Shown here in pieces: positions 1 through 64,000 of a stretch of 64,000 bases of DNA. The translations under genes were made by a program, and so were the position numbers. The notes under the pieces are model-generated. The model had not been told where the DNA came from. It worked only from the letters and a program-made list of their open reading frames with translations, and did not search any database. Positions within the stretch are counted from its first letter, which is position 1, and every line of letters starts with the position of its first letter. The DNA comes from Streptomyces alboniger (GTDB lineage: Bacteria; Actinomycetota; Actinomycetes; Streptomycetales; Streptomycetaceae). The stretch lies in contig NZ_CP023695.1 of NCBI RefSeq assembly GCF_008704395.1, positions 3,844,001 to 3,908,000 on the forward strand. Direction: 5' to 3'.

Positions 1-1
1 C

Positions 2-3000
2 ACCGTCGACGAGCGCGGGCGCACCAAGCCCACGCGCATGACGGCGCGGCGCACGGACGGCACCGAGTTCCCCGTCGAGGTCACCAGCTCCCCGCTGGAA
101 GACGGCAGGCACGCGTACGACAACCACGGCTACACCGGCGACGAGCTGCTGATGCTCGTCGTGCGGGACCTGTCGGGCACCGTCGACACCGAGGCCGAAC
201 TGGCCCGTTCGCAGCGGCAGACCGAGATGATCCTGCGTGCCGCGGCCGAGGGCGTCGTCGGGACGGACACCGACGGACGCGTCGTCCTCGTCAACCCGGC
301 CGCCGCCCAGATACTGGGTTTCCGGGCGAGCGATCTCGGCGGGCAGGAACTGCACCCGCTGGTCCTGCACTCGCGCGCCGACGGCGAACCCTTCCCCTAC
401 GAGGAGTCCCCGCTCGCCGACACCCTCCGCTCCGGGCGCAAGCACCGGGTGCGCGGACAGGTGCTGTGGTCCAAGAGCGGCGCCAAGGTACCGGTCGACC
501 TGACGACGTCCCCGGTACGCGACGGCGACCAACTGGTCGGCGCGGTGATGACGTTCACCGACCGCAGGCCCTACGACGAGCTGGCCGAGAAGCACGAGGC
601 CGCCCTCGCCCGGCACGCGGAGGAGATCCGTGCCGCCGCCGAGCGGCACGCCGAGGAGATCAAGGCGGCGGAGGAGCGGCGCGCCGAGGAGATCAAGGCC
701 GCCGAGGAGCAGCGCGCCGAGGAACTCGCCGCCGAACAGGAGCGTTACGCGGCGCTCGCCGAGCGCGAGAAGGACCGCTTCGAAGAGCTGGCCGAGCGCG
801 AGAAGTCGCGGTACGAGACGCTGGCCGCCCGGCATGAGCAGCTGCTCGCCGTCCTCGGCTCGTCCCTGCGCGGGCCCCTCGACGAACTGCGCCGCGAACT
901 GGCCGCGCTCGCCGCGGACGACGCGGGCCAGCTGTGGCCCGAGGCCAACCAGGTCCTGCACCACCTGTCCGCCGGGTACGCCCGGATGACCACGCTCGTC
1001 GACAACGTCCTCGGCTTCCAGCGGCTCGACGCGGGCGAGGAGCAGCTGACCCTCACCCCGGCCCTGCTCGACGCGGTCGTCGCCACCGGCGTGGAGGGCG
1101 CGGTCGAGCTGATCGGGCCCGGCCGGGCGCAGTTCGCCGTGCACGCGCCGCCGATAGAGATCGTGGTCGACGCGGGACGGCTCGCCACCGCGGTGGCCCA
1201 TCTCGTCGCGGACGTGGCCGGGATCGACGCGACGGGCAACACGCGCGCGGGTGCCGGTTCCGGCGCCGCCGCGACGGGGGCTTACGTCGACTCGACGATC
1301 GTGGTGGCCGCGGCCCAGCGCGGCGAGGTCGTCCGCATCGAGGTCCGGGGGCCCTACGCGGGCGGGGACCCGGTGCACGAGCCGATCGTGCGCGGCATCG
1401 TGCGGGCCCACGGAGGGGTGCTCCAGACGCACGAGGTGCCGGGTATGAGCGGCAGTGCGTACGTACTTGAAGTGCCGATCGTGGCGGTCGGGGAGGCGGG
1501 CGCGACAGGGGCGGCAGGCGCGACCGTGGCGGTCGGAGCGGGTTCTACGGAGAGCGGCGGTTCGGGAACGGGCTCTACGGAGAGGGCCGGTTCGGCTGCG
1601 CCCGCAGCTCCGGGTGGCGTGGTCGCGGTGCCCGAGCAGGCGTCGCCCGCCACGGGCGGCGGGCGTCGACGGGCTCGGCGTCCCTCGGTGGACTCCTTCC
1701 TGGAGAGCGGCGTTCCGGCGGCCCCTTCCGGCGGCACGGAGGCGGGGGCGGCCACCGCGCCGACCGGCACGGGTCGGCGCAGGGGGCGGCGCGCGGCGGA
1801 GGCCACCGCTGTCCCGGGGAGCCCGGACACCCTCGGCAGCGGCACGGTGGCGACCGACCAGGGGGCGAGCCCCACGGCCGGGCCGGCGAGCGGGCCCGGG
1901 GGCGGGCCTGCGGTCGGGCCCATGGGTGGTCCTGCTGGCGGTCCCGCGGGTGGGCCCGCGGGCGGTTCCGTGTCGGAGGCGCAGGCTTCGGAGACTTCGG
2001 AGACGGCCGGTGGTGCGTCGGGGCTCCCCTCTGGTGGTACCTCGGGCGGTACCGGGCGGCGGCGCGGGCGGCCGAGTGCCGCCGAGGGTGCCGTGCTGAC
2101 GGCGGCCGAACACGCGGCCGGATCCGCCGCGTTGGGCCAGACCGTGCCGCCGCAGGGCGTGCCGGTCCCGGCGAGCGGGACCGGCCGTCGCGCACGGCGG
2201 GCCGGTGAGCAGCACGCGCTGCCCGCGCTGGCCTCGGGTCCTTCGGAGACCTCAGGCGGCGCACCGGGTACGGAACTCGCCGCGGTGGAGGCCGGTCACG
2301 GCGACGCCGCGCGGCCCACGGGGCGCCGGGCGCGGCGCGCGCTGGCCGCCGCCAAGGAGCGGGCCGCGGCGGAAGGGGCCAACAGCGGACGCGTCTTCGC
2401 GCTTCCCCCGGCCACGGCCGACCGTGACACGCCGGACCAGGAGATCGCGGCCCAGGAGACCGTGGGTCCCGTGGGTCCCGTGGGCCATGCCGTGGTGAAT
2501 CAGGCTGCGGTCGCGGTGGGCCAAGGCGTCGTGGATCAGGGCGTCGGAGTGCCGGGGGCCTTGGGGCAGGGCGTCGTGGGTCAAGGTGCCGTAGGACAGG
2601 ACTCCGTAGGACACACCCCCGCGGGGTCGGCTCCCGTAGGCCACGCCGTAGTGAATCAAGCCGCTGTGAGCCGGGGCTTCGGCGCGGGCGCGCCCGTGCC
2701 GGGGTACCCGGGCGTCCAGGGTGACACCGGGCAGCACGCCGCGGTCCCGCACGGCCCTGGCGACGACCACACCCCGCCGCAGCCGCACCCCGCGCAGGCT
2801 CCGACGGGCCGCCGCCGCTCCCGGCAGCCGGTCACCGCGAACCCCGCGGCTCCGCAGAGCCCCGTGACTCCGCAGAATCCGGGGACTCCCGCCGAGGACC
2901 CGACATCTGCCCCGGCTGCCCCGACCGCACCGGGCGCCCGGGTGGCCCCGCAGCCCCCAGGCGTTCCGACCGCCCCTGCCGCCCCCACCGCCCCGGCGGC

Positions 3001-4540
3001 ACCGGCCACACCGACCGCACCGGGTCAGGGGCCGCTCCCGCCCGGCGCCCAGCAGGGCCGTCGGGCCGCCGGGGCCGGGCAGCCGCTGCCCGCGCCGCGG
3101 CCGTGGCCCGACGGCACCACCCCCGCCGAGGGCGTGCCCGCGCAGGGCAACGCGCGCTCCGCGGGCGCCCCCGCACAGGGCGTTCCGGCGCCCGCCCGGG
3201 GCGCGGCGCTCCCGCCCGAGCGCGGCACGCAGGCGTCGCGCGCGGCGCAGCCGCTGCCCGCCGAGGCCCCCGGTGACCCGAACTCGACGCAGGGGCGCGC
3301 GTTCAGCGTGCGTACGCTCGGCCAGGGCGTACCGTTCGGCCAGCAGGTCTCCGAGCAGCAGCAGGGCCGCCAGGCCGCCGCGGCCTCGCCCGACCAGGGC
3401 GGTCGTCCGACGGGCAACGTCCGGCCCCCGGGGTCCCCGATGCCGCCCCAGGGCGCCCAGCCGGAGCAGCCGCCGTCGGCCACGCTCCCGCAGGAAGGCA
3501 CGCCCGAGCCGCAGCAGGGCCAGGCCGCCGCCCCGCAGTCGCAGACGCTCGGCGGCTCCGGGCGCAGGCGCAGGCTGGGCACGCCTCCGGCACCCACGGC
3601 CGAGGAGCGCCCCGAGGCCTCGGGCCGCCCGCACCCGCAGACCCCGCCCCCGGCGCACCCCCAGTCCCGTATCGCGGCGGCCACCGAGGGCGCCGGACGT
3701 TCGTACGCGATCGGCGCCCCGGACGAGAACGCGGCCGAGGGACCCGAGCCGCTGGACGGCCCCGGTGGCGCGGTCGAGGTCGACAACCGGCCCCAGCCCC
3801 GGCCGATGGACGACGAGCTGCCGCCCGAGCCGCTCGACAACCCGCGCCGCCTCCTGGTGTGGCCCGCGCCCGACGTCACCACGCAGCAGGCGCTCAGCGA
3901 CCGCGGCTACCGTCCCGTGATCGTGCACTCGCGCGAGGAGGTCGACGCCCAGATCGCGGCGTTCCCCGCGGCCCTGTTCGTGGACCCGCTGACCGGACCG
4001 ATCACGCGCACGGCGCTTCAGTCGCTGCGGCAGGCCGCCGTGGCAGCCGAGGTGCCCGTGCTCGTGACGGCGGGACTCGGCCAGGCGACGCGCGAGGCGG
4101 CGTACGGCGCCGACCCCGCCGTACTCCTGAAGGCGCTCGCGCCGCGCGACAGCGAGCAGCATCCGCCACGCGTCCTGCTCATCGAGGAGCACGAGGAGAT
4201 CGCGCTCGCCCTGACCGCGACGCTGGAGCGGCGGGGCATGCAGGTCGCGCGGGCCGAGAGCGACGCGGACGCGGTGACGCTCGCGGCGCAGATGCGGCCG
4301 AACCTCGTAGTGATGGACCTGCTCCAGGTGCGCCGCCGCCGGGCCGGGATCATCGACTGGCTACGCGCGAACGGGCAGTTGAACCGCACTCCGCTGGTCG
4401 TCTACACCGCCGCCGTCGACGAGACGGAGCTGCCGCGCCTCGCGGCGGGCGAGACGGTGCTGTTCCTCGCGGAGCGCTCCACGAGCAACGAGGTGCAGAG
4501 CCGCATCGTGGATCTGCTGGCGAAGATCGGCACCAACTGA
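2..4540 (+). CDS. Large PAS / coiled-coil pseudo-histidine kinase with two receiver-like domains (5' end missing)
   Basis: The frame is open from the window edge, so the true start lies upstream; the first Met codon inside the window is at 38. Numbering from that Met, the end of one PAS domain is followed by a second PAS (about 57-175). A charged coiled coil (about 178-270) contains four 11-residue repeats of the type RHAEEIKAAEE. A DHp/HATPase-like region spans about 270-490. A very long Gly/Pro/Ala-rich linker (about 490-1265) and two receiver-like domains (about 1268-1370 and 1376-1495) follow. The usual SHELR..PL H-box reads SSLRGPL, so the phosphoacceptor His is absent, and no N box or DxGxG box is visible. 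The last receiver keeps acidic residues and an Asp in VVMDLL (about 1426) but has AER where the conserved Lys should be. It is probably a signalling scaffold rather than an active kinase. The partner is unknown. Confidence 0.8.
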   Translation, partial: TVDERGRTKPTRMTARRTDGTEFPVEVTSSPLEDGRHAYDNHGYTGDELLMLVVRDLSGTVDTEAELARSQRQTEMILRAAAEGVVGTDTDGRVVLVNPAAAQILGFRASDLGGQELHPLVLHSRADGEPFPYEESPLADTLRSGRKHRVRGQVLWSKSGAKVPVDLTTSPVRDGDQLVGAVMTFTDRRPYDELAEKHEAALARHAEEIRAAAERHAEEIKAAEERRAEEIKAAEEQRAEELAAEQERYAALAEREKDRFEELAEREKSRYETLAARHEQLLAVLGSSLRGPLDELRRELAALAADDAGQLWPEANQVLHHLSAGYARMTTLVDNVLGFQRLDAGEEQLTLTPALLDAVVATGVEGAVELIGPGRAQFAVHAPPIEIVVDAGRLATAVAHLVADVAGIDATGNTRAGAGSGAAATGAYVDSTIVVAAAQRGEVVRIEVRGPYAGGDPVHEPIVRGIVRAHGGVLQTHEVPGMSGSAYVLEVPIVAVGEAGATGAAGATVAVGAGSTESGGSGTGSTERAGSAAPAAPGGVVAVPEQASPATGGGRRRARRPSVDSFLESGVPAAPSGGTEAGAATAPTGTGRRRGRRAAEATAVPGSPDTLGSGTVATDQGASPTAGPASGPGGGPAVGPMGGPAGGPAGGPAGGSVSEAQASETSETAGGASGLPSGGTSGGTGRRRGRPSAAEGAVLTAAEHAAGSAALGQTVPPQGVPVPASGTGRRARRAGEQHALPALASGPSETSGGAPGTELAAVEAGHGDAARPTGRRARRALAAAKERAAAEGANSGRVFALPPATADRDTPDQEIAAQETVGPVGPVGHAVVNQAAVAVGQGVVDQGVGVPGALGQGVVGQGAVGQDSVGHTPAGSAPVGHAVVNQAAVSRGFGAGAPVPGYPGVQGDTGQHAAVPHGPGDDHTPPQPHPAQAPTGRRRSRQPVTANPAAPQSPVTPQNPGTPAEDPTSAPAAPTAPGARVAPQPPGVPTAPAAPTAPAAPATPTAPGQGPLPPGAQQGRRAAGAGQPLPAPRPWPDGTTPAEGVPAQGNARSAGAPAQGVPAPARGAALPPERGTQASRAAQPLPAEAPGDPNSTQGRAFSVRTLGQGVPFGQQVSEQQQGRQAAAASPDQGGRPTGNVRPPGSPMPPQGAQPEQPPSATLPQEGTPEPQQGQAAAPQSQTLGGSGRRRRLGTPPAPTAEERPEASGRPHPQTPPPAHPQSRIAAATEGAGRSYAIGAPDENAAEGPEPLDGPGGAVEVDNRPQPRPMDDELPPEPLDNPRRLLVWPAPDVTTQQALSDRGYRPVIVHSREEVDAQIAAFPAALFVDPLTGPITRTALQSLRQAAVAAEVPVLVTAGLGQATREAAYGADPAVLLKALAPRDSEQHPPRVLLIEEHEEIALALTATLERRGMQVARAESDADAVTLAAQMRPNLVVMDLLQVRRRRAGIIDWLRANGQLNRTPLVVYTAAVDETELPRLAAGETVLFLAERSTSNEVQSRIVDLLAKIGTN
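611..742 (+). repeat. Four 33-bp repeats encoding an 11-residue coiled-coil unit
   Basis: Four consecutive 33-base units encode variants of RHAEEIKAAEE. An 11-residue (hendecad) period is typical of a rod-like, slightly right-handed coiled coil. The repeat lies between the PAS domain and the degenerate kinase core. Confidence 0.75.
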
Positions 4541-4555
4541 CGTACCTCGGCGGGC

Positions 4556-5146
4556 CTACGTCCGTGGATCGGTGGCGGTGAGGCGGCGGACCGCCGCCTT
4601 CACCGAGGCCCGGAGCTGTTCCTTGTCGGCGTCCTCGTCGCCGACAAGGATTCGCCGCATCTGCGGCACGGCCGTGGACCAGCCGGCCAGCGCGACCACC
4701 ATGAAGAGCAGGTGGGGCGCGGGGATCTCGTCGCTGATCACGCCGCGGGCCTGCGCGTCGGCGAGTACGGCGACCTTGCGGTCGTAGTGGTCCCGGCGCT
4801 CGCGCTCGTCGGGCAGGTCCTCCGTGCCGTACTCGATGCCCTCCCAGAAGAGGAGGCGCAGCAGTTCGGGGTGGGCGGCGTGGTAGTCGATCAGCCGGTC
4901 CATCCAGCCGTCCATGTCGTCCGCGTCGACGGGGTGGGAGACGGCCATCTCCAGCATCCGCTTCTCCAGGACCTGGGTGAACAACTCCGCCTTGTTGCCG
5001 AAATAGGCGTAGATGAGCTGCTTGTTGGCCTTGGCCTGGCTCGCGATGCGGTCGATGCGGGCGCCCGCGATGCCGTACCGGGCGAACTCGGCGACCGCCG
5101 CCTCGAAAATCCGCGCCTTGGTGGCCTCGGGGTCTCTGACTGCCAT
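4556..5146 (-). CDS. TetR-family transcriptional repressor
   Basis: A 196-residue protein. Residues about 10-56 form the TetR helix-turn-helix (EAAVAEFARYG, then IASQAKANKQLIYAYFGNK), and the C-terminal ligand-binding domain is helical. The ATG at 5146 is chosen because the family's N-terminus normally starts a few residues before the HTH and because upstream in-frame codons run into the operator region. It is divergent from the MFS exporter gene (start 5322). The 175-bp gap holds two palindromes typical of TetR operators, so it very probably represses the exporter and itself. It converges on the large PAS gene with a 15-bp gap. The ligand is unknown, probably a small toxic or exported compound. 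Confidence 0.9.
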   Translation of the reverse strand: MAVRDPEATKARIFEAAVAEFARYGIAGARIDRIASQAKANKQLIYAYFGNKAELFTQVLEKRMLEMAVSHPVDADDMDGWMDRLIDYHAAHPELLRLLFWEGIEYGTEDLPDERERRDHYDRKVAVLADAQARGVISDEIPAPHLLFMVVALAGWSTAVPQMRRILVGDEDADKEQLRASVKAAVRRLTATDPRT

Positions 5147-5175
5147 GGGGACAGAGTAGGTGAACCCGTTCGGGT

Positions 5176-5191
5176 AACCAACTGGTTGGTT
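5176..5191. promoter_or_regulatory. TetR operator O1
   Basis: AACCAA-ctgg-TTGGTT, an inverted repeat with 6-bp perfect arms, lies directly upstream of a TTGACA -35 element. It shares its arms with the second palindrome 40 bp away. A further weak inverted repeat (ACCCG-tt-CGGGT, 5164-5175) abuts it on the repressor side. Confidence 0.7.
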
Positions 5192-5193
5192 GC

Positions 5194-5223
5194 TTGACAG
5201 GTTGGATGCGGCGAGCGCAGACT
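5194..5223 (+). promoter_or_regulatory. Promoter of the MFS gene
   Basis: A consensus TTGACA (5194-5199) is followed after 18 bp by CAGACT (5218-5223). Operator O1 touches the -35 box and operator O2 covers the expected transcription start, an arrangement suited to tight repression. Confidence 0.55.
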
Positions 5224-5228
5224 TTTTC

Positions 5229-5246
5229 CAACCAACTAGTTGGTTG
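5229..5246. promoter_or_regulatory. TetR operator O2, perfect 18-bp palindrome
   Basis: CAACCAACTAGTTGGTTG is a perfect palindrome just downstream of the predicted -10 element. It is the stronger of the two presumed TetR sites. Confidence 0.75.
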
Positions 5247-5321
5247 CCGTGCTCGTACGTTGACGCGTTCGCCTGTTCTCGCGTTCTCGCGTCTCGTGTT
5301 CTGTCGTCCGAGGAGACCCGC

Positions 5322-6605
5322 ATGCCCTCAGCCACGCCACCCCAAGTGACCTCGACCGCCTCTGCGGGCCCAGACGCCACGGCCCGGGCGCCGCGGCGGC
5401 CCTCCGCGCCAACACTGACCCCGCTCCCCGTCCCGCACGGCCTCTTCCTCGTCCTCATCGCGGTCTGCACGGCCGTGACGGCCGCCAATATCTACGTCGC
5501 CGCGCCCCTGCTCCCGCTGATAGCCCGCGACTTCGGCTCGACGCCGTCGGCCGTCGCGTGGATCGCCTCGGTCGCCCAGTTCGGGTACGCGGCGGGGCTG
5601 CTGTTCTTCGCCCCGCTCGGAGACAGCGTGAACCGCCGCAGACTCGTCGCGGTGCTCTCCGTGGTCACGGCGGGAGCGCTCGCTCTGGGCGCGGCCGCCT
5701 CGGGCGCCACCGCGCTGGCCGCCGCCGTCCTGGTGGCGTCCGCCGCGACAGTCGTCCCGCAGCTGCTCGTGCCGCTGGTCGCCGAGCGGGCGCCCGCGCA
5801 TCGGAGGGCCAGCCATGTCGCGGCCCTCATCGCCGGGCTCTTCACGGGCATCGTCGCGGCCCGCGTGCTCGGCGGGCTCGTCGGCCAGGCCTTCGGCTGG
5901 CGTTACGTCTTCCTGGGCGCCGCCGCGCTCACCGCGCTGCTCGGCCTCGCCTCGGCCGCCGTACTGCCCACCGAGAACCGCAAGCGGTCAGGGCCGCTCC
6001 TCGCGGGCCTCGCGCACCTCCCCGGCGTGGTGCGCGGCTCCGCCGAGCTGCGCCGCGCGTGCATACGCCAGGCCGGGATGTACGGCGCGTGGAGCGCGCT
6101 GTGGACCTCGCTCGCACTGCTCCTCACCGGCCGGGGCGGTGACGGCTATGGGATGACGACCGCGACGGCGGGCCTGTTCGGGCTCTTCGGCCTCGCCGCG
6201 AGTCTCGTCGCGCCGCTCGCGGGCGGCCTCGTGGACCGCTTCGGCGCGTCGAAGGTCGTCGCGTACGGCTACGGCCTCGCGGCGGTGTCGGTGCCGCTGT
6301 TCTGGCTGGGCGGCGGGGCGCTGTGGGCCCTGTGCGCGGCGGCGGTCGCCATCCATATGGCACTGGTGGCCAACCACGTCGCCAACCAGACCCTGGCGCT
6401 GACGACCACCAGAACCCCGGCGGTCGCCAACACCGCCTATGTGGTGGCCGGTTTCGCGGGCGGCGCGCTGGCCTCCGCGCTCGCGGGCGGCGCGTTCACC
6501 CACTGGGGCTGGTCGGGCGTGTGTGCGGTCGCCGCCCTGTGGCTGGCGCTCGGCTGGGCGACGACCGCGATACCGGCCCGGTACCGGCAGGTCAGAGCTG
6601 CGTGA
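5322..6605 (+). CDS. MFS transporter (DHA1-like exporter)
   Basis: A 427-residue integral membrane protein of the major facilitator superfamily, probably a proton-driven exporter. A Pro/Ala/Thr-rich cytoplasmic N-terminus (about 1-38) is followed by around 12 hydrophobic segments. The loop between helices 2 and 3 contains the GDxxxRR-type motif (PLGDSVNRRR). The ATG at 5322 is preceded by AGGAG at 5311-5315. It is divergent from, and probably repressed by, the adjacent TetR protein. Its 3' end overlaps the converging acyl-CoA synthetase gene by 14 bp. The substrate cannot be told from the sequence. Confidence 0.88.
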   Translation: MPSATPPQVTSTASAGPDATARAPRRPSAPTLTPLPVPHGLFLVLIAVCTAVTAANIYVAAPLLPLIARDFGSTPSAVAWIASVAQFGYAAGLLFFAPLGDSVNRRRLVAVLSVVTAGALALGAAASGATALAAAVLVASAATVVPQLLVPLVAERAPAHRRASHVAALIAGLFTGIVAARVLGGLVGQAFGWRYVFLGAAALTALLGLASAAVLPTENRKRSGPLLAGLAHLPGVVRGSAELRRACIRQAGMYGAWSALWTSLALLLTGRGGDGYGMTTATAGLFGLFGLAASLVAPLAGGLVDRFGASKVVAYGYGLAAVSVPLFWLGGGALWALCAAAVAIHMALVANHVANQTLALTTTRTPAVANTAYVVAGFAGGALASALAGGAFTHWGWSGVCAVAALWLALGWATTAIPARYRQVRAA

Positions 6606-8241
6606 CGGTCAGCTCACCGTCGGCGTACTGCCTGCGCAGGACCTTCTTGTCGAACTTGCCGACGCTGGTCTTCGGAACCGCGGGGATGATCGCCCAGCGC
6701 TCGGGGAGCTGCCACTTGGCGATGCTGTCCGCGAGGAAGTCGCGCAGGGTCGCGTAGTCGGCGGTCGCGTTCTCCTTCAACACGACCGTGGCGAGCGGAC
6801 GTTCGCCCCACTTCTCGTCGGGCACGGCGACGACCGCGGCCTCGGCGACGTCCGGGTGGGCCATCAGGGCGTTCTCCAGCTCGACCGACGAGATCCACTC
6901 GCCGCCCGACTTGATGACGTCCTTCGCCCGGTCGGTGAGGGTCAGGAAGCCGTCGGGGCTGATCACACCGACATCGCCGGTCTTCAGCCAGCCGTCCTCG
7001 CTGAACTTGTCCTCGGGCCTGAGGGTCTCGCCGCCCGCGCCGCCGTAGTAGGCGCCCGCGATCCAGGGTCCGCGCACCTCCAGCTCACCGGCCGACTCAC
7101 CGTCCCAGGGCAGGTGTTCACCACCGGGGCCGATCAGCCGGGCCTCGACGGCGGCGGGGAAGCGGCCCTGCGTGAGCCGGTAGCCGAACTCCTCGTCGGT
7201 GCCGATCGCGTGGGCCGGCGGGCGGGCGACCGTGCCGAGCGGGGACGTCTCCGTCATGCCCCAGGCGTGGCAGACCCGCATGCCGAGGCGGTCGAACGCC
7301 TCCATCAGGGACGGCGGACACGCCGAACCACCGATGGTGACCTGCCCGAGCGAGCTGACGTCACGCGGCCTCGCGGAGAGTTCGGCGAGCAGGCCCTGCC
7401 AGATGGTGGGGACGGCGGCCGCGTGAGTGGGCCGCTCCGCCTCGATCATCTCGGCGAGCGGGCCGGGCTGGAGGAAGCGGTCCGGCATCAGCATGTTCAC
7501 GCCGGTCATCAGGGCGGCATGGGGCAAACCCCACGCGTTCACATGAAATTGGGGCACTACAACCAAGGAGGTGTCCGCGTCGCTCAGCCCCATCGACTGG
7601 GCCATGTTGACCTGCATGGAATGCAGATAGATGGAGCGGTGGGAGTAGGTGACGCCCTTGGGGTCACCGGTGGTGCCGGAGGTGTAGCACATGGCGGCAG
7701 CGGCGCGCTCGTCCAGCTCGGGCCAGTCGTACGAGGTGGGCTTACCGGTGAGCAGTTCCTCGTACTCATGCACCCGCGCCCGCGCGTCCGCCAGGAGGGA
7801 GCGGTCACCGGGGCCCGAGACCACGATGTGCTCGACGGTCGCCATGTGGGGGAGCAGCGGCGCGAGGAGGCCGAGGAGGGAGCCGTTGACGATGATGACG
7901 CGGTCGGCGGCGTGGTTGACGATCCACGTCAGCTGGTCGGCGGGCAGCCGCAGATTGAGGGTGTGGAGGATGGCGCCCATGCAGGGCACGGCGTAATAGG
8001 CCTCGACGTGCTCCGAGTTATTCCACATAAACGTGGCAATTCGGTCATCGTCCGAGACGCCGAGGTCCTCGCGCAGGGCGTGGGCGAGCTGCGCGGCGCG
8101 CTCACCGATCTCACGGAAGCTGCGGCGCTGCGGGGCGCCCTCTCCGGTCCAGGTGACGACCTGCGACGTGCCGTGCACGGTCGAGCCGTGCCGGAGGATC
8201 CGGGTGACAGTCAGCGGTACGTCCTGCATCGTGCTCAGCAC
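6592..8241 (-). CDS. AMP-forming long-chain fatty acyl-CoA synthetase
   Basis: Member of the ANL superfamily that activates a carboxylic acid as an acyl-AMP and transfers it to CoA. About 549 residues. The P-loop [11 protein letters not shown] is near residue 184, the AMP-binding motif GMTETSPLG and the hinge TGDVG follow, and the C-terminal lysine segment is [14 protein letters not shown] at 8241 is preferred because AGGAGG lies 5 nt upstream; ATG codons at 8262 and 8229 are alternatives. It resembles FadD enzymes for medium/long-chain acids. A steroid- or fatty-acid-related hydratase/aldolase operon lies about 2 kb downstream, but a functional link is only inferred. Confidence 0.9.
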
Positions 8242-8339
8242 GGCGTCCTCCTGGGGCGACATCGCCTACGCGGCGGTAAGGGGTGCGCTGATTCTGCGCG
8301 CATACCGCTCGGTATGTCACTACTCCAGGAGATGATCGA

Positions 8340-8921
8340 TCATCGGACGGGCGTCAGCTCCGGGTCCTCGCGGAGTTTGCCGAGCGCCCGCGACACCGCG
8401 CTCTTCACCGTTCCGACCGAGACCCCGAGCACCTCGGCGGTCTGGACCTCGCTGAGATCCTCGTAGTACCTGAGGACGACCATCGCCCGCTGCCGGTCCG
8501 GCAGCTTCATGATCGCGCGCCACATCGCGTCGCGGAGCACCTGGTGCTCGGCCGGGTCCCCGAGCGGCGTCACCTCCGGTTCCGGCAGCTCGTCGCAGGC
8601 GAACTCGTCGACCTTGCGCTTGCGCCACTGCGACGTACGCGTGTTCAGCAGGGCGCGTCGCACATAGCCGTCGAGCGCGCGATGGTCCTCGATCCGGTCC
8701 CACGCGACATACGTCTTGGTCAGCGCGGTCTGCAACAGATCCTCGGCATCGCTCGGATTCGCGGTCAGCGAGCGGGCGGTGCGCAGCAGTACGGGCTGGC
8801 GTGCCCGTACGTAGGACGCGAACGACGGGTACGCGAAGGGCCCCGTGCCCCGCGTCGGACCCGTGCCCCGCGTCGCGGCCTTCGATGCGCTGGTGCACAC
8901 GGACACCATGGATGCGGTCAT
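8340..8921 (-). CDS. ECF RNA polymerase sigma factor, SigE family
   Basis: A 193-residue ECF sigma factor. Sigma region 2 (about 40-105) contains NPSDAEDLLQTALTKTYVAW and WRKRK. Region 4 (about 128-185) contains a helix-turn-helix (LSEVQTAEVLGVSVGTVKSAVSRAL). No anti-sigma gene is adjacent. The N-terminus carries a short duplication (TRGTGP twice) encoded by an 18-bp tandem repeat near 8842-8875. The start is uncertain: the ATG at 8921 has GGAG only 2 nt upstream, and an ATG at 8909 or GTG codons nearby are possible. Confidence 0.88.
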   Translation of the reverse strand: MTASMVSVCTSASKAATRGTGPTRGTGPFAYPSFASYVRARQPVLLRTARSLTANPSDAEDLLQTALTKTYVAWDRIEDHRALDGYVRRALLNTRTSQWRKRKVDEFACDELPEPEVTPLGDPAEHQVLRDAMWRAIMKLPDRQRAMVVLRYYEDLSEVQTAEVLGVSVGTVKSAVSRALGKLREDPELTPVR

Positions 8922-9011
8922 GGCTCCACGCTAGGAGCACCCCCTACTTCAGCGGATCGGCCCCAAGTCCCGAAGCCGTGTCCGCCTCAGGTTGTACGAG
9001 GGGTGCCGGCC

Positions 9012-9028
9012 CCACCTCCTACAGGTGG
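9012..9028. terminator. Small hairpin between the GH-like and sigma genes
   Basis: CCACCT-cctac-AGGTGG lies 75 nt past the stop of the secreted GH-like gene and upstream of the sigma factor gene on the same strand. It may end the upstream transcript. There is no T-tract, so the assignment is weak. Confidence 0.35.
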
Positions 9029-9103
9029 AGGAGGCGGAGCGCACCCCCGAGTGGTCATCCCTGAGAACCGCCCCGGCGCACGGCCCCCGGTGGCCGGATT
9101 CCG

Positions 9104-10006
9104 CTAGCCGATGCGCGCCACGGGGGCGTGCATCAGATTGCGGTCGATCACCATCGTGCGACCGCCGTGCCGCTCCTTCACGTTCCCCGCGTACTGGTGG
9201 ATGCGCCGTCCCGGGTTCCACGCGTCCTGCCGCAGTGAGGGCTCGCGGTACAGGTGCGGCCGGGTGTGCCAGCGCGCGAACCACATCACCGCCGGAAGGT
9301 CCCGCACGCCCGCCCGCCGGGCCAGCTCCATGTGCCGCACACCGGAGTCGGCGCTGCTGTAGAAGCCGGGGACGTAGCCGAGCCTGCGCACCTCGCGGTC
9401 CCAGGCCCGTACGAAGGACAGCGTGGTGTGGGCGCACGCCTTCTTGCGGTGGGCGTACGCCTCCATGTCCAGATAGAGCGGGCTGCGCGTCCGGATGCCC
9501 ATGGACTCGGCCCTGCGGACCGCGTCGCGTGCCTCCCGCGTCCCCTGGCTCCAGGGGTGCCGTCCGATACGCACACCCTTCTTGTTCTGCGCGATCACGC
9601 AGGGCGACTGCGAACCCACGTACACCGGCAGCACCCGCCACCCCATGCCGTCCACCGTCCGCATCCAGCTCCGGCTCAGGTGCGGCTGTCTCTTGCAGGC
9701 CCGGCCGCGCCCTCCGTAGTAGACGCCCACGGCGCCGTACTGGGAGTTCTGCCAGCGGCGCATGGTGTCGACGGACGGCGCGATGCAGGTGTCGAACGCC
9801 CGACCTCGGAAGGCCGGCGCCCTGACCGCCAGATCGGCGGGCTCCGTGAAGGTCGCGGGGACGCCGGGCACGCCGGGCACGGTCGCGAGGTCGGCGGGAG
9901 AGGGGTCGGTGGAGGCGGCCGCGGCGCCCGGCGGGGACGCGGTCATATCGAGGGTCAGGACCGCCAGCGCGAGGACCAGTCCAATGATCAGCTTTTGGAG
10001 ACGCAT
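9104..10006 (-). CDS. Secreted glycoside-hydrolase-like protein (DUF1906 / Rv2525c type)
   Basis: A 300-residue exported protein. Residues 1-31 form a Sec signal peptide (MRLQK, a hydrophobic core, then AAAAS). The mature part resembles the DUF1906 glycoside-hydrolase-like TIM-barrel fold of mycobacterial Rv2525c: FDTCIAPS at the start, VGVYYGG, and LYLDMEAY with acidic residues on a strand end. Four or five cysteines could pair outside the cell. The family is associated with cell-wall biology, but its enzymatic activity is not settled. The N-terminal region has a repeated PGVPG stretch. It stands alone, downstream of the thiolase-like gene on the same strand. Confidence 0.75.
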   Translation of the reverse strand: MRLQKLIIGLVLALAVLTLDMTASPPGAAAASTDPSPADLATVPGVPGVPATFTEPADLAVRAPAFRGRAFDTCIAPSVDTMRRWQNSQYGAVGVYYGGRGRACKRQPHLSRSWMRTVDGMGWRVLPVYVGSQSPCVIAQNKKGVRIGRHPWSQGTREARDAVRRAESMGIRTRSPLYLDMEAYAHRKKACAHTTLSFVRAWDREVRRLGYVPGFYSSADSGVRHMELARRAGVRDLPAVMWFARWHTRPHLYREPSLRQDAWNPGRRIHQYAGNVKERHGGRTMVIDRNLMHAPVARIG

Positions 10007-10058
10007 ACGGCGAGTGAACGTCCCCGAGGCTCGTACCCGGCCGGGACACGCACCGCAT

Positions 10059-11225
10059 TCATCCGTCCGACCCCAGAATCAACCCCGATGTGGGAACGCC
10101 CGTACCCGCCGTCACGAGAGTGTGGGTGACGCCCGGTATCCGGTTCACCGATGTGCCCCGTATCTGCCGGACGGCCTCCGCCACGCCGTTCATCCCGTGC
10201 AGATACGCCTCCCCGAGCTGTCCGCCGTGGGTGTTCAGGGGCAGCCGCTCCTCGGCGACGAACCCCGCGGCCTCGCCCGGCCCGCAGAACCCGAACTCCT
10301 CCAACTGCATCAGCACGAACGGCGTGAAGTGGTCGTAGAGGATGCCGACGTCGATGTCGGCCGGTGCCAGCCCCGACGTGCGCCACAGCTGCCGGGCCAC
10401 GACGCTCACCTCGGGCAGCCCGCTCAGATCGTCGCGGTAGAAGCTGGTCATCTGCTCCTGCGCCCGCCCCGCCCCCTGGGCCGCCGCCGTGATCACGGCG
10501 GGGGGACGCGGGAGGTCACGGGCGCGCTCCCGGCTCGTGACGACCACGGCCTGCCCGCCGTCCGTCTCCTGACAGCAGTCCAGGAGCCGCAGCGGCTCGG
10601 CGATCCAGCGCGAGGCCGCGTGGTCCGCGAGCGTGATCGGCTTGCCGTGGAAGTACGCCGCGGGGTTGGTTGCCGCGTACTTCCGGTCCGTCACGGCCAC
10701 ATGACCGAAGGCCTCCGGTGTCAGCCCGTACGCATGGAGGTAGCGCTGGGCCGCCATCGCCACCCAGGAGGCGGGGGTCAGGAGGCCGAACGGCAGGGCC
10801 CAGCCGAGCGCCGCGCCCTCCGCGGACGGTTCGCGCCGCTGCACTCCGGAGCCGAATCTGCGGCCCGAACGTTCGTTGAAAGCGCGGTAGCAGACGACGA
10901 CCTCGGCCACTCCGCTCGCCACCGCGAGGGCCGCCTGCTGGACGGTGGCGCAGGCCGCTCCGCCGCCGTAGTGGACGCGGGAGAAGAAGGACAGCTCGCC
11001 GATGCCGGCCGCCTGGGCGACCGTGATCTCCGGGTTGGTGTCCATGGTGAAGGTGACCATGCCGTCGACGTCGGCGGGAGTGAGCCCGGCGTCGTCCAGC
11101 GCCGCCCGCACCGCCTCCACCGCCAGCTTCAGCTCACTGCGGCCGGAGTCCTTGGAGAACTCCGTCGCCCCGATCCCGACGATCGCGGCCTTTCCGCCGA
11201 GGGCGTCGCGCGTACGGACGCTCAT
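10059..11225 (-). CDS. Thiolase-like steroid aldolase subunit (Ltp2-like)
   Basis: A 388-residue thiolase-superfamily protein of the lipid-transfer (SCP-x/Ltp2) branch, starting AAIVGIGATEFS. Last gene of a three-gene operon: its ATG at 11225 overlaps the upstream MaoC gene's stop (ATGA). In mycobacteria and Rhodococcus, Ltp2 works with the DUF35 domain of ChsH2 as a retro-aldolase that releases propionyl-CoA from the steroid side chain. The operon order here (MaoC-DUF35, MaoC, thiolase) is the same, so that role is the best inference. A glycine-rich GGGAACAT stretch lies where thiolases carry the nucleophilic Cys. A generic acyl-CoA role remains possible. Confidence 0.8.
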   Translation of the reverse strand: MSVRTRDALGGKAAIVGIGATEFSKDSGRSELKLAVEAVRAALDDAGLTPADVDGMVTFTMDTNPEITVAQAAGIGELSFFSRVHYGGGAACATVQQAALAVASGVAEVVVCYRAFNERSGRRFGSGVQRREPSAEGAALGWALPFGLLTPASWVAMAAQRYLHAYGLTPEAFGHVAVTDRKYAATNPAAYFHGKPITLADHAASRWIAEPLRLLDCCQETDGGQAVVVTSRERARDLPRPPAVITAAAQGAGRAQEQMTSFYRDDLSGLPEVSVVARQLWRTSGLAPADIDVGILYDHFTPFVLMQLEEFGFCGPGEAAGFVAEERLPLNTHGGQLGEAYLHGMNGVAEAVRQIRGTSVNRIPGVTHTLVTAGTGVPTSGLILGSDG

Positions 11226-11659
11226 GCGAGGCCCCCCGCGGGCAGCGTCACGCTCACGGTGCCCGTGACGTGCCTGCCGATGCCGTTGACCCCGATGACC
11301 TTGACGGTGGCCGTCTCGCCGCCGGGGGAGGCATTTCCGGGGGAGGCGTCCCCGGGGGAGACGTCGACCTTCTCGACCGTGCCGGTCAGCACCATGGTGT
11401 CCCCGGGGTAGTTGGGCGCGCCGAGCCGTATGGCCACCTTGCGCAGGACCGCCGCGGGGCCGAAGTGGTCCGTGATGTACCGGCCGACGAGGCCGTTGGT
11501 CGTCAGGATGTTCATGAAGATGTCCGGGGAGCCCTTGGCCGCGGCCAGCTCCGCGTCGTGGTGGACGTCCTGGTAGTCGCGGGAGGCGATGGCCCCGGCG
11601 ACGATCAGGGTGCGGGTGATCGGGATCTCCAGCGCCGGCAGTTCCTCACCCGGCCTCAT
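11222..11659 (-). CDS. MaoC-like hydratase small subunit (ChsH1-like)
   Basis: A 145-residue single hot-dog MaoC domain. The segment RDYQDVHHDAELAA carries the Asp and His residues of the hydratase active site. ATGA overlaps join it to the upstream MaoC-DUF35 gene (11659/11656) and to the downstream thiolase gene (11225/11222), which indicates translational coupling. By analogy with ChsH1-ChsH2 it would supply the catalytic half of a heteromeric enoyl-CoA hydratase for short-chain steroid acyl-CoA. A three-unit SPGxA repeat (15-bp DNA repeat around 11325-11365) inserts an unusual loop. A hydratase for another bulky acyl-CoA is possible. Confidence 0.8.
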   Translation of the reverse strand: MRPGEELPALEIPITRTLIVAGAIASRDYQDVHHDAELAAAKGSPDIFMNILTTNGLVGRYITDHFGPAAVLRKVAIRLGAPNYPGDTMVLTGTVEKVDVSPGDASPGNASPGGETATVKVIGVNGIGRHVTGTVSVTLPAGGLA

Positions 11660-12639
11660 CCCCGCGCCCCCCGCGTGCTCTCCCCGGCCCCGTCGTCCAG
11701 CGCCCTGAACAAAGGCAGCTCCAACTCCTCGTCCACCCGCCGGAACGCGAGCCGCACCGGCATCCCGATCCGCACCTCGTCGTACGGCACCCCGATGACG
11801 TTGCTGACGATCCGCACACCTTCCGCCAGCTCGACGAGCCCCACCGCGTAGGGAGGGTCGAAGGCCGGGAAGGGCGGATGGTGCATCACGACGTACGAAT
11901 AGACCGTGCCCTCCCCGCTCGCCTCGACCGTGTCCCACTCGGGCGAACCGCAGGCGTTGCAGCCGGGCAGCCAGGGGAAGCGGAGTTCGCCGCAGCCGAC
12001 GCAGCGCTGGATCAGCAGCCGGTGCGCGGCAACGCCCTCCCAGAACCCCGCGTTGTCGCGGTTGATCACCGGGCGGGGGCGCTTGCCCTGGGGCTTTCGT
12101 GGCGCGGGCGCGTACTTGAGGATCCGGAAGCGGTGCGTCCCGGCCGGCTCACCGTCCGCCCTGACGTCCATCCGCGTAGTGATGAAGTGGCCCGTGCCGA
12201 GCTTGGTGGTCTTGCGCTCCGACACCGACTCGATCACCGCGTCGAAGGTGATCCCGTCGCCGGGGCGCAGCGCCCGCGCGTACTCCTGCTGGCAGTCGGT
12301 GGCGACCACCGCGGTGTACCCCGCGCCGTCGAGCAGCGCGAACAGCGCGTCGTACGCCTCCGAGCGCCCCTCGTGCCCGGAGAGGCCGCCCATCGTCCAG
12401 GCCTGCAACATCGTGGGCGGAGCGATGGGGTCCGCGCCCGCGTACGCGGGGTTGGTGTCGCCCATCGCCTCGCACCAGTGCCTGATCATCGGTTCGTTGA
12501 CCGGGTCCTTGCCGCGTCCTGCCTCCGCCGCCGCCAGCCCCTCGAACGCCTTCAACTCCGCGTACGGGATGTCTCGTACAGCACCCGCACGGTCCTCGGG
12601 GCCGCTCCCGCTCCCCCCGCCACCCGCCGCACGGCTCAC
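11656..12639 (-). CDS. MaoC-DUF35 fusion (ChsH2-like hydratase/aldolase subunit)
   Basis: A 327-residue protein with a MaoC-like N-terminal half (about 20-165). It has GDTNPAYAG where a catalytic copy would have Asp and His, so this half looks like the inactive partner. The C-terminal DUF35 domain has a zinc ribbon (CVGCGELRFP, CNACGS) and an OB fold. This two-part layout matches ChsH2, which binds ChsH1 through MaoC and the Ltp2 aldolase through DUF35. A GTG at 12639 has GGAGG 8 nt upstream. First gene of the operon. A TTGACA and a large palindrome lie 30-67 nt upstream, so a TetR-type repressor is likely. Confidence 0.82.
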   Translation of the reverse strand: MSRAAGGGGSGSGPEDRAGAVRDIPYAELKAFEGLAAAEAGRGKDPVNEPMIRHWCEAMGDTNPAYAGADPIAPPTMLQAWTMGGLSGHEGRSEAYDALFALLDGAGYTAVVATDCQQEYARALRPGDGITFDAVIESVSERKTTKLGTGHFITTRMDVRADGEPAGTHRFRILKYAPAPRKPQGKRPRPVINRDNAGFWEGVAAHRLLIQRCVGCGELRFPWLPGCNACGSPEWDTVEASGEGTVYSYVVMHHPPFPAFDPPYAVGLVELAEGVRIVSNVIGVPYDEVRIGMPVRLAFRRVDEELELPLFRALDDGAGESTRGARG

Positions 12640-12668
12640 CGCCGCCCCCTCCGCCTCGCACCTGAAAG

Positions 12669-12693
12669 ACTTTCTGACTGTCCGTCAGAAAGT
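12669..12693. promoter_or_regulatory. Operator of the ChsH-like operon
   Basis: ACTTTCTGAC-tgtcc-GTCAGAAAGT has 10-bp perfect arms with a 5-bp spacer. It lies between a TTGACA (-35, minus strand, 12706-12701) and the GTG start at 12639, covering the promoter spacer and -10 region. This is typical of TetR-family sites. The cognate regulator is not adjacent. Confidence 0.75.
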
Positions 12694-12705
12694 GGGCCGG
12701 TGTCA

Positions 12706-12759
12706 AGAGATCGCATAGAGCGCAGAGGTCGCATAGTTCGCAGAGATCGCACCTGCGAC
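12706..12759. repeat. 18-bp tandem repeat, about 2.6 copies
   Basis: Units start at 12706, 12724 and 12742 (AGAGATCGCATAGAGCGC, AGAGGTCGCATAGTTCGC, then a partial third copy). The repeat begins inside the -35 region of the ChsH-like operon and extends upstream. It could be an activator or repressor array or a slipped-strand duplication. Confidence 0.7.
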
Positions 12760-12805
12760 CGGCGAAGCAGGACCCCTTCCCGGGGAAGCAGCCCCCCGGA
12801 CACGG

Positions 12806-12837
12806 CTGTGCGGCGACGCCGAAGCGCCGCCGCACAG
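12806..12837. terminator. Hairpin downstream of the small secreted protein gene
   Basis: CTGTGCGGCG and CGCCGCACAG form a 10-bp stem about 65 nt past the stop at 12903. It is probably a second, backup terminator behind the hairpin at 12860-12897. Confidence 0.45.
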
Positions 12838-12859
12838 GACCCCGTCACACCCCACTCAC

Positions 12860-12897
12860 GAACCCCGCGGAGCCGTCCCGAGCGGCTCCAGGGGTTC
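12860..12897 (-). terminator. Terminator of the small secreted protein gene
   Basis: A two-part stem (GAACCCC/GGGGTTC outside, GGAGCCG/CGGCTCC inside) begins 5 nt after the stop codon at 12903. It lacks a T-tract, as is usual in Streptomyces. Confidence 0.7.
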
Positions 12898-12902
12898 TCG
12901 GC

Positions 12903-13214
12903 TCACCAGAGTTCGGAGAAGTTCACCGCGAGGTTCTCGTTGGACTGGTCGAGCGCCGTGAACGCCGAGCCGTTCACCTGAGCGGTGTTGTTCTGGTTCG
13001 AGGCGCCGCTGCCGACGGCCTGCTGCTGCGTAGTGGTCGAGTTGCCGTGGTTGTTACCGCCGACACCGCTGCCGTTCACGGTCGCCACTCCCGCGTTCGA
13101 TCCATTGTTCGCGAAGGCGCCGTTGTCGGCCATCGCCACACCTGAGAAGAGCGCGGCGGCCAGCGGCAGGGCCGCGGCGGCTGCGATGACGCGAGCGGTG
13201 CGAGTGCTTGCCAT
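12903..13214 (-). CDS. Small secreted Asn/Gln/Ser-rich protein of unknown function
   Basis: A 103-residue protein. Residues 1-29 form a Sec signal peptide ending VAMA|DNG. The mature chain of about 74 residues contains no Cys and almost no charge. It is rich in Asn, Gln, Gly, Ser and Thr (NNGSN, VNGSGVGGNN, TTTQQQ, SNQNNTAQVNGS) and ends in FSELW. The ATG at 13214 has GGAGG 7 nt upstream. It is monocistronic, with a strong terminator. The composition recalls amyloid-prone surface proteins, but it lacks the chaplin and rodlin sequence patterns I know, so no family is assigned. Confidence 0.75.
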   Translation of the reverse strand: MASTRTARVIAAAAALPLAAALFSGVAMADNGAFANNGSNAGVATVNGSGVGGNNHGNSTTTQQQAVGSGASNQNNTAQVNGSAFTALDQSNENLAVNFSELW

Positions 13215-13633
13215 GTCTATTCCTCCAGAACGGGAGGTACGCGCCGGCGATGAGCCGGAGGTACCAGGAAAAACGGTTTGTCCCAAGGCGGTTGGCCGAC
13301 CGCTCCCGGGGTGCTGCACGACGTCGCGGCCTCAGAGTTGCCCACCGAATCCCCGGCGAACCACCCCGGAAGCCCCGATTCCCTCGCAAGCGTGAGGACA
13401 TGTCGATAAACATTCCTCGCCTCACGAACACCCGGATCAGCCCCACGCGACGCACTCGCGCCCCGCCTCTCGCCGCGGTCGAACCCGGCCGCCACCGGCG
13501 GCGAAGCGTTTCAGCCGACCGTCATCGACATCCTTGAGAAGGGGGCGCTTTTCCTCTTCAGGCCCTCTCCGTTCACCCCACTCGGGACTCGACCCCCCTT
13601 CCCTTCTTCGAACATGTGTACGAGCATGAAGTC
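13215..13633. other. Divergent intergenic region (419 bp)
   Basis: This region separates the small secreted protein gene from the prim-pol gene. It holds the ribosome binding site of the former and two GGAGGTAC direct repeats (near 13234 and 13258). A relatively AT-rich inverted repeat has CGTGAGG (13391-13397) and CCTCACG (13420-13426) around an ataaacatt core, a possible regulatory site. No convincing -10/-35 pair or small gene was seen. Confidence 0.5.
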
Positions 13634-14512
13634 ATGGCCACCATCGACCGCCATGCCTCCACCCTCGCGCTCGCCCACGCCCTGTCCGCCGCCGAGCGGC
13701 GCCTCGCGGTGATCCCGCTCTCCCGCACCAAGCTCCCCGCCCTGCGCTCCCCCCATCACGACGACCCCGGCACGGCGGGGCCCTGCCACGGCGCGTGCGG
13801 CCGCCTCGGCCACGGGGTGTACGACGCGTCGACCGACCCGCGCCGCGTCCGCGAACTCTTCGCCGCCGCCCCCTGGGCCACCGGTTACGGCATCGCCTGC
13901 GGACTGCCCCCGCACCACCTGATCGGCGTCGACCTGGACACCAAGTCCGGCGCGGACGCCTCCGCGGCCCTGCGCGAACTGGCGCTGCGCCACCTCTTCA
14001 CGATCCCCGAGACCGTCGTCGTGACCACGCCCAGCGGCGGCCGGCACATCTGGCTGGCGGGCCCGCCCGACACCGTGGTCCCCAACTCGGCGGGCCGGCT
14101 CGCCCCCGGCATCGACATCCGGGGCGCGGGCGGCTACCTCGTCGGCCCCGGCTCCCGCACCGAACACGGCGTCTACGGCACGGTCCCCGGCACCGCCCAG
14201 CTACCCCCCGCCCCCTGCCCACCCGCGCTGCTGCGCCTGCTCACGCCCCCACCCCGTGCACGGCACGCGGCGCCCCCGCAGGCTGCGCCCGAACCGGCCC
14301 AACAGGGCCACGGACTCGTACAGTTCGTCCTCGCGGCGCACGAGGGCCAGCGCAACACCCGTCTCTTCTGGGCGGCTTGCCGCGCGTACGAGAACGGCAT
14401 CGGCGAGACCCTGGCCCCCCACCTCACGGACGCCGCCCTCCGCGTGGGCCTCACCCACCGCGAGGCCCGCTCCACCATCGCCTCGGCGGCACGCCTCACG
14501 GGGCACGCGTAA
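13634..14512 (+). CDS. Prim-pol (bifunctional DNA primase/polymerase) domain protein
   Basis: A 292-residue protein. The N-terminal AEP-type prim-pol domain (about 10-205) shows the catalytic pattern: GVDLDTKSG with the metal-binding Asp pair, TPSGGRHIW with the Ser-Gly-x-x-His type motif, and PGIDIRGAGGYLVGPGS. A helical C-terminal tail (about 225-292) resembles those of chromosomal Streptomyces prim-pol proteins. The ATG at 13634 is preferred; a GTG at 13616 is in frame, and neither has a strong ribosome binding site. Its terminator and then the displaced 3' end of tRNA-Ser follow, so before integration this gene was next to the tRNA gene. Confidence 0.82.
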   Translation: MATIDRHASTLALAHALSAAERRLAVIPLSRTKLPALRSPHHDDPGTAGPCHGACGRLGHGVYDASTDPRRVRELFAAAPWATGYGIACGLPPHHLIGVDLDTKSGADASAALRELALRHLFTIPETVVVTTPSGGRHIWLAGPPDTVVPNSAGRLAPGIDIRGAGGYLVGPGSRTEHGVYGTVPGTAQLPPAPCPPALLRLLTPPPRARHAAPPQAAPEPAQQGHGLVQFVLAAHEGQRNTRLFWAACRAYENGIGETLAPHLTDAALRVGLTHREARSTIASAARLTGHA

Positions 14513-14542
14513 GGGGCGCCCGCAATAGCGAACGCCCCTTAC
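14509..14542 (+). terminator. Terminator of the prim-pol gene
   Basis: GTAAGGGGCG and CGCCCCTTAC form a 10-bp stem that includes the TAA stop. It ends 6 bp before the att core at 14549. Confidence 0.8.
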
Positions 14543-14548
14543 AGACTG

Positions 14549-14609
14549 GCGGTGGGTGTGGGATTTGAACCCACGGTGACATCGCTGCCACGACGGTTTT
14601 CAAGACCGT
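14549..14609 (-). repeat. att core 1: displaced 3' half of tRNA-Ser
   Basis: These 61 bases are identical to 24229-24289 and cover the tRNA-Ser(UGA) 3' end from the anticodon arm to the acceptor. The sequence after 14609 diverges, so this is not a functional tRNA. It is the chromosomal fragment left at the far end after integration into the tRNA gene. Confidence 0.9.
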
Positions 14610-14678
14610 CCCGCCGGACACCGGAAGAGCCCCACTGACCTGCCCATTGGCCAACGTGTCAGCCACATGCCACCCCTG

Positions 14679-14698
14679 TGGCCCACGCATGGCCCACA
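14679..14698. other. Right arm-type site of element A
   Basis: TGGCCCACGCATGGCCCACA is two direct TGGCCCAC copies 11 bp apart, starting 73 bp beyond the common att core. Related pairs occur at 16188, 16452 and 24097, so these are probably integrase arm-binding sites. The same bases lie in a CCCCTGTGG/CCACAGGGG hairpin that could also terminate the membrane protein gene at 14738. Confidence 0.7.
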
Positions 14699-14737
14699 GG
14701 GGCTGAAGACGGCCCCGGTACGCAAGCAGCGGGGAAG

Positions 14738-15019
14738 CTAGGGCTCGTCCGCCGACCCCCTCTGGTCAGTGCGCCCTTCCCGGCACAGCCACTGCCCCAA
14801 GGGCACAGCCACAGCCACGACGCCGGCCGCGGTCCCGATCGGCGCAGCAAGCCCAGGCACAGCGAGGACGAGGACCACGACAAGCAGCCCTACGCCCCCA
14901 ATCCCAGCCACGACCGCCCTGCGACGACTCCACGGCTTACGAGGCTGCACGACGGACCGCACCGCAGCCCGTTCGACTCCGCCCGGAGTTGAGGCCCCGG
15001 GCTCAGTCGGTACTGTCAT
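14738..15019 (-). CDS. Small two-helix membrane protein of element A
   Basis: A 93-residue protein. A basic cytoplasmic segment (QPRKPWSRRR) is followed by two adjacent hydrophobic helices (about 41-56 and 60-75, VVAGIGGVGLLVVVLVLAV and PIGTAAGVVAVAVPLGQWL) and a polar tail. The ATG at 15019 has AAAGG about 8 nt upstream. Small membrane proteins of this kind (Spd-like) are common in Streptomyces conjugative elements, where they help spread plasmids between compartments. I infer that only from context, because the sequence match is not specific. Confidence 0.6.
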   Translation of the reverse strand: MTVPTEPGASTPGGVERAAVRSVVQPRKPWSRRRAVVAGIGGVGLLVVVLVLAVPGLAAPIGTAAGVVAVAVPLGQWLCREGRTDQRGSADEP

Positions 15020-15654
15020 TACTGACCTTTCTCGCGCTAGGGAATAGGTCAGGGCGGCTCCCGTGCCAGCGGGGGCCGCCTTTCTTGCGTCGCAGCCACG
15101 CCACCCATGTCGACATGGTGGCAGGCGGTTAACCAACGTCAAATCTGGTTATCCACAAGCCCTGTGGACAAGCGCTCCATTACTGTGCGTAAATGCCTGG
15201 AACTTGTGCACAATCCTGGGGAAGAGCCGGTGGAAAAGCCCACAGAACTGTGGATACATGCGACCTGACCTGCGGCTTTAGTCTCCTTACGCTGTGGATT
15301 GAAAAATCTCCACCAGTCGCACAAAGATTTACTCGCAGTCATTCGGAACTCTTGATTCCACCCTTATATCTATACGCGTAGATACGCAGGGTGAAAATTT
15401 TTCACTTTACCGCCAGACACTGACAAGCGGAATGCCGTCTACCAGTTAGTGAACTCCCGAGGTTCTCCAACACGGCCGGACCAAGGTGACGCCTGACGGT
15501 GGAACGACACGTGCTTCGGAACGGCCTCGGAGAACCGACCCACCTACGACTGGAGGCAGCGTGCCCCTCTCCCACTACGCTGGTGTGCACCACCTGAGAT
15601 CGGAGAGTGCTCCACGGATGGGGCCGAAGTCGACGAAGGCCTACAAGAAGATCC
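15020..15654. other. Non-coding AT-rich patch of element A
   Basis: No convincing gene. From left to right there is a GGCGGC/GCCGCC hairpin followed by TTTCTT (15053-15085). A 14-bp palindrome CCATGTCGACATGG follows (15105-15118), then a cluster of DnaA-box-like sequences (15149-15301). TATCTA/TAGATA arms lie around TACGCG (15367-15384), and a GTGAAAA-t-TTTTCAC palindrome lies at 15391-15405. The base composition is unusually AT-rich for this genome. It could be a replication or control region of the former element. Confidence 0.55.
15149..15301. other. DnaA-box cluster in element A
   Basis: TTATCCACA (15149-15157) and inverted TGTGGACAA (15163-15171) match DnaA boxes exactly. TTGTGCACAA (15204-15213), TGTGGATAC (15249-15257) and TGTGGATTG (15293-15301) are near matches. 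Five sites lie in about 150 bp of AT-rich DNA. Confidence 0.6.
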
Positions 15655-16181
15655 TTCGTCCTGCCGCCTGAGAGTGAGCCCGATGCCTGGGGCGAAGTCC
15701 TCGTCTCCGAGAGCCACGCCAAGGTGGGAGCGGGTTGGACAGACAACGGCAAGTCACACGATGAACGAGGGCTCAAGCACCGTGGGTGCAACGCCGTCCG
15801 CGCGGTACCGATCCCTCCGGTCTACGTGCGGATGGTGCGCTCGCACATCGAGCGCTTCGGCGTGGCTCCTGATGGTCGGCTGACAGGGCAGCCAACGGCG
15901 GACGGATCAGGTCGACCGAGTACTGCGAGATCTGGGAGGAGGCCCGCAAGGCCGTCCTCAGTCCGCAGGAAGTAGAGACCGAGCTGGCTGACGTTCCGTA
16001 CTGCCTTCGCCATGCCGCGATCTCTCTGTGGATCAAACGCGGCGTGGGCCCCGTGGAGGTCGCCTACCGGGCAGGCCACAGCGTTGCAGTGCTCTACCGC
16101 TTCTACGCCAAGATCCTCAAAGGCGGCTCGGCACACGCCAACCGCCTCATTCAGGAGGGGCTGGAGGCTGAGGACGAGTGA
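15655..16181 (+). pseudogene. Tyrosine integrase remnant of element A
   Basis: This is the C-terminal half of a phage-type tyrosine recombinase. The first frame gives PESEPDAWGEVLVSESHAK through RAVPIPPVYVRMVRSHIERFG. After a frameshift near 15895 a second frame gives RSTEYCEIWEEARKAVLS, LRHAAISLWIKRGVG, AGHSVAVLYRFYAK and a stop at 16181. The second segment keeps the LRHAA box, the AGHS box and the nucleophile Tyr of LYRFYAK. The N-terminal core-binding half is missing. It is closely related to the integrase of element B at 20890-21768. It cannot make an active enzyme. Confidence 0.85.
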
Positions 16182-16187
16182 AGAGCC

Positions 16188-16207
16188 TGGCCCACGTATG
16201 GCCCACA
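16188..16207. other. Left arm-type site of element A
   Basis: TGGCCCACGTATGGCCCACA starts 7 nt after the integrase stop and ends 113 bp before att core 2. It differs from the 14679 site at one base. Confidence 0.7.
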
Positions 16208-16263
16208 CGCACTGGTCAGAGGCGGTACACACCCGATTCTGGGTGAGACAGGGTGAACAGAAA

Positions 16264-16292
16264 GGGCGCGATCCCCAACGGGATTCGCGCCC
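16264..16292 (+). terminator. Terminator downstream of the element A integrase
   Basis: GGGCGCG-ATCCC, a CAAC loop and GGGAT-t-CGCGCCC form a 12-bp stem with one bulge. A matching hairpin stands in the same place before att core 3. Confidence 0.75.
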
Positions 16293-16320
16293 TCTGACCT
16301 GCTAGTTCTCTGACCTGCAA

Positions 16321-16377
16321 GCGGTGGGTGTGGGATTTGAACCCACGGTGACATCGCTGCCACGACGGTTTTCAAGA
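16321..16377 (-). repeat. att core 2: internal copy of the tRNA-Ser 3' half
   Basis: These 57 bases are identical to att cores 1 and 3 and end inside the anticodon loop region (CAAGA). It is the junction between the two tandem elements and is not a functional tRNA. Confidence 0.9.
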
Positions 16378-16451
16378 GGGCTGTGGTTCAGGGAACTGCA
16401 CACCATGTGCCCTGGCCTTTCCCCTCCCTGACTGCGTCTACGGGCCGATAG

Positions 16452-16471
16452 TGGTCCACACCTGGTCCACC
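16452..16471. other. Right arm-type site of element B
   Basis: TGGTCCACACCTGGTCCACC is two direct TGGTCCAC copies, starting 74 bp beyond the common core. This is the same geometry as the site at 14679. Confidence 0.65.
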
Positions 16472-16582
16472 GGGCAGCGGCCACGGACAAGATGTCGCTG
16501 GCTACCTCCCGGGCCTGCCGAACTCGCGTACGCACCTCTACCGGTCTGAGATCCTGGAGTCCGATCGAGAGGGGCGGCAGGC

Positions 16583-17116
16583 ATGGAGTGGAAAACCCAC
16601 GGGGAGCGGCAGGTTTACACCAACAAGTGGGTGAATCTCTGTCTGGTCGATGTTCAGCAGCCTGACGGGCGCAGGTGGGAGTATCACGTCGTTCGCCTGC
16701 GTCACCTGGCCGTGGCGGCCGTGGTGAACGCTCGCCAAGAGGTCCTGATGATGTGGCGGCACCGGTTCATCACGGACTCTTGGGCCTGGGAGCTGCCCAT
16801 GGGCCTGGTCGAAGAGGGTGAGAGCCCTGAAGAAGCGGCGGCTCGCGAGGTACTGGAAGAAACGGGCTGGCGCCCCGGCCCCATCAAGCCCTTGATCTAC
16901 GCCGAGCCGGCCAACGGGATCACCGACTCACAGCATCACGTCTTCCGTGTGGAGGGAGCCGTCTACGACGGGCCGCCCACCGAGAAGAACGAGTCGGACC
17001 GCATCGAGTGGATTCCCCTCTCAGAGGTGCGGGGGATGATCGACCGCCGTGAGATCCGAAGCAGTGGCTCGCTCGTCGGCCTGCTGTACCTGCTCATGGA
17101 TGAAGGGGTCCGCTGA
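16583..17116 (+). CDS. NUDIX hydrolase of element B (Pif-like context)
   Basis: A 177-residue protein. The Nudix box fits G-x5-E-x7-R-E-x2-E-E-x-G at about residues 75-97 (GLVEEGESPEE..REVLEETG). The upstream fold WEYHVVRLRHLAVAAVV is that of ADP-ribose pyrophosphatase-like Nudix enzymes, which cleave nucleoside diphosphates linked to another group. Its position near an att end beside an XRE regulator is typical of actinomycete integrative elements. In pSAM2 a Nudix protein (Pif) limits redundant transfer; the same role here is an inference. The ATG at 16583 has GAGGGG upstream. The 3' end overlaps the converging regulator gene by 23 bp. Confidence 0.85.
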   Translation: MEWKTHGERQVYTNKWVNLCLVDVQQPDGRRWEYHVVRLRHLAVAAVVNARQEVLMMWRHRFITDSWAWELPMGLVEEGESPEEAAAREVLEETGWRPGPIKPLIYAEPANGITDSQHHVFRVEGAVYDGPPTEKNESDRIEWIPLSEVRGMIDRREIRSSGSLVGLLYLLMDEGVR

Positions 17117-18440
17117 CCGGTGGGAGAAGCTCCCGTAGCCGCGCTTCGAAAGCGAGGGCTACGGGTTCCTTCCTGTGCGGGGCCAGCTGGTCGTAGAACT
17201 CCCTGAGGTGGCTCGTCACTCGCTCTGAGGCGACTGCGGAGGCGGGCTCCAGCGCTTGTGTGGCGGTGTGGCACGCCTGGTCGAGCTTGCCCTGGTCGAG
17301 CTGTGTACGGGCAAGCCAGAACGAGTGAAATGCCCGACCGCGTTGATTGGTGTGGGCCTCACGCCGCAGAGCGTCCGCGATCAGGGGTTCAGCGGTCGCG
17401 GCCTCGCCCAGTCGTCCGTGTGCGATGCCCGTGTCCACGATCAGCTTCGTCTCATCGAAGTACGTCACCCATGACGGGTCCGGGTCGCTCGTCCGGATCT
17501 GCTCGAAACGGCGGTGCGCCTCCTTCATCGCCCGATGCGTGGACTCCCGGTTGCCAAGCGTCGCGTGGGCAAAGGCTTCTCGCATCGACAGCATGGAGAG
17601 GACGCGGGGGGTGGTGTCGAGCGCTGAGCGGGCCTGGTCCTGAGCGGCTGCCACGAGGGCCAGAGAGTCGGCAGGCTTGTCCTGGTACGTGCCCTGCAAG
17701 CTCATGCACGCCAAGACATTGGCCATGAACTGCCGGTCGTCGATCTCCTTGGCCAGTTGCAGGGCTTCGGTGAAGTACAGGCGAGCTTGGTCGTACTGAC
17801 GCGCGTCGAAGTAGGTCCATCCGGTGAGACGTGCCAGCTCGGCGGCGATGCCGTACAGACCGCTCTGGATCGACGGACTCCGGATCTCCTTCAGGAGGCC
17901 GACCACATAGCGGAGTTGCCCGACGATGGCCGGTCGTAGTGCTTCTCCGCCGTGCTGGTCGTCTCGTCGCCAGTAGTCCTCGATGGAGGAGCGAAACGCC
18001 GCAAGGGTCGCCGTGTTGAGGCTTGTACGGGTGGCCAAGACCAGGATGCTGTCCACATCGGCACCGGGCAGCGACATGGCGTTTTGCTGGCCCGGTCCCT
18101 GCCCAGGCGTTTGGGGCAACGCTCTCTCGGTGGTCGCCAGGGCCTGAGGCGTCTCCCAGGCCCGGCGGGTGAGTCCGAGCATGTGTCCGGGGATGCGCAA
18201 GCCATCCGCGATGCGCTCGACGACATCCATGTGGAGCAACTGACGGCGCCCCGCGATGACTTCGCCGACACGGCTTGGCGTGAGGTCGCACCGCCTGGCG
18301 ATCATCGAGGGGTAGATGCCTGCCCTGGTCTTGACCAGTCGAAAGACTCGGGCGAAGTCTCGCGCTCGACACGCGTCGATCATCTCGGGATCGGTGAGCA
18401 GCCGGGCAGGCAGTTCCTGCGGCCGGTCGGCGTCGGGCAT
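17094..18440 (-). CDS. XRE-family regulator with TPR-like C-terminal domain
   Basis: A 448-residue protein. The N-terminal helix-turn-helix (about 25-75) contains FARVFRLVKTRAGIYPSMIARRCDLTPSRVGEVIAGRR. The rest is helical repeats resembling TPR units (RQYDQARLYFTEALQLAKEI, LARTQLDQGKLDQACHTATQALE). Such proteins often respond to a small molecule or peptide and control mobile-element genes. The ATG at 18440 is chosen because GGGAGC lies upstream and the residues before it are unlike the family. It is divergent from the small-protein operon, with a perfect palindrome at 18501-18519 between them that is probably its own operator. Confidence 0.85.
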   Translation of the reverse strand: MPDADRPQELPARLLTDPEMIDACRARDFARVFRLVKTRAGIYPSMIARRCDLTPSRVGEVIAGRRQLLHMDVVERIADGLRIPGHMLGLTRRAWETPQALATTERALPQTPGQGPGQQNAMSLPGADVDSILVLATRTSLNTATLAAFRSSIEDYWRRDDQHGGEALRPAIVGQLRYVVGLLKEIRSPSIQSGLYGIAAELARLTGWTYFDARQYDQARLYFTEALQLAKEIDDRQFMANVLACMSLQGTYQDKPADSLALVAAAQDQARSALDTTPRVLSMLSMREAFAHATLGNRESTHRAMKEAHRRFEQIRTSDPDPSWVTYFDETKLIVDTGIAHGRLGEAATAEPLIADALRREAHTNQRGRAFHSFWLARTQLDQGKLDQACHTATQALEPASAVASERVTSHLREFYDQLAPHRKEPVALAFEARLRELLPPVSGPLHP

Positions 18441-18500
18441 TGGGCAAGCTCCCACACTGCGAGGGCTACGCAACGTCGTTGGGTCTCTACGTGCCGCGAT

Positions 18501-18519
18501 ATTACCCAAGTTGGGTAAT
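18501..18519. promoter_or_regulatory. Operator between the XRE regulator and the small-protein operon
   Basis: ATTACCCAAGTTGGGTAAT is a perfect palindrome with 9-bp arms around a central G. It is placed in the divergent promoter region, 48 bp before the ATG at 18567 and 61 bp before the regulator's ATG. Confidence 0.8.
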
Positions 18520-18566
18520 CAGCCTGGCCTTTTAGCCGCCACCTCGCCTTCGCGATGCTTCTCTCC

Positions 18567-18797
18567 ATGGCGAAGAACCAGCAGACCAGACCGGGCATCG
18601 GTGAACTGGCGAAGGACAACGCCAAAGGACGCGTCGGCGTTGTCATGGCGATGATCGGCGGTCGTGTGCAGATACGGCCGGTCGGTGGTGGCAAGGAGTG
18701 GGATGCCATGCCGGACGACGTGGCAACCCCCAGCGCACGCGAGGAACTGAGCGTCCGCCTGGCCGTCAGGGCTGGCAGTGGCTGGGTGAAGCGGTGA
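18567..18797 (+). CDS. Small conserved-type protein of element B
   Basis: A 76-residue soluble protein. A basic N-terminus (MAKNQQTRPGIGELAKD) is followed by short beta-like segments (RVGVVMAMIGGRVQIRPVGGGKEWDA). I do not recognise the family, although proteins of this size and start are frequent beside XRE regulators in Streptomyces elements. It has no clear Shine-Dalgarno sequence. The stop overlaps the next start (GTGA), so the two are translated together. Expression is probably controlled by the operator 48 bp upstream. Confidence 0.65.
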   Translation: MAKNQQTRPGIGELAKDNAKGRVGVVMAMIGGRVQIRPVGGGKEWDAMPDDVATPSAREELSVRLAVRAGSGWVKR

Positions 18798-18895
18798 TCC
18801 GCACAATCGGCCGCTACGCGGGGATTCTGTTCATCGTCATGATCAGCGGGTCGTGCGGCCTGGTGATCGGTATGGCTCTCAGCATGAGCCAGTAG
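18794..18895 (+). CDS. 33-residue single-pass membrane peptide
   Basis: A very small gene starting with GTG at 18794, which overlaps the stop of the preceding gene (GTGA). The peptide is a short basic start (VIRTIGRYAG) and one long hydrophobic helix (ILFIVMISGSCGLVIGMAL) ending SMSQ. Coupling to the upstream gene and a plausible transmembrane helix support it. Its function is unknown; it could be a holin-like or inhibitory membrane peptide. Confidence 0.5.
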   Translation: MIRTIGRYAGILFIVMISGSCGLVIGMALSMSQ

Positions 18896-18982
18896 ACCGG
18901 CCGCCCCGAACGGGTGCATTACTCGGGCTCCCCCCGCCCGTTCGGGCCGGCCATCCATGCACGGCAACACGAGGAGATTCGC

Positions 18983-19426
18983 ATGACAGCAACGGCGAAC
19001 GACCTGAGGTCCGGCCGCGCGGTGGCTGGTGAGGAGCTGTTCGAAAGCCTCGCTCACTTTGTGGCTGTTCACAACGGGCAGTCACCCGAGCGTGCGAGGA
19101 AGATCGCGGATCAGGCGGTGGCCTTCCTGGTCACTGCGGCCAACGCCACGATCCCCATGGTTCCGTCGGACGACGTGGACTTCGGCCTGCACGCGCTCAT
19201 CCTGCAAAGGAAGGAGTACGCCGACCTGTGCCAGCGGTACGCGGGTCGCTTCCTGCACCACAACCCGAAGCCGGGAGGCGGAGGCCGCGACGCGGAAAAG
19301 GTCGCTGCCTCGGCACGTGCCATGAAGGCCGGCGGTTTCGTGGTCTTCGATGAACTGTGGACCGTGGACGGCGCGAACCTCGCGCAGTGCGACTCGGACT
19401 GCGGCCGACCGTACGGTCAGGCATAG
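18983..19426 (+). CDS. Glycine-rich-domain-like small protein (HH-x-P motif)
   Basis: A 147-residue protein. The ATG at 18983 has GAGGAG at 18971-18976. The middle segment VDFGLHALILQRKEYADLC followed by YAGRFLHHNPKP resembles the core of glycine-rich domain proteins (a His helix, then G-x-F-x-H-H-x-P). The similarity is by eye only. The C-terminal part contains CDSDCGRPY, a possible metal site. It lies between the small membrane peptide and the kinase-like gene on the same strand and is probably co-expressed with them. Its biochemical role is unknown. Confidence 0.65.
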   Translation: MTATANDLRSGRAVAGEELFESLAHFVAVHNGQSPERARKIADQAVAFLVTAANATIPMVPSDDVDFGLHALILQRKEYADLCQRYAGRFLHHNPKPGGGGRDAEKVAASARAMKAGGFVVFDELWTVDGANLAQCDSDCGRPYGQA

Positions 19427-19495
19427 CTCACGGCAGTAGGACGCGGCTGGCGGTAACTCACCGCTGGCCGCGTCCACTTGGAAGGAGACAAGACG

Positions 19496-20341
19496 TTGTC
19501 CGGGTCACCCCCTGAACTCCCGATCGTGGTGCTCGACGCACTCATGCCGACGGCTCAACGTCTCGTGGCGGATCGCCGTGGCTCCATGGTGTGGGAAGTT
19601 GAGAGCTGCCGGGGCCGTTACGCGGTGAAGGTCGGGCACCCGATCGAGGCGACGGCCGATTGGCCTGCCCAGCCCTGGACCGCGCTCGCGCCCGCGCGTG
19701 AAGGGGCCGTGATGTATCGGCTGGGCCGCGCTGACTTCGCATACGGCGAGTGGGAGCACGGAACGTGGAATCTCCAGCCGTGGCATGAAGGACCGGATTT
19801 GCATCGGCTTTGGGAGCCGTGTCGTAGATCCGACTCCTCTGCGCCACCGGACTCCAGCGTGGCACTCGGTTGCGTGATGGCGCTGGCCGACCTGCACGCC
19901 AAGGGGTGGGCCCACGGTGACGTGCAACCCGCTCACTTCATCATCGGGCCGGACGGGACGCAGCTCATCGATCTCGCCTTGGCTCGGGGTGGTGGACAGA
20001 TGCCCAAGGGATACGACTTCCCGTTCCGCGGTTGCCTGGTCCACTACGAAGCGCCCGAGATCGCGCGCAGTGTGCTGGCGACAGGGGAAGCCGAACCCAC
20101 CCAGGAAGCCGACGTATACGCGCTCGGTGCCTCGCTGCTCATCTCCGCCACGGGCTGGCGGGTGATGGAGTACCCGGACGATGCTCCTCGCTCAGTGCAG
20201 AGAGAAGCCGTGGCGAAGGGTCGGCGTCGACCTGTGAAGGTGCCTGGCGAACTGGGCGGGCTGATCGACTCGATGCTCAGCCAAGCGCCAGAGGACCGGC
20301 CCACCATCTTCGAGGTGGGAAAGGCTCTGAGCTGCCTCTGA
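19496..20341 (+). CDS. Protein-kinase-like protein of element B
   Basis: A 281-residue protein with the layout of a small protein kinase. The ATP-binding Lys is K45 in RYAVKVG. The catalytic loop is HGDVQPAHFII (H140, D142), and D159 in LIDLA stands where DFG would be. YEAPE resembles the APE motif, and EADVYALGASL is the F-helix motif. The catalytic-loop Asn is replaced by His147 and DFG by DLA, so activity is doubtful or altered. A TTG start at 19496 is chosen for the AAGGAG 8 nt upstream. A 13-bp hairpin terminator follows. The target is unknown. Confidence 0.75.
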   Translation: MSGSPPELPIVVLDALMPTAQRLVADRRGSMVWEVESCRGRYAVKVGHPIEATADWPAQPWTALAPAREGAVMYRLGRADFAYGEWEHGTWNLQPWHEGPDLHRLWEPCRRSDSSAPPDSSVALGCVMALADLHAKGWAHGDVQPAHFIIGPDGTQLIDLALARGGGQMPKGYDFPFRGCLVHYEAPEIARSVLATGEAEPTQEADVYALGASLLISATGWRVMEYPDDAPRSVQREAVAKGRRRPVKVPGELGGLIDSMLSQAPEDRPTIFEVGKALSCL

Positions 20342-20389
20342 AGCGCCGGTGCACCTGGCGCTGCTCACCCGCTACGACGACGTAGCAAT

Positions 20390-20435
20390 GACCGGACCAC
20401 CCCTCAGCCTGGACAGCATTCCGGGTGGTCCGGTC
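20390..20435 (+). terminator. Strong hairpin after the kinase-like gene
   Basis: GACCGGACCACCC and GGGTGGTCCGGTC form a perfect 13-bp stem 48 nt past the stop at 20341. A second hairpin (CCCCGGT/ACCGGGG, 20455-20477) follows. Confidence 0.8.
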
Positions 20436-20792
20436 GCGGAAGCCCTGATCAGGACCCCGGTGCCGATGGTACCGGGGCGGTCGGCGTGCTCGAATGCGGG
20501 TACGACTCCAACCCCGGTGCGCAGTACGCGATTCGGGGAGGATCAACGATGCGGTGGGACGGACTTGGGCCCCGTTCTGACCTCAGCCACCGAAAGTCAG
20601 CCACGACGGCGGGACGGACGAACGAGCACCCGTCACGTATGTCTCCCGCAACCCCGTGCCGGTCTCAGCCACGCTGCTTCCATACGTCACGGCCCGCGCC
20701 CGTGGCCCACTTGGCCGTTGCCCACGCGCCTCGGCACCGGGGGCTCTTCGTGGTGTGGCTTCAGGGGCCACATGACCTAGGGCCGGTGGGCG
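20436..20792. other. Eroded intergenic DNA before the element B integrase
   Basis: A second small hairpin (20455-20477) is present. No open frame here resembles a known protein. In related elements this stretch would carry the N-terminal part of the integrase or an excisionase, so it is probably deletion or decay debris. Confidence 0.45.
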
Positions 20793-21768
20793 GTGAGTGG
20801 CGTGGTGGAGCTGGCGTATTTCGGCTTGGCCCTGGCGCTCGGAGTGGTCGGGTTGCTACCTGGTCACACTGCCCGCCTTGACTGGATCGGCCGGAAGTCC
20901 GTGGACATCTCGTCCCTGAACACGCCGACGGTCGTGCGGCCTGCCCTGGACGCGCTTGCCCACAGGATGGACGGGACCGCTGCGGCGGACAACACGGTGA
21001 ACCGCAAGGTGCCCGTGTTCAGCAACTGCCTGCGGTACGCGGTCGAGCTGGACCGCCTGCCCTCGCTTCCCCTGGCCAAGGTGGACTGGACAACACCCGA
21101 GAATGACGACGAGATCGACTTCCGATACATCCCCGGCCCGGCCCTGGCCCGCGAGCTGATCGACCCCGTGGGCGAGCAGAACGACCATGGTCGGCACCTC
21201 AAGGCGTTCTTTGGGTGCCTCTACTACGCGGCCACCCGTCCAGGTGAAGCCGTGGGTCTCCGCGAGTCGGACTTCACTCTGCCTGAGGAAGGCTGGGGCC
21301 GAGTCATCCTGTCGTCCAGCTCCCCTCGCGTCGACTCTGGCTGGACCGACTCCGGGGAGTCCTACGACTCCCGAGGCCTCAAGAAGCGCGCCCGAAAGGC
21401 CACCCGCGAGGTACCGATCCCGCCGGTCCTGGTCCGTCTGATCCGCGACCACATCGCGGAGTTCAGCACGGCCGAGGACGGCCGACTCTTCCGCGCGGCC
21501 CGTGGCGGCGGCCTCCTGAGCAAGGAGTACGGCGACGTTTGGAAGGCTGCTCGTCGGGCCGTCCTCACCAAGCAGGAGGTCAAGACGCCCCTGATGGACT
21601 CCGCGCCGCGTGCGTCTCCCTCTGGCTGGAGTCCGGGGTCTCCCCGGCCGAAGTCGCCCGCCGCGCGCCGGCCACAGCATCGCCGTGCTGCTCCGCTTCT
21701 ACGCCAAGGCGATCCACGGGCACCAGGCCCGGCCGTCCGCAGAACCCGACTATCAGGCGACTACGTAA
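20793..21768 (+). pseudogene. Frameshifted tyrosine integrase of element B
   Basis: Recognisable integrase sequence runs from about 20890 (DISSLNTPTVVRPALDALAHR) through YYAATRPGEAVGLRESD (with the first catalytic Arg) and TREVPIPPVLVRLIRDHI to about 21596. After a frame change, LRAACVSLWLESGVSPAEVARRA continues. After another, AGHSIAVLLRFYAKAIHG leads to a TAA at 21766-21768. The LRH box has lost its His. At least two frameshifts separate the catalytic residues, and the N-terminus before 20890 is replaced by a hydrophobic unrelated segment. The enzyme is dead, so element B cannot excise by itself. Confidence 0.85.
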
Positions 21769-21829
21769 AGATCAATTCACTCGATCGCGCTCGACATTCA
21801 GACCAAAAGGGCAGATGGCCGAGAGTCGG

Positions 21830-21859
21830 TTGTCGTTCTGGTTTCTAGGCCGGTACCTT
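21830..21859 (+). promoter_or_regulatory. Possible promoter of the cargo operon
   Basis: TTGTCG (21830-21835), an 18-bp spacer and TACCTT (21854-21859) place the start point close to the ATG at 21867. This fits a leaderless message and the lack of a Shine-Dalgarno sequence there. Confidence 0.4.
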
Positions 21860-21866
21860 GTCCAGT

Positions 21867-22673
21867 ATGAGCGAGCGCGAAGTGTACCCCAACTCACCAC
21901 TGGCGCTGGTCGCCATCGAGGTGCGACACCCCACTGCGGCGCCCCTCAGCAGCACCCAAGAAGCTGAGATCAAGAGGGGTGTCGCTTCGGTGACCCCTCT
22001 GTCGAAGCCTGCCCACGTTCAAACAGTCACCATCACAGCCGGATTGAACCTGGGCAAACCCGATGTAAGCACGCAGACATCACCTCGTTTCATGAGCCGC
22101 GACAAAGCACTCTCCGTCACGTTTCGCGACGACGCTCTCGTAGTCGAGACAACTCGGTATGAACGCTACGAAGTCCTGCGCAAGCTGGTCACCTTGGCTT
22201 TGAAGGTACGGCAGAATGTGGCGCCAGTCGACGGAATCGAGCGCGTCGGAATTCGCTACATCAACGAGGTGCGAGTTCCATATGTCGAAACACCGACAAA
22301 TTGGCAAGACTGGGTGCGGCCTGCCCTATCGGGGCCGACCACGCTAAAAACACCGACTGGGCTCGATCTAAATTCATGGCAGGGCGTAACTCTGTTTGGT
22401 GACCCAACCCAGGAGGCATCACTCGTACGACATGGCCTACACGAAGGCTACGCCGTAAACCCGGGCGGCGACCTCCGCCGAAAGACACCCCCACCCGGCC
22501 CTTTCTTCCTCATCGACATCGATAGCTTCTGGCTCTCCACAGAAGAGACGCCTGCGGCGACTCCAGAGAACACCCTCACCTGTCTAGATAGGCTTAATAC
22601 GTCCGCGAGAGAACTATTCGAATCCGTAATTACCGATCGCCTTCGAAACGAGGTTCTCCGCAATGGAATCTAA
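21867..22673 (+). CDS. TIGR04255-like protein, first gene of the cargo operon
   Basis: A 268-residue protein beginning MSEREVYPNSPLALVAIEVRHP, then a mixed beta/alpha body with RYINEVRVPY and FFLIDIDSFW. The start pattern and the late IDID strand resemble the sporadically distributed TIGR04255 family, whose members occur on mobile DNA and whose function is not established. The match is by eye. No Shine-Dalgarno sequence is seen, so it may be leaderless. G+C content and codon use are clearly lower than in neighbouring host genes (many aaa, aat, cta and gta codons). It overlaps the next gene by 11 bp. Confidence 0.7.
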   Translation: MSEREVYPNSPLALVAIEVRHPTAAPLSSTQEAEIKRGVASVTPLSKPAHVQTVTITAGLNLGKPDVSTQTSPRFMSRDKALSVTFRDDALVVETTRYERYEVLRKLVTLALKVRQNVAPVDGIERVGIRYINEVRVPYVETPTNWQDWVRPALSGPTTLKTPTGLDLNSWQGVTLFGDPTQEASLVRHGLHEGYAVNPGGDLRRKTPPPGPFFLIDIDSFWLSTEETPAATPENTLTCLDRLNTSARELFESVITDRLRNEVLRNGI

Positions 22674-23328
22674 TTCGCACTCGCAGACGAAATCCAGCAC
22701 CATGGCTTCCACCGAACTCGTTGAACTCCAGCCCGAGGTCGCCTCGCCGCCTACCCGACCGATCGAGAGTATCGAGGTCGGAGACCTTGCAGACCGAACC
22801 GGCTCCCTCCGCTCCCGCACACGGTTCACCCACGAGGACGCAGCCGAGCTCCACCGCGATGTCCTGTTCACCGAGTGGCAGCAACTGACCAGCACAAGAG
22901 GCAAGCTGGCGCCAGCAGCGATGCTGGAGCAGATCGCGGAACTAGGCTTCTCCTGGCGCGACGTAGCCCGCCTCCTCAAGGTCAGCGTGCCGGCAGTTCA
23001 GAAGTGGCGCCGAGGCGAGGGCGTTACCGGCCCAAATCGTCTCAACATCGCCAGCCTGCTGGCAATGTGCCAGATGCTCGCTGAGCACTATGCCGTCCAA
23101 GAAGTGGCCTCATGGTTCGAGATGCCCCTTACGTCCAAGTGCCCCGTCACTCCTATGGACCTCTACGCAACCGAGCGACAAGATTTGATCTTCGACTACG
23201 CAAGTAGCCACGCCGACGTAGAGCAAGTACTCAATGACTATGACCCGGACTGGCGCGAGCGGTACGCTTCGACCTTCGAGGTTTACGAGGCCGCCGATGG
23301 CGATCTCGCTATCCGTCCGAAGGAATAG
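22663..23328 (+). CDS. HTH protein with Xre/MbcA-antitoxin-like C-terminal part
   Basis: A 221-residue protein. A disordered acidic N-terminus (1-60) is followed by a helix-turn-helix at about 86-112 (LGFSWRDVARLLKVSVPAVQ then KWRRG). The helical C-terminal region contains VASWFEMPL, PVTPMDLYATERQDLIFDYA and VEQVLNDYDPDW. This layout resembles Xre-MbcA-ParS antitoxins, in which an HTH is joined to a toxin-binding domain. The resemblance is weak and no RES-type toxin is obvious nearby. The ATG at 22663 overlaps the preceding gene and has GAGG 9 nt upstream. It is probably the regulator or neutralising partner of the flanking proteins. Confidence 0.7.
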   Translation: MESNSHSQTKSSTMASTELVELQPEVASPPTRPIESIEVGDLADRTGSLRSRTRFTHEDAAELHRDVLFTEWQQLTSTRGKLAPAAMLEQIAELGFSWRDVARLLKVSVPAVQKWRRGEGVTGPNRLNIASLLAMCQMLAEHYAVQEVASWFEMPLTSKCPVTPMDLYATERQDLIFDYASSHADVEQVLNDYDPDWRERYASTFEVYEAADGDLAIRPKE

Positions 23329-23330
23329 CG

Positions 23331-24041
23331 TTGGCGTACCAGCTCGAAGCACCGCAAGAGTGGGATCACCTCTACCAAGCACGCGGCGATGATGTCAATC
23401 TCTACCGCCCTTTCTTGACTGGCGACGTTTTCCGCGGAGTCCCGACAGTCGATTCAGCCGGCGAAAAGAAAAGGGACGTCATCCTTGTTCAGCACCCATG
23501 CAGTCTGCGGATAGCTGGCGTGCACTTGGTGCCTAAACTGCTCGTAGCGAAGGTCCAGCAGTTTCCGGTAGTCGAGCGCGAAGACTGGACCGGACATGTG
23601 CGAATAATGCCCCTGCCGGAGCTTCGCCCCGAGGAGAAGAATGCCAAAAAGCGTCACTTCTCCGCCCGCTTCGAGGACCTCTTCATCGTGACACCTGAGC
23701 AGCTATCGCAAGGGGTGAGGCACGCCTGCATGAGCCCCCTAGGCATCAACACGTTAATGCAGCGATGGGTGTTCAACTCCACCCGAGTCACCGTTCCGAC
23801 AACAACCTTCCACGAACGCAATGCCGCGGTGTTCGAGGAAGTAGACCTCATCGAAGAATGGTGCGAGGAGCGGGCAGAGACCATGGACCCGGTAGATGCT
23901 TCCGCCGAATGCGCGGCCTGGCTTCGGCAACCGAGCGTGGAGGGTGGTGTGTCCCGCCAACTCGCCCTACGCGAAGCCCAGCAGCGCAGTTCGATTCGAC
24001 GTCAAATGCGCACGTACCTCAAAGCCACACCCCCTGGTTGA
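23331..24041 (+). CDS. Unknown third protein of the cargo operon
   Basis: A 236-residue protein that I cannot assign. It starts with TTG at 23331, only 2 nt after the previous stop, with AAGGA 7 nt upstream. Visible features are YRPFLTGDVFRGVP and VILVQHPCSLR (a possible His-Cys motif), LLVAKVQQFP, a basic ELRPEEKNAKKRHFSARF segment, and a helical C-terminus rich in Arg and Glu (LALREAQQRSSIRRQMR). It does not show the spacing of conserved residues expected for a RES-domain toxin. The tight spacing to the HTH gene suggests the two proteins act together, possibly as effector and controller. Confidence 0.65.
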   Translation: MAYQLEAPQEWDHLYQARGDDVNLYRPFLTGDVFRGVPTVDSAGEKKRDVILVQHPCSLRIAGVHLVPKLLVAKVQQFPVVEREDWTGHVRIMPLPELRPEEKNAKKRHFSARFEDLFIVTPEQLSQGVRHACMSPLGINTLMQRWVFNSTRVTVPTTTFHERNAAVFEEVDLIEEWCEERAETMDPVDASAECAAWLRQPSVEGGVSRQLALREAQQRSSIRRQMRTYLKATPPG

Positions 24042-24096
24042 TGCACCATCAGTGGAGGAGACCCATGGCTGACCATCCCTCTGGCCGGACACGGGG

Positions 24097-24116
24097 TGGC
24101 CCACGCCTGGTCCACA
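24097..24116. other. Left arm-type site of element B
   Basis: TGGCCCACGCCTGGTCCACA ends 112 bp before att core 3. This is the same distance as the 16188 site keeps from core 2 (113 bp). The cargo operon sits between this site and the dead integrase. Confidence 0.7.
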
Positions 24117-24173
24117 CACCATGATCCAAAGTGGCACACGGGCGGGTCAGGGTTGAGACAGGACCGCATGACG

Positions 24174-24202
24174 AAGGGGTGCCCCTGGTCGGGACACCCC
24201 TT
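24174..24202 (+). terminator. Terminator before att core 3
   Basis: AAGGGGTGCCC and GGGACACCCCTT form a stem of about 11 pairs with one mismatch. It is the counterpart of the hairpin at 16264. Confidence 0.75.
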
Positions 24203-24228
24203 CTAATCAGCACCTCGGCTGACCTGCT

Positions 24229-24289
24229 GCGGTGGGTGTGGGATTTGAACCCACGGTGACATCGCTGCCACGACGGTTTTCAAGACCGT
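24229..24289 (-). repeat. att core 3 inside the intact tRNA-Ser
   Basis: The 61-bp segment is identical to att core 1; its first 57 bases are also identical to core 2. It contains the 3' half of the functional tRNA gene, as expected when an integrative element restores the tRNA on insertion. Confidence 0.9.
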
Positions 24290-24316
24290 TCCCTTAGGCC
24301 GCTCGGGCAACCCACC
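24230..24316 (-). tRNA. tRNA-Ser (anticodon UGA)
   Basis: An 87-nt class II tRNA. The acceptor GGTGGGT pairs with ACCCACC, the discriminator is G and CCA is not encoded. The D arm is CCCGAGCGGCC. The anticodon arm ACGGT-CTTGAAA-ACCGT carries the UGA anticodon, a long variable arm follows, and the T arm is GTGGGTTCAAATCCCAC. Its 3' half is the integration target of the two elements to its left. Confidence 0.95.
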
Positions 24317-24390
24317 CCGCGCCGTCCACCGGGAAACCGGTACGGCGCGGGGACAAGACTAGCGGGTTGGTCCGGCGGCGGAGCAGGGGA

Positions 24391-25851
24391 TCAGCTGTCG
24401 CCCTTGCGCTGGCCCAGGGTCACGTCGACCGTGTGCTCCTCGCCGTCGCGCTCGTAGGTGATCTTGACGGTGTCGCCGGGCTTGTGCGTCCAGATCTGGC
24501 CGATCAGGGTCGGGCCGCTGTCGATCACCGTGTCGTCCAGCTTCGTGATGACGTCGCCGGGCTTGAGGCCCGCCTTGTCCGCGGGGCCGTTCGGAGTGAC
24601 CGGCTCCGAACCGCCCACGCCCTCCCGGGAGATCGTCGCGCCGTCCGAGGAGTCCTGCTGGAGCGAGACCGAGGCGCCGATCACGGGGTAGACCGGCTTG
24701 CCGGTCTTGATCAGCTGCTGGGCGACGTACTTCGCCTGGTTCACCGGGATCGCGAAGCCGAGGCCGATGGAGCCCGACTGGCCTGAGCCGCCGAGGCCGC
24801 CGCTGTCGGCGGGCTTGATCGCGGAGTTGATGCCGATGACCGCGCCGCGCCCGTCCAGGAGCGGGCCGCCGGAGTTGCCGGGGTTGATGGACGCGTCGGT
24901 CTGGAGGGCGCTCATGTACGAGCTCTTGCCGCTCTGCCCGCCGTCGCTGGAGGTCACCGGGCGGTTCTTGGCGCTGATGATGCCCGTCGTGACGGTGTTC
25001 GAGAGGCCGAAGGGGGCGCCGATCGCGATCGTCGAGTCGCCGACGGCCACGCGGTCGGAGTTGCCGAGGGGGAGCGGCTTCAGGTCGCCCGGGGGGTTCT
25101 TGAGCTTCAGGACGGCCACGTCGTAGCCCTCGGCACGGCCGATGACCTCGGCGGCGTACTTCTTGCCGTTGGAGAACGTCACCTGGAGCTTTCCGCCCTC
25201 GGCCGCCGACGCCACCACGTGGTTGTTGGTGAGGATGTGGCCCTGCTTGTCGTAGACGAAGCCGGTGCCCGTGCCGCCCTCGCCGCTGCCGCTCTGCGCC
25301 TCGATGGTGACCACGCTCGGCAGCGCGTCGTTCGCGATCTTGGCGACCGAGCCCGGTTCGCGCTTCAGGTCGGCGGGCGTGTCGGCCGCGGAGACCGTGG
25401 TCGAGCCGGTGTCGTTGTCGTTCCGCTCGGCTGCCCAGTAGCCGACGCCGCCGCCGACACCGCCCGCGATCAGGGCGGCCGCGAGCATCCCGGCAACAAG
25501 ACCGCCGCGCCGACGGCCGGGCTTCGGGTCCTGCGGCTGGTACGAGGCGCCCCAGCCGGAGCCGGCGCCCCCACCGGAGGCGTACGACGGCACGGCGGGC
25601 GGCGGCGGAGGCGGCCAAGCGCCCGAGCCGGTGGCGGTCGCGGTGGTGGTGGGGGCATCAGGACCGGCGCCAGGACCGGCGCCAAGGGCGGCGCCCGTGC
25701 CCGCACCGGCACCCGTACCGGCGGAAGCCTGCTCGGAAGCGGCAGAAGGGACGGAGTGCGCGGCGTCGGCGGAAACAGCGGGAGCGTCCACCGGCACGGG
25801 AGGTGCGGACGGGGCCTGGGGTACCTCGTTGCCCTCGTTCTCGGTGCTCAC
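24391..25851 (-). CDS. HtrA/DegP-like membrane serine protease with PDZ domain
   Basis: A 486-residue protein. The Pro/Ala/Gly-rich cytoplasmic N-terminus (1-120) precedes one transmembrane helix (GGLVAGMLAAALIAGGVGGG). A trypsin-like domain with His211 (NNHVV), Asp244 (YDVAVLKL) and Ser327 (NPGNSGGPLL) is followed by a C-terminal PDZ domain (PADKAGLKPGDVITKLDD). It probably degrades or refolds damaged exported proteins at the outer face of the membrane. A GTG at 25851 is preferred: GAGGAG lies upstream, while the longer frame to 25914 adds an unlikely Arg-rich stretch. It lies next to tRNA-Ser on the same strand. Confidence 0.92.
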   Translation of the reverse strand: MSTENEGNEVPQAPSAPPVPVDAPAVSADAAHSVPSAASEQASAGTGAGAGTGAALGAGPGAGPDAPTTTATATGSGAWPPPPPPAVPSYASGGGAGSGWGASYQPQDPKPGRRRGGLVAGMLAAALIAGGVGGGVGYWAAERNDNDTGSTTVSAADTPADLKREPGSVAKIANDALPSVVTIEAQSGSGEGGTGTGFVYDKQGHILTNNHVVASAAEGGKLQVTFSNGKKYAAEVIGRAEGYDVAVLKLKNPPGDLKPLPLGNSDRVAVGDSTIAIGAPFGLSNTVTTGIISAKNRPVTSSDGGQSGKSSYMSALQTDASINPGNSGGPLLDGRGAVIGINSAIKPADSGGLGGSGQSGSIGLGFAIPVNQAKYVAQQLIKTGKPVYPVIGASVSLQQDSSDGATISREGVGGSEPVTPNGPADKAGLKPGDVITKLDDTVIDSGPTLIGQIWTHKPGDTVKITYERDGEEHTVDVTLGQRKGDS

Positions 25852-26045
25852 AGCTCTTCTCCTCGGTCCATGCTGTCGTGGGTGACGTTCTCGGTCACGG
25901 CCTGGCTGCGCCAACTGTGCATCTGTCCGCAGTCAGCTTTTCCCATCGGCTGTCAGGGCACCATAAGCCGAGCCTGTGCGTCCGGCGCTCTGGGACGCGA
26001 CCCTCCGGCGAGCCTTCGGGTACCCCGTGATGGCACCATGACGCG

Positions 26046-26927
26046 GTGACCCTCGCACGACAGCACCAGATCCAGGTCGTCGCCCACCGCGGAGCCTCCG
26101 AGGACGCCCCCGAGCACACGCTGGCCGCCTACGAGAAGGCGGTCGACGACGGGGCCGACGCCCTCGAATGCGATGTGCGGCTCACCGCGGACGGCCACCT
26201 CGTCTGCGTCCACGACCGCCGCGTCAACCGCACCTCGAACGGCCGCGGAGCCGTCTCGGCCCTCGAACTGGCCGATCTGGCCGCCCTCGACTTCGGCTCC
26301 TGGAAGCGGCACCACAACGAAGCCGAGGAGGGGGAGGGCCCCGACTGGGAGGGCTCGGAAAGTTCGGAGGGCTCGGCAGGCTCGGCAGGCTCGGGCCTCA
26401 GCGCGGACACCTCCGTACTGACCCTGGAGCGGCTCCTCGAACTGGTCGCCGACTCCAACGCCTCGGGCCGCCAGGTACGGCTGGCCATCGAGACCAAGCA
26501 CCCGACGCGCTGGGCGGGCCAGGTGGAGGAGCGCCTGCTCATGCTCCTCAAGCGCTTCGGTCTGGACGCGCCGCCCGCCGACGACCCCTCCCCGGTACGG
26601 GTCATGAGCTTCTCGGCGCGTTCGCTGCACCGCGTGCGGGCCGCGTCCCCGACGCTGCCGACTGTCTATCTGATGCAGTTCGTCCTGCCCCGCCACCGCG
26701 ACGGGCGCCTCCCGGGGGGCGTGCGCATCGCGGGCCCCGCGCTGCGGATCGTGCGCAACCACCCCGGCTACGTGGCCAAACTGAAGCGCGCGGGGCACCA
26801 GGTGCACGTCTGGACCGTGAACGAACCCGAGGACGTCGAACTGTGCGCCGAACTCGGCGTCGACGCGATCATCACCAACCGCCCCAAGCAAGTGCTGACC
26901 CAACTGGACCAGCTGGGACTCCGGTAA
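26046..26927 (+). CDS. Glycerophosphodiester phosphodiesterase
   Basis: A 293-residue GDPD-family TIM barrel that hydrolyses glycerophosphodiesters to an alcohol and glycerol-3-phosphate. Key motifs are AHRGASEDAPEHTLAAY, ALECDVRLTADGHLVCVHD (metal-binding Glu/Asp and catalytic His) and AIETKHP. VHVWTVNEPEDVE and DAIITNRP lie near the end. No signal peptide is seen, so it is probably cytoplasmic. A Gly/Ser/Glu-rich insert at about 98-118 comes from short GGCTCG-type DNA repeats (26343-26399). It starts with GTG at 26046. Confidence 0.9.
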   Translation: MTLARQHQIQVVAHRGASEDAPEHTLAAYEKAVDDGADALECDVRLTADGHLVCVHDRRVNRTSNGRGAVSALELADLAALDFGSWKRHHNEAEEGEGPDWEGSESSEGSAGSAGSGLSADTSVLTLERLLELVADSNASGRQVRLAIETKHPTRWAGQVEERLLMLLKRFGLDAPPADDPSPVRVMSFSARSLHRVRAASPTLPTVYLMQFVLPRHRDGRLPGGVRIAGPALRIVRNHPGYVAKLKRAGHQVHVWTVNEPEDVELCAELGVDAIITNRPKQVLTQLDQLGLR

Positions 26928-27067
26928 CTCCCGTTACAGGGAGTGCACCGGCGCGTTCGGTCCGTATTCGATCGTGACGAGTGCGTCACCGGAGGGGGAT
27001 TGGCCGGTTTCCGGTCCAGTCCATTGGGGCATCCACACCGTGGCGTGGGGCGAAGGAGGTCTCGGGG

Positions 27068-27598
27068 GTGGCGTTGGTGGTGGCACGGGAGGTGCCCACG
27101 TCGTCGAGCATGGCCGTTCCCCATGGCCCTGCGGGCGTGGGGGAAGCAAGGCACCGGATGCGTGATCAGTTGCGCATCGGCGGAGTGTCCGAGTCGGTCA
27201 TCGACGATGCCGTACTGATCCTGTCCGAGTTGCTCAGCAATGCCTGCCGGCACGGCAGGCCGCTGGGGCGCGGGATGGTCGGCGACGGTGACGTGCGAGC
27301 GGCATGGCACGTCGACAAGACAGGCCGACTGACGGTCGAGGTGACGGACGGCGGCGGCCCGACCCGCCCGGTTCCGGCCACGCCGTCGGTGACGGCGCAC
27401 GGCGGCCGCGGGCTCAACATCATCACGGCGCTCGCCGACACCTGGGGCGTGCGCGACGACGTGCACGGCGAGGTCACGGTCTGGGTCGTCGTCCAAGCGG
27501 GGCACCGCCATGAGGATTTCGCTACGCGCGTCGCCGCCCCGTCGGCGGCCGCACTGTCGGACCTCGCCTTCGCGGACCCCTTCGACGATATGGACTGA
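27068..27598 (+). CDS. RsbW-like ATP-binding regulatory protein
   Basis: A 176-residue single HATPase_c_2 domain of the anti-sigma / serine-kinase family. The N box is VLILSELLSNACRHG, and the DGGGPTRP and HGGRGLNIITAL glycine boxes follow. These proteins bind sigma factors or phosphorylate STAS anti-anti-sigma proteins. No partner is adjacent. A GTG at 27068 is chosen for the AAGGAGG at 27053-27059; a longer in-frame N-terminus from 26981 is less likely. Streptomyces has dozens of such paralogues, so the target cannot be predicted. Confidence 0.85.
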   Translation: MALVVAREVPTSSSMAVPHGPAGVGEARHRMRDQLRIGGVSESVIDDAVLILSELLSNACRHGRPLGRGMVGDGDVRAAWHVDKTGRLTVEVTDGGGPTRPVPATPSVTAHGGRGLNIITALADTWGVRDDVHGEVTVWVVVQAGHRHEDFATRVAAPSAAALSDLAFADPFDDMD

Positions 27599-27788
27599 CG
27601 GGATGGACTGACGGGATGGACCGACGTCATCGGCTATCGACTGAAGCGCGGTCCCCGCGGCGGGCGGCACGGCACCACCCGGCGGGGAGTAGGCCGCCGC
27701 ATGTGCATCCCGGCGGCCCTGTCACCAACGGCTAGGCTCGCGCCCGTACGCAAGTGAGCACGAGAGCCGCAGCCGGGAGACACCCAAG

Positions 27789-28766
27789 ATGGCCAAGAAG
27801 CGCCCCCAGACCAAGGGCAAGCAGCAGCCGCAGCTCAAGGGCGGAGCCGACGAGAACTATCCGGCCGTCGGCGCCCGCGAACCCTGCCCCTGCGGCTCGG
27901 GCCGCCGCTACAAGGCCTGTCACGGCCGGGCCGCGTCGCACGCGGTGGCCGAGCTGGTGCAGCGCCCCTTCGAGGGGCTGCCCGGCGAGTGCGACTGGGT
28001 CGCGCTGCGCGAGCTGGTGCCCGCCGCCACCGTCGAGTTGACGCTCAAGGACGGGCTGCCCGAGGGCGTCCCCTCGGTCACGCTGGCGACCGTGCTGCCG
28101 ATGGCATGGCCCGCGCTGCGCCGCGACGACGGCTCGGTCCTGCTCGGGCTCCAGAACGACACCTCGTCCGGCGACATCAGCCGCGACCTGGCCGACACCC
28201 TGCGCCGCGCTCTGGAGGCCGAGCCCGGCACGCCGGTACAGGGCCGCCGCGCCCCCGCGGACGGGCCGCGCCTCCAGGATCTGCTCGCCCCCGAGGCGCC
28301 GTTCGAGCCGGAGGTGCACGCCGGCTTCGAGTTCTGGGTGCCGGACTCGGAGAACGCGACCCCGGAGGTCTCCGCCTCCCTGGAGCGGGCGAACGCCGCC
28401 GCCGTCCCGACCGTGAAGCTCACCGGCGTGGACGCCGCGTACTGGTGCGAGACGCCGGAGAAGAACCACCTGCGATGGGTCATGCCGCATCCCGAGGAGC
28501 AGCTGCTCGACGCGCTGGCCCGGCTGCACGCGGCCGGCACGTCGAGCCTCGGCGAGGGCACCCGCCTCGTCGGCTCCTTCCGGGCCCACGGTGTGATCGT
28601 GCCGGTGTGGGACCTGCCGAGCGGTGTCGGCGCCGACGACGTCGAGAAGCCCGCGGCCGAGTTCGCCGAGCGGCTCGCGGCGGCGCTCGCCTCGGACGCC
28701 CCGCTGACCGCGGACGAGCGCCGGGCGCGCGGTGGCCTCACCAACCGCCAGGTCACGCTCAGCTGA
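27789..28766 (+). CDS. SEC-C motif protein (DUF5926-like)
   Basis: A 325-residue cytoplasmic protein. A basic, Lys/Gln-rich start leads to a SEC-C zinc motif (CPCGSGRRYKACHG, ligands C33, C35, C44, H45). A longer domain of the actinobacterial DUF5926 type with LATVLPMAWPALRRDDGS and GFEFWVPDSENATPEV follows. SEC-C motifs also occur at the end of SecA, where they bind SecB or ribosomes, but this protein has no other Sec domain. The ATG at 27789 has GGGAGA upstream. The gene is monocistronic, and a strong hairpin lies between it and the converging gene. Confidence 0.85.
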   Translation: MAKKRPQTKGKQQPQLKGGADENYPAVGAREPCPCGSGRRYKACHGRAASHAVAELVQRPFEGLPGECDWVALRELVPAATVELTLKDGLPEGVPSVTLATVLPMAWPALRRDDGSVLLGLQNDTSSGDISRDLADTLRRALEAEPGTPVQGRRAPADGPRLQDLLAPEAPFEPEVHAGFEFWVPDSENATPEVSASLERANAAAVPTVKLTGVDAAYWCETPEKNHLRWVMPHPEEQLLDALARLHAAGTSSLGEGTRLVGSFRAHGVIVPVWDLPSGVGADDVEKPAAEFAERLAAALASDAPLTADERRARGGLTNRQVTLS

Positions 28767-28914
28767 GGCGATCGAGCCACGAACGGCTGACCCACCAGTC
28801 AGTCGGAAGGGATGCGTGACTCCTGTCACAACTCCCCGTACCCGCAGGTAAATCCCTGTCCGGATAACTGAGATCGAATTTGCCGTGAGCCGATCTCTTG
28901 TTACCGTTCAGATA

Positions 28915-28954
28915 GCCCGGTTGCTGGTGCATCCCCCGTCGCCAGCAACCGGGC
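28915..28954. terminator. Bidirectional terminator between converging genes
   Basis: GCCCGGTTGCTGG and CCAGCAACCGGGC form a perfect 13-bp stem between the SEC-C gene (ends 28766) and the secreted protein gene (ends 28983). Confidence 0.85.
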
Positions 28955-28982
28955 CCTTCCATGTCCGGGCCCGGTTCAGGGC

Positions 28983-29522
28983 TCAACTGCCGTGTGTGGG
29001 CGCTGAGTTGCTCCCCGAGCGCAGCAGCAGTCCGTCCGACTCCCGCGCCGCGAACTCCGCCACCGCCGAGTACGCGGCCGCCTCGCCCGCCGACCGCTCG
29101 CGCGGCGTCTCGCACACTCCCGGCTCGTCCCCCGCGTCCACCGCGCAGTGCATCTGTACGGTGCGCCCTCGCGGCCCCATCTGGGTCAGTACGCCCTTCA
29201 GGTCCTCGCCGGTGGCGTTGCGGTAATAGGTACGGGCCCAGGTCTCGCGGCCCTGTGTGAGGACACAGGTCTGGGCTTCGATGCCCTCGGGGGAGGAGAG
29301 TTCCGGACCGCACCGGGATACCGCGTCCGTCCCCGTCTCCGTCTGCGGCTTCGCGCCCGAGCCGGACCGCGCGTCCGGAGAACTGTTCGAAGGGGCGCCC
29401 GCGGGGGCGGGCAGGGGCGACTTCGCGTCACCGTCGCCGACCGGCCCCGCGGATGCGCCGGCGAGCGGCAGAACTACCGTGGCGGCCACGACGCCCAGAA
29501 GCACGATCAGGCGGGGTTGCAT
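28983..29522 (-). CDS. Secreted protein of unknown function
   Basis: A 179-residue protein. Residues 1-26 form a Sec signal peptide (MQPRL, a hydrophobic core, GASA). A low-complexity Pro/Ser/Gly linker (about 30-65) precedes a small domain with four Cys (RCGPEL, TCVLTQ, HCAVDA, VCETP) that could form two disulphides. The segment GRETWARTYYRNATGEDLKG is the best conserved-looking part. I do not recognise a family. It lies downstream of a prim-pol-like gene on the same strand (55-bp gap), so the two may share a transcript. Confidence 0.7.
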   Translation of the reverse strand: MQPRLIVLLGVVAATVVLPLAGASAGPVGDGDAKSPLPAPAGAPSNSSPDARSGSGAKPQTETGTDAVSRCGPELSSPEGIEAQTCVLTQGRETWARTYYRNATGEDLKGVLTQMGPRGRTVQMHCAVDAGDEPGVCETPRERSAGEAAAYSAVAEFAARESDGLLLRSGSNSAPTHGS

Positions 29523-29577
29523 GGGCCGAACATAACGACAGTTGGCACGCGGCCCGTTCGCCGCGCGCCCATTTCCC

Positions 29578-30255
29578 CTACAACTCGGGTGCGCTCACAC
29601 CCGTACGAGTGAGAGCGTCGACGACGGCGTCCACGACCGCCTCGACGTCGGGCACCCAGGGGGCCGCCGAGCCGGGCAGCGGGGCACGCTCCCAGCGGAC
29701 AGGACCCTCGCCCGTCCCGGAGGGGGGCAGCGCGAGATAACCGCCCTCTCCGTGGAAGCGGAGCGAGCCGGGGACGTAGTCCTTGGCATAGAGAAGCTCG
29801 CCCAACTGGGCCAGGGAGTACGGGGCGACGAGCACGTAGAAGCGGCTTCCGGTGGCGACCACGGGGCCGAGCCTGATGCCCGCCTCGTCGAGTGCGGCCA
29901 GCGCGCGCCCGCCCGCGTCGACGGGCAGGCTGACGGCGCACGGGGCGCGGCCTCCGGTGGCGAGCACCACGGGGGCGCCCGGGCGGTTGCCCCACCACCA
30001 GCGGATCATCCGCTCGTCAGTGGTCGCCGCGAGGAGTCCGGGGTCGAGGGGGTGCGCGCCGGGCACCACGCAGTCGGGGTCCGGGCAGGCGCACCGGCTG
30101 CCGTCGCGCCGGTCGAGGCCGACTCCTGGCAGTACGGGCCACCGCCACTCGGTCGCGAAGGTCAGGGCCGCGCCGAGCTGTCCGGTACTCCGGCCGGGCT
30201 TCCTCCCCATTCGCCAGGACAGGAGCCTGCGTCGCCTTCCGAGGATCTCGCGCAT
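29578..30255 (-). CDS. Second prim-pol domain protein
   Basis: A 225-residue protein of the chromosomal Streptomyces bifunctional DNA primase/polymerase type. After a basic N-terminus comes AALTFATEWRWPVLPGVG, CSC-type cysteines (CACPDPDCVVPGAHP), then LLAATTDERMIRWWWGNRPG. The typical DxD metal pair is replaced by CAVSLPVDAGG, so polymerase activity is uncertain. The ATG at 30255 has AAGGA about 11 nt upstream. It is divergent from the PP2C phosphatase gene. Confidence 0.75.
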   Translation of the reverse strand: MREILGRRRRLLSWRMGRKPGRSTGQLGAALTFATEWRWPVLPGVGLDRRDGSRCACPDPDCVVPGAHPLDPGLLAATTDERMIRWWWGNRPGAPVVLATGGRAPCAVSLPVDAGGRALAALDEAGIRLGPVVATGSRFYVLVAPYSLAQLGELLYAKDYVPGSLRFHGEGGYLALPPSGTGEGPVRWERAPLPGSAAPWVPDVEAVVDAVVDALTRTGVSAPEL

Positions 30256-30731
30256 GAGCGCTCGTTCCTTTCCGTTGCACGCCGGCGTTTGACGCCGGGG
30301 AGACTGCGGGCCACATCACACCATGCGTGGATCTCTTCACCCAGGTGTGGATCACTTCGCTGTACGTACGAGCTGGCACATCCGACCCCAGCCTGCGGCA
30401 TGGGGAACCACTCTGAACCGAGCGTTGACGTGGCGTGGGGTGGCGGCGCCTGGCGTTTGCCGTCCCGCGTTATTGCTTGCCGCCTCCCCCACGGGAGGAT
30501 GGGGCACGGTCGTCGTGAGGTAGGACGCCCGGGTCCTCCGCGAGGTTCCGGGCGGGCCCCAACTGCCCCTGGTCATCACTGAGTACGTACCCAGGACGAC
30601 CACTGCAACGCTCTACCGAACAACGTCAGTCGACCGCAATATGCCCTAACCCTGCACGGTTTTAGGCCAACTTATCAAGATCGCTAATAGTGCTCGGAAT
30701 GCACACGGACACCAGGAATCCCAGCAGGACA
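30256..30731. other. Divergent intergenic region with promoter of the phosphatase gene
   Basis: No gene is seen in 476 bp. A CCGGCG-tttga-CGCCGG hairpin (30282-30298) lies in the leader of the prim-pol gene. On the right, TTAGGC (30662-30667), 17 bp and TAATAG (30685-30690) form a plausible promoter for the phosphatase gene. Confidence 0.5.
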
Positions 30732-32258
30732 ATGCTGGACATCCCCTCACCAGGGCGTGTACATCTGGAGACATTGCTAGCGGCGCATAATGACATGGGG
30801 GTTTGCGATGCTATTGAGCATTACGCACCGGCCGGAAAGCCGTCAGCCATGAACGCCCCGCACCTTCCGAAAGTGGCCGGAATCGATTCCACTGTTCCGC
30901 CACCAGCCCACACTGTCGCGCCCACCGCGCCCGCCCCGCCCGCATCCGCGGGCTCCTGCGTCCCCGGCGCCCCCGGCGCCGTGCTCCAGGACCGCCTCGC
31001 GGGCTGGGTCTCCGACCTCACCACGCTGCACGAACTCACCGAGCGGCTCGCCCGCACGGAGACCGTCGACGAGGCCCTGCGGGAGCTGCTGCGCGCCGGT
31101 GCCGCCCTCGTCGGCGCCCGGCGAGGGCTCGCCGTCCTCGAGCCCTCCGACGGGCTCGGCCCCGACAGCACGACCGGCCTGGGGCTCACCCGTGCGGAAC
31201 TGGGACACCTTGAGACCGTGCCGCGCGGCGCCACGTCGTACGGCCAGATCCTCGACGCGCCGGCGGTCGGCGCCCCGGGACCCGGCACCGAGATCGTCCG
31301 GCCCGACCTGCTCGCCGACGACGGCCTCGACCCGCGCCACCGCGAGGTCGCCACCCGCATCGGCTACGCCGCGAGCTACGCCCTGCCCCTGGCCAGCGAC
31401 GGGGCGGGCCGCGTCGGCGCCGCCGTCTGGCTGTACGACGAGCCCGCCGAGCCGACCGAGCGCAGACGCCACCTCGCCGGGCTCTACGCGGCCTACGCCA
31501 CCGAACACCTCGCACGGCTGCTCGAACTGGACCGCGCCCGCACGACGGCCGCGACCCTCCGCGAGGAACTCATGCCCTCGCGGCTGCCGCGGGTCGCCGG
31601 GGTGCAGCTCGCCGCACGGCAGCGCACCGGGCCGCGCGGCGGAGGCGACTGGCACGACGCGCTGCCGCTGCCGGACGCCGCCCTCGGCCTCGCGGTCGGA
31701 TCCGTCACCGGATCGGGGCCCAGCGCGGTGGCCGCGATGGGTCGGCTGCGGGCCTCCTTGCGGGCGTACGCCGTGATGGAGGGCGAGGACCCCGTCGCCG
31801 TACTCTCCGATCTGGAGCTGCTGCTGCGGCTCACCGAACCCGCGCGGTCCGCCACGGCCCTCTTCGCCTACTGCGAGCCCGCCCTGCGCAAGATCGTGCT
31901 CGCCGGGGCAGGACACAGCCCGCCGCTCATCGTCGGCGAGCGGCGCACGGAGTTCGTCGAGACGTCCCTGTCCGCGCCGCTCGGGATGCTCGCCTGCTGG
32001 GAGGCGCCGAGCGTGGAGATCTCCCCGGAGCCCGGAGAAACGGTGCTTCTCTATACGGACGGCCTGCTGCACCGCACCGGGGACCCGATGGACCGGGCGT
32101 TCGCGCGCCTGCACGCGGCGGCGGCGAGCGTACCCAAGACCATCAGGGGCGACCCCGGGGCGATCGCCGACCACGTCCTGCGGACCGTCCTGCCGGACGG
32201 GCTCGACACGGTGGACAGCGACGAGGACGTGGTGCTTCTGGCGGCCCGCTTCGAGTGA
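30732..32258 (+). CDS. GAF-SpoIIE-type PP2C serine/threonine phosphatase
   Basis: A 508-residue protein. A poorly conserved Pro/Ala-rich N-terminus (1-95) is followed by a GAF-like sensor domain (about 100-280, LHELTERLARTETVDEALREL) and a SpoIIE/PP2C domain (about 290-508). The latter has GGDWHDALPLPD, VTGSGPSAVAAMGRLR and GETVLLYTDGLLHR, which carry the metal-binding Asp residues. Such enzymes dephosphorylate STAS proteins and release sigma factors held by RsbW-like kinases, two of which are encoded in this window. The ATG at 30732 is the preferred start; an ATG at 30699 would be nearly leaderless, and an ATG at 30849 is also possible. Confidence 0.85.
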   Translation: MLDIPSPGRVHLETLLAAHNDMGVCDAIEHYAPAGKPSAMNAPHLPKVAGIDSTVPPPAHTVAPTAPAPPASAGSCVPGAPGAVLQDRLAGWVSDLTTLHELTERLARTETVDEALRELLRAGAALVGARRGLAVLEPSDGLGPDSTTGLGLTRAELGHLETVPRGATSYGQILDAPAVGAPGPGTEIVRPDLLADDGLDPRHREVATRIGYAASYALPLASDGAGRVGAAVWLYDEPAEPTERRRHLAGLYAAYATEHLARLLELDRARTTAATLREELMPSRLPRVAGVQLAARQRTGPRGGGDWHDALPLPDAALGLAVGSVTGSGPSAVAAMGRLRASLRAYAVMEGEDPVAVLSDLELLLRLTEPARSATALFAYCEPALRKIVLAGAGHSPPLIVGERRTEFVETSLSAPLGMLACWEAPSVEISPEPGETVLLYTDGLLHRTGDPMDRAFARLHAAAASVPKTIRGDPGAIADHVLRTVLPDGLDTVDSDEDVVLLAARFE

Positions 32259-32405
32259 GGGCGCCGATGCCTCCCCACGCGCGCGTGGCCGACGTTTTCG
32301 CGTGAGGCCACGGGTACGCGCTGTAAGCGGTCCAAGGGCCCTGTGCCCCCTTCCGTACGCCCGTACGATGGAGGGTGGCCCAGTGTCGTACCTAGGAGGC
32401 AGACC

Positions 32406-33866
32406 GTGTCGGACGCTCTCAACCCGGAGACTTCGGAAGAGACCGAAGAAGAGCCGATCAAGCAGCGCAAGAACGGCCTGTACCCGGGCGTTTCCGACGA
32501 GCTTGCCGAGAGTATGAAGTCCGGCTGGGCCGACACGGAGCTGCACGAGCTGGAGCCGATCCCGCAGGCCGCGAACACCGCGGCACGCCGCGCCGCGCTC
32601 TCCGCGCGCTTCCCGGGCGAGCGCCTGGTCATCCCCGCGGGCAACCTCAAGACCCGCTCGAACGACACCGAGTACGCCTTCCGGGCCTCCGTCGAGTACG
32701 CCTACCTCACCGGCAACCAGACCGAGGACGGCGTCCTGGTCCTGGAGCCCACCAAGAGCGGCCACGACGCGACGATCTACCTGCTGCCGCGCTCCAACCG
32801 TGAGAACGGCGAGTTCTGGCTGGACGGCCAGGGCGAGCTGTGGGTCGGCCGTCGCCACTCCCTCACCGAGGCCGAGAAGCTGTACGGCATCCCCGCCGCC
32901 GACGTGCGAGAGCTGGCCGAGGCGCTGCGCGAGGCCACCGGGCCCGTGCGTGTCGTCCGCGGTTACGACGCCGGCATCGAGGCCGCGCTGACCGACAAGG
33001 TCACCGCCGAGCGCGACGAGGAGCTGCGCGTCTTCCTCTCCGAGGCCCGTCTGGTCAAGGACGAGTTCGAGATCGGCGAGCTCCAGAAGGCGTGCGACTC
33101 GACCGCGCGCGGCTTCGAGGACGTCGTGAAGATCCTCGACAAGGCCGAGGCGACGAGCGAGCGCTACATCGAAGGCACGTTCTTCCTGCGCGCCCGCGTC
33201 GAGGGCAACGACATCGGCTACGGCTCCATCTGCGCCGCGGGCCCGCACGCCACCACCCTGCACTGGGTGCGCAACGACGGCCCCGTGCGCTCCGGAGAGC
33301 TGCTCCTGCTCGACGCGGGCGTGGAGACGCACACGTACTACACCGCCGACATCACCCGCACCCTGCCGATCAACGGCCGCTTCAACGCGTTGCAGAAGAA
33401 GATCTACGACGCCGTGTACGAGGCCCAGGAGGCCGGCATCGCGGCCGTGAAGCCCGGTGCCAAGTACCGCGACTTCCACGACGCCTCGCAGCGCGTGCTC
33501 GCCGAGAAGCTGGTGGAGTGGGGCCTCGTCGAGGGTCCCGTCGAGCGCGTCCTCGAGCTGGGGCTCCAGCGCCGCTGGACGCTGCACGGCACCGGTCACA
33601 TGCTCGGCATGGACGTCCACGACTGCGCCGCCGCGCGTCAGGAGACGTACGTCGACGGCACGCTGGAGCCCGGCATGTGCCTGACCGTCGAGCCCGGCCT
33701 GTACTTCCAGGCGGACGACCTGACCGTGCCCGAGGAGTACCGCGGCATCGGCGTCCGGATCGAGGACGACATCCTCGTGACGGAGGACGGCAACAGGAAC
33801 CTCTCGGACTCGCTGCCGCGGCGCTCGGACGAGGTCGAGGCGTGGATGGCGCAGCTCAAGGGCTGA
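32406..33866 (+). CDS. pepP: Xaa-Pro aminopeptidase (aminopeptidase P)
   Basis: A 486-residue M24B metallopeptidase that removes an N-terminal residue preceding proline. An AMP_N domain (about 60-195) comes first. The pita-bread fold has its dinuclear metal ligands in LLLLDAGVE (Asp), TADITRT (Asp), HGTGHMLGMDVHD (His), LTVEPGLY (Glu) and RIEDD (Glu). No signal peptide is present, so it is cytoplasmic. A GTG at 32406 has AGGAGG 6 nt upstream. The length is normal for the family. It converges on the AhpD-like gene with a 28-bp gap. Confidence 0.93.
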   Translation: MSDALNPETSEETEEEPIKQRKNGLYPGVSDELAESMKSGWADTELHELEPIPQAANTAARRAALSARFPGERLVIPAGNLKTRSNDTEYAFRASVEYAYLTGNQTEDGVLVLEPTKSGHDATIYLLPRSNRENGEFWLDGQGELWVGRRHSLTEAEKLYGIPAADVRELAEALREATGPVRVVRGYDAGIEAALTDKVTAERDEELRVFLSEARLVKDEFEIGELQKACDSTARGFEDVVKILDKAEATSERYIEGTFFLRARVEGNDIGYGSICAAGPHATTLHWVRNDGPVRSGELLLLDAGVETHTYYTADITRTLPINGRFNALQKKIYDAVYEAQEAGIAAVKPGAKYRDFHDASQRVLAEKLVEWGLVEGPVERVLELGLQRRWTLHGTGHMLGMDVHDCAAARQETYVDGTLEPGMCLTVEPGLYFQADDLTVPEEYRGIGVRIEDDILVTEDGNRNLSDSLPRRSDEVEAWMAQLKG

Positions 33867-33894
33867 GCGACGCCGTCCGGGAGCTGAGCGGCCT

Positions 33895-34425
33895 TCAGTG
33901 AGCCGACTCCCGCTCGTCCTCGCCCGCGACCTTGGCCGTGCTCAGGGCGATGCGGTTCCACGTGTTGATGGTGAAGACCAGGGCGAGGACGCGGGCCAGC
34001 TCCGCCTCGTCGAAGTGCTCGGCGGCACGGGCGTAGACGTCGTCGGGCACGCCGCCCTGGGCGACCAGCGTGACCGCCTCGGTCAGGGCGAGGGCCGCCT
34101 GCTCCTTCTCGGTGAAGAAGTTCCTGGCCTCGCGCCACACGCCGATCATGTGCAGACGGGCCTCGTCCTCGCCCGCCTTGCGGGCGTCCGAGGTGTGCAT
34201 GTGGAGGCAGTAGGCACAGCCGTTGAGGAGCGAGGCACGGATCTGGATCAGCTCGACCAGGGCCGGGTCGAGGCCGTCGCGGGCGGCTGCGTCGAACCCG
34301 ATGAGGGCCTTGAAGGCCTTGGGGGCGGCCTTGGCGAAGTTGAGGCGGGGGGTCTCCTGGACGGGGACGGTCGCGGCCGTCTGCTTCGCGTGCTGCGTCT
34401 GCTTCGTGTGCGTGTCAGTCGTCAT
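33895..34425 (-). CDS. AhpD-like carboxymuconolactone decarboxylase family protein
   Basis: A 176-residue protein. A Thr/Gln/Lys-rich start is followed by the all-helical CMD/AhpD domain. The redox pair lies in LLNGCAYCLHMH (CxxC followed by His), as in alkylhydroperoxidase-D-type proteins that reduce peroxides. The ATG at 34425 is 47 bp from the start of the divergent MocR regulator, which very probably controls it. In Streptomyces this pairing of an AhpD-like gene and a MocR gene is common. Whether it acts on peroxides or on another small molecule is not visible. Confidence 0.88.
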   Translation of the reverse strand: MTTDTHTKQTQHAKQTAATVPVQETPRLNFAKAAPKAFKALIGFDAAARDGLDPALVELIQIRASLLNGCAYCLHMHTSDARKAGEDEARLHMIGVWREARNFFTEKEQAALALTEAVTLVAQGGVPDDVYARAAEHFDEAELARVLALVFTINTWNRIALSTAKVAGEDERESAH

Positions 34426-34472
34426 GGCTGTGAATCTAGGCGCGTGAAAGACCTCGGTTAAGGTGCATTCCC

Positions 34473-35933
34473 ATGGCTGAACCATGGGTCAATTCCGCGG
34501 AGCGCATCGGCAGTGACCTGCATCTGGAGCTGTCGGGCGCGGGCAGCCGCCGCGCCGTCCTCATCCGGGCCCTGCGGGACGCCGTACGCGACGGAAGGCT
34601 CGCCCCCGGCACCCGGCTGCCGCCCTACCGCTCGCTCGCCGCGGACCTCGGCCTCGCCCGCAACACGGTCGCCGACGCCTATGCCGAGCTGGTCGCCGAG
34701 GGGTGGCTGACCGCCCGGCAGGGGTCGGGGACGCGGGTCGCTGAGCGGGCGGCGCCGCCCTCACCCGCACGCACACCGAAGCCCGCCCCCGCGCGGCCCG
34801 CCGCTCCCGCCCACGACCTCCGCCAGGGTCGGCCCGACCCCGCCTCCTTTCCCCGCACGGCCTGGCTCGCGGCGGCCCGGCGCGCCGTCAACTCCGCGCC
34901 GGGCGACGCCTTCGGGCCCGGTGACCCGCGCGGCCGCGTCGAGCTGCGGCAGGCGCTCACCGACTATCTGCGGCGGGCCCGCGGGGTACGCGCCGACCCC
35001 GATCGGCTCGTCGTCTGCTCCGGCTTCGCGCACGCACTGCGGCTGCTGTACGGGGGGTCCCACGGCGCGGGCGGCGCGGCGCTGCGCGGCCCGCTCGCCG
35101 TGGAGTCGTACGGCCTGGGCTTCCACCGCGGGATCCTGGAGAGCACAGGCGTTCGGACGGTTCCGCTGGAGCTGGACGAACAGGGCGCCCGGGTCGAGGA
35201 ACTGACCGGCGGTCAGGGCATACGAGGTGTACTGCTCACGCCCGCACACCAGTTCCCGACCGGCGGGCCGCTGCACCCGGCCCGGCGGGCGGCGGTGGTC
35301 GACTGGGCCCGCACGAGCGGCGGGCTGGTCCTGGAGGACGACTACGACGGGGAGTTCCGCTACGACCGCGAGCCCGTCGGCGCACTGCAAGGCCTGGACC
35401 CCGAACGGGTCGTCTACCTCGGCTCGGTCAGCAAGAGCCTGTCCCCCGCGGTGCGCCTCGGCTGGATGGTGCTGCCGGAACACCTCGTCGACAGCGTGCT
35501 CGCGGCGAAGGGGGAGCGGGAGGCGTGGGCGGGCGTACTCGACCAGCTCACGCTCGCCGACTTCATCGCCTCCGGGCAGTACGACCGCCACATCCGCCGG
35601 ATGCGTCAGCGCTATCGGCGCCGCCGCGACCGGCTGGTGTCCGCCCTCGCCGAGCACGCCCCGCACATCACGGCCACCGGTGTCGCGGCCGGGCTGCACG
35701 CGGTGCTGCGGCTGCCGCCGGGGACGGAGGCCTCCGCGGCCAAGGCGGCTGCCTGGCAGGGGATCGCCCTGGACGGCCTCGCCGCGTTCCGCCATCCGCG
35801 GGCCACGGGTCCTGAGGCGGACGGCCTCGTCGTCGGGTACTCCACGCCGTCGGAGCACACCTACGGGGCGGCGGTGGAGGCGCTGCTGCGGGCGTTGCCG
35901 CCGGCCGATGCGAGCGCGGGTCCGGGGGCCTGA
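34473..35933 (+). CDS. MocR/PdxR-type GntR regulator with aminotransferase domain
   Basis: A 486-residue protein. The GntR winged helix (about 25-92) contains [20 protein letters not shown] and [12 protein letters not shown] Pro/Ala-rich linker joins it to a fold-type I aminotransferase domain with the PLP lysine K321 in SVSKSLSP and YDGEFRYD. Such regulators sense PLP or a PLP adduct. The promoter region shared with the AhpD-like gene is only 47 bp, so both are likely under its control. A possible AAGGTG Shine-Dalgarno sequence precedes the ATG. Confidence 0.9.
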
Positions 35934-36087
35934 AGACGCGGATGCGGGGACCTGAACACGCGGCGCCTTTGAGGGCGTGCGCCTGCTGCCGCTCACCACG
36001 CGCGGCGCGAAGAGCGGCTGCTCCGGACGGCTCCGGCGGACCGGGCCCCGCACGCGATCCCGCCGATCGCACTGACGCGCGAACGCG

Positions 36088-36555
36088 TCAGGCCGTCATG
36101 AGCGGCGCGCCCTCACGCCACTTCAGCTTCCGGTCGAAGCTGATCACCGCTCCGCCCCGGCCCGGCTTGTTGCCGAGGTGGACGTGGTCGGCCAGCTCCC
36201 TGATCAGGCACAGGCCGCGGCCGTGCTCGTCACTCTCCGCGGCGGCCGGCCGGGGCGCCGGCGCCGGGCAGCCGCGCGAGGCGCCGGGGAAGCCGGGCCC
36301 CGAGTCGGCCACCTCGATGCGGCACTTCTCGCCGTCCAGATAGGCCGTCACCCGATACGCGCCGGCGGTCCCGCCGGGAGCGCTCGCGCCCCCGTGCTCC
36401 ACGGCGTTGGCACAGGCTTCGCTGAGAGCGACCGACAAGTCGAAGGAGACGTCGGGATCCACGCCCGCTGTCTCCATGGTGCCGATCAACAGGCGGCGGG
36501 CGAGCGGAACGCTCGCAGCTTCGCGCCGCAAATGGAGGGACCACCAGATGCTCAT
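36088..36555 (-). CDS. RsbW-like ATP-binding regulatory protein
   Basis: A 155-residue HATPase_c_2 protein: N box LSVALSEACANAVEHG, then EVADSGPGF and EHGRGLCLIRELAD. It is the second anti-sigma/serine-kinase-like protein of the window. A Pro/Ala stretch (CPAPAPRPAAAESDE) sits in the ATP lid. The ATG at 36555 has AGGAGG 7 nt upstream. It is divergent from the copper-cluster membrane protein. No sigma or STAS partner is adjacent. Confidence 0.85.
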   Translation of the reverse strand: MSIWWSLHLRREAASVPLARRLLIGTMETAGVDPDVSFDLSVALSEACANAVEHGGASAPGGTAGAYRVTAYLDGEKCRIEVADSGPGFPGASRGCPAPAPRPAAAESDEHGRGLCLIRELADHVHLGNKPGRGGAVISFDRKLKWREGAPLMTA

Positions 36556-36693
36556 GCTCCAGCCTCCTGGCTGCGGCTCGACATACCGATACGTATTGCC
36601 GCAAGCGCGCGCGGATAAGCACGCGGGCCGCGTGAAGCCGCCCATACGGCGGACGCGCGGCCCGCGCGGCTCGTGTAGGGCGCACGGTCGCCC

Positions 36694-36731
36694 CCTCCGG
36701 CGCAGTCCCCCTCCTCCGGCGCAGTCCCCCT
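36694..36731. repeat. Perfect 19-bp tandem duplication
   Basis: CCTCCGGCGCAGTCCCCCT occurs twice without a gap in the divergent region between the RsbW-like and membrane protein genes, 69 bp before the ATG at 36800. It may be a recent slippage event or a pair of regulatory sites. Confidence 0.75.
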
Positions 36732-36799
36732 CCTCTGGAACCGGACCTTCCGGACCTGCCGCACGCGCCGGGCGGGCCCAGTGCGATGATGACCCCGCC

Positions 36800-37687
36800 A
36801 TGACTGCCCCCCACCAGCGCCAGCCGCGTGACGGAGTCGATCTCCGGCTGCTCAGGGCCGCGGTGTTCGCCGCGGTCTGCGTCGTGCTGTCCGCCGGGGG
36901 CCATGTGCTCGCTTCCTGCGTCGCCGTCCCGCTGTGGACCCTCGGCGCGGGCTTCCTCGCCGTCCTCGCGGTCGCGCTGCCGCTCGCCGGGCGGGCGCGT
37001 TCGCTGCCCGGCATCGCCGCACTCCTCGCGGTGGGCCAGCTCGGGCTGCACGCCCTGTTCGGCCTCGGCCAGCACGGCACGACGGCCGCCGCCCAGGTGA
37101 GCGCCGACGCGTCCCTGGTGGAGCGGGCCGCGCGCCTGGTCTGCGGGGCGGGCGCCGCGACGATCACTCCCGCCCAGGCCCATCGCATCCTCGCCACGGC
37201 CGGGCTCGGCCCCGGCGGGGGCGCGGACCACCCGGCCGCGCACCACCACGGTCAGTCCGTCGCCGCTGCGGACTCCGCGCTGGATTCCCTCTCCACAACG
37301 GGTGCCACGGAATCTGCGGGCCCGATGGGCGCCATGGGGCTGATGGGCCTCATGCCCTCCCTCCCCATGCTCGTCGCCCACCTCCTCGCGGCCCTCGCCG
37401 CGGGGTGGCTGCTGCGCTGCGGGGACCTCGCCCTGCTCCGGCTCGTCCGGCTCGCGCACGGGGCGCAGGGGGTCGCCGAAGGGGCGCTCGTACGTTCGTT
37501 GCGCTCGGCCCTCACGCTCGTACGCGCTCTGCGGGCCGGTCTGCCCGGGGCGCCCGAGACCACAGGGCCCCGGGTTCCGCGCGCCGCGCTGCCCGCGCCG
37601 CCGAGGCCGCGCACCGTGGCGCTGGAGGACGCGGTGATCCGGCGCGGCCCGCCGCTCCGCGCCCCCCACGTCGGACTCGCTGCCTGA
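36800..37687 (+). CDS. Membrane protein at the head of the copper cluster
   Basis: A 295-residue protein. About four hydrophobic segments lie in the first 90 residues (AAVFAAVCVVLSAGGHVLA, TLGAGFLAVLAVALPLAG, IAALLAVGQLGLHALFG), then a His-containing loop (GGGADHPAAHHHGQS). One or two further helices (MGLMGLMPSLPMLVAHLLAALAAGWLL) precede a basic cytoplasmic tail. The HPAAHHHG loop and several Met residues in the last helix would suit copper binding. I know no specific family. The gap to the YcnI gene is 260 bp, so it may be transcribed separately. Confidence 0.75.
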   Translation: MTAPHQRQPRDGVDLRLLRAAVFAAVCVVLSAGGHVLASCVAVPLWTLGAGFLAVLAVALPLAGRARSLPGIAALLAVGQLGLHALFGLGQHGTTAAAQVSADASLVERAARLVCGAGAATITPAQAHRILATAGLGPGGGADHPAAHHHGQSVAAADSALDSLSTTGATESAGPMGAMGLMGLMPSLPMLVAHLLAALAAGWLLRCGDLALLRLVRLAHGAQGVAEGALVRSLRSALTLVRALRAGLPGAPETTGPRVPRAALPAPPRPRTVALEDAVIRRGPPLRAPHVGLAA

Positions 37688-37824
37688 CGCGACGCACTCC
37701 ACCAGCCGTACGGAGGGGTCGCTCGGCACGCACGCGCGCGTGTCCGCCAACCAGACCGCGCGCCTCCCCCTCGTACTGAGTAGTGAGCGGTGAGTACGGA
37801 GCACCGCGCCACGCGTATCGCATC

Positions 37825-37886
37825 GTGCACCGCACGTCTCGTGCAGCGCACGCCGCATCGTGTGCGCACGCCTTGTGCACCGCACG
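37825..37886. repeat. Degenerate direct repeats upstream of the copper operon
   Basis: GTGCACCGCACG (37825), GTGCAGCGCACG (37841), GTGTGCGCACG (37860) and GTGCACCGCACG (37875) recur at 15-19 bp intervals in the 260-bp gap before the YcnI gene. Each copy is itself a near-palindrome (GTGC..GCAC). This could be a binding array for a regulator of the operon. Confidence 0.55.
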
Positions 37887-37947
37887 CCGCTCGCGCGTAC
37901 CGCTCGCCGCGCACTGCTCGCCCCAGCCAAAAGTGGAGTGTTCCTTC

Positions 37948-38685
37948 ATGAAGATGTCCCGTATCGCCGCCGTCGGCACCGTCGCCGCCTCCGCCGTTCT
38001 CGTCCTCTCCGCGCCCGCGTTCGCGCACGTCAGCGTCTCGCCGGAAGGCGCGGCCGCCAAGGGCGGATACGCGACGGTCAACTTCAAGGTGCCGAACGAG
38101 ATGGACGACGCCGCGACCAACAAGCTCGAGGTCTCCTTCCCCGGCGACCACCCCCTCGCCTCCGTGATGACGCAGCCCGTCCCCGGCTGGACCGCGAAGG
38201 TCACCAAGTCCAAGCTCGACAAGCCGCTCGAGATCCACGGCAAGAAGATCGACGAGGCCGTCACCAAGGTCACCTGGACCGCCGACGGCAAGGGCATCCA
38301 GCCCGGCACCTTCCAGAAGTTCCCGGTCTCCATGGGCCAGCTGCCGACGGACGCCGACGCACTCGTCTTCAAGGCGATCCAGACGTACGACAACAAGGAA
38401 GTCGTCCGCTGGATCGAGCCGCAGCAGAAGGGCCAGGAGGAGCCGGAGCACCCGGCGCCCACCCTCCAGCTGACCGCCGCCTCCGACGACCACCACGGCG
38501 GCGGCGCCGCGTCCGACGACGCGAAGTCGGACGCGAAGTCGCACGCCAAGGCCGAGAGCGCCGCCGCGGACTCCTCCGACAGCAGTGACACCACCGCCCG
38601 TGTCCTCGGCATCGTCGGCATCGTCGTGGGCGCCGCGGGCGTCGCGTTCGGCGTCGTCGCCACGCGCCGCCGCGTCACCGGCTGA
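37948..38685 (+). CDS. YcnI-like copper-binding membrane-anchored protein (DUF1775)
   Basis: A 245-residue protein. A Sec signal peptide (1-26) ends in AFA, so the mature chain begins with His27 (HVSVSP), the N-terminal copper ligand of the YcnI family. The DUF1775 domain (about 27-170) contains NFKVPNEMDDAATNKLEV and VTWTADG. A His/Asp/Ala-rich spacer (SDDHHGGGAASDD, AKSDAKSHAK) leads to one C-terminal helix (VLGIVGIVVGAAGVAFGVV). It would sit on the outer membrane face. First gene of the tight copper operon that ends with the DyP peroxidase. GGAG lies 9 nt before the ATG. Confidence 0.88.
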   Translation: MKMSRIAAVGTVAASAVLVLSAPAFAHVSVSPEGAAAKGGYATVNFKVPNEMDDAATNKLEVSFPGDHPLASVMTQPVPGWTAKVTKSKLDKPLEIHGKKIDEAVTKVTWTADGKGIQPGTFQKFPVSMGQLPTDADALVFKAIQTYDNKEVVRWIEPQQKGQEEPEHPAPTLQLTAASDDHHGGGAASDDAKSDAKSHAKAESAAADSSDSSDTTARVLGIVGIVVGAAGVAFGVVATRRRVTG

Positions 38686-38777
38686 GCCGTCGCCGGAGCC
38701 ATTCCTCGGGGTGCGCCGAGGCGGCGAAACGCCCGCCCCGGTGCACCCCGGCCCCCTCACATCTGGGACATTTTCCT

Positions 38778-39512
38778 ATGCGCACGAAGAGCATGAACAG
38801 CACGCAGAGCACGCAGAGCCCGCGGAGCACGCAGAGCCCGCGGAGCACGAGGAGCACGAGGAGCACGCACAAGAAGCTCGCCGCCGCTGCCCTGCTGGCC
38901 GCGGCCGCACTCACCCTGACCGCCTGCGGCGGCGGTGACGAGAAGAAGCCCGTCGCCGACGTCTCCGTGGAGACCGACTCGGGCAAGGCGGCGACCGTCC
39001 TCGACAAGGCGTTCGAGAAGCCGGACCTCGTCCTGACCGACACCCGCGGCAAGAAGTACGACCTGCGCGAGGAGACCAAGGGCAAGCCGACACTGATCTA
39101 CTTCGGCTACACGCACTGCCCCGACGTCTGCCCGCTGACGATGAACAACATCGCGGTCGCCAAGAAGGAACTGCCCAAGGCCGACCAGGACAAGCTGAAG
39201 GTCGTCTTCGTCACCACCGACCCCAAGCGCGACACCCCCGGTGAACTGGGCAAGTGGCTCAAGGGCGTGGACGCCGACTTCACCGGCCTGACCGGCGACT
39301 TCGCGACCATCCAGGCCGGGGCCCGCCAGATGGGCATCACCGTCGTGCCGCCCAAGAAGGACAAGAACGGCAAGATCGTCTCGATGCACGGCAAGCAGGT
39401 CATGGCCTTCTCGCCGAAGACCGACGGCGGATACGTCATGTACGGCGAGGACGCCACCGCCGCCGACTACACCAAGGACCTCCCCAAGCTCGTCAAGGGA
39501 GAGACCCCGTGA
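38778..39512 (+). CDS. Sco1-like copper chaperone lipoprotein
   Basis: A 244-residue thioredoxin-fold Sco protein. The N-terminus has an unusually long, Ser/Thr/Arg-rich leader before the lipobox (LTLTAC|GGG). Copper ligands are Cys114 and Cys118 in HCPDVCP and His204 in SMHGKQVMAF. Sco proteins pass copper to cytochrome oxidase CuA sites; in Streptomyces the same cluster also supports extracellular copper enzymes and development. The leader is encoded by eight 9-bp repeats (38799-38870). The stop overlaps the next start (GTGA at 39509). Confidence 0.92.
   Translation: MRTKSMNSTQSTQSPRSTQSPRSTRSTRSTHKKLAAAALLAAAALTLTACGGGDEKKPVADVSVETDSGKAATVLDKAFEKPDLVLTDTRGKKYDLREETKGKPTLIYFGYTHCPDVCPLTMNNIAVAKKELPKADQDKLKVVFVTTDPKRDTPGELGKWLKGVDADFTGLTGDFATIQAGARQMGITVVPPKKDKNGKIVSMHGKQVMAFSPKTDGGYVMYGEDATAADYTKDLPKLVKGETP
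38799..38870 (+). repeat. Eight 9-bp repeats in the Sco1 leader
   Basis: Variants of AGCACGCAG encode S-T-Q, S-P-R or S-T-R triplets in the n-region of the lipoprotein signal peptide. The array keeps the reading frame whatever the copy number. Confidence 0.8.
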
Positions 39513-40087
39513 CCCACCGCACCGCCACCCGCCACCGCGCGCTCGTAGGCGGGGCCCTCGCGCTGGCCGCCGCGCTCACCCTGGCGGGCTGCGGCGACGA
39601 CTCGGGGCCCGACGCCGAGAAGACCGCTCAGAAGCCCGACCTCAAGGTCGGCGGGGCCTACATCCCCGAACCCACCATGGACGACATGGCGGCGGGCTTC
39701 TTCACCGTCACCAACAGGGGCGGCGCCGACAAGCTCACCTCCGCCACCAGCGACATCGCGGGATCCGTCACGCTGCACAGCTCGAAGGGGGGCGTGATGA
39801 AGGAGCAGAAGTCCTTCGACGTGCCCGCGGGCGGCAAGCTCGAACTCGCGAGCGGCGGCAACCACCTGATGCTCGAAAAGCTCAAGCGCAAGCCGAAGCG
39901 GGGCGAGAAGGTCGCCGTGACGCTGCACTTCCGGACGGCGGACCCGATCACCATCGAGGTGCCGGTCAAGGAGGCGACGTACAGCCCGAAGAAGGGCCAC
40001 GACGCCTCGCACACCTCGGACGCCTCGCACACGCCGCAGACGTCGCACTCGTCGGCCTCTTCGCACTCGTCGCACTCGTCGCACTGA
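39509..40087 (+). CDS. PCuAC-type copper chaperone lipoprotein with His-rich tail
   Basis: A 192-residue protein. A lipoprotein signal ends in LTLAGC|GDD. The PCuAC domain keeps its ligand pattern, TLHSSKGGVM and later NHLM (H-x-M), which binds Cu(I). PCuAC usually works with Sco in copper delivery to CuA. The last 30 residues contain nine His in SHT, SHS and SSH repeats, an extra metal-binding tail not typical of the family. GTG at 39509 overlaps the sco stop. It belongs to the copper operon. Confidence 0.9.
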   Translation: MTHRTATRHRALVGGALALAAALTLAGCGDDSGPDAEKTAQKPDLKVGGAYIPEPTMDDMAAGFFTVTNRGGADKLTSATSDIAGSVTLHSSKGGVMKEQKSFDVPAGGKLELASGGNHLMLEKLKRKPKRGEKVAVTLHFRTADPITIEVPVKEATYSPKKGHDASHTSDASHTPQTSHSSASSHSSHSSH

Positions 40088-40101
40088 GGGATGGACCGTT
40101 G

Positions 40102-42090
40102 ATGCAGACCATCGCTCCCCGCCTCTGGCGGCTTCTCCTCGTGCTCGTCGCCGCGAGCGCCGCCTTTCTCGGCGGCGCCGCGCCGGCCTCCGCGCACGCC
40201 GCGCTGACCGGCAGCGACCCGAAGCAGGGAGCGGTGGTCGACAAGGCCCCCGCCCAGGTGAAGCTCACCTTCTCGGAGAAGGTCGCCATGTCGGACGGCT
40301 CGGTACGGGTCCTCGACCCGGCCGGGAAGCGGGCCGACACCAACAGGACCACCGACCTGGGCGCCAACACGTACGGCGTGAAACTCCGCAAGAGCCTGCC
40401 CGACGGCACCTTCACCGTCGCCTACCAGGTGGTCTCCGCCGACAGCCACCCGATCGCCGGCGCCTTCACCTTCTCCATCGGCGCGCCCTCCGACACGAAG
40501 GCCGTCCTGCCCGCCCAGGAGGCGGGCGGCGGCCTCGTCGGCGTGCTCTACGACATCGCGCGCTACCTGTCCTACGCCGGCTTCATCCTGGTCGTCGGCG
40601 GCGGCGCCTTCGTACTCGGCTGCTGGCCGCGCGGCGCGGGGGTGCGGCCCGTGCAGCGGCTGGTGACGTACGGCTGGGTCACGCTCACCGGATCCACGCT
40701 CGCCCTGCTCATGCTGCGCGCCCCCTACACCGGCTCCGGGAAGCTCGCCGACGCCCTCGACATGGGCAAGCTCGGCGACGTCCTCAACACCAAGACGGGC
40801 GCGGCCCTGGTCTCCCGGCTGCTGCTGCTCGCCGCGGCCGCGCTGTTCATCGCGGTGCTCTTCGGGGCGTACGACAAGCGCGAGGACCCGAAGGAGAAGA
40901 AGGACCTCACCTTCGGGCTCGCCATCGGCGGCACGGTCGTCGCCATCGGCATCGCGGCGACCTGGGCGATGGCCGAGCACGCCTCGACCGGCATCCAGGC
41001 GGGCATCGCCATGCCCGTCGACGTGCTGCACCTGCTGGCCGTCGCCGCCTGGCTGGGCGGCCTCGCCGCGCTGGTCGTCGCGCTGTACCGCACCTCTTCA
41101 GTAGAAGCGGTGGCCGTACGGCGCTTCTCGCGGGTGGCGTTCGCGAGCGTCGTCGTCCTGGCCGCGACGGGGCTCTACCAGTCGTGGCGGCAGGTCGGTT
41201 CGTGGTCGGCGCTGACCGGTACGTCGTACGGGCAGCTGCTCCTCGTCAAGATCGGCCTGGTCGTCGTCCTGGTGGGCGTCGCCTCCATCTCGCGGCGCTG
41301 GACCGGCCGTATCGCCTCCGGGGCGGGCGAGGCCCCTGCGGAGACCGCCGCCGTGATCGTCGAGCAGCGCGCGGAGAAGACGTCGGCGAACGCCGGGAAG
41401 GCGTCGGCGAACGCGGAGAAGACATCGGCGAACGCCGAGAAGAAGGCGGCGAACAAGCCCGCGGGCGTCAGGAAGCCGGTCACCGTGCCGGCTCCCTCCG
41501 GGGGCGCGGACGACACCGAGCGCTCCGCGCAGCTCGCGCGCCAGCGGGCCGCCATGGCCACCGCGCGCGAGAAGCGCATCCGCGACGCCGACCCGCACCG
41601 CTCCGGGCTGCGCCGCTCGGTGCTCACCGAGGCGGGCATCGCCGTCGTCCTGCTCGCCGTCACGACGGCCCTGACGACCACCGAGCCGGGCCGCACCGAG
41701 GAGGAGGCCGCCAGGGCCACCTCCGCCGCGGCGGCCGCCCAGCGCTCGGGTCCGCTCGCCCTCAAGGTGCCCTTCGACACGGGCGGCCAGGACGGCAAGG
41801 GCACCGTGCGCATCGAGCTGGACCCGGGGCGCACCGGCAGCAACGACCTGCACGTGTACGTCAAGCGGCCCAACGGCAGCGCCTTCGACGTCCCCGAGGT
41901 GAAGGTCTCCTTCACCCTCAAGGCAAAGGACCTGGGCCCGCTGCCCGTCGCCCCGGACCACATCGCCACCGGACACTGGACGGCGAGCGGGGTGCAGATC
42001 CCGATGGCCGGAAACTGGAAGATCGCGGTCACGGTACGGACCTCCGACATCGACCAAGTGACCGTGAACAAGAACACGCAGATCGGCTGA
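40102..42090 (+). CDS. CopC-CopD fusion copper protein
   Basis: A 662-residue protein. A Sec signal peptide ends in ASA, giving a mature N-terminal His32 (HAALTGSDP), the CopC copper ligand; DSHPIAG is the second CopC site. About eight transmembrane helices of the CopD domain follow (150-430), then an Ala/Lys/Asn-rich cytoplasmic segment of four 7-residue repeats (EKTSANA type). A further helix and an extracellular C-terminal domain (about 545-662) complete the chain. It probably imports or stores copper at the membrane. The ATG at 40102 is preceded in frame by TTG. Confidence 0.88.
   Translation: MQTIAPRLWRLLLVLVAASAAFLGGAAPASAHAALTGSDPKQGAVVDKAPAQVKLTFSEKVAMSDGSVRVLDPAGKRADTNRTTDLGANTYGVKLRKSLPDGTFTVAYQVVSADSHPIAGAFTFSIGAPSDTKAVLPAQEAGGGLVGVLYDIARYLSYAGFILVVGGGAFVLGCWPRGAGVRPVQRLVTYGWVTLTGSTLALLMLRAPYTGSGKLADALDMGKLGDVLNTKTGAALVSRLLLLAAAALFIAVLFGAYDKREDPKEKKDLTFGLAIGGTVVAIGIAATWAMAEHASTGIQAGIAMPVDVLHLLAVAAWLGGLAALVVALYRTSSVEAVAVRRFSRVAFASVVVLAATGLYQSWRQVGSWSALTGTSYGQLLLVKIGLVVVLVGVASISRRWTGRIASGAGEAPAETAAVIVEQRAEKTSANAGKASANAEKTSANAEKKAANKPAGVRKPVTVPAPSGGADDTERSAQLARQRAAMATAREKRIRDADPHRSGLRRSVLTEAGIAVVLLAVTTALTTTEPGRTEEEAARATSAAAAAQRSGPLALKVPFDTGGQDGKGTVRIELDPGRTGSNDLHVYVKRPNGSAFDVPEVKVSFTLKAKDLGPLPVAPDHIATGHWTASGVQIPMAGNWKIAVTVRTSDIDQVTVNKNTQIG
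41374..41457 (+). repeat. Four 21-bp repeats in the CopCD gene
   Basis: Units encode EKTSANA, GKASANA, EKTSANA and EKKAANK, a Lys/Ala-rich cytoplasmic spacer between the CopD membrane domain and the last helix. Confidence 0.8.
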
Positions 42091-42096
42091 ACGAGC

Positions 42097-43353
42097 ATGA
42101 CGGACCACGGGATTTCCAGGCGGCGGCTGCTCGGCACCGCCGGCGCGACCGGCCTCGCGCTGGGGGCGGCGGGCGGTGCGGCCGGGTACGCCGCGGCGTC
42201 CTCGTCGGGTGCGTCCGACCCGTCCGGCGCGTCCGGCTCGGCGAAGGACGCCCTGGCCTCCCTCGGCACGGGCGAGGTGATGTTTCACGGGAAACATCAG
42301 CCCGGCATCACCACGCCCATGCAGTCCCGCGGCCATCTGCTCGCCTTCGACCTGACGGCGGGTACGAGCCGCAAGGAGGCGGCCGCCCTGCTGCGCCGCT
42401 GGTCGGCGACGGCCGCGCGGCTGATGGCGGGCGAGCCGGTCGGTGGGGACGACACGGCGGTCGCCCGCGACGCGGGCCCCTCCTCGCTCTCCGTCACCTT
42501 CGGCTTCGGTGCCTCCTTCTTCTCCCGCACGGGCCTGGAGAAGCAGCGACCGAGCGCGCTGGAACCGCTGCCCGACTTCTCCTCGGACCGCCTCGACAAG
42601 GCGCGCAGCAACGGCGACCTGTGGGTGCAGATCGGTGCGAACGACCCGCTCGTCGCCTTCCACGCGTTGCGCGCCCTCCAGAAGGAGGCGGCCGGGACCG
42701 CGCGCGTGCGCTGGCAGATGAACGGCTTCAACCGTTCGCCGGGCGCCACGGCCCGCCCGATGACGACCCGCAACCTCATGGGCCAGATCGACGGGACGAA
42801 CAATCCGAAACCGTCGGAGAAGGACTTCGACGAGCGGATCTTCGTGCCCGCCGACGGTGACCCGGCGTGGATGGCGGGCGGTTCCTACGCCGTCGTACGC
42901 CGCATCCGGATGCTCCTCGACGACTGGGAGAAGCTCGGTCTGAAGGCGCAGGAAGCGGTGATCGGGCGGCACAAGTCGGACGGCTCGCCACTGACCGGCG
43001 GCACGGAGACGACCGAGCCGAAGCTGGAGGAGACGGGGGCGGACGGCAAGGTCGTGATCCCCGTCAACGCGCACGCCCGCATCACACGGCCCGACCAGAA
43101 CGGCGGCGCCGCGATGCTGCGCAGGCCGTTCTCGTACCACGACGGCTTCGACGCGCACGGCGAGCCGGACGCGGGGCTGCTCTTCGTCTGCTGGCAGGCG
43201 GACCCGATGCGCGGCTTCGTACCGGTGCAGCGCAAGCTCGACCGGGGCGACGCGCTCTCGGAGTTCATCCGCCACGAGGCGAGCGGGCTCTACGCGGTGC
43301 CGGGCGGGGCGGCCAAGGGCGAGTACGTGGGGCAGCGGCTGCTGGAGGGATAG
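42097..43353 (+). CDS. dtpA: Tat-exported DyP-type haem peroxidase
   Basis: A 418-residue protein. Residues 1-45 form a twin-arginine signal (SRRRLLGTAG, then Ala/Gly-rich core). The DyP motif GQIDGTNN holds the distal Asp232, and NAHARITRP the proximal haem ligand His326. An Arg lies in LLFVCWQADPMRGF. DyP enzymes oxidise dyes, phenols and other reductants with peroxide. In S. lividans the equivalent Tat substrate DtpA, encoded in the same copper cluster, is needed for maturation of the copper oxidase GlxA. It lies 6 nt after CopCD. A near-parS site lies within codons 62-67. Confidence 0.92.
   Translation: MTDHGISRRRLLGTAGATGLALGAAGGAAGYAAASSSGASDPSGASGSAKDALASLGTGEVMFHGKHQPGITTPMQSRGHLLAFDLTAGTSRKEAAALLRRWSATAARLMAGEPVGGDDTAVARDAGPSSLSVTFGFGASFFSRTGLEKQRPSALEPLPDFSSDRLDKARSNGDLWVQIGANDPLVAFHALRALQKEAAGTARVRWQMNGFNRSPGATARPMTTRNLMGQIDGTNNPKPSEKDFDERIFVPADGDPAWMAGGSYAVVRRIRMLLDDWEKLGLKAQEAVIGRHKSDGSPLTGGTETTEPKLEETGADGKVVIPVNAHARITRPDQNGGAAMLRRPFSYHDGFDAHGEPDAGLLFVCWQADPMRGFVPVQRKLDRGDALSEFIRHEASGLYAVPGGAAKGEYVGQRLLEG
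42281..42296. other. parS: Near-consensus parS site inside the DyP gene
   Basis: TGTTTCACGGGAAACA differs from the ParB target TGTTTCACGTGAAACA at one central base. In Streptomyces, parS sites cluster around oriC and often lie inside genes. Confidence 0.75.
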
Positions 43354-43354
43354 T

Positions 43355-43378
43355 CACCCGGGGCAGGCCCCCGGGGTG
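43355..43378 (+). terminator. Terminator of the copper operon
   Basis: CACCCGGGG and CCCCGGGGTG form a GC-rich stem with one bulge starting at the DyP stop codon. Confidence 0.6.
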
Positions 43379-43475
43379 CGGTCTTCGCGGGGGGCAGTCC
43401 CGGGGGGCGGGAGAGGCGGGTGCCGCTCTGTGAGACGCGACGGCCATGCCTCCTCGGCCCCATTAGGGTGACGGT

Positions 43476-44411
43476 ATGTCGGCGACGCGCTACACCTATC
43501 TCGGCCCCGAAGGCACCTTCACCGAGGCCGCCCTCCGCACGCTGCCCGAAGCGGCCGCCCGTGAACTGGTCCCGATGGTGTCCGTACCGGCCGCGCTGGA
43601 CGCGGTCCGCAGCGGCCAGGCGGCGGCGGCGCTCGTGCCGATCGAGAACTCGGTCGAGGGCGGTGTCACCACCACCGTCGACGAACTCGCCAAGGGCGAG
43701 CCGCTGATGATCTACCGCGAGGTGGTCCTGCCGATCACCTTCGCACTGCTCGTGCGCCCCGGCACGAAGCTGAAGGACATCAAGACGGTGACCGGTCACC
43801 CCGTGGCCCAGCCCCAGGTGCGCAACTGGCTGGCCGCCCACCTCCCGGACGCCGTGTGGGAGTCGGCGGCGTCGAACGCCGACGGCGCGCGCCTGGTCCA
43901 GGAAGGCCGCTTCGACGCCGCCTTCGCGGGCGAGTTCGCGGCGGCCACCTACGGCCTCGAACCGCTGGTCTCCGAGATCCACGACGCGGCGAACGCCGCG
44001 ACCCGCTTCGTCCTGGTGGGCCGCCCGGCCCGCCCGGCCGCGCCGACCGGCGCCGACAAGACCTCCGTCGTCATCTGGCTGGGCGACGACCACCCCGGCG
44101 CCCTGCTCGAACTGCTCCAGGAGTTCGCCGTACGCGGCGTCAACCTCATGCGGATCGAATCGCGCCCGACCGGCCAGGGCATCGGCAACTACTGCTTCTC
44201 GGTCGATGCCGAGGGCCACATCACGGACCGCCGGGTCGGCGAGGCCCTGATGGGGCTCAAGCGGATCTGCCCGCAGGTGCGCTTCCTCGGCTCGTATCCG
44301 CGCGCGGGGGTGGCCCTGGACGAGGTACGGGAGCTGCGGCCCGGCACGTCGGACGGCGAGTTCGCGGCGGCCTCGGACTGGTTGGCGCGCTGCCAGGACG
44401 GCCGTTTCTAG
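43476..44411 (+). CDS. pheA: Prephenate dehydratase
   Basis: A 311-residue monofunctional enzyme that converts prephenate to phenylpyruvate in phenylalanine synthesis. The catalytic domain (about 4-190) has YLGPEGTFTEAAL, VPIENSVEGGV and the TRF motif in ATRFVLVG. The C-terminal ACT domain (about 205-280) contains GALLELLQEFAVRGVNL and the ESRP phenylalanine-binding motif, so it should be feedback-inhibited by phenylalanine. No chorismate mutase domain is fused. A hairpin terminator and the DnaA-box region follow. Confidence 0.95.
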   Translation: MSATRYTYLGPEGTFTEAALRTLPEAAARELVPMVSVPAALDAVRSGQAAAALVPIENSVEGGVTTTVDELAKGEPLMIYREVVLPITFALLVRPGTKLKDIKTVTGHPVAQPQVRNWLAAHLPDAVWESAASNADGARLVQEGRFDAAFAGEFAAATYGLEPLVSEIHDAANAATRFVLVGRPARPAAPTGADKTSVVIWLGDDHPGALLELLQEFAVRGVNLMRIESRPTGQGIGNYCFSVDAEGHITDRRVGEALMGLKRICPQVRFLGSYPRAGVALDEVRELRPGTSDGEFAAASDWLARCQDGRF

Positions 44412-44427
44412 CCACTGATGGCCATCA

Positions 44428-44454
44428 GGCGCCCTGGGAGACCCTCCGGGCGCC
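44428..44454 (+). terminator. Terminator of pheA
   Basis: GGCGCCC and GGGCGCC form the stem of a hairpin 17 nt after the pheA stop, with additional pairing in the loop (GGG/CCC). Confidence 0.75.
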
Positions 44455-44475
44455 ATTCCTACCTGCAGATTTACG

Positions 44476-44787
44476 TTGTCCACAGAAGTTATCCACAGGC
44501 CCGCATCTCGACCTGGGGACAAGTCGACAACGAAGCGTGACATGGTCGACAAATCGGCCCACAGCCCCCAACTCCGTCCACAGTCCCGCACGTCACCCCT
44601 CGTCCACCCTTTTCCAATGATCAACTCTTTGGAGCGAACCATTTCCACTCGAAAGTGGGTGACGGGATGGTTTGGGAAGGGAATCCTTCGCATGTCTCGC
44701 GGCTTTCGGAACGACTACTTCCGGCATCCACAGATCTTTCGCACACCCTGTGGATAACTTTTCGGAAGTGCCCATTCCTGTGGACAA
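44476..44787. other. DnaA-box cluster between pheA and serS
   Basis: Four exact boxes are present: TTGTCCACA (44476), TTATCCACA (44489), inverted TGTGGATAA (44749) and inverted TGTGGACAA (44779). Degenerate copies lie between them (for example GTCCACA near 44576 and ATCCACA near 44727). The outer pairs face each other. Annotated as a DnaA-binding region outside oriC. Confidence 0.7.
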
Positions 44788-45046
44788 CCGACGTGGACGA
44801 AGCCCTCAAGTCCCGCTCCCCGCAAGGGGTTCGAGTCAAGGTCATGCGCACACTCTGCCCCATTTCGGGGAGGGGCGCCCCATTTATTGACCGGGCGTCA
44901 CCGTGAACGTGAGCGGACTTTTCCAGCCGCGCGAGCCTTCTTCGATCTTCGCCCCAGCCCCTTGAATTCATTCCGGCAAAACGGTCATAACGTACTCAAT
45001 GGAATACGAGTCGTAGGCCGGAACCGCTCGACGGTAGCCTTGAGGG

Positions 45047-46336
45047 GTGATTGACCTTCGCCTGCTCCGTGAGGACCCCGACCGTGTTCGCGCCTCCCAG
45101 CGCGCCCGTGGAGAGGACGTCGCGCTCGTCGACGCCCTGCTCTCCGCCGATGAGCGGCGCAGGTCGTCCGGCGCCCGCTTCGACGAGCTGCGCTCCGAAC
45201 AGAAGGCGCTCGGCAAGCTGATCCCGAAGGCGTCGCCCGAGGAGAAGCAGGACCTCCTGAAGAAGGCGGGCGAGCTGTCCGCCGCGGTCAAGGCGGCCGA
45301 CGCCGAGCAGGACGAGGCCGACGAGGAGGCCAAGCGCCTCCTCCAGCAGCTCGGGAACATCGTCCACCCCGACGTCCCGGTCGGCGGCGAGGAGGACTTC
45401 GTCGTCCTCGACACGATCGGCACCCCGCGCGACTTCGCGGCCGAGGGCTTCGAGCCCAAGGACCACCTGGAGCTGGGCGAGATGCTCGGCGCCATCGACG
45501 TCGAGCGCGGCGCGAAGGTCTCGGGCTCGCGCTTCTACTACCTGACCGGCGTCGGCGCGCTCCTCGAACTGGCCCTGGTGAACGCGGCGATCGCCCAGGC
45601 GACGGAGGCCGGGTTCATCCCGATGCTGACGCCCGCCCTGGTCCGGCCGCGCGCCATGGAGGGCACGGGCTTCCTCGGCCAGGCCGCGGAGAACGTGTAC
45701 CACCTGGAGAAGGACGACTACTACCTGGTCGGCACCTCCGAGGTCGCGCTCGCCGGTTACCACATGGACGAGATCATCGACGCCGACAAGCTGCCCCTGC
45801 GGTACGCGGGCTTCTCGCCCTGCTTCCGCCGCGAGGCAGGCACGTACGGCAAGGACACCCGCGGCATCTTCCGCGTGCACCAGTTCGACAAGGTCGAGAT
45901 GTTCTCGTACGTCGACCCGGCCGACGCGGAGAACGAGCACAAGCGCCTCCTGGAGTGGGAGAAGCAGTGGCTGACCGGCCTCGGCCTGCCCTTCCAGGTG
46001 ATCGACGTGGCGACCGGTGACCTCGGTGCCTCGGCCTCGCGCAAGTTCGACTGCGAGGCGTGGATCCCCACCCAGGGCAAGTACCGCGAGCTGACCTCCG
46101 CCTCGAACTGCGACGGCTTCCAGGCCCGCCGCCTGTCGATCCGGATGCGCGACAACCGCGACGGCAAGAAGGTCATGCAGCCGCTCGCGACGCTGAACGG
46201 CACGCTGTGCGCCGTCCCGCGCACGATCGTGGCGCTCCTGGAGAACCACCAGCAGGCCGACGGCTCCGTGTGGGTGCCCGAGGTGCTGCGTCCCTACCTC
46301 GGGGGACGAGAGATTCTGGAGCCCATCGCCAAGTGA
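45047..46336 (+). CDS. serS: Seryl-tRNA synthetase
   Basis: A 429-residue class II aminoacyl-tRNA synthetase that charges tRNA-Ser (one such tRNA is in this window). The N-terminal long coiled-coil arm (about 30-105) binds the tRNA. Motif 2 is at [18 protein letters not shown], motif 3 at [19 protein letters not shown], and [10 protein letters not shown] binds the adenylate. The GTG at 45047 is directly preceded by GAGGG, too close for a good Shine-Dalgarno sequence, so leaderless translation is likely. Length is normal. The stop overlaps the following HAD gene (GTGA). Confidence 0.96.
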
Positions 46337-47157
46337 GCCACCCAGCTCCGGTCACGCCGTCCTTTCCTTACAAGCTGGTCGCGACCGACCTCGACGGGAC
46401 GCTGCTGCGCCCCGACGACACGGTCTCGGGACGTACGCGCGACGCGCTCACCGCGGCCACCGCGGCGGGCGCCGCGCACATCATCGTCACCGGCCGTGCC
46501 GTGCCGTGGACACGGCACATCCTCGACGACCTCGGTTACGACGGGATAGCCGTCTGCGGGCAGGGCGCGCAGGTCTACCACGCGGGGGAGCACCGGCTGC
46601 TCACCTCGGTGACGCTCGACCGGCAGCTCGCGGGTCTTGCGCTGGCGAAGATCGAGGCGGAGATCGGCCCGCTCGCGCTGGCCGCGAGCCGTGACGGGCT
46701 CGACGGCGAGATCCTGGTCGGCCCCGGGTATGCGGTCCAGGACGGGCCGCTGCCGACCGTCCCGTTCACGGACGTGTCCGACCTGTGGGCCGCCCCGCTG
46801 AACAAGGTGTACATCCAGCACCCCGGCCTCGGCGACGACGCGCTGACGGACGTGGCGCGCCGGGTGGCGGGCGATCTGGTCGGCGTGACCATGGCGGGCG
46901 AGGGCGTCGTAGAACTGCTCCCGCTCGGCCTCTCCAAGGCCACGGGCCTCTCCCTGGCGGCCCGCCGCCTGGGCGCGAAGGCCGTGGACACGATCGCCTT
47001 CGGCGACATGCCGAACGACATCCCCATGTTCGGCTGGGCGGCACACGGCGTGGCCATGGCCAACGCACACGAGGAACTCAAGGCGATCGCGGACGAGGTG
47101 ACCACGTCGAACGAGGCGGACGGCATCGCGGTGGTCCTGGAGCGATTGCTTCCCTGA
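46333..47157 (+). CDS. HAD-superfamily (Cof-type) phosphatase, coupled to serS
   Basis: A 274-residue HAD-IIB hydrolase. Motif I is [10 protein letters not shown] with the nucleophile Asp, motif II lies in IIVTGR, and motif IV is [12 protein letters not shown]. The C2-type cap lies between (about 85-190). It probably removes phosphate from sugar phosphates or a cofactor precursor. GTG at 46333 overlaps the serS stop, so translation is coupled. A close paralogue is encoded at 57361. Confidence 0.9.
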
Positions 47158-47174
47158 CCGTCCGCCCTGACCGG

Positions 47175-47894
47175 CTACTCCTCCCCGGCCAGCTTCAGGG
47201 AGCGGAGCTTCTGTCCCGCGTACCAGGTCGTGACCAGCGTGACGGCGACCAGCAGGATCGTCGCCGTCGGCAGACCGACGTCCGAGGTGATCAGGTCGCC
47301 GTCGCCGACCTTCTGGGCCACGGCGAGGGACCACTGCTGGACGCTGAGCGTGCGCGCCCCCGCGACGAGCGACCCGAAGAGGGCCTCCCACACCAGGGCG
47401 TAGACGAGCCCGAAGACCACGGCATGCCGGGTGATCGTGCCGAGGAGCAGGAATATCGCGGCGTACGTGATGGAGGCGACCAGGGCCGCGATCGTGTACG
47501 CGATGGCGATCTGCTGGCCGTTGCCGTTGAGGATCATCCCCGCGATGAAGGTGGGGATCGCGGAGAAGGCCATGGTGACGGCGATGGCGACGATCAGCTT
47601 GGTGAAGATGATCGTGGGCCGCTTCACCGGCTTGGAGAGGAGATAGACGACCGAGCCGTCGTCGATCTCCGGGCCGATGGCGCCCGTGCCCGCGATGACG
47701 CCGATGATCGGCACCATCGTGGCGAGCGCGAAGCCGCCGAGGATGTCGACGGCCACTTGGTCGTCGGCGCCGTTGAAGCCGCGTACGGCACCGGCCATGA
47801 CGATCAGCAGGACGGGCAGGGCGAAGAGGATGAGGGCCCGGCGGCGGCCGAGCAGGGCCCGGTAGGTGAGCCGGGCGACTGTGGGGTCGTACAT
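47175..47894 (-). CDS. ABC-2 type transporter permease (last gene of operon)
   Basis: A 239-residue permease with six hydrophobic segments. The ABC-2 signature region is GPEIDDGSVVYLLSKPVKRPTI. It lies 10 nt behind the ATPase gene at 47905-48816, with which it probably pairs. It is the last gene of a four-gene operon encoding two ATPases and two permeases. The substrate is unknown; such systems commonly export drugs, lipids or peptides. Confidence 0.88.
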   Translation of the reverse strand: MYDPTVARLTYRALLGRRRALILFALPVLLIVMAGAVRGFNGADDQVAVDILGGFALATMVPIIGVIAGTGAIGPEIDDGSVVYLLSKPVKRPTIIFTKLIVAIAVTMAFSAIPTFIAGMILNGNGQQIAIAYTIAALVASITYAAIFLLLGTITRHAVVFGLVYALVWEALFGSLVAGARTLSVQQWSLAVAQKVGDGDLITSDVGLPTATILLVAVTLVTTWYAGQKLRSLKLAGEE

Positions 47895-47904
47895 GATGCT
47901 CCCT

Positions 47905-48816
47905 TCAGGCCGCGACGAGGTAGGAGAAGACCGACTCGAGGGACTCGTCCGAGGGCGAGACCGTCAGCAGCCGGATGCCGTGCTCACGGGCGACCCGGGG
48001 CAGCAGCGTGGTGAACCGGCCGAAGTCGACCGCCTGAATGCGCAACGCGCCCTCCTTGAGGTCGACTTCGATTCCGGCCGTCGACGGGTCGGCGATCAGC
48101 GCGGCGGCCAGGGCGCGGTCGTCGCTGGAGCGGATCAGATAGCGGTGGGGCCGGTCGGTCATCAGGCGGCGGATCTTGCGGAAGTCCCCGCTCGCGGCGT
48201 GCCGTCCTGCGACGATGACCTCGATGTGCGAGGCCAGCTGCTCGACCTCTTCGAGGATGTGGGACGAGAAGAGAACCGTGCGGCCCTGGGCGCCCATGGT
48301 CCGCAGAAGCTCCATCAGCTGCATGCGCTGGCGCGGGTCCATGCCGTTGAACGGCTCGTCGAGCAGGAGCACCGACGGGTCGTGGACCAGGGCGGAGGCC
48401 ATCTTCACGCGCTGGCGCATGCCCTTGCTGTACGTGGAGATCTTCCGGTCCTGCGCGTACTCCATCTCGACCGTGGCGAGGGCCTTCTTGGCGGCCCGCT
48501 CGTCCAGGCCGTGCAACTCGGCATTGGCGACGACGAATTCACGTCCGGTGAGGAAGTCGTACATCGCCTCGCGCTCGGGGACGATGCCGATGTCCTTGTA
48601 GATCTGTTCGTTGCGCCAGATCGGCTTGCCGTCGAGCGTGACGCTGCCCGTGGAGGGGGCGAGGAATCCGCCCATCATGTTGATGAGCGTGGACTTGCCC
48701 GCGCCGTTCGGACCGAGGAGCCCCGTGACTCCCGGGCCGATGTTCATGGTGATGTCGTTGACGGCCACGACGTTGCCGAACCAGCGGGACGTGTGGTCGA
48801 TGTTGATCGTGGTCAT
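47905..48816 (-). CDS. ABC transporter ATP-binding protein (second of operon)
   Basis: A 303-residue ATPase. Walker A is GPNGAGKSTLIN, the signature YSKGMRQRVKMASAL, Walker B SVLLLDEPFNGMD, and the switch His lies in SSHILEEVEQ. The C-terminal 80 residues are the extension seen in ABC-2 exporters. The ATG at 48816 shares its first base with the stop of the upstream permease (TGATG), so translation is coupled. Confidence 0.92.
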   Translation of the reverse strand: MTTINIDHTSRWFGNVVAVNDITMNIGPGVTGLLGPNGAGKSTLINMMGGFLAPSTGSVTLDGKPIWRNEQIYKDIGIVPEREAMYDFLTGREFVVANAELHGLDERAAKKALATVEMEYAQDRKISTYSKGMRQRVKMASALVHDPSVLLLDEPFNGMDPRQRMQLMELLRTMGAQGRTVLFSSHILEEVEQLASHIEVIVAGRHAASGDFRKIRRLMTDRPHRYLIRSSDDRALAAALIADPSTAGIEVDLKEGALRIQAVDFGRFTTLLPRVAREHGIRLLTVSPSDESLESVFSYLVAA

Positions 48817-49697
48817 CAGAGGCCGACCTTTCGGTAGCGGCGCATCATCGCGCCGTAGCAGCCCGCGATGAGGCCGAGGACGACGAGTACGTAGACGACG
48901 CCGACGCCGGACGAGGGGCCCTCCCCGCCGGGGAAAGCGGACGTCGCGCCGAGGAAGGCGGTCTGCACTCCGTCGATGAGCGTGATCGGCGAGAAGAGGC
49001 CGAGCCAGGCGATGGCTTCGGTGCTGCCCTGTTCGTAGGCGATGGCCTGGACCGTGGACACCGCGCCGTACGTGATGGTCATGACGGCGATGACGGCGGC
49101 GATGCCGAAGCCGCGGCGGGGTGTGATCGCCGAGATCACCAGGGCGATGCCGGAGAAGAAGAGGGAGAGCAGGGCCACGGAGACCAGGCCCTGGGCGAAG
49201 CCCTTCGTCTGGTCCGCGAAGTTGAGCTTGGCGAGCAGGGCTCCTACGTAGAGCACCAGCAGCGGCGCGGCCGTCAGGACGAAGAGGGCGGAGGACATCG
49301 CGGCGAGCTTCGCGAGGACGTAGTCACCGCGCTCGATGGGCCGGGAGAAATAGAGCGGCACGGTCTTGAAACGCAGGTCTCGGGAGACGGTCTGCGGGGC
49401 CTGGGCGGCCAGGAACAGGCTGATGACGGCTTGCAGGAAGATCGCGTAGCGCGTGTAGTCGACGGGGAGGTCCTTGGCCTTGGTGGCCACGGCGACCGCC
49501 ACCATGATCGCGGCGGGCACGCACATCACCGCGAAGAGGATCATCGGCAGGACCTTGGACTTGGCGGAGCGCCCGAGGCCGTACGCGCCGCGCAGGCTCT
49601 GGGAGAAGAGCGAGCGGCGGGCATAGGCACGGCCGAGGCGCGGGCCGTCGTAATTCCTGTACCCGATGTTGTGGATCTGGGTGGACTCAGCGCTCAT
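48816..49697 (-). CDS. ABC-2 type transporter permease (first permease)
   Basis: A 293-residue membrane protein with six hydrophobic segments and a soluble N-terminus (IHNIGYRNYDGPRLGRAYARR). The segment QTVSRDLRFKTVPLYFSRPIERGDYV is the ABC-2 coupling region. It overlaps the first ATPase gene by 11 bp and touches the second ATPase gene. Confidence 0.88.
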   Translation of the reverse strand: MSAESTQIHNIGYRNYDGPRLGRAYARRSLFSQSLRGAYGLGRSAKSKVLPMILFAVMCVPAAIMVAVAVATKAKDLPVDYTRYAIFLQAVISLFLAAQAPQTVSRDLRFKTVPLYFSRPIERGDYVLAKLAAMSSALFVLTAAPLLVLYVGALLAKLNFADQTKGFAQGLVSVALLSLFFSGIALVISAITPRRGFGIAAVIAVMTITYGAVSTVQAIAYEQGSTEAIAWLGLFSPITLIDGVQTAFLGATSAFPGGEGPSSGVGVVYVLVVLGLIAGCYGAMMRRYRKVGL

Positions 49698-50706
49698 CGC
49701 GTCCGCCTCCTGTCTGCTGTGCGGTGGCGGCCCACGCGGCGGCGCGCTCGGGGACGGGCGCCGGCCGGTCCTCGTCCTGGTCCTTGAAGACCTCGGCGAT
49801 GTGGTGCCTGCGCTGCTCCATCCTGATCAGGCCGAGGCCGAGGTCGGCGACAAGGTCGCGCACGAGGTCGTATGTCTCCTCGCCCTCGGCGGTGAGCAGG
49901 ATCGTGTGGCCCGCGCCGGGCAGTTCGCCGCCGGTCTCCGTCTCGATGCCGCGCCCGCGCAGCGCGTCGCGCAACACGCGCGTGCCGTCGGGGTGTTCGT
50001 CGGTGTCGGTGACCTCGACGGCCAGGGTCGTGGTGGTCTGGGTGAAGTCCGTGGTGGAGCTGGACCGCAGGAGCTTGCCGCCGTCGATGACGACGACGTG
50101 GTCACAGGTGCGCTCCAGCTCGCCCAGGAGGTGTGAGGTGACGAGGACGGAGATGCCGAAGTCGGTGTGGACGCGCCGGATCAGGCCGAGCATCTCGTCG
50201 CGGCCGACGGGGTCCAGGCCGTTCGTCGGCTCGTCCAGGAAGACCAGCTGGGGGTCGTGGACGAGGGCCTGGGCGAGCTTCACGCGCTGCTTCATGCCTG
50301 TCGAATAGCCGCCGATGGGGCGGTACCGCTCCTCGTAGAGCCCGACGTGTCGCAGGGTGTCCGCGGTGCGCTCGCGGGCCGCTGTGGGCGGGAGTCCGGA
50401 CATGCGCGCCATGTGGACGACGAACTCGGTGGCCGAGACGTCGGGTGGCAGGCAGTCGTGCTCGGGCATGTACCCCACGCGCTCGCGGATCTGGCCGCCG
50501 CTGGTGGCGACGTCGAGGCCGAGCACGGCGGCGCGGCCCTCCGTGGCGGGGGACAGACCCAGCAGGATCTTGATCAGTGTGGACTTGCCGGCTCCATTGG
50601 ACCCGACGAGTCCGGTCACACCGGGCCCGATATCCATGGAGAGCCGGTCAAGCGCGGTCACCCTCGGGAACCGCTTGCTCAGGCTTTCGGTCGCGATCAC
50701 AGTCAC
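49687..50706 (-). CDS. ABC transporter ATP-binding protein (first of operon)
   Basis: A 339-residue ATPase. Walker A is GSNGAGKSTLIK, the signature YSTGMKQRVKLAQAL, Walker B QLVFLDEPTNGLD, and the switch His lies in TSHLLGELE. The long C-terminal extension ends Arg/Ala-rich. It starts with GTG at 50706 (another GTG at 50700). It heads the four-gene operon and is divergent from the M24 peptidase gene (254-bp gap). Confidence 0.9.
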   Translation of the reverse strand: MTVIATESLSKRFPRVTALDRLSMDIGPGVTGLVGSNGAGKSTLIKILLGLSPATEGRAAVLGLDVATSGGQIRERVGYMPEHDCLPPDVSATEFVVHMARMSGLPPTAARERTADTLRHVGLYEERYRPIGGYSTGMKQRVKLAQALVHDPQLVFLDEPTNGLDPVGRDEMLGLIRRVHTDFGISVLVTSHLLGELERTCDHVVVIDGGKLLRSSSTTDFTQTTTTLAVEVTDTDEHPDGTRVLRDALRGRGIETETGGELPGAGHTILLTAEGEETYDLVRDLVADLGLGLIRMEQRRHHIAEVFKDQDEDRPAPVPERAAAWAATAQQTGGGRDER

Positions 50707-50960
50707 GCTTCGACGGTAGTGGCGCAGACCACACGAGTCGTCAGACCACGGGCTTGCCCTGGACTCACTCTGGAGTATTACGGGCCCGTAGGGGTCGTAC
50801 GGAAGTCGTCCCCTGGGGGATCTCCCGGACCTGTCCCGCGGGGTTGGGCGGAACTATTGACGCAGCCGCCGGTCATTGTCACATTCATCAGTGTCAAGTT
50901 ACGACCGCGTACGGCGATCAGCCGGACACGGGATGGACCGGACTCGGGACGGACGGTGGC

Positions 50961-51812
50961 ATGACCTCAGCAGGTGCAGACGAACTCACCGCGGAACTGC
51001 GGGGGTTCAAGGAAGTGCAGACCCTCGCGTATGAATGCGCGGAGGCGGTCGCGGCGCAGCTCAAGCCGGGCGTGACGGAGCGCGAGGCCGCGAGGATGCA
51101 GCGCGAGTGGCTGCGGGAGCGGGGTGTGCGGGACTGGTTCCACCTCCCCTTCGCCTGGTTCGGCGACCGCACGGCGTTCGTGAACTTCCGCATACCGCTG
51201 CAGTTCTTCCCCACTCACCGCAAGCTGGAGCCGGGGATGCCCTTCATCCTCGACATGGCCCCGGTCTACAAGGGCTTCACGGCCGACATCGGCTACTCGG
51301 GCTGCCTGGGCCTCAATCCCGTGCACGACAAGCTGCTCGCCGATCTGGAGGCCCACCGCGAGCTGATCCTGCGCGAGGTGCGCGAGCGCCGTCCGCTGCG
51401 CGAGATATACGAGGACGTGGACCGCCTCATGGTCCGCCAGGGCTACGCCAACCGCCATCGCGCGTATCCCTTCGGCGTCATCGCGCACAAGGTCGACCGG
51501 GTCAAGGAGCGCCGGCTGACACCGCACCTCTTCGGGTTCGGCACGCAGTCGCTCAAGGGCCTGGCGAGCGACGCGATCCACGGCCACCGGGACGGCTGGT
51601 CACCGCTGTGGTCCCCCTACAAATTCTCCGACCACCCGCCCCGGGAGGGGCTCTGGGCGGTCGAACCGCACCTCGGATTCAGGGGTACGGGCGCGAAGTT
51701 CGAGGAGATCCTGGTCGTCACCGACTCCAAGGACCCCGAACAGAGCGCGTTCTGGCTGGACGACGACCTGCCGCATGTGCGGCGCTGGGCTGAGGAGAGG
51801 GCCGCCGTATGA
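50961..51812 (+). CDS. M24-family (creatinase/aminopeptidase-type) protein
   Basis: A 283-residue pita-bread-fold protein without an N-terminal AMP_N domain. Metal-ligand candidates are Asp in ILDMAPVYKGFTADIG (two), His in FGVIAHKV or AIHGHRD, Glu in WAVEPHLGF and Glu in KFEEILVV. The family includes aminopeptidases, creatinase and prolidase-like proteins. It may act on a modified small substrate, because the neighbours are an EphD-like hydrolase-reductase and a membrane-bound hydrolase. The ATG at 50961 has GGACGG upstream. Its stop overlaps the next start (ATGA). Confidence 0.82.
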   Translation: MTSAGADELTAELRGFKEVQTLAYECAEAVAAQLKPGVTEREAARMQREWLRERGVRDWFHLPFAWFGDRTAFVNFRIPLQFFPTHRKLEPGMPFILDMAPVYKGFTADIGYSGCLGLNPVHDKLLADLEAHRELILREVRERRPLREIYEDVDRLMVRQGYANRHRAYPFGVIAHKVDRVKERRLTPHLFGFGTQSLKGLASDAIHGHRDGWSPLWSPYKFSDHPPREGLWAVEPHLGFRGTGAKFEEILVVTDSKDPEQSAFWLDDDLPHVRRWAEERAAV

Positions 51813-53590
51813 CGACCGGAGCAGTCGCCGTGAGGATGAAGGACGCCCGCGAGCGCTGGGTGCGTACGGGCGGGGTGGAGCTGTGCGTCGCCGAGCTGGG
51901 CGATCCCGAGCGGCCGACGGTCCTGCTCGTGCACGGCTACCCGGATTCCAAGGAGGTGTGGTCCGAGGTCGCCGAGCGCCTCGCGGACCGCTTCCACGTC
52001 GTGCTGTACGACGTGCGCGGGCACGGCAGGTCGACGGCTCCGCGGCCGCTCCGGGGCGGCTTCACCCTGGAGAAGCTGACCGACGACTTCGTGGCGGTGA
52101 TCGACGCGGTCAGCCCGGACGAGCCGGTGCACGTGGTGGGGCACGACTGGGGCTCGGTGCAGTCCTGGGAGTTCGTCACGGTGAAGCGGACCGAGGGGCG
52201 GATCGCGTCCTTCACATCGATGTCGGGGCCCTCGCTCGACCACTTCGGGCACTGGATCAAGAAGCGGGTGTCCCGGCCCACGCCCCGCAAGGTCGGCCAG
52301 CTCCTCGGCCAGGGCGCCAAGTCCTGGTACGTCTACATGCTGCACACCCCGGTCCTCCCCGAGCTCGCCTGGCGCGGCCCGCTCGGCAAGCGCTGGCCAA
52401 GGATCCTCCAGCGCGTGGAGAAGGTCCCCGCGGGGGACTACCCGACGCCGTCGCTGCCCCAGGACGCCGCGCACGGAGCCTGGCTCTACCGGGACAACAT
52501 CCGGGCGAGGCTGCGCAGGCCCCGCGCGGACGCGTACGCCCACGCGCCCGTGCAGCTCATCACGCCCTCCGGGGACGCCTTCCTGTCCGAGCGACTCTAC
52601 GACGACCTGGAGCTGTGGGCGCCTCAGCTGGTCCGGCGCACCCTGCCGGCCAAGCACTGGGTTCCGCGCACCCGCCCCGACCAGTTGGCCGCGTGGATCG
52701 GCGCGTTCGTGACGAGCAACGAGGACGGCATGCCCGCGAAGGACAGCGTGGCCACGGGGAGGTACGCCGACCGGTTCGGCGGCCAGCTCGTGCTGGTCAC
52801 CGGCGCGGGCAGCGGCATCGGGCGGGCCACCGCCTTCGCGTTCGCCGAGGCGGGCGCGCGCGTGGTGGCCGTCGACAGGGACGCGGAGAGCGCGGCGCGT
52901 ACGGCGGAGATGTCCCGCCTGATCGGCGCCCCCGAGGCCTGGGGCGAGACGGTGGACGTCGCCGACGAGCAGGCCATGGAGAAGCTCGCCGAGAAGGTCG
53001 CCAGGGAGTACGGGGTCGTGGACGTCCTGGTGAACAACGCGGGCATCGGCCTCTCCGGATCCTTCCTCGACACCAGCTCCGAGGACTGGAAGAAGGTCCT
53101 CGACGTCAATCTGTGGGGCGTGATCCACGGCTGCCGTCTCTTCGGCGGGCAGATGGCCGAGCGCGGACAGGGCGGCCACATCGTCAACACCGCGTCGGCG
53201 GCGGCGTACCAGCCCTCCAAGGCGCTGCCCGCCTACAGCACCTCCAAGGCCGCGGTCCTGATGCTCAGCGAGTGTCTGCGCGCGGAGCTGGCGGGCCGGG
53301 GCATCGGGGTCTCCGCGATCTGCCCGGGCTTCGTGAACACCAACATCACGTCGACGTCGCGTTTCGTCGGGGTCGACGCCGCCGAGGAGCAGCGCCGCCA
53401 GAAGCGCACCTCCCGGCTCTACGGCCTGCGCAACTACCCGCCGGAAAAGGTCGCCGACGCCGTCCTGCGCGCGGTCGTCCGGAACCAGGCGGTCGTCCCG
53501 GTCACCCCTGAGGCCCGCGGCGCCCACCTCATGTCCCGCTTCACGCCCAGGGCACTGCGCGCGATCGCCCGATTGGAGCCGCCGCTGTGA
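51809..53590 (+). CDS. EphD-like alpha/beta hydrolase - short-chain dehydrogenase fusion
   Basis: A 593-residue two-domain protein. The N-terminal alpha/beta hydrolase (about 15-310) has HGYPDSKEVW (oxyanion), the nucleophile Asp113 in GHDWGS as in epoxide hydrolases, and a late catalytic His in AKHWVPRT. The C-terminal SDR (about 322-590) has TGAGSGIG (NAD(P)-binding), NNAG, Ser in NTASAAAY, and Tyr476/Lys480 in AYSTSK. The same fusion is EphD in mycobacteria, which affects mycolic-acid oxidation state; Streptomyces lacks mycolates, so its substrate must be another lipid. Second gene of a coupled operon. Confidence 0.88.
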   Translation: MTTGAVAVRMKDARERWVRTGGVELCVAELGDPERPTVLLVHGYPDSKEVWSEVAERLADRFHVVLYDVRGHGRSTAPRPLRGGFTLEKLTDDFVAVIDAVSPDEPVHVVGHDWGSVQSWEFVTVKRTEGRIASFTSMSGPSLDHFGHWIKKRVSRPTPRKVGQLLGQGAKSWYVYMLHTPVLPELAWRGPLGKRWPRILQRVEKVPAGDYPTPSLPQDAAHGAWLYRDNIRARLRRPRADAYAHAPVQLITPSGDAFLSERLYDDLELWAPQLVRRTLPAKHWVPRTRPDQLAAWIGAFVTSNEDGMPAKDSVATGRYADRFGGQLVLVTGAGSGIGRATAFAFAEAGARVVAVDRDAESAARTAEMSRLIGAPEAWGETVDVADEQAMEKLAEKVAREYGVVDVLVNNAGIGLSGSFLDTSSEDWKKVLDVNLWGVIHGCRLFGGQMAERGQGGHIVNTASAAAYQPSKALPAYSTSKAAVLMLSECLRAELAGRGIGVSAICPGFVNTNITSTSRFVGVDAAEEQRRQKRTSRLYGLRNYPPEKVADAVLRAVVRNQAVVPVTPEARGAHLMSRFTPRALRAIARLEPPL

Positions 53591-54537
53591 ACGAGGAGAA
53601 AAGGCCCGGCGCGGGCGTCGAGGAGCGCCCGGCCGCCGATGGGCACTACGCGATCGTGCCGCGCCGGGTCTCGTTCGACTGGGACGAGACGCCGCTGCAC
53701 TGGATACCGGACGAGCCGACCGCCACCCACGTCATCAACGTCCTGCATCTGCTGCTCCCCGCGGGGGAGCGGTGGTTCGTGAAGGTCTTCAAGGAAGGTC
53801 TGCCGCTCGTCACCGATCCGGTGCTGCGCGGGGACGTCAAGGGGTTCATGGGTCAGGAGGCCACGCACAGCGTGCAGCACGCGCATGTGCTCGACCACCT
53901 GGCGGCGCAGCGGCTCGACACCGCCGCGTTCACCCGGTACGTCGACTTCCTCTTCGAGAAACTCCTCGGCGAGAAGCCGCCGTGGGGAGTCCCCGTACCG
54001 ACGCAGGAGTGGCTGCGCTTCCGGCTGTCGATCGTCGCCGCGATCGAGCAGTTCACGGCGGTCCTCGGGAACTGGGTGCTGCACGCCGACGGCCTCGACC
54101 GCGCCGGTGCCGACGAGGTGATGCTCGACCTGCTGCGCTGGCACGGAGCGGAGGAGGTCGAGCACCGCGCGGTCGCCTTCGACATGTACCAGCACTGCGG
54201 CGGCGAGGGCCTGCCCCGGTACGCCCGCCGCATCGTCGGCATGACGGTCACGGCGCCCGTGATGCTGTACCTGTGGGTGTGGGGCACGGCCTATCTGATC
54301 CGCCACGATCCCCAACTGGCGGGCCGCTTGCGGTACTCACTGGCCGAGCACAACAGGGCGGTCGCCAAGGGCCTGCTGCCCACCTGGCGCGAGATCGGCA
54401 CGGCGATACCCCGCTATCTGCGGCGGTCGTACCATCCCTCGCAGGAGGGCTCGCTGCGCAAGGCCGTCGCGTACCTGGCGCAGTCGCCCGCGGCGCGGGC
54501 CGCGGCGGGCGCGGTGGGCCGCGCCGCGCTCGCCTAG
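53587..54537 (+). CDS. Membrane-associated metal-dependent hydrolase (PF10118-like)
   Basis: A 316-residue protein of the predicted metal-dependent hydrolase family (PF10118). Candidate metal ligands recur in GQEATHSVQHAH, AAIEQFTAVLG and HGAEEVEHRAVAFD, in a pattern like helical di-iron proteins. A hydrophobic helix (VTAPVMLYLWVWGTAYLI) lies near residue 225. Such proteins commonly adjoin SDR/hydrolase genes of lipid metabolism. GTG at 53587 overlaps the EphD-like stop. Third gene of the operon. An iron-dependent oxygenase or reductase is as possible as a hydrolase. Confidence 0.8.
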   Translation: MNEEKRPGAGVEERPAADGHYAIVPRRVSFDWDETPLHWIPDEPTATHVINVLHLLLPAGERWFVKVFKEGLPLVTDPVLRGDVKGFMGQEATHSVQHAHVLDHLAAQRLDTAAFTRYVDFLFEKLLGEKPPWGVPVPTQEWLRFRLSIVAAIEQFTAVLGNWVLHADGLDRAGADEVMLDLLRWHGAEEVEHRAVAFDMYQHCGGEGLPRYARRIVGMTVTAPVMLYLWVWGTAYLIRHDPQLAGRLRYSLAEHNRAVAKGLLPTWREIGTAIPRYLRRSYHPSQEGSLRKAVAYLAQSPAARAAAGAVGRAALA

Positions 54538-54567
54538 CACGAGGCGATCCAGGCGGCCACCACCCGG

Positions 54568-54609
54568 GCATGAGGCAACACGCACGAGGCAATACGCACA
54601 AGGCAACAC
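54568..54609. repeat. Three 14-bp direct repeats upstream of the MerR gene
   Basis: GCATGAGGCAACAC, GCACGAGGCAATAC and GCACAAGGCAACAC follow each other without gaps and end next to the GGAGG Shine-Dalgarno sequence of the MerR gene. The position suggests an operator array or a leader control element. Confidence 0.75.
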
Positions 54610-54623
54610 GGAGGACGGTCAGC

Positions 54624-55556
54624 GTGGAGTACCGCATCGAGGACCTGGCGCACCACAGCGGCGCGACGGTGCGCACGATCCGCGCCTATCAGGACCGCGG
54701 GCTGCTCCCCCGCCCAGAGCGGCGCGGTCGGGCCAACGTATACGGGGAAGCGCATCTCGCCCGGCTGCGGCAGATCGCCGATCTGCTCGACCGTGGCTAC
54801 ACCCTGGCCTCCATCAAGGAACTCCTGGAGGCCTGGGACACCGGCCGGGGCCTCGGCGGGGTACTCGGTCTGGCCGCGGAGGTCGACGGTCCCTGGACGG
54901 ACGAGAAGGCGGACCGAATCACCCGGGCTGAGCTGGACGCCGCGTTCGGGGGCGTGCAGGACGAGGCGGCGGTGGCCGACGCGATCGCGCTCGGCGTGCT
55001 GGAGCCGGTGCCGGGACGCGACGGCGAGTTTCTGGTGCCGAGCCCCCAAGAGCTTTCCGTGGCCGTCGAGTTGCATGCCGCGGGAGTCCCGTTGTCAGCA
55101 ATATCGGGCCATTTGCGGGAGTTGAGGGGGCAGGTCGAGCACATAGCTTCGCGTTTCCTGGAGTTCACCACGGAGCATATCTTTGGTCGCTATCTCGGAG
55201 ACAGTCCACCGACCGAGGCGGATGCCGCCGAGGCCGCTTCCCTCGTACGCAGGCTTAGGCCGCTCGCGCAGCAGTCCGTCGACGCCGAACTGGCGCGCGC
55301 CATGCGCCTCTTCGCGACCCGGCATCTTCGCCAGCGCCTCGACCCAAAGCAGGCGCGTCGGCACATTGAGGAGCCGCAGATGGTGACAGTCCCGGCGTCC
55401 ACAATGCGCGCTGTAAAGGCGCTGGTTGGTGAGGCGGGTGCTGGGGCGTTCGTAGCGGCGGCCGTCGAACGCGAAGTGCAGGCAAGGACATTGGACTCAC
55501 TTGCGGCAACACATAAGAAGGAGGCCATAGTTACACAAATGCCCTCTGAAGCCTAA
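54624..55556 (+). CDS. MerR-family regulator
   Basis: A 310-residue protein. The MerR winged helix (1-70) reads YRIEDLAHHSGATVRTIRAY and RRGRANVYGEAHLARLRQI. The rest is a long helical C-terminal region with no obvious metal-binding Cys, so it probably senses an organic ligand or partner protein. A GTG at 54624 has GGAGG 9 nt upstream. The gene follows the EphD-like operon by 86 bp and may regulate it; three 14-bp repeats lie in that gap. A DnaA-box group lies just after the stop. Confidence 0.88.
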   Translation: MEYRIEDLAHHSGATVRTIRAYQDRGLLPRPERRGRANVYGEAHLARLRQIADLLDRGYTLASIKELLEAWDTGRGLGGVLGLAAEVDGPWTDEKADRITRAELDAAFGGVQDEAAVADAIALGVLEPVPGRDGEFLVPSPQELSVAVELHAAGVPLSAISGHLRELRGQVEHIASRFLEFTTEHIFGRYLGDSPPTEADAAEAASLVRRLRPLAQQSVDAELARAMRLFATRHLRQRLDPKQARRHIEEPQMVTVPASTMRAVKALVGEAGAGAFVAAAVEREVQARTLDSLAATHKKEAIVTQMPSEA

Positions 55557-55559
55557 GAG

Positions 55560-55613
55560 TTGTTCACAGAATCGCCAACTAGCCTGTGGATAACCTGACT
55601 TGGCTGTGGATCA
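55560..55613. other. Small DnaA-box group before kptA
   Basis: TTGTTCACA (55560-55568), exact inverted TGTGGATAA (55585-55593) and TGTGGATCA (55605-55613) lie within 54 bp of AT-rich DNA. It is the third such group in the window. Confidence 0.5.
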
Positions 55614-55697
55614 AACCTGTGGCCCCTCAATGGTGGATGAAAAATGGGTGGATGAAAATCGAGTGCGCGGAGAACGGATCACCCCGACGCTGAAAGC

Positions 55698-56276
55698 ATG
55701 TCCAACGCTGAAAACATGAAAGAAAGACCCTCTGAGCAACGCACGGTGAAGGTCTCCAAGTACTTGTCGAAACACCTACGGCATCAACCGGACCGGATCG
55801 GCCTCGCCCTCGACGAGAACGGCTGGGTGGAGATCGACGCGCTGCTCGCCGCAGCCGCCGCGCACCGCTTCGGCATCACCCGGGCCGAACTCGACCACGT
55901 GGTCGCCGTCAATGACAAACGGCGCTTCGCCATCGAGGGTGGCCAGATCCGCGCCAACCAGGGCCATTCCGTGGACGTCGACCTGGACCTGCCCCCGGCG
56001 TCCCCGCCCGCGTACCTCTTCCACGGCACCGTGGCCGCTCACCTGGCCGCGATCCGCGCCGAAGGGCTGCGCCCCATGAAGCGGCACGCCGTGCATCTCT
56101 CGCCCGACCGCGAGACCGCGACGCGCGTCGGCGCGCGCCGGGGGCGTCCCGTCGTCCTGTCCGTCGACGCGGGCGCGATGCACCACGACGGCCACGTCTT
56201 CCAGGTCAGCGCCAACGGCGTCTGGCTCACGTCCGCGGTCCCGCCCGGCTACCTCCGCTTCCCCGGCCCTCGCTGA
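55698..56276 (+). CDS. kptA: RNA 2'-phosphotransferase (Tpt1/KptA)
   Basis: A 192-residue enzyme that transfers a 2'-phosphate from RNA to NAD+, giving ADP-ribose 1''-2''-cyclic phosphate. It has the two-lobe KptA layout. The N-terminal SKYLSKHLRHQPDRIGL and ANQGHS motifs contain the conserved Arg-His pair, and FHGTVAAHLAAIRAEGL plus AVHLSPDRETA form the C-terminal NAD+ lobe. The start at 55698 has no strong Shine-Dalgarno sequence, and an ATG at 55716 is possible. Its role in bacteria, which have no tRNA splicing of this type, is unsettled. Confidence 0.92.
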   Translation: MSNAENMKERPSEQRTVKVSKYLSKHLRHQPDRIGLALDENGWVEIDALLAAAAAHRFGITRAELDHVVAVNDKRRFAIEGGQIRANQGHSVDVDLDLPPASPPAYLFHGTVAAHLAAIRAEGLRPMKRHAVHLSPDRETATRVGARRGRPVVLSVDAGAMHHDGHVFQVSANGVWLTSAVPPGYLRFPGPR

Positions 56277-56329
56277 GTGGGCCCACACGGAGCCGGGCCC
56301 CGCACGGAGCCGGGCCCGCACTTGGACGA

Positions 56330-57241
56330 TCAGTTCAGCTGTGAGAGCGCCTCGGTCGCGATCCGCTCGAAAACGGCCTGGTCGGTGGCGAAGTCCGAGT
56401 CCGGGATCGGGGCGTGGACGACGATCTCGGTGAAGCCCAGTTCGATGTGCTTGCCCGCGAAGTCCACAAAGGCGTCGAGGGACTCCAGGGGGCGGTTGCG
56501 GTCCGGGGTGAAGCCGGTCAGCAGGATCTTGTCCAGCTCGTCCGCGTCCCGGCCGACGTCCGCGCACGCCTTGCCGAGCTTCTCGATCTGCCCCCGGAGC
56601 GCCTCGCGGGACTCCTCGGGCGTGCCCTTCTCGAAGAGCTTCGGGTCTCCCGTGGTCACCCACGCCTGGCCGTGCCGGGCCGCGAGCCGCAGACCGCGCG
56701 GGCCGGTCGCCGCCACCGCGAAGGGGAGCCTCGGCCGCTGTACGCACCCGGGGATGTTGCGTGCCTCGGTCGCCGAGTAGAAAGTCCCCTCGTACGTCAC
56801 CGAGCCCTCGGTCAGCAGCCGGTCGAGCAGCGGTACGAACTCGCCGAACCGGTCGGCGCGCTCACGCGGGGTCCAGGGCTCCTGGTCCGCCTTCAGCAGC
56901 GTCGTGGCGTCGAAGCCGTTGCCACCCGCGCCGATACCGAGCGTGATCCGCCCGCCGGAGATGTCGTCGAGCGAGATGAGTTCCTTGGCGAGCGTCACGG
57001 GGTGGCGGAAGTTGGGTGACGTCACGAGCGTGCCGAGACGCAGCCGCTCGGTGGCGGCCGCGGCGGCCGTCAGCGTCGGCACCGCCCCGAACCACGGGCC
57101 GTCGCGGAAGGAGCGCCAGGCGAGGTGGTCGTACGTGTACGCGGTGTGGAAGCCCAGTTCCTCGGCGCGCAGCCACTGGTCGCGGCCGCCTTCGTGCCAG
57201 CGGCGGACAGGAAGAATCACGGTGCTCAGACGCAGGCTCAT
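56330..57241 (-). CDS. LLM-class flavin/F420-dependent oxidoreductase
   Basis: A 303-residue luciferase-like monooxygenase fold. Typical segments are RAEELGFHTAYTYDHLAW, LRLGTLVTSPNFRHPVTLAKELISLD and GRITLGIGAGG. The last loop and the actinobacterial context favour coenzyme F420 over FMN. The substrate is unknown. It converges on kptA; the gap holds two copies of ACGGAGCCGGGCCC (56287 and 56304). Confidence 0.85.
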   Translation of the reverse strand: MSLRLSTVILPVRRWHEGGRDQWLRAEELGFHTAYTYDHLAWRSFRDGPWFGAVPTLTAAAAATERLRLGTLVTSPNFRHPVTLAKELISLDDISGGRITLGIGAGGNGFDATTLLKADQEPWTPRERADRFGEFVPLLDRLLTEGSVTYEGTFYSATEARNIPGCVQRPRLPFAVAATGPRGLRLAARHGQAWVTTGDPKLFEKGTPEESREALRGQIEKLGKACADVGRDADELDKILLTGFTPDRNRPLESLDAFVDFAGKHIELGFTEIVVHAPIPDSDFATDQAVFERIATEALSQLN

Positions 57242-57360
57242 GCCTCAGAGCTTACGACCGTCCCCTTCAGCCCCATGAGTCACGCTGAGCGCTCTTCGAC
57301 CGCACTCAGATGTGCGCCCCAGCGCACGGCCGTGCGGGCATATGCGGGACAATCGATGGC

Positions 57361-58305
57361 GTGACCTCCGCTACCCCAGGGCATCAGACCCCGGCCGCCG
57401 CCGCCCCGGCCGCCACCGCCCCGGCCACCCCTGCCAGGACCGGTTCGCGCCCGCGGCCCAGGCTGATCGCGACGGACCTGGACGGCACGCTGCTGCGTGA
57501 CGACAAGTCGGTCTCCGCCCGCACGGTCGCCGCGCTCGCCGCGGCCGAGGAGGCCGGGATCGAGGTCTTCTTCGTGACCGGCCGCCCGGCCCGCTGGATG
57601 GATGTCGTCAGCGCCCACGTCCACGGTCACGGCCTGGCCATCTGCGGGAACGGCGCGGCGGTGGTCGATCTGCACGGCGGCCCCGGCACCCACAGCTTCG
57701 TGAAGATCCGCGAGCTGGAGAGGGCGTGCGCGCTCGACGTCGTCCGCAGATTGCGCGCGGCTTCGCCCGGTACGTCCTTCGCGGTCGAGCGGACCGGGGG
57801 ACTGCACCACGAGGAAACGTACCCGCCGCTCCACATGGAGCCCGGCGAGAGCGTCGCGCCCGCCGAGAAGCTCCTCGCCGAGAATACCGGTGACCCCGCC
57901 GTCGCCGAGCAGCCCGTCCTGAAGGTCCTCGCCTTCCACCCCGAGGTCGCCCCCGACGACTTCCTCGTGACGGCCCGCGCGGCCATCGGCGACCGCGCGA
58001 TGGTCACCCGCTCCAGCCCCAGCGCCCTCCTGGAGATCAGCGGCCCCGGCATCTCCAAGGCCAGCACCCTGGAGCTGTGCTGCGCCGAGCGCGGCATCAC
58101 CCCCGACCAGGTCGTCGCCTTCGGAGACATGCCGAACGACATCGAGATGCTGACCTGGGCGGGTACGTCGTACGCGATGGGCAACGCCCACCCGGACGTC
58201 ATCGCCGCCGCCTCCGGGCGCACGGTGGCGAACAACGAGGACGGTGTCGCGGTCGTGATCGAGCGGATCCTGGCGGAACGCACGGACGACGACCGGACTT
58301 CGTAG
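57361..58305 (+). CDS. HAD-superfamily (Cof-type) phosphatase
   Basis: A 314-residue HAD-IIB hydrolase and paralogue of the serS-coupled protein. Pro/Ala-rich N-terminus (1-35), motif [28 protein letters not shown] and motif [19 protein letters not shown] at 57361 is the preferred start because the upstream in-frame residues (from 57310) are atypical. It is divergent from the LLM gene and converges on the M23 peptidase gene. The substrate is probably a small phosphate ester. Confidence 0.88.
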   Translation: MTSATPGHQTPAAAAPAATAPATPARTGSRPRPRLIATDLDGTLLRDDKSVSARTVAALAAAEEAGIEVFFVTGRPARWMDVVSAHVHGHGLAICGNGAAVVDLHGGPGTHSFVKIRELERACALDVVRRLRAASPGTSFAVERTGGLHHEETYPPLHMEPGESVAPAEKLLAENTGDPAVAEQPVLKVLAFHPEVAPDDFLVTARAAIGDRAMVTRSSPSALLEISGPGISKASTLELCCAERGITPDQVVAFGDMPNDIEMLTWAGTSYAMGNAHPDVIAAASGRTVANNEDGVAVVIERILAERTDDDRTS

Positions 58306-58340
58306 TCCTGAGACGCGTCTGATCCCTGTCTGAGGCGTAC

Positions 58341-59381
58341 CTAGAGCTTGACGCCGCGCTCCGCCAGCCACTTCCTCGGGTCGACCCCCGACCCGTGATC
58401 GGGCGTGAGCCGTGTCTCGAAGTGCAGGTGCGGCCCGGTCGAGTTGCCCGTGGTGCCTGACTGACCGATCCACTGGCCCGTGCGCACCTTGTCACCCTGG
58501 TCCACGGCAACGGCCGCGAGATGCGCGTACTGCGTGAAGTATCCGCCGCGGTGCCGCACCACGACCTCGATGCCGAAGCCGCCGCCGCACGAAACGCTTT
58601 CCACCCGGCCCGCGCCGACCGACCGCACCGGCGTCCCGATGTCGACCGCGAAGTCCTGTCCCGTGTGCCGACGCGCCCAGCGCTCACCGACGCTGTCGAA
58701 GCCCGCGGAGAGTTCGTACGTCTTGACGGGCGTGACCCACGCGCGCGTGGAGGACGATTTCGACTGCTTCAGGCGCACCGCGCCCCGGCACTTGCCCGCG
58801 GCGACCGACCGGTCGGCCTCGCCCTGCAAGGTCCACTGTGCCGTTTCCAGCTTCCGTTCGATGCCGCGCTTCAGCTTCGCGAGGCGTGCGTTGCGGCGGT
58901 CCAGGCCACGCTTGGCCCGGTCCGCGTCGCGCTGGGCGACCGCGAGCCGGGCCGCCGCCCGCTGCGTCTTGGCGACAGCGCTGTTGACGGCCAGGTCGGC
59001 CTGCCACATGGCCTGCTTGCCCCGCACCAGGTCCTCGGGGTCGTCGGCCAGGAGCAGCTGCGCGGTATAGGGGAGCCCGCCGCCGGTGCGGTACTGCGCA
59101 CTGGCCAGTCGGCCGAGGTCGTCGTGCAGGACGGCCACGTGGCGCCGCTTCTTGGAGAGGAGTCGGTCCAGTTTCCGGACCTTCGCCTTCTGAAGGCGCG
59201 CCGCCCGCCGCCCCTCTTCGTAGCGGACGGTCGCAAAAGAGGCCTCTTCGTAGAGACGCGCCACGGCGGCGCTCGCGCTCGGCCCCTCGGAGGCCCCGGC
59301 GGGAGTCGTGAGCCCGAGCAGCGCGCACAGCAGCACCGGCACGGTAAGGAGCGGGCACGGACGGCAGAGGCTCAGGCGCAT
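58341..59381 (-). CDS. Secreted M23 peptidase with coiled coil (EnvC/NlpD-type)
   Basis: A 346-residue exported protein. A signal peptide of about 29 residues (LLTVPVLLCALLGLTTPAGA) is followed by an Arg/Lys/Ala-rich coiled coil (about 40-190). The LytM/M23 domain (about 235-335) has zinc ligands in HTGQDFAVD and HLHFE. It would cut peptidoglycan cross-bridges or activate amidases. The ATG at 59381 lies at the start of the signal peptide; earlier in-frame codons to 59447 are not supported by a Shine-Dalgarno sequence. Confidence 0.9.
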   Translation of the reverse strand: MRLSLCRPCPLLTVPVLLCALLGLTTPAGASEGPSASAAVARLYEEASFATVRYEEGRRAARLQKAKVRKLDRLLSKKRRHVAVLHDDLGRLASAQYRTGGGLPYTAQLLLADDPEDLVRGKQAMWQADLAVNSAVAKTQRAAARLAVAQRDADRAKRGLDRRNARLAKLKRGIERKLETAQWTLQGEADRSVAAGKCRGAVRLKQSKSSSTRAWVTPVKTYELSAGFDSVGERWARRHTGQDFAVDIGTPVRSVGAGRVESVSCGGGFGIEVVVRHRGGYFTQYAHLAAVAVDQGDKVRTGQWIGQSGTTGNSTGPHLHFETRLTPDHGSGVDPRKWLAERGVKL

Positions 59382-59495
59382 GTCACGGATCGTTGCCCCG
59401 CGCGGCGGCACGGTCCCTCCGGAACTCCTGCACTCGGGGGGCACCATGCCCCCGTACAGCCCAGGCGCGTACCGCCGAACAGGGCTCCCCGGCCG

Positions 59496-64000
<4,505 letters not shown>

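What the first reader, a model, noticed from the sequence alone, without database searches (positions are those of the whole stretch)
21867..24041. Three-gene low-G+C cargo operon: candidate undescribed defence or toxin-antitoxin-like system
Seen: three tightly coupled genes (11-bp overlap, then a 2-nt gap) of 268, 221 and 236 residues. Codon use differs from the host. They are inserted between a dead integrase (stop 21768) and its arm site (24097), whereas in the sister element that gap is only 7 nt. The first resembles TIGR04255 proteins, the second has an HTH plus an Xre/MbcA-antitoxin-like C-terminus, and the third is unknown with a QHPCS motif. Known: TIGR04255 proteins are sporadic and of unknown function; Xre-MbcA proteins neutralise toxins. 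Inferred: the trio is a selected cargo, for example phage defence or post-segregational control.
Basis: partly seen in the sequence, partly recalled or inferred. Interest (0 to 1): 0.8.

Follow-up and report, generated by a model that had tools for sequence, protein, structure and literature searches.

The report
Three-gene toxin-antitoxin-like cassette, undescribed
Three unnamed genes on a decayed mobile element in a Streptomyces chromosome form a conserved cassette that looks like a new kind of three-part toxin-antitoxin system, and close and distant versions of it occur in very different bacteria.

Summary
The three genes are real, and they belong together. Gene 1 is a TIGR04255 protein. 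Gene 2 is predicted to fold like the MbcA/NatR (Xre/ParS) antitoxins. Gene 3 has no family match, but its predicted fold is MazF/CcdB. In gene-2-seeded loci, gene 1 lies upstream in 35 of 37 and gene 3 downstream in 33 of 37. Seeded with gene 3, 6 of 396 genomes are positive and all 6 have TIGR04255 upstream, one as a contig-edge fragment. Repeats spaced 12 bp precede gene 1 at 37 of 40 loci; the window's motif is unique in its 7.96-Mb genome. Related trios are under purifying selection; in four organisms, probably one lineage, the trio abuts hsdM-hsdS-hsdR.

A distant form (TIGR04255, gene-2-like HTH, third gene with a QxCD-type motif) occurs in Actinomycetota, Cyanobacteriota and Pseudomonadota. 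Other TIGR04255 genes seem to head operons with other effectors (HEPN-like, HicA-like, zeta).

Best reading: an autoregulated tripartite toxin-antitoxin-type module, carried as addiction or phage-defence cargo. Toxicity, neutralisation and defence are untested; MazF's catalytic residues are not clearly kept. No paper in the held library contains the string TIGR04255.

The parts
21828..21866 (+). Promoter/operator region: GGTTGTCGTTCTGGTTTC (21828-21845), then GGTA. Half-sites [AG]GT[TA] lie at -39, -27 and -15 from the gene 1 start codon.
   Evidence: 37 of 40 trio upstream regions have the spaced half-sites, against 0.6% and 0.2% of random 80-mers. The 18-bp pattern occurs once in the window (up to 2 mismatches) and once in the 7.96-Mb genome (up to 1 mismatch).
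21867..22673 (+). Gene 1, TIGR04255 family protein, 268 aa; putative third component (sensor or stabiliser)
   Evidence: NCBIfam TIGR04255 132.2 bits, cut-off 30; gene-1 homologue upstream of gene 2 in 35 of 37 loci
22663..23328 (+). Gene 2, HTH plus MbcA/NatR-like C-terminal domain, 221 aa (or 208 aa from a later start); putative antitoxin and autorepressor. The part that matches MbcA is residues 81-183 (22903-23211).
23331..24041 (+). Gene 3, 236 aa, MazF/CcdB-fold domain (residues 26-154; 23406-23792) plus a C-terminal helical part; invariant HPC motif (residues 55-57, 23493-23501); putative toxin or effector
20793..21768 (+). Apparently frameshifted tyrosine integrase of the host element (remnant)
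   Evidence: ORF list and sequence by eye; no homologue search done
24219..24316 (-). tRNA-Ser(TGA) and attachment-site repeat bordering the trio
   Evidence: ARAGORN; repeat 97-98% identical to 16310-16377 and 14549-14612
16310..16377 (.). Second attachment-site repeat, the likely other end of the 7.9-kb element that carries the trio
   Evidence: blastn self-comparison of 13001-25000

Best explanation
The trio is an autoregulated three-component toxin-antitoxin-type module. Gene 2 binds the 12-bp-spaced repeats at the promoter through its HTH and represses the operon. Its MbcA-like C-terminal domain holds gene 3, a MazF/CcdB-fold effector with a family-specific HPC site, inactive. Gene 1 (TIGR04255) is the third partner, which stabilises the complex or senses the trigger. 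When the trigger appears (phage product or loss of the element), gene 2 is released or degraded and gene 3 acts on RNA or another core target. The module travels as cargo of integrative elements, plasmids and R-M islands. Shown here: conserved gene order, predicted folds of genes 2 and 3, conserved promoter repeats, purifying selection in related trios, mobile and R-M context. Inferred: binding of gene 2 to the repeats, neutralisation, toxicity, the role of gene 1, and defence.
Against: No activity has been measured. Gene 3 has no PemK/MazF sequence match (0 of 47); the profile comparison is 3.1% with 27 PF02452 sequences and 0.05% with the nine best of them. The catalytic Arg/Thr pair of MazF (recalled) is not clearly kept: R in 27 and K in 7 of 47 at the aligned column, no conserved Ser/Thr on the next strand. 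Foldseek gives gene 2 no match at E<=0.001. MbcA-type antitoxins normally pair with RES toxins, not MazF folds. A shared fold proves no function. PADLOC has no match for any of the three. The four hsd-linked trios are 87-98% identical to each other, so they may be one association event, and the R-M query panel was drawn from trio loci, which favours them. Some losses of gene 3 are in draft MAGs and may be assembly errors. TIGR04255 stands alone at 4 of 34 places examined, all in one genus. dN/dS was not computed for the window's own copy.
Confidence: 0.6

Rival explanations
1. Gene 3 is not a toxin but a MazF-fold nucleic-acid-binding or sensing subunit, and the effector of a new defence complex is gene 1 or the whole assembly.
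For: MazF catalytic residues are not clearly kept, while a different set (G31, D32, HPC, W86, L95, R130, G138, Q144, E170) is invariant. Gene 1 is the constant member of several operon types with different third genes.
Against: Third genes vary while TIGR04255 stays, and some variants resemble toxins (zeta as annotated, HEPN-like and HicA-like by weak matches), which points to the third gene as effector. Gene 3 is the part most often lost from gene-2 loci.
Confidence: 0.22
2. The trio is a maintenance (addiction) module only: it stabilises the mobile elements and has no role against phages. (This is a sub-case of the best explanation, so the odds overlap.)
For: Found on an integrative element, on mobilizable plasmids beside a mobF gene and in viral contigs; the distant form on a plasmid with a relaxase gene and on a phage-like plasmid.
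Against: Abuts hsdM-hsdS-hsdR in four organisms, a placement typical of defence cargo.
Confidence: 0.35
3. The trio is a control or accessory module of the neighbouring restriction-modification systems.
For: Directly upstream (10-20 nt) of hsdM in L015, L018, L019 and L025; other R-M-like genes near L009, L026 and L039.
Against: HsdM-, HsdR- or HsdS-like hits occur in only 5 of 39 trio loci, and four of these five may be one event. R-M genes beside the window copy were not systematically sought; none stood out.
Confidence: 0.08
4. Ordinary housekeeping or metabolic genes that happen to sit on a mobile element.
For: None found.
Against: Sporadic: gene 2 in 5 of 295 same-genus genomes, own included; conserved order; no metabolic family match.
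Confidence: 0.03

Closest known systems
RES-Xre toxin-antitoxin systems (MbcTA, NatRT, Xre-RES of P. putida)
   Same: Gene 2 aligns with MbcA, NatR and the antitoxin of 8gug over HTH plus C-terminal domain and with 8 PF09722-type proteins by profile (95.3%). The P. putida operon is repressed by the antitoxin-toxin complex at promoter repeats (PMC12204516, passages read).
   Different: No RES toxin in the operon; the third gene has a MazF/CcdB predicted fold; an extra TIGR04255 gene comes first; the promoter shows direct repeats of 12 bp, whereas the P. putida operator is an imperfect inverted repeat.
MazF/PemK and CcdB toxins
   Different: No PF02452 match, about 80 extra C-terminal residues, mostly helical, an invariant HPC in place of clear Arg/Thr catalysis, and no MazE-type antitoxin.
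Toxin-antitoxin-chaperone systems, including CmdTAC
   Same: Three-gene layout in which a third protein could sense a phage trigger (CmdC senses capsid and the antitoxin is then degraded; PMC11618068, abstract and outline read).
   Different: TIGR04255 showed no profile similarity to SecB (0.14%, only 3 SecB-type sequences), and it is the first gene, whereas the chaperone gene is last in TAC systems (recalled).
HipBST tripartite toxin-antitoxin system
   Same: Three proteins (search listing with the opening of the abstract, PMC10627512), one of them an HTH regulator (recalled).
   Different: Kinase toxin; no TIGR04255, no MazF fold (recalled).

Membership tests
TIGR04255 family (gene 1) | Score over the curated NCBIfam cut-off | tested here: met
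   132.2 bits, cut-off 30, residues 7-262
Xre/MbcA/ParS antitoxin (gene 2) | Sequence match to PF09722 over cut-off | tested here: not met
   No PF09722 match for gene 2 at E<=1; 3 of 61 relatives match NCBIfam Xre_ParS_antitoxin at E<=0.01
Xre/MbcA/ParS antitoxin (gene 2) | Two-domain fold: HTH plus toxin-binding domain | tested here: met
Xre/MbcA/ParS antitoxin (gene 2) | RES-domain toxin encoded next door | tested here: not met
   Gene 3 has no Pfam family match and matches MazF by fold
Xre/MbcA/ParS antitoxin (gene 2) | Neutralises a toxin and represses its own promoter | not testable with these tools
   Conserved promoter repeats are consistent; binding not shown
MazF/PemK toxin (gene 3) | PF02452 sequence match | tested here: not met
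   0 of 47 members at E<=0.1
MazF/PemK toxin (gene 3) | MazF/CcdB (SH3-like) fold | tested here: met
MazF/PemK toxin (gene 3) | Catalytic Arg and Ser/Thr (recalled) | tested here: inconclusive
   Arg column R 27 and K 7 of 47, no conserved Ser/Thr at residues 72-75; the register rests on a weak profile alignment
Toxin-antitoxin-chaperone (TAC) | SecB-like chaperone | tested here: inconclusive
   Gene 1 profile against 3 SecB-type sequences 0.14%; gene 1 structure not predicted
Known anti-phage systems (PADLOC-DB 2.0.0) | Model match for any component | tested here: not met
   0 families at E<=1 for the three proteins

The most novel reading that the evidence does not exclude
TIGR04255 is the constant, trigger-sensing component of a large, undescribed class of tripartite immunity/addiction operons (TIGR04255, adaptor/antitoxin, swappable effector), seen here in four phyla (Actinomycetota, Cyanobacteriota, Pseudomonadota, Deinococcota). 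Effectors include a MazF-fold branch with a new Cys-centred site (HPC or QxCD), HEPN-like, HicA-like and zeta toxins, and a further unknown type.
Probability: 0.35. Interest if true: 0.87.

Novelty: new variant of a known kind. Interest (0 to 1): 0.72.

Why it matters
TIGR04255 is a 'sporadic' family without a function in its NCBIfam entry name, and no paper in the held library mentions it by that string. Placing it as first gene of conserved toxin-antitoxin-like operons gives it a testable role. The operon links an MbcA-type antitoxin to a MazF-fold partner, a pairing I know of in no described system (recalled). It also names invariant residues (H55, P56, C57 and others) and an exact promoter target for experiments, and it points to related cassettes in other phyla.

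Tried and rejected
Gene 3 found nothing in NCBIfam, Pfam, PADLOC and PHROGs. Profiles of genes 3 and 1 found no meaningful PDB sequence and gene 2 only chance-level rows; the folds came only from the models. Rejected for now: gene 1 as a SecB-type chaperone, for lack of similarity (only 3 sequences, so not excluded). Tried: 12-bp periodicity at promoters of the QxCD cassettes, 3 of 14 over threshold against 68 of 3000 controls, and by the same measure only 3 of 34 in the HPC set although its mean at lag 12 is the highest, so the half-site count is the evidence used. Tried: the Klebsiella cassette in E. coli genomes, no match; genes 2 and 3 in phage records, no match. Gene 1 structure was not predicted (both jobs used). 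The paper searches listed nothing that fits. The regex was written after seeing the motif, missed several third genes, and also hit 2 reverse-strand and 2 upstream control ORFs; the HMM test is firmer, but it in turn misses L077, L081 and L082. I first suspected that L041 holds a diverged gene 3 (a protein comes from a contig of the same length); tblastn showed none. In the fold comparison of gene 2, human HNF-1 chains score nearly as high as MbcA but over the HTH part only. No PADLOC control was run for the flanking ORFs.

Dropped before counts: L001-L004 from the alignments (own copies and copies of L009/L011); from A3 also P0017, L013, L017, L021, L030; from A5 also L013, L017, L021; from A4 also L017, L021, L044. 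G420 (not fetched) and G518:C23 (contig end) from the layout count. 43 of 183 flanking ORFs (the shortest) were not scanned; ORFs over 700 aa were set aside before that, 10 of them scanned. In the MazF set 27 of 30 loci were used, in the Xre set 8 of 27, among the second genes 12 of 13 (L091 had stops in the stretch I cut). The 39 trio loci hold one organism twice (L042, L084) and near-duplicates (L016, L017), and so do the 40 upstream regions (near-duplicates).

Full report
WHAT IS THERE. The window lies in a Streptomyces-type chromosome (7.96 Mb, one contig; the genus is inferred from relatives). Three genes on the + strand, 21867-22673, 22663-23328 and 23331-24041, are coupled by an 11-bp overlap and a 2-nt gap; a later start of gene 2, as in a database version of 208 aa, would remove the overlap. 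Their G+C is about 59%, against 59-68% in the rest of the element and 70-74% in the chromosome on both sides. They sit between an apparently frameshifted integrase and a tRNA-Ser gene. Three copies of the tRNA 3' part (14549-14612, 16310-16377, 24219-24292) point to two tandem integrations.

CONSERVATION. A search of genome contigs seeded with gene 2 gave 37 loci, mostly from actinobacterial families. A gene-1 homologue lies upstream in 35 of 37 (in L028 only a C-terminal remnant) and a gene-3 match downstream in 33 of 37 (broken in L021 and L030), on the same strand and adjacent. Seeding with gene 3 instead: 6 of 396 genomes of the phylum are positive. All 6 have TIGR04255 upstream: 5 over the cut-off at 661-708 nt, and G518 as a sub-cut-off fragment at a contig edge, 962 nt away. 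Only 31 of 396 genomes have TIGR04255 at all. Two of two viral contigs seeded with gene 3 also have all three genes. Gene 2 is sporadic: 5 of 295 same-genus genomes, own included. dN/dS over seven pairs of other loci and three genes is 0.040-0.146 in 20 of 21 values; the exception, 0.324, has dS of only 0.031. The window's copy was not in that test.

PROMOTER. In 37 of 40 upstream regions the 80 bases before gene 1 hold half-sites [AG]GTT...[AG]GT[TA] about 12 bp apart, mostly at -39/-27/-15 or -38/-26/-14 from the start codon. Random 80-mers give 0.6% (same loci) and 0.2% (40 random regions); 500 shuffles of the same sequences give a mean of 0.6 and a maximum of 4 of 40. The exceptions are L005, L006 and L030. 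The window copy, GGTTGTCGTTCTGGTTTC, is the only match (up to 1 mismatch) in its genome. A TAGNNT-like hexamer close before the start codon is found in 14 of 40, not in the window; a leaderless transcript is a guess.

CONTEXT. In L015, L018, L019 and L025 (a Propionicimonas MAG, Kocuria, an unnamed Micrococcales MAG and Galactobacter) gene 3 ends 10-20 nt before hsdM-hsdS-hsdR (Pfam). These four trios are 87-98% identical in protein, so they may be one event that spread. R-M-like or helicase genes lie near L009, L026 and L039. The query panel hit 0 of 40 random 20-kb regions, but it was drawn from trio loci, which favours them. Two Rhodococcus plasmids carry the trio beside mobF; in one of them gene 3 is split, with insertion sequences next to the stub. 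Of 38 gene-2-seeded loci 7 lack an intact gene 3; every examined locus seeded with a third gene has a gene-2-like gene (in G518 weakly, E 1e-4). That is the pattern of a toxin that cannot live without its antitoxin, with the caution that several are draft MAGs.

THE WIDER FAMILY. One search lists 36 TIGR04255 rows in 31 of 396 genomes; I examined what follows at 34 (not G420, not fetched; not G518:C23, contig end). Six have the HPC gene 3. Thirteen have a third gene with a QxCD-type motif: ten by the regex, and L077, L079 and L089 by eye, of which L079 and L089 also match by HMM; in L069, L078 and L081 the second gene shows no HTH by eye. The rest, sorted by eye: HEPN-like 2, HicA-like 1, one (L086) with a second gene like the HicA type, five with another set of unknown genes, one with HTH only, one other, and four solitary in one genus. 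The HEPN and HicA labels rest on weak matches below cut-off (E 0.045-0.048) and on PADLOC HEPN_IX (E 0.0014). The QxCD third genes are relatives of gene 3 (hhalign 83.8-85.5%, E 9e-7 to 5.6e-6) and their second genes are relatives of gene 2 (97.5%, E 8.3e-12). A QxCD HMM found 10 hits among 2083 ORFs of the TIGR04255 loci, all third genes, 4 of them not used in training, and none among 4129 ORFs of 40 random regions. Seeding plasmids with one QxCD protein gave 6 records, and 6 of 6 have TIGR04255 annotated upstream as first gene of the cassette: Chroococcidiopsis, Sphingomonas, two Rhizobium, Sinorhizobium and Kocuria. The same layout is in a Klebsiella plasmid some 3 kb from a tape measure gene and in an Acinetobacter phage-labelled contig (the second phage-labelled record was not opened). 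A Vibrio plasmid has TIGR04255, a 179-aa gene and an annotated zeta toxin; a Thermus plasmid has TIGR04255, about 190 aa and a HEPN-like gene by eye.

MECHANISM AND LIMITS. The most likely reading is an autoregulated tripartite toxin-antitoxin-type module with gene 3 as effector, gene 2 as antitoxin and repressor, and gene 1 as third partner. Precedents for a third protein that senses a phage are the TAC systems such as CmdTAC (PMC11618068, abstract and outline read). For autoregulation by an MbcA-type antitoxin complex there is Xre-RES of P. putida (PMC12204516, passages read). Nothing here shows toxicity, neutralisation or defence.

NOVELTY. No paper in the held library contains TIGR04255, and searches for RES-Xre, tripartite and related terms listed none that fits (listings and openings of abstracts only). 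Subscription papers and preprints are not covered. I file it as a new variant of a known kind (tripartite toxin-antitoxin-type systems).

Noticed in passing
L066, L093-L096: TIGR04255 followed by a ~170-220-aa gene (WDG/GY and EW motifs, by eye) and in most a ~150-aa gene with a DPAHA-like motif: another unknown operon type.
   Followed up: partly
L067, L088, L160: TIGR04255 plus a 170-190-aa gene plus a small HEPN-like gene, in Actinomycetota and on a Thermus plasmid.
   Followed up: partly
L163: TIGR04255, a 179-aa gene and an annotated zeta toxin on a Vibrio plasmid record.
   Followed up: no
L068, L070, L071, L080: Solitary TIGR04255 genes in one genus, three of them close relatives of gene 1, without genes 2 and 3 nearby.
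   Followed up: partly
L048 (NZ_CP130482.1): Gene 3 split: a stub after gene 2 with insertion sequences next to it, and a further gene-3 piece about 20 kb away.
   Followed up: no
L015, L018, L019, L025: Against L018, HsdM is 81-97% and HsdR 94-95% identical while HsdS differs in two of the three, so the trio-hsdMSR block seems to move as a unit with changing specificity.
   Followed up: partly
L020 10000-16558: Two large proteins (1036 and 942 aa) downstream of the trio without any Pfam match at E<=1e-5.
   Followed up: no
L041 after 5300: An integrase-like C-terminal stretch (by eye) lies downstream of genes 1-2 in a contig that has no gene 3.
   Followed up: no
window 14549-16377: A second, shorter tandem element at the same tRNA-Ser with what look like integrase fragments.
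   Followed up: no
L072, L076, L082 upstream of TIGR04255: 12-bp direct repeats of other sequence next to the start codon, perhaps operators of the distant cassettes (3 of 14, suggestive only).
   Followed up: partly
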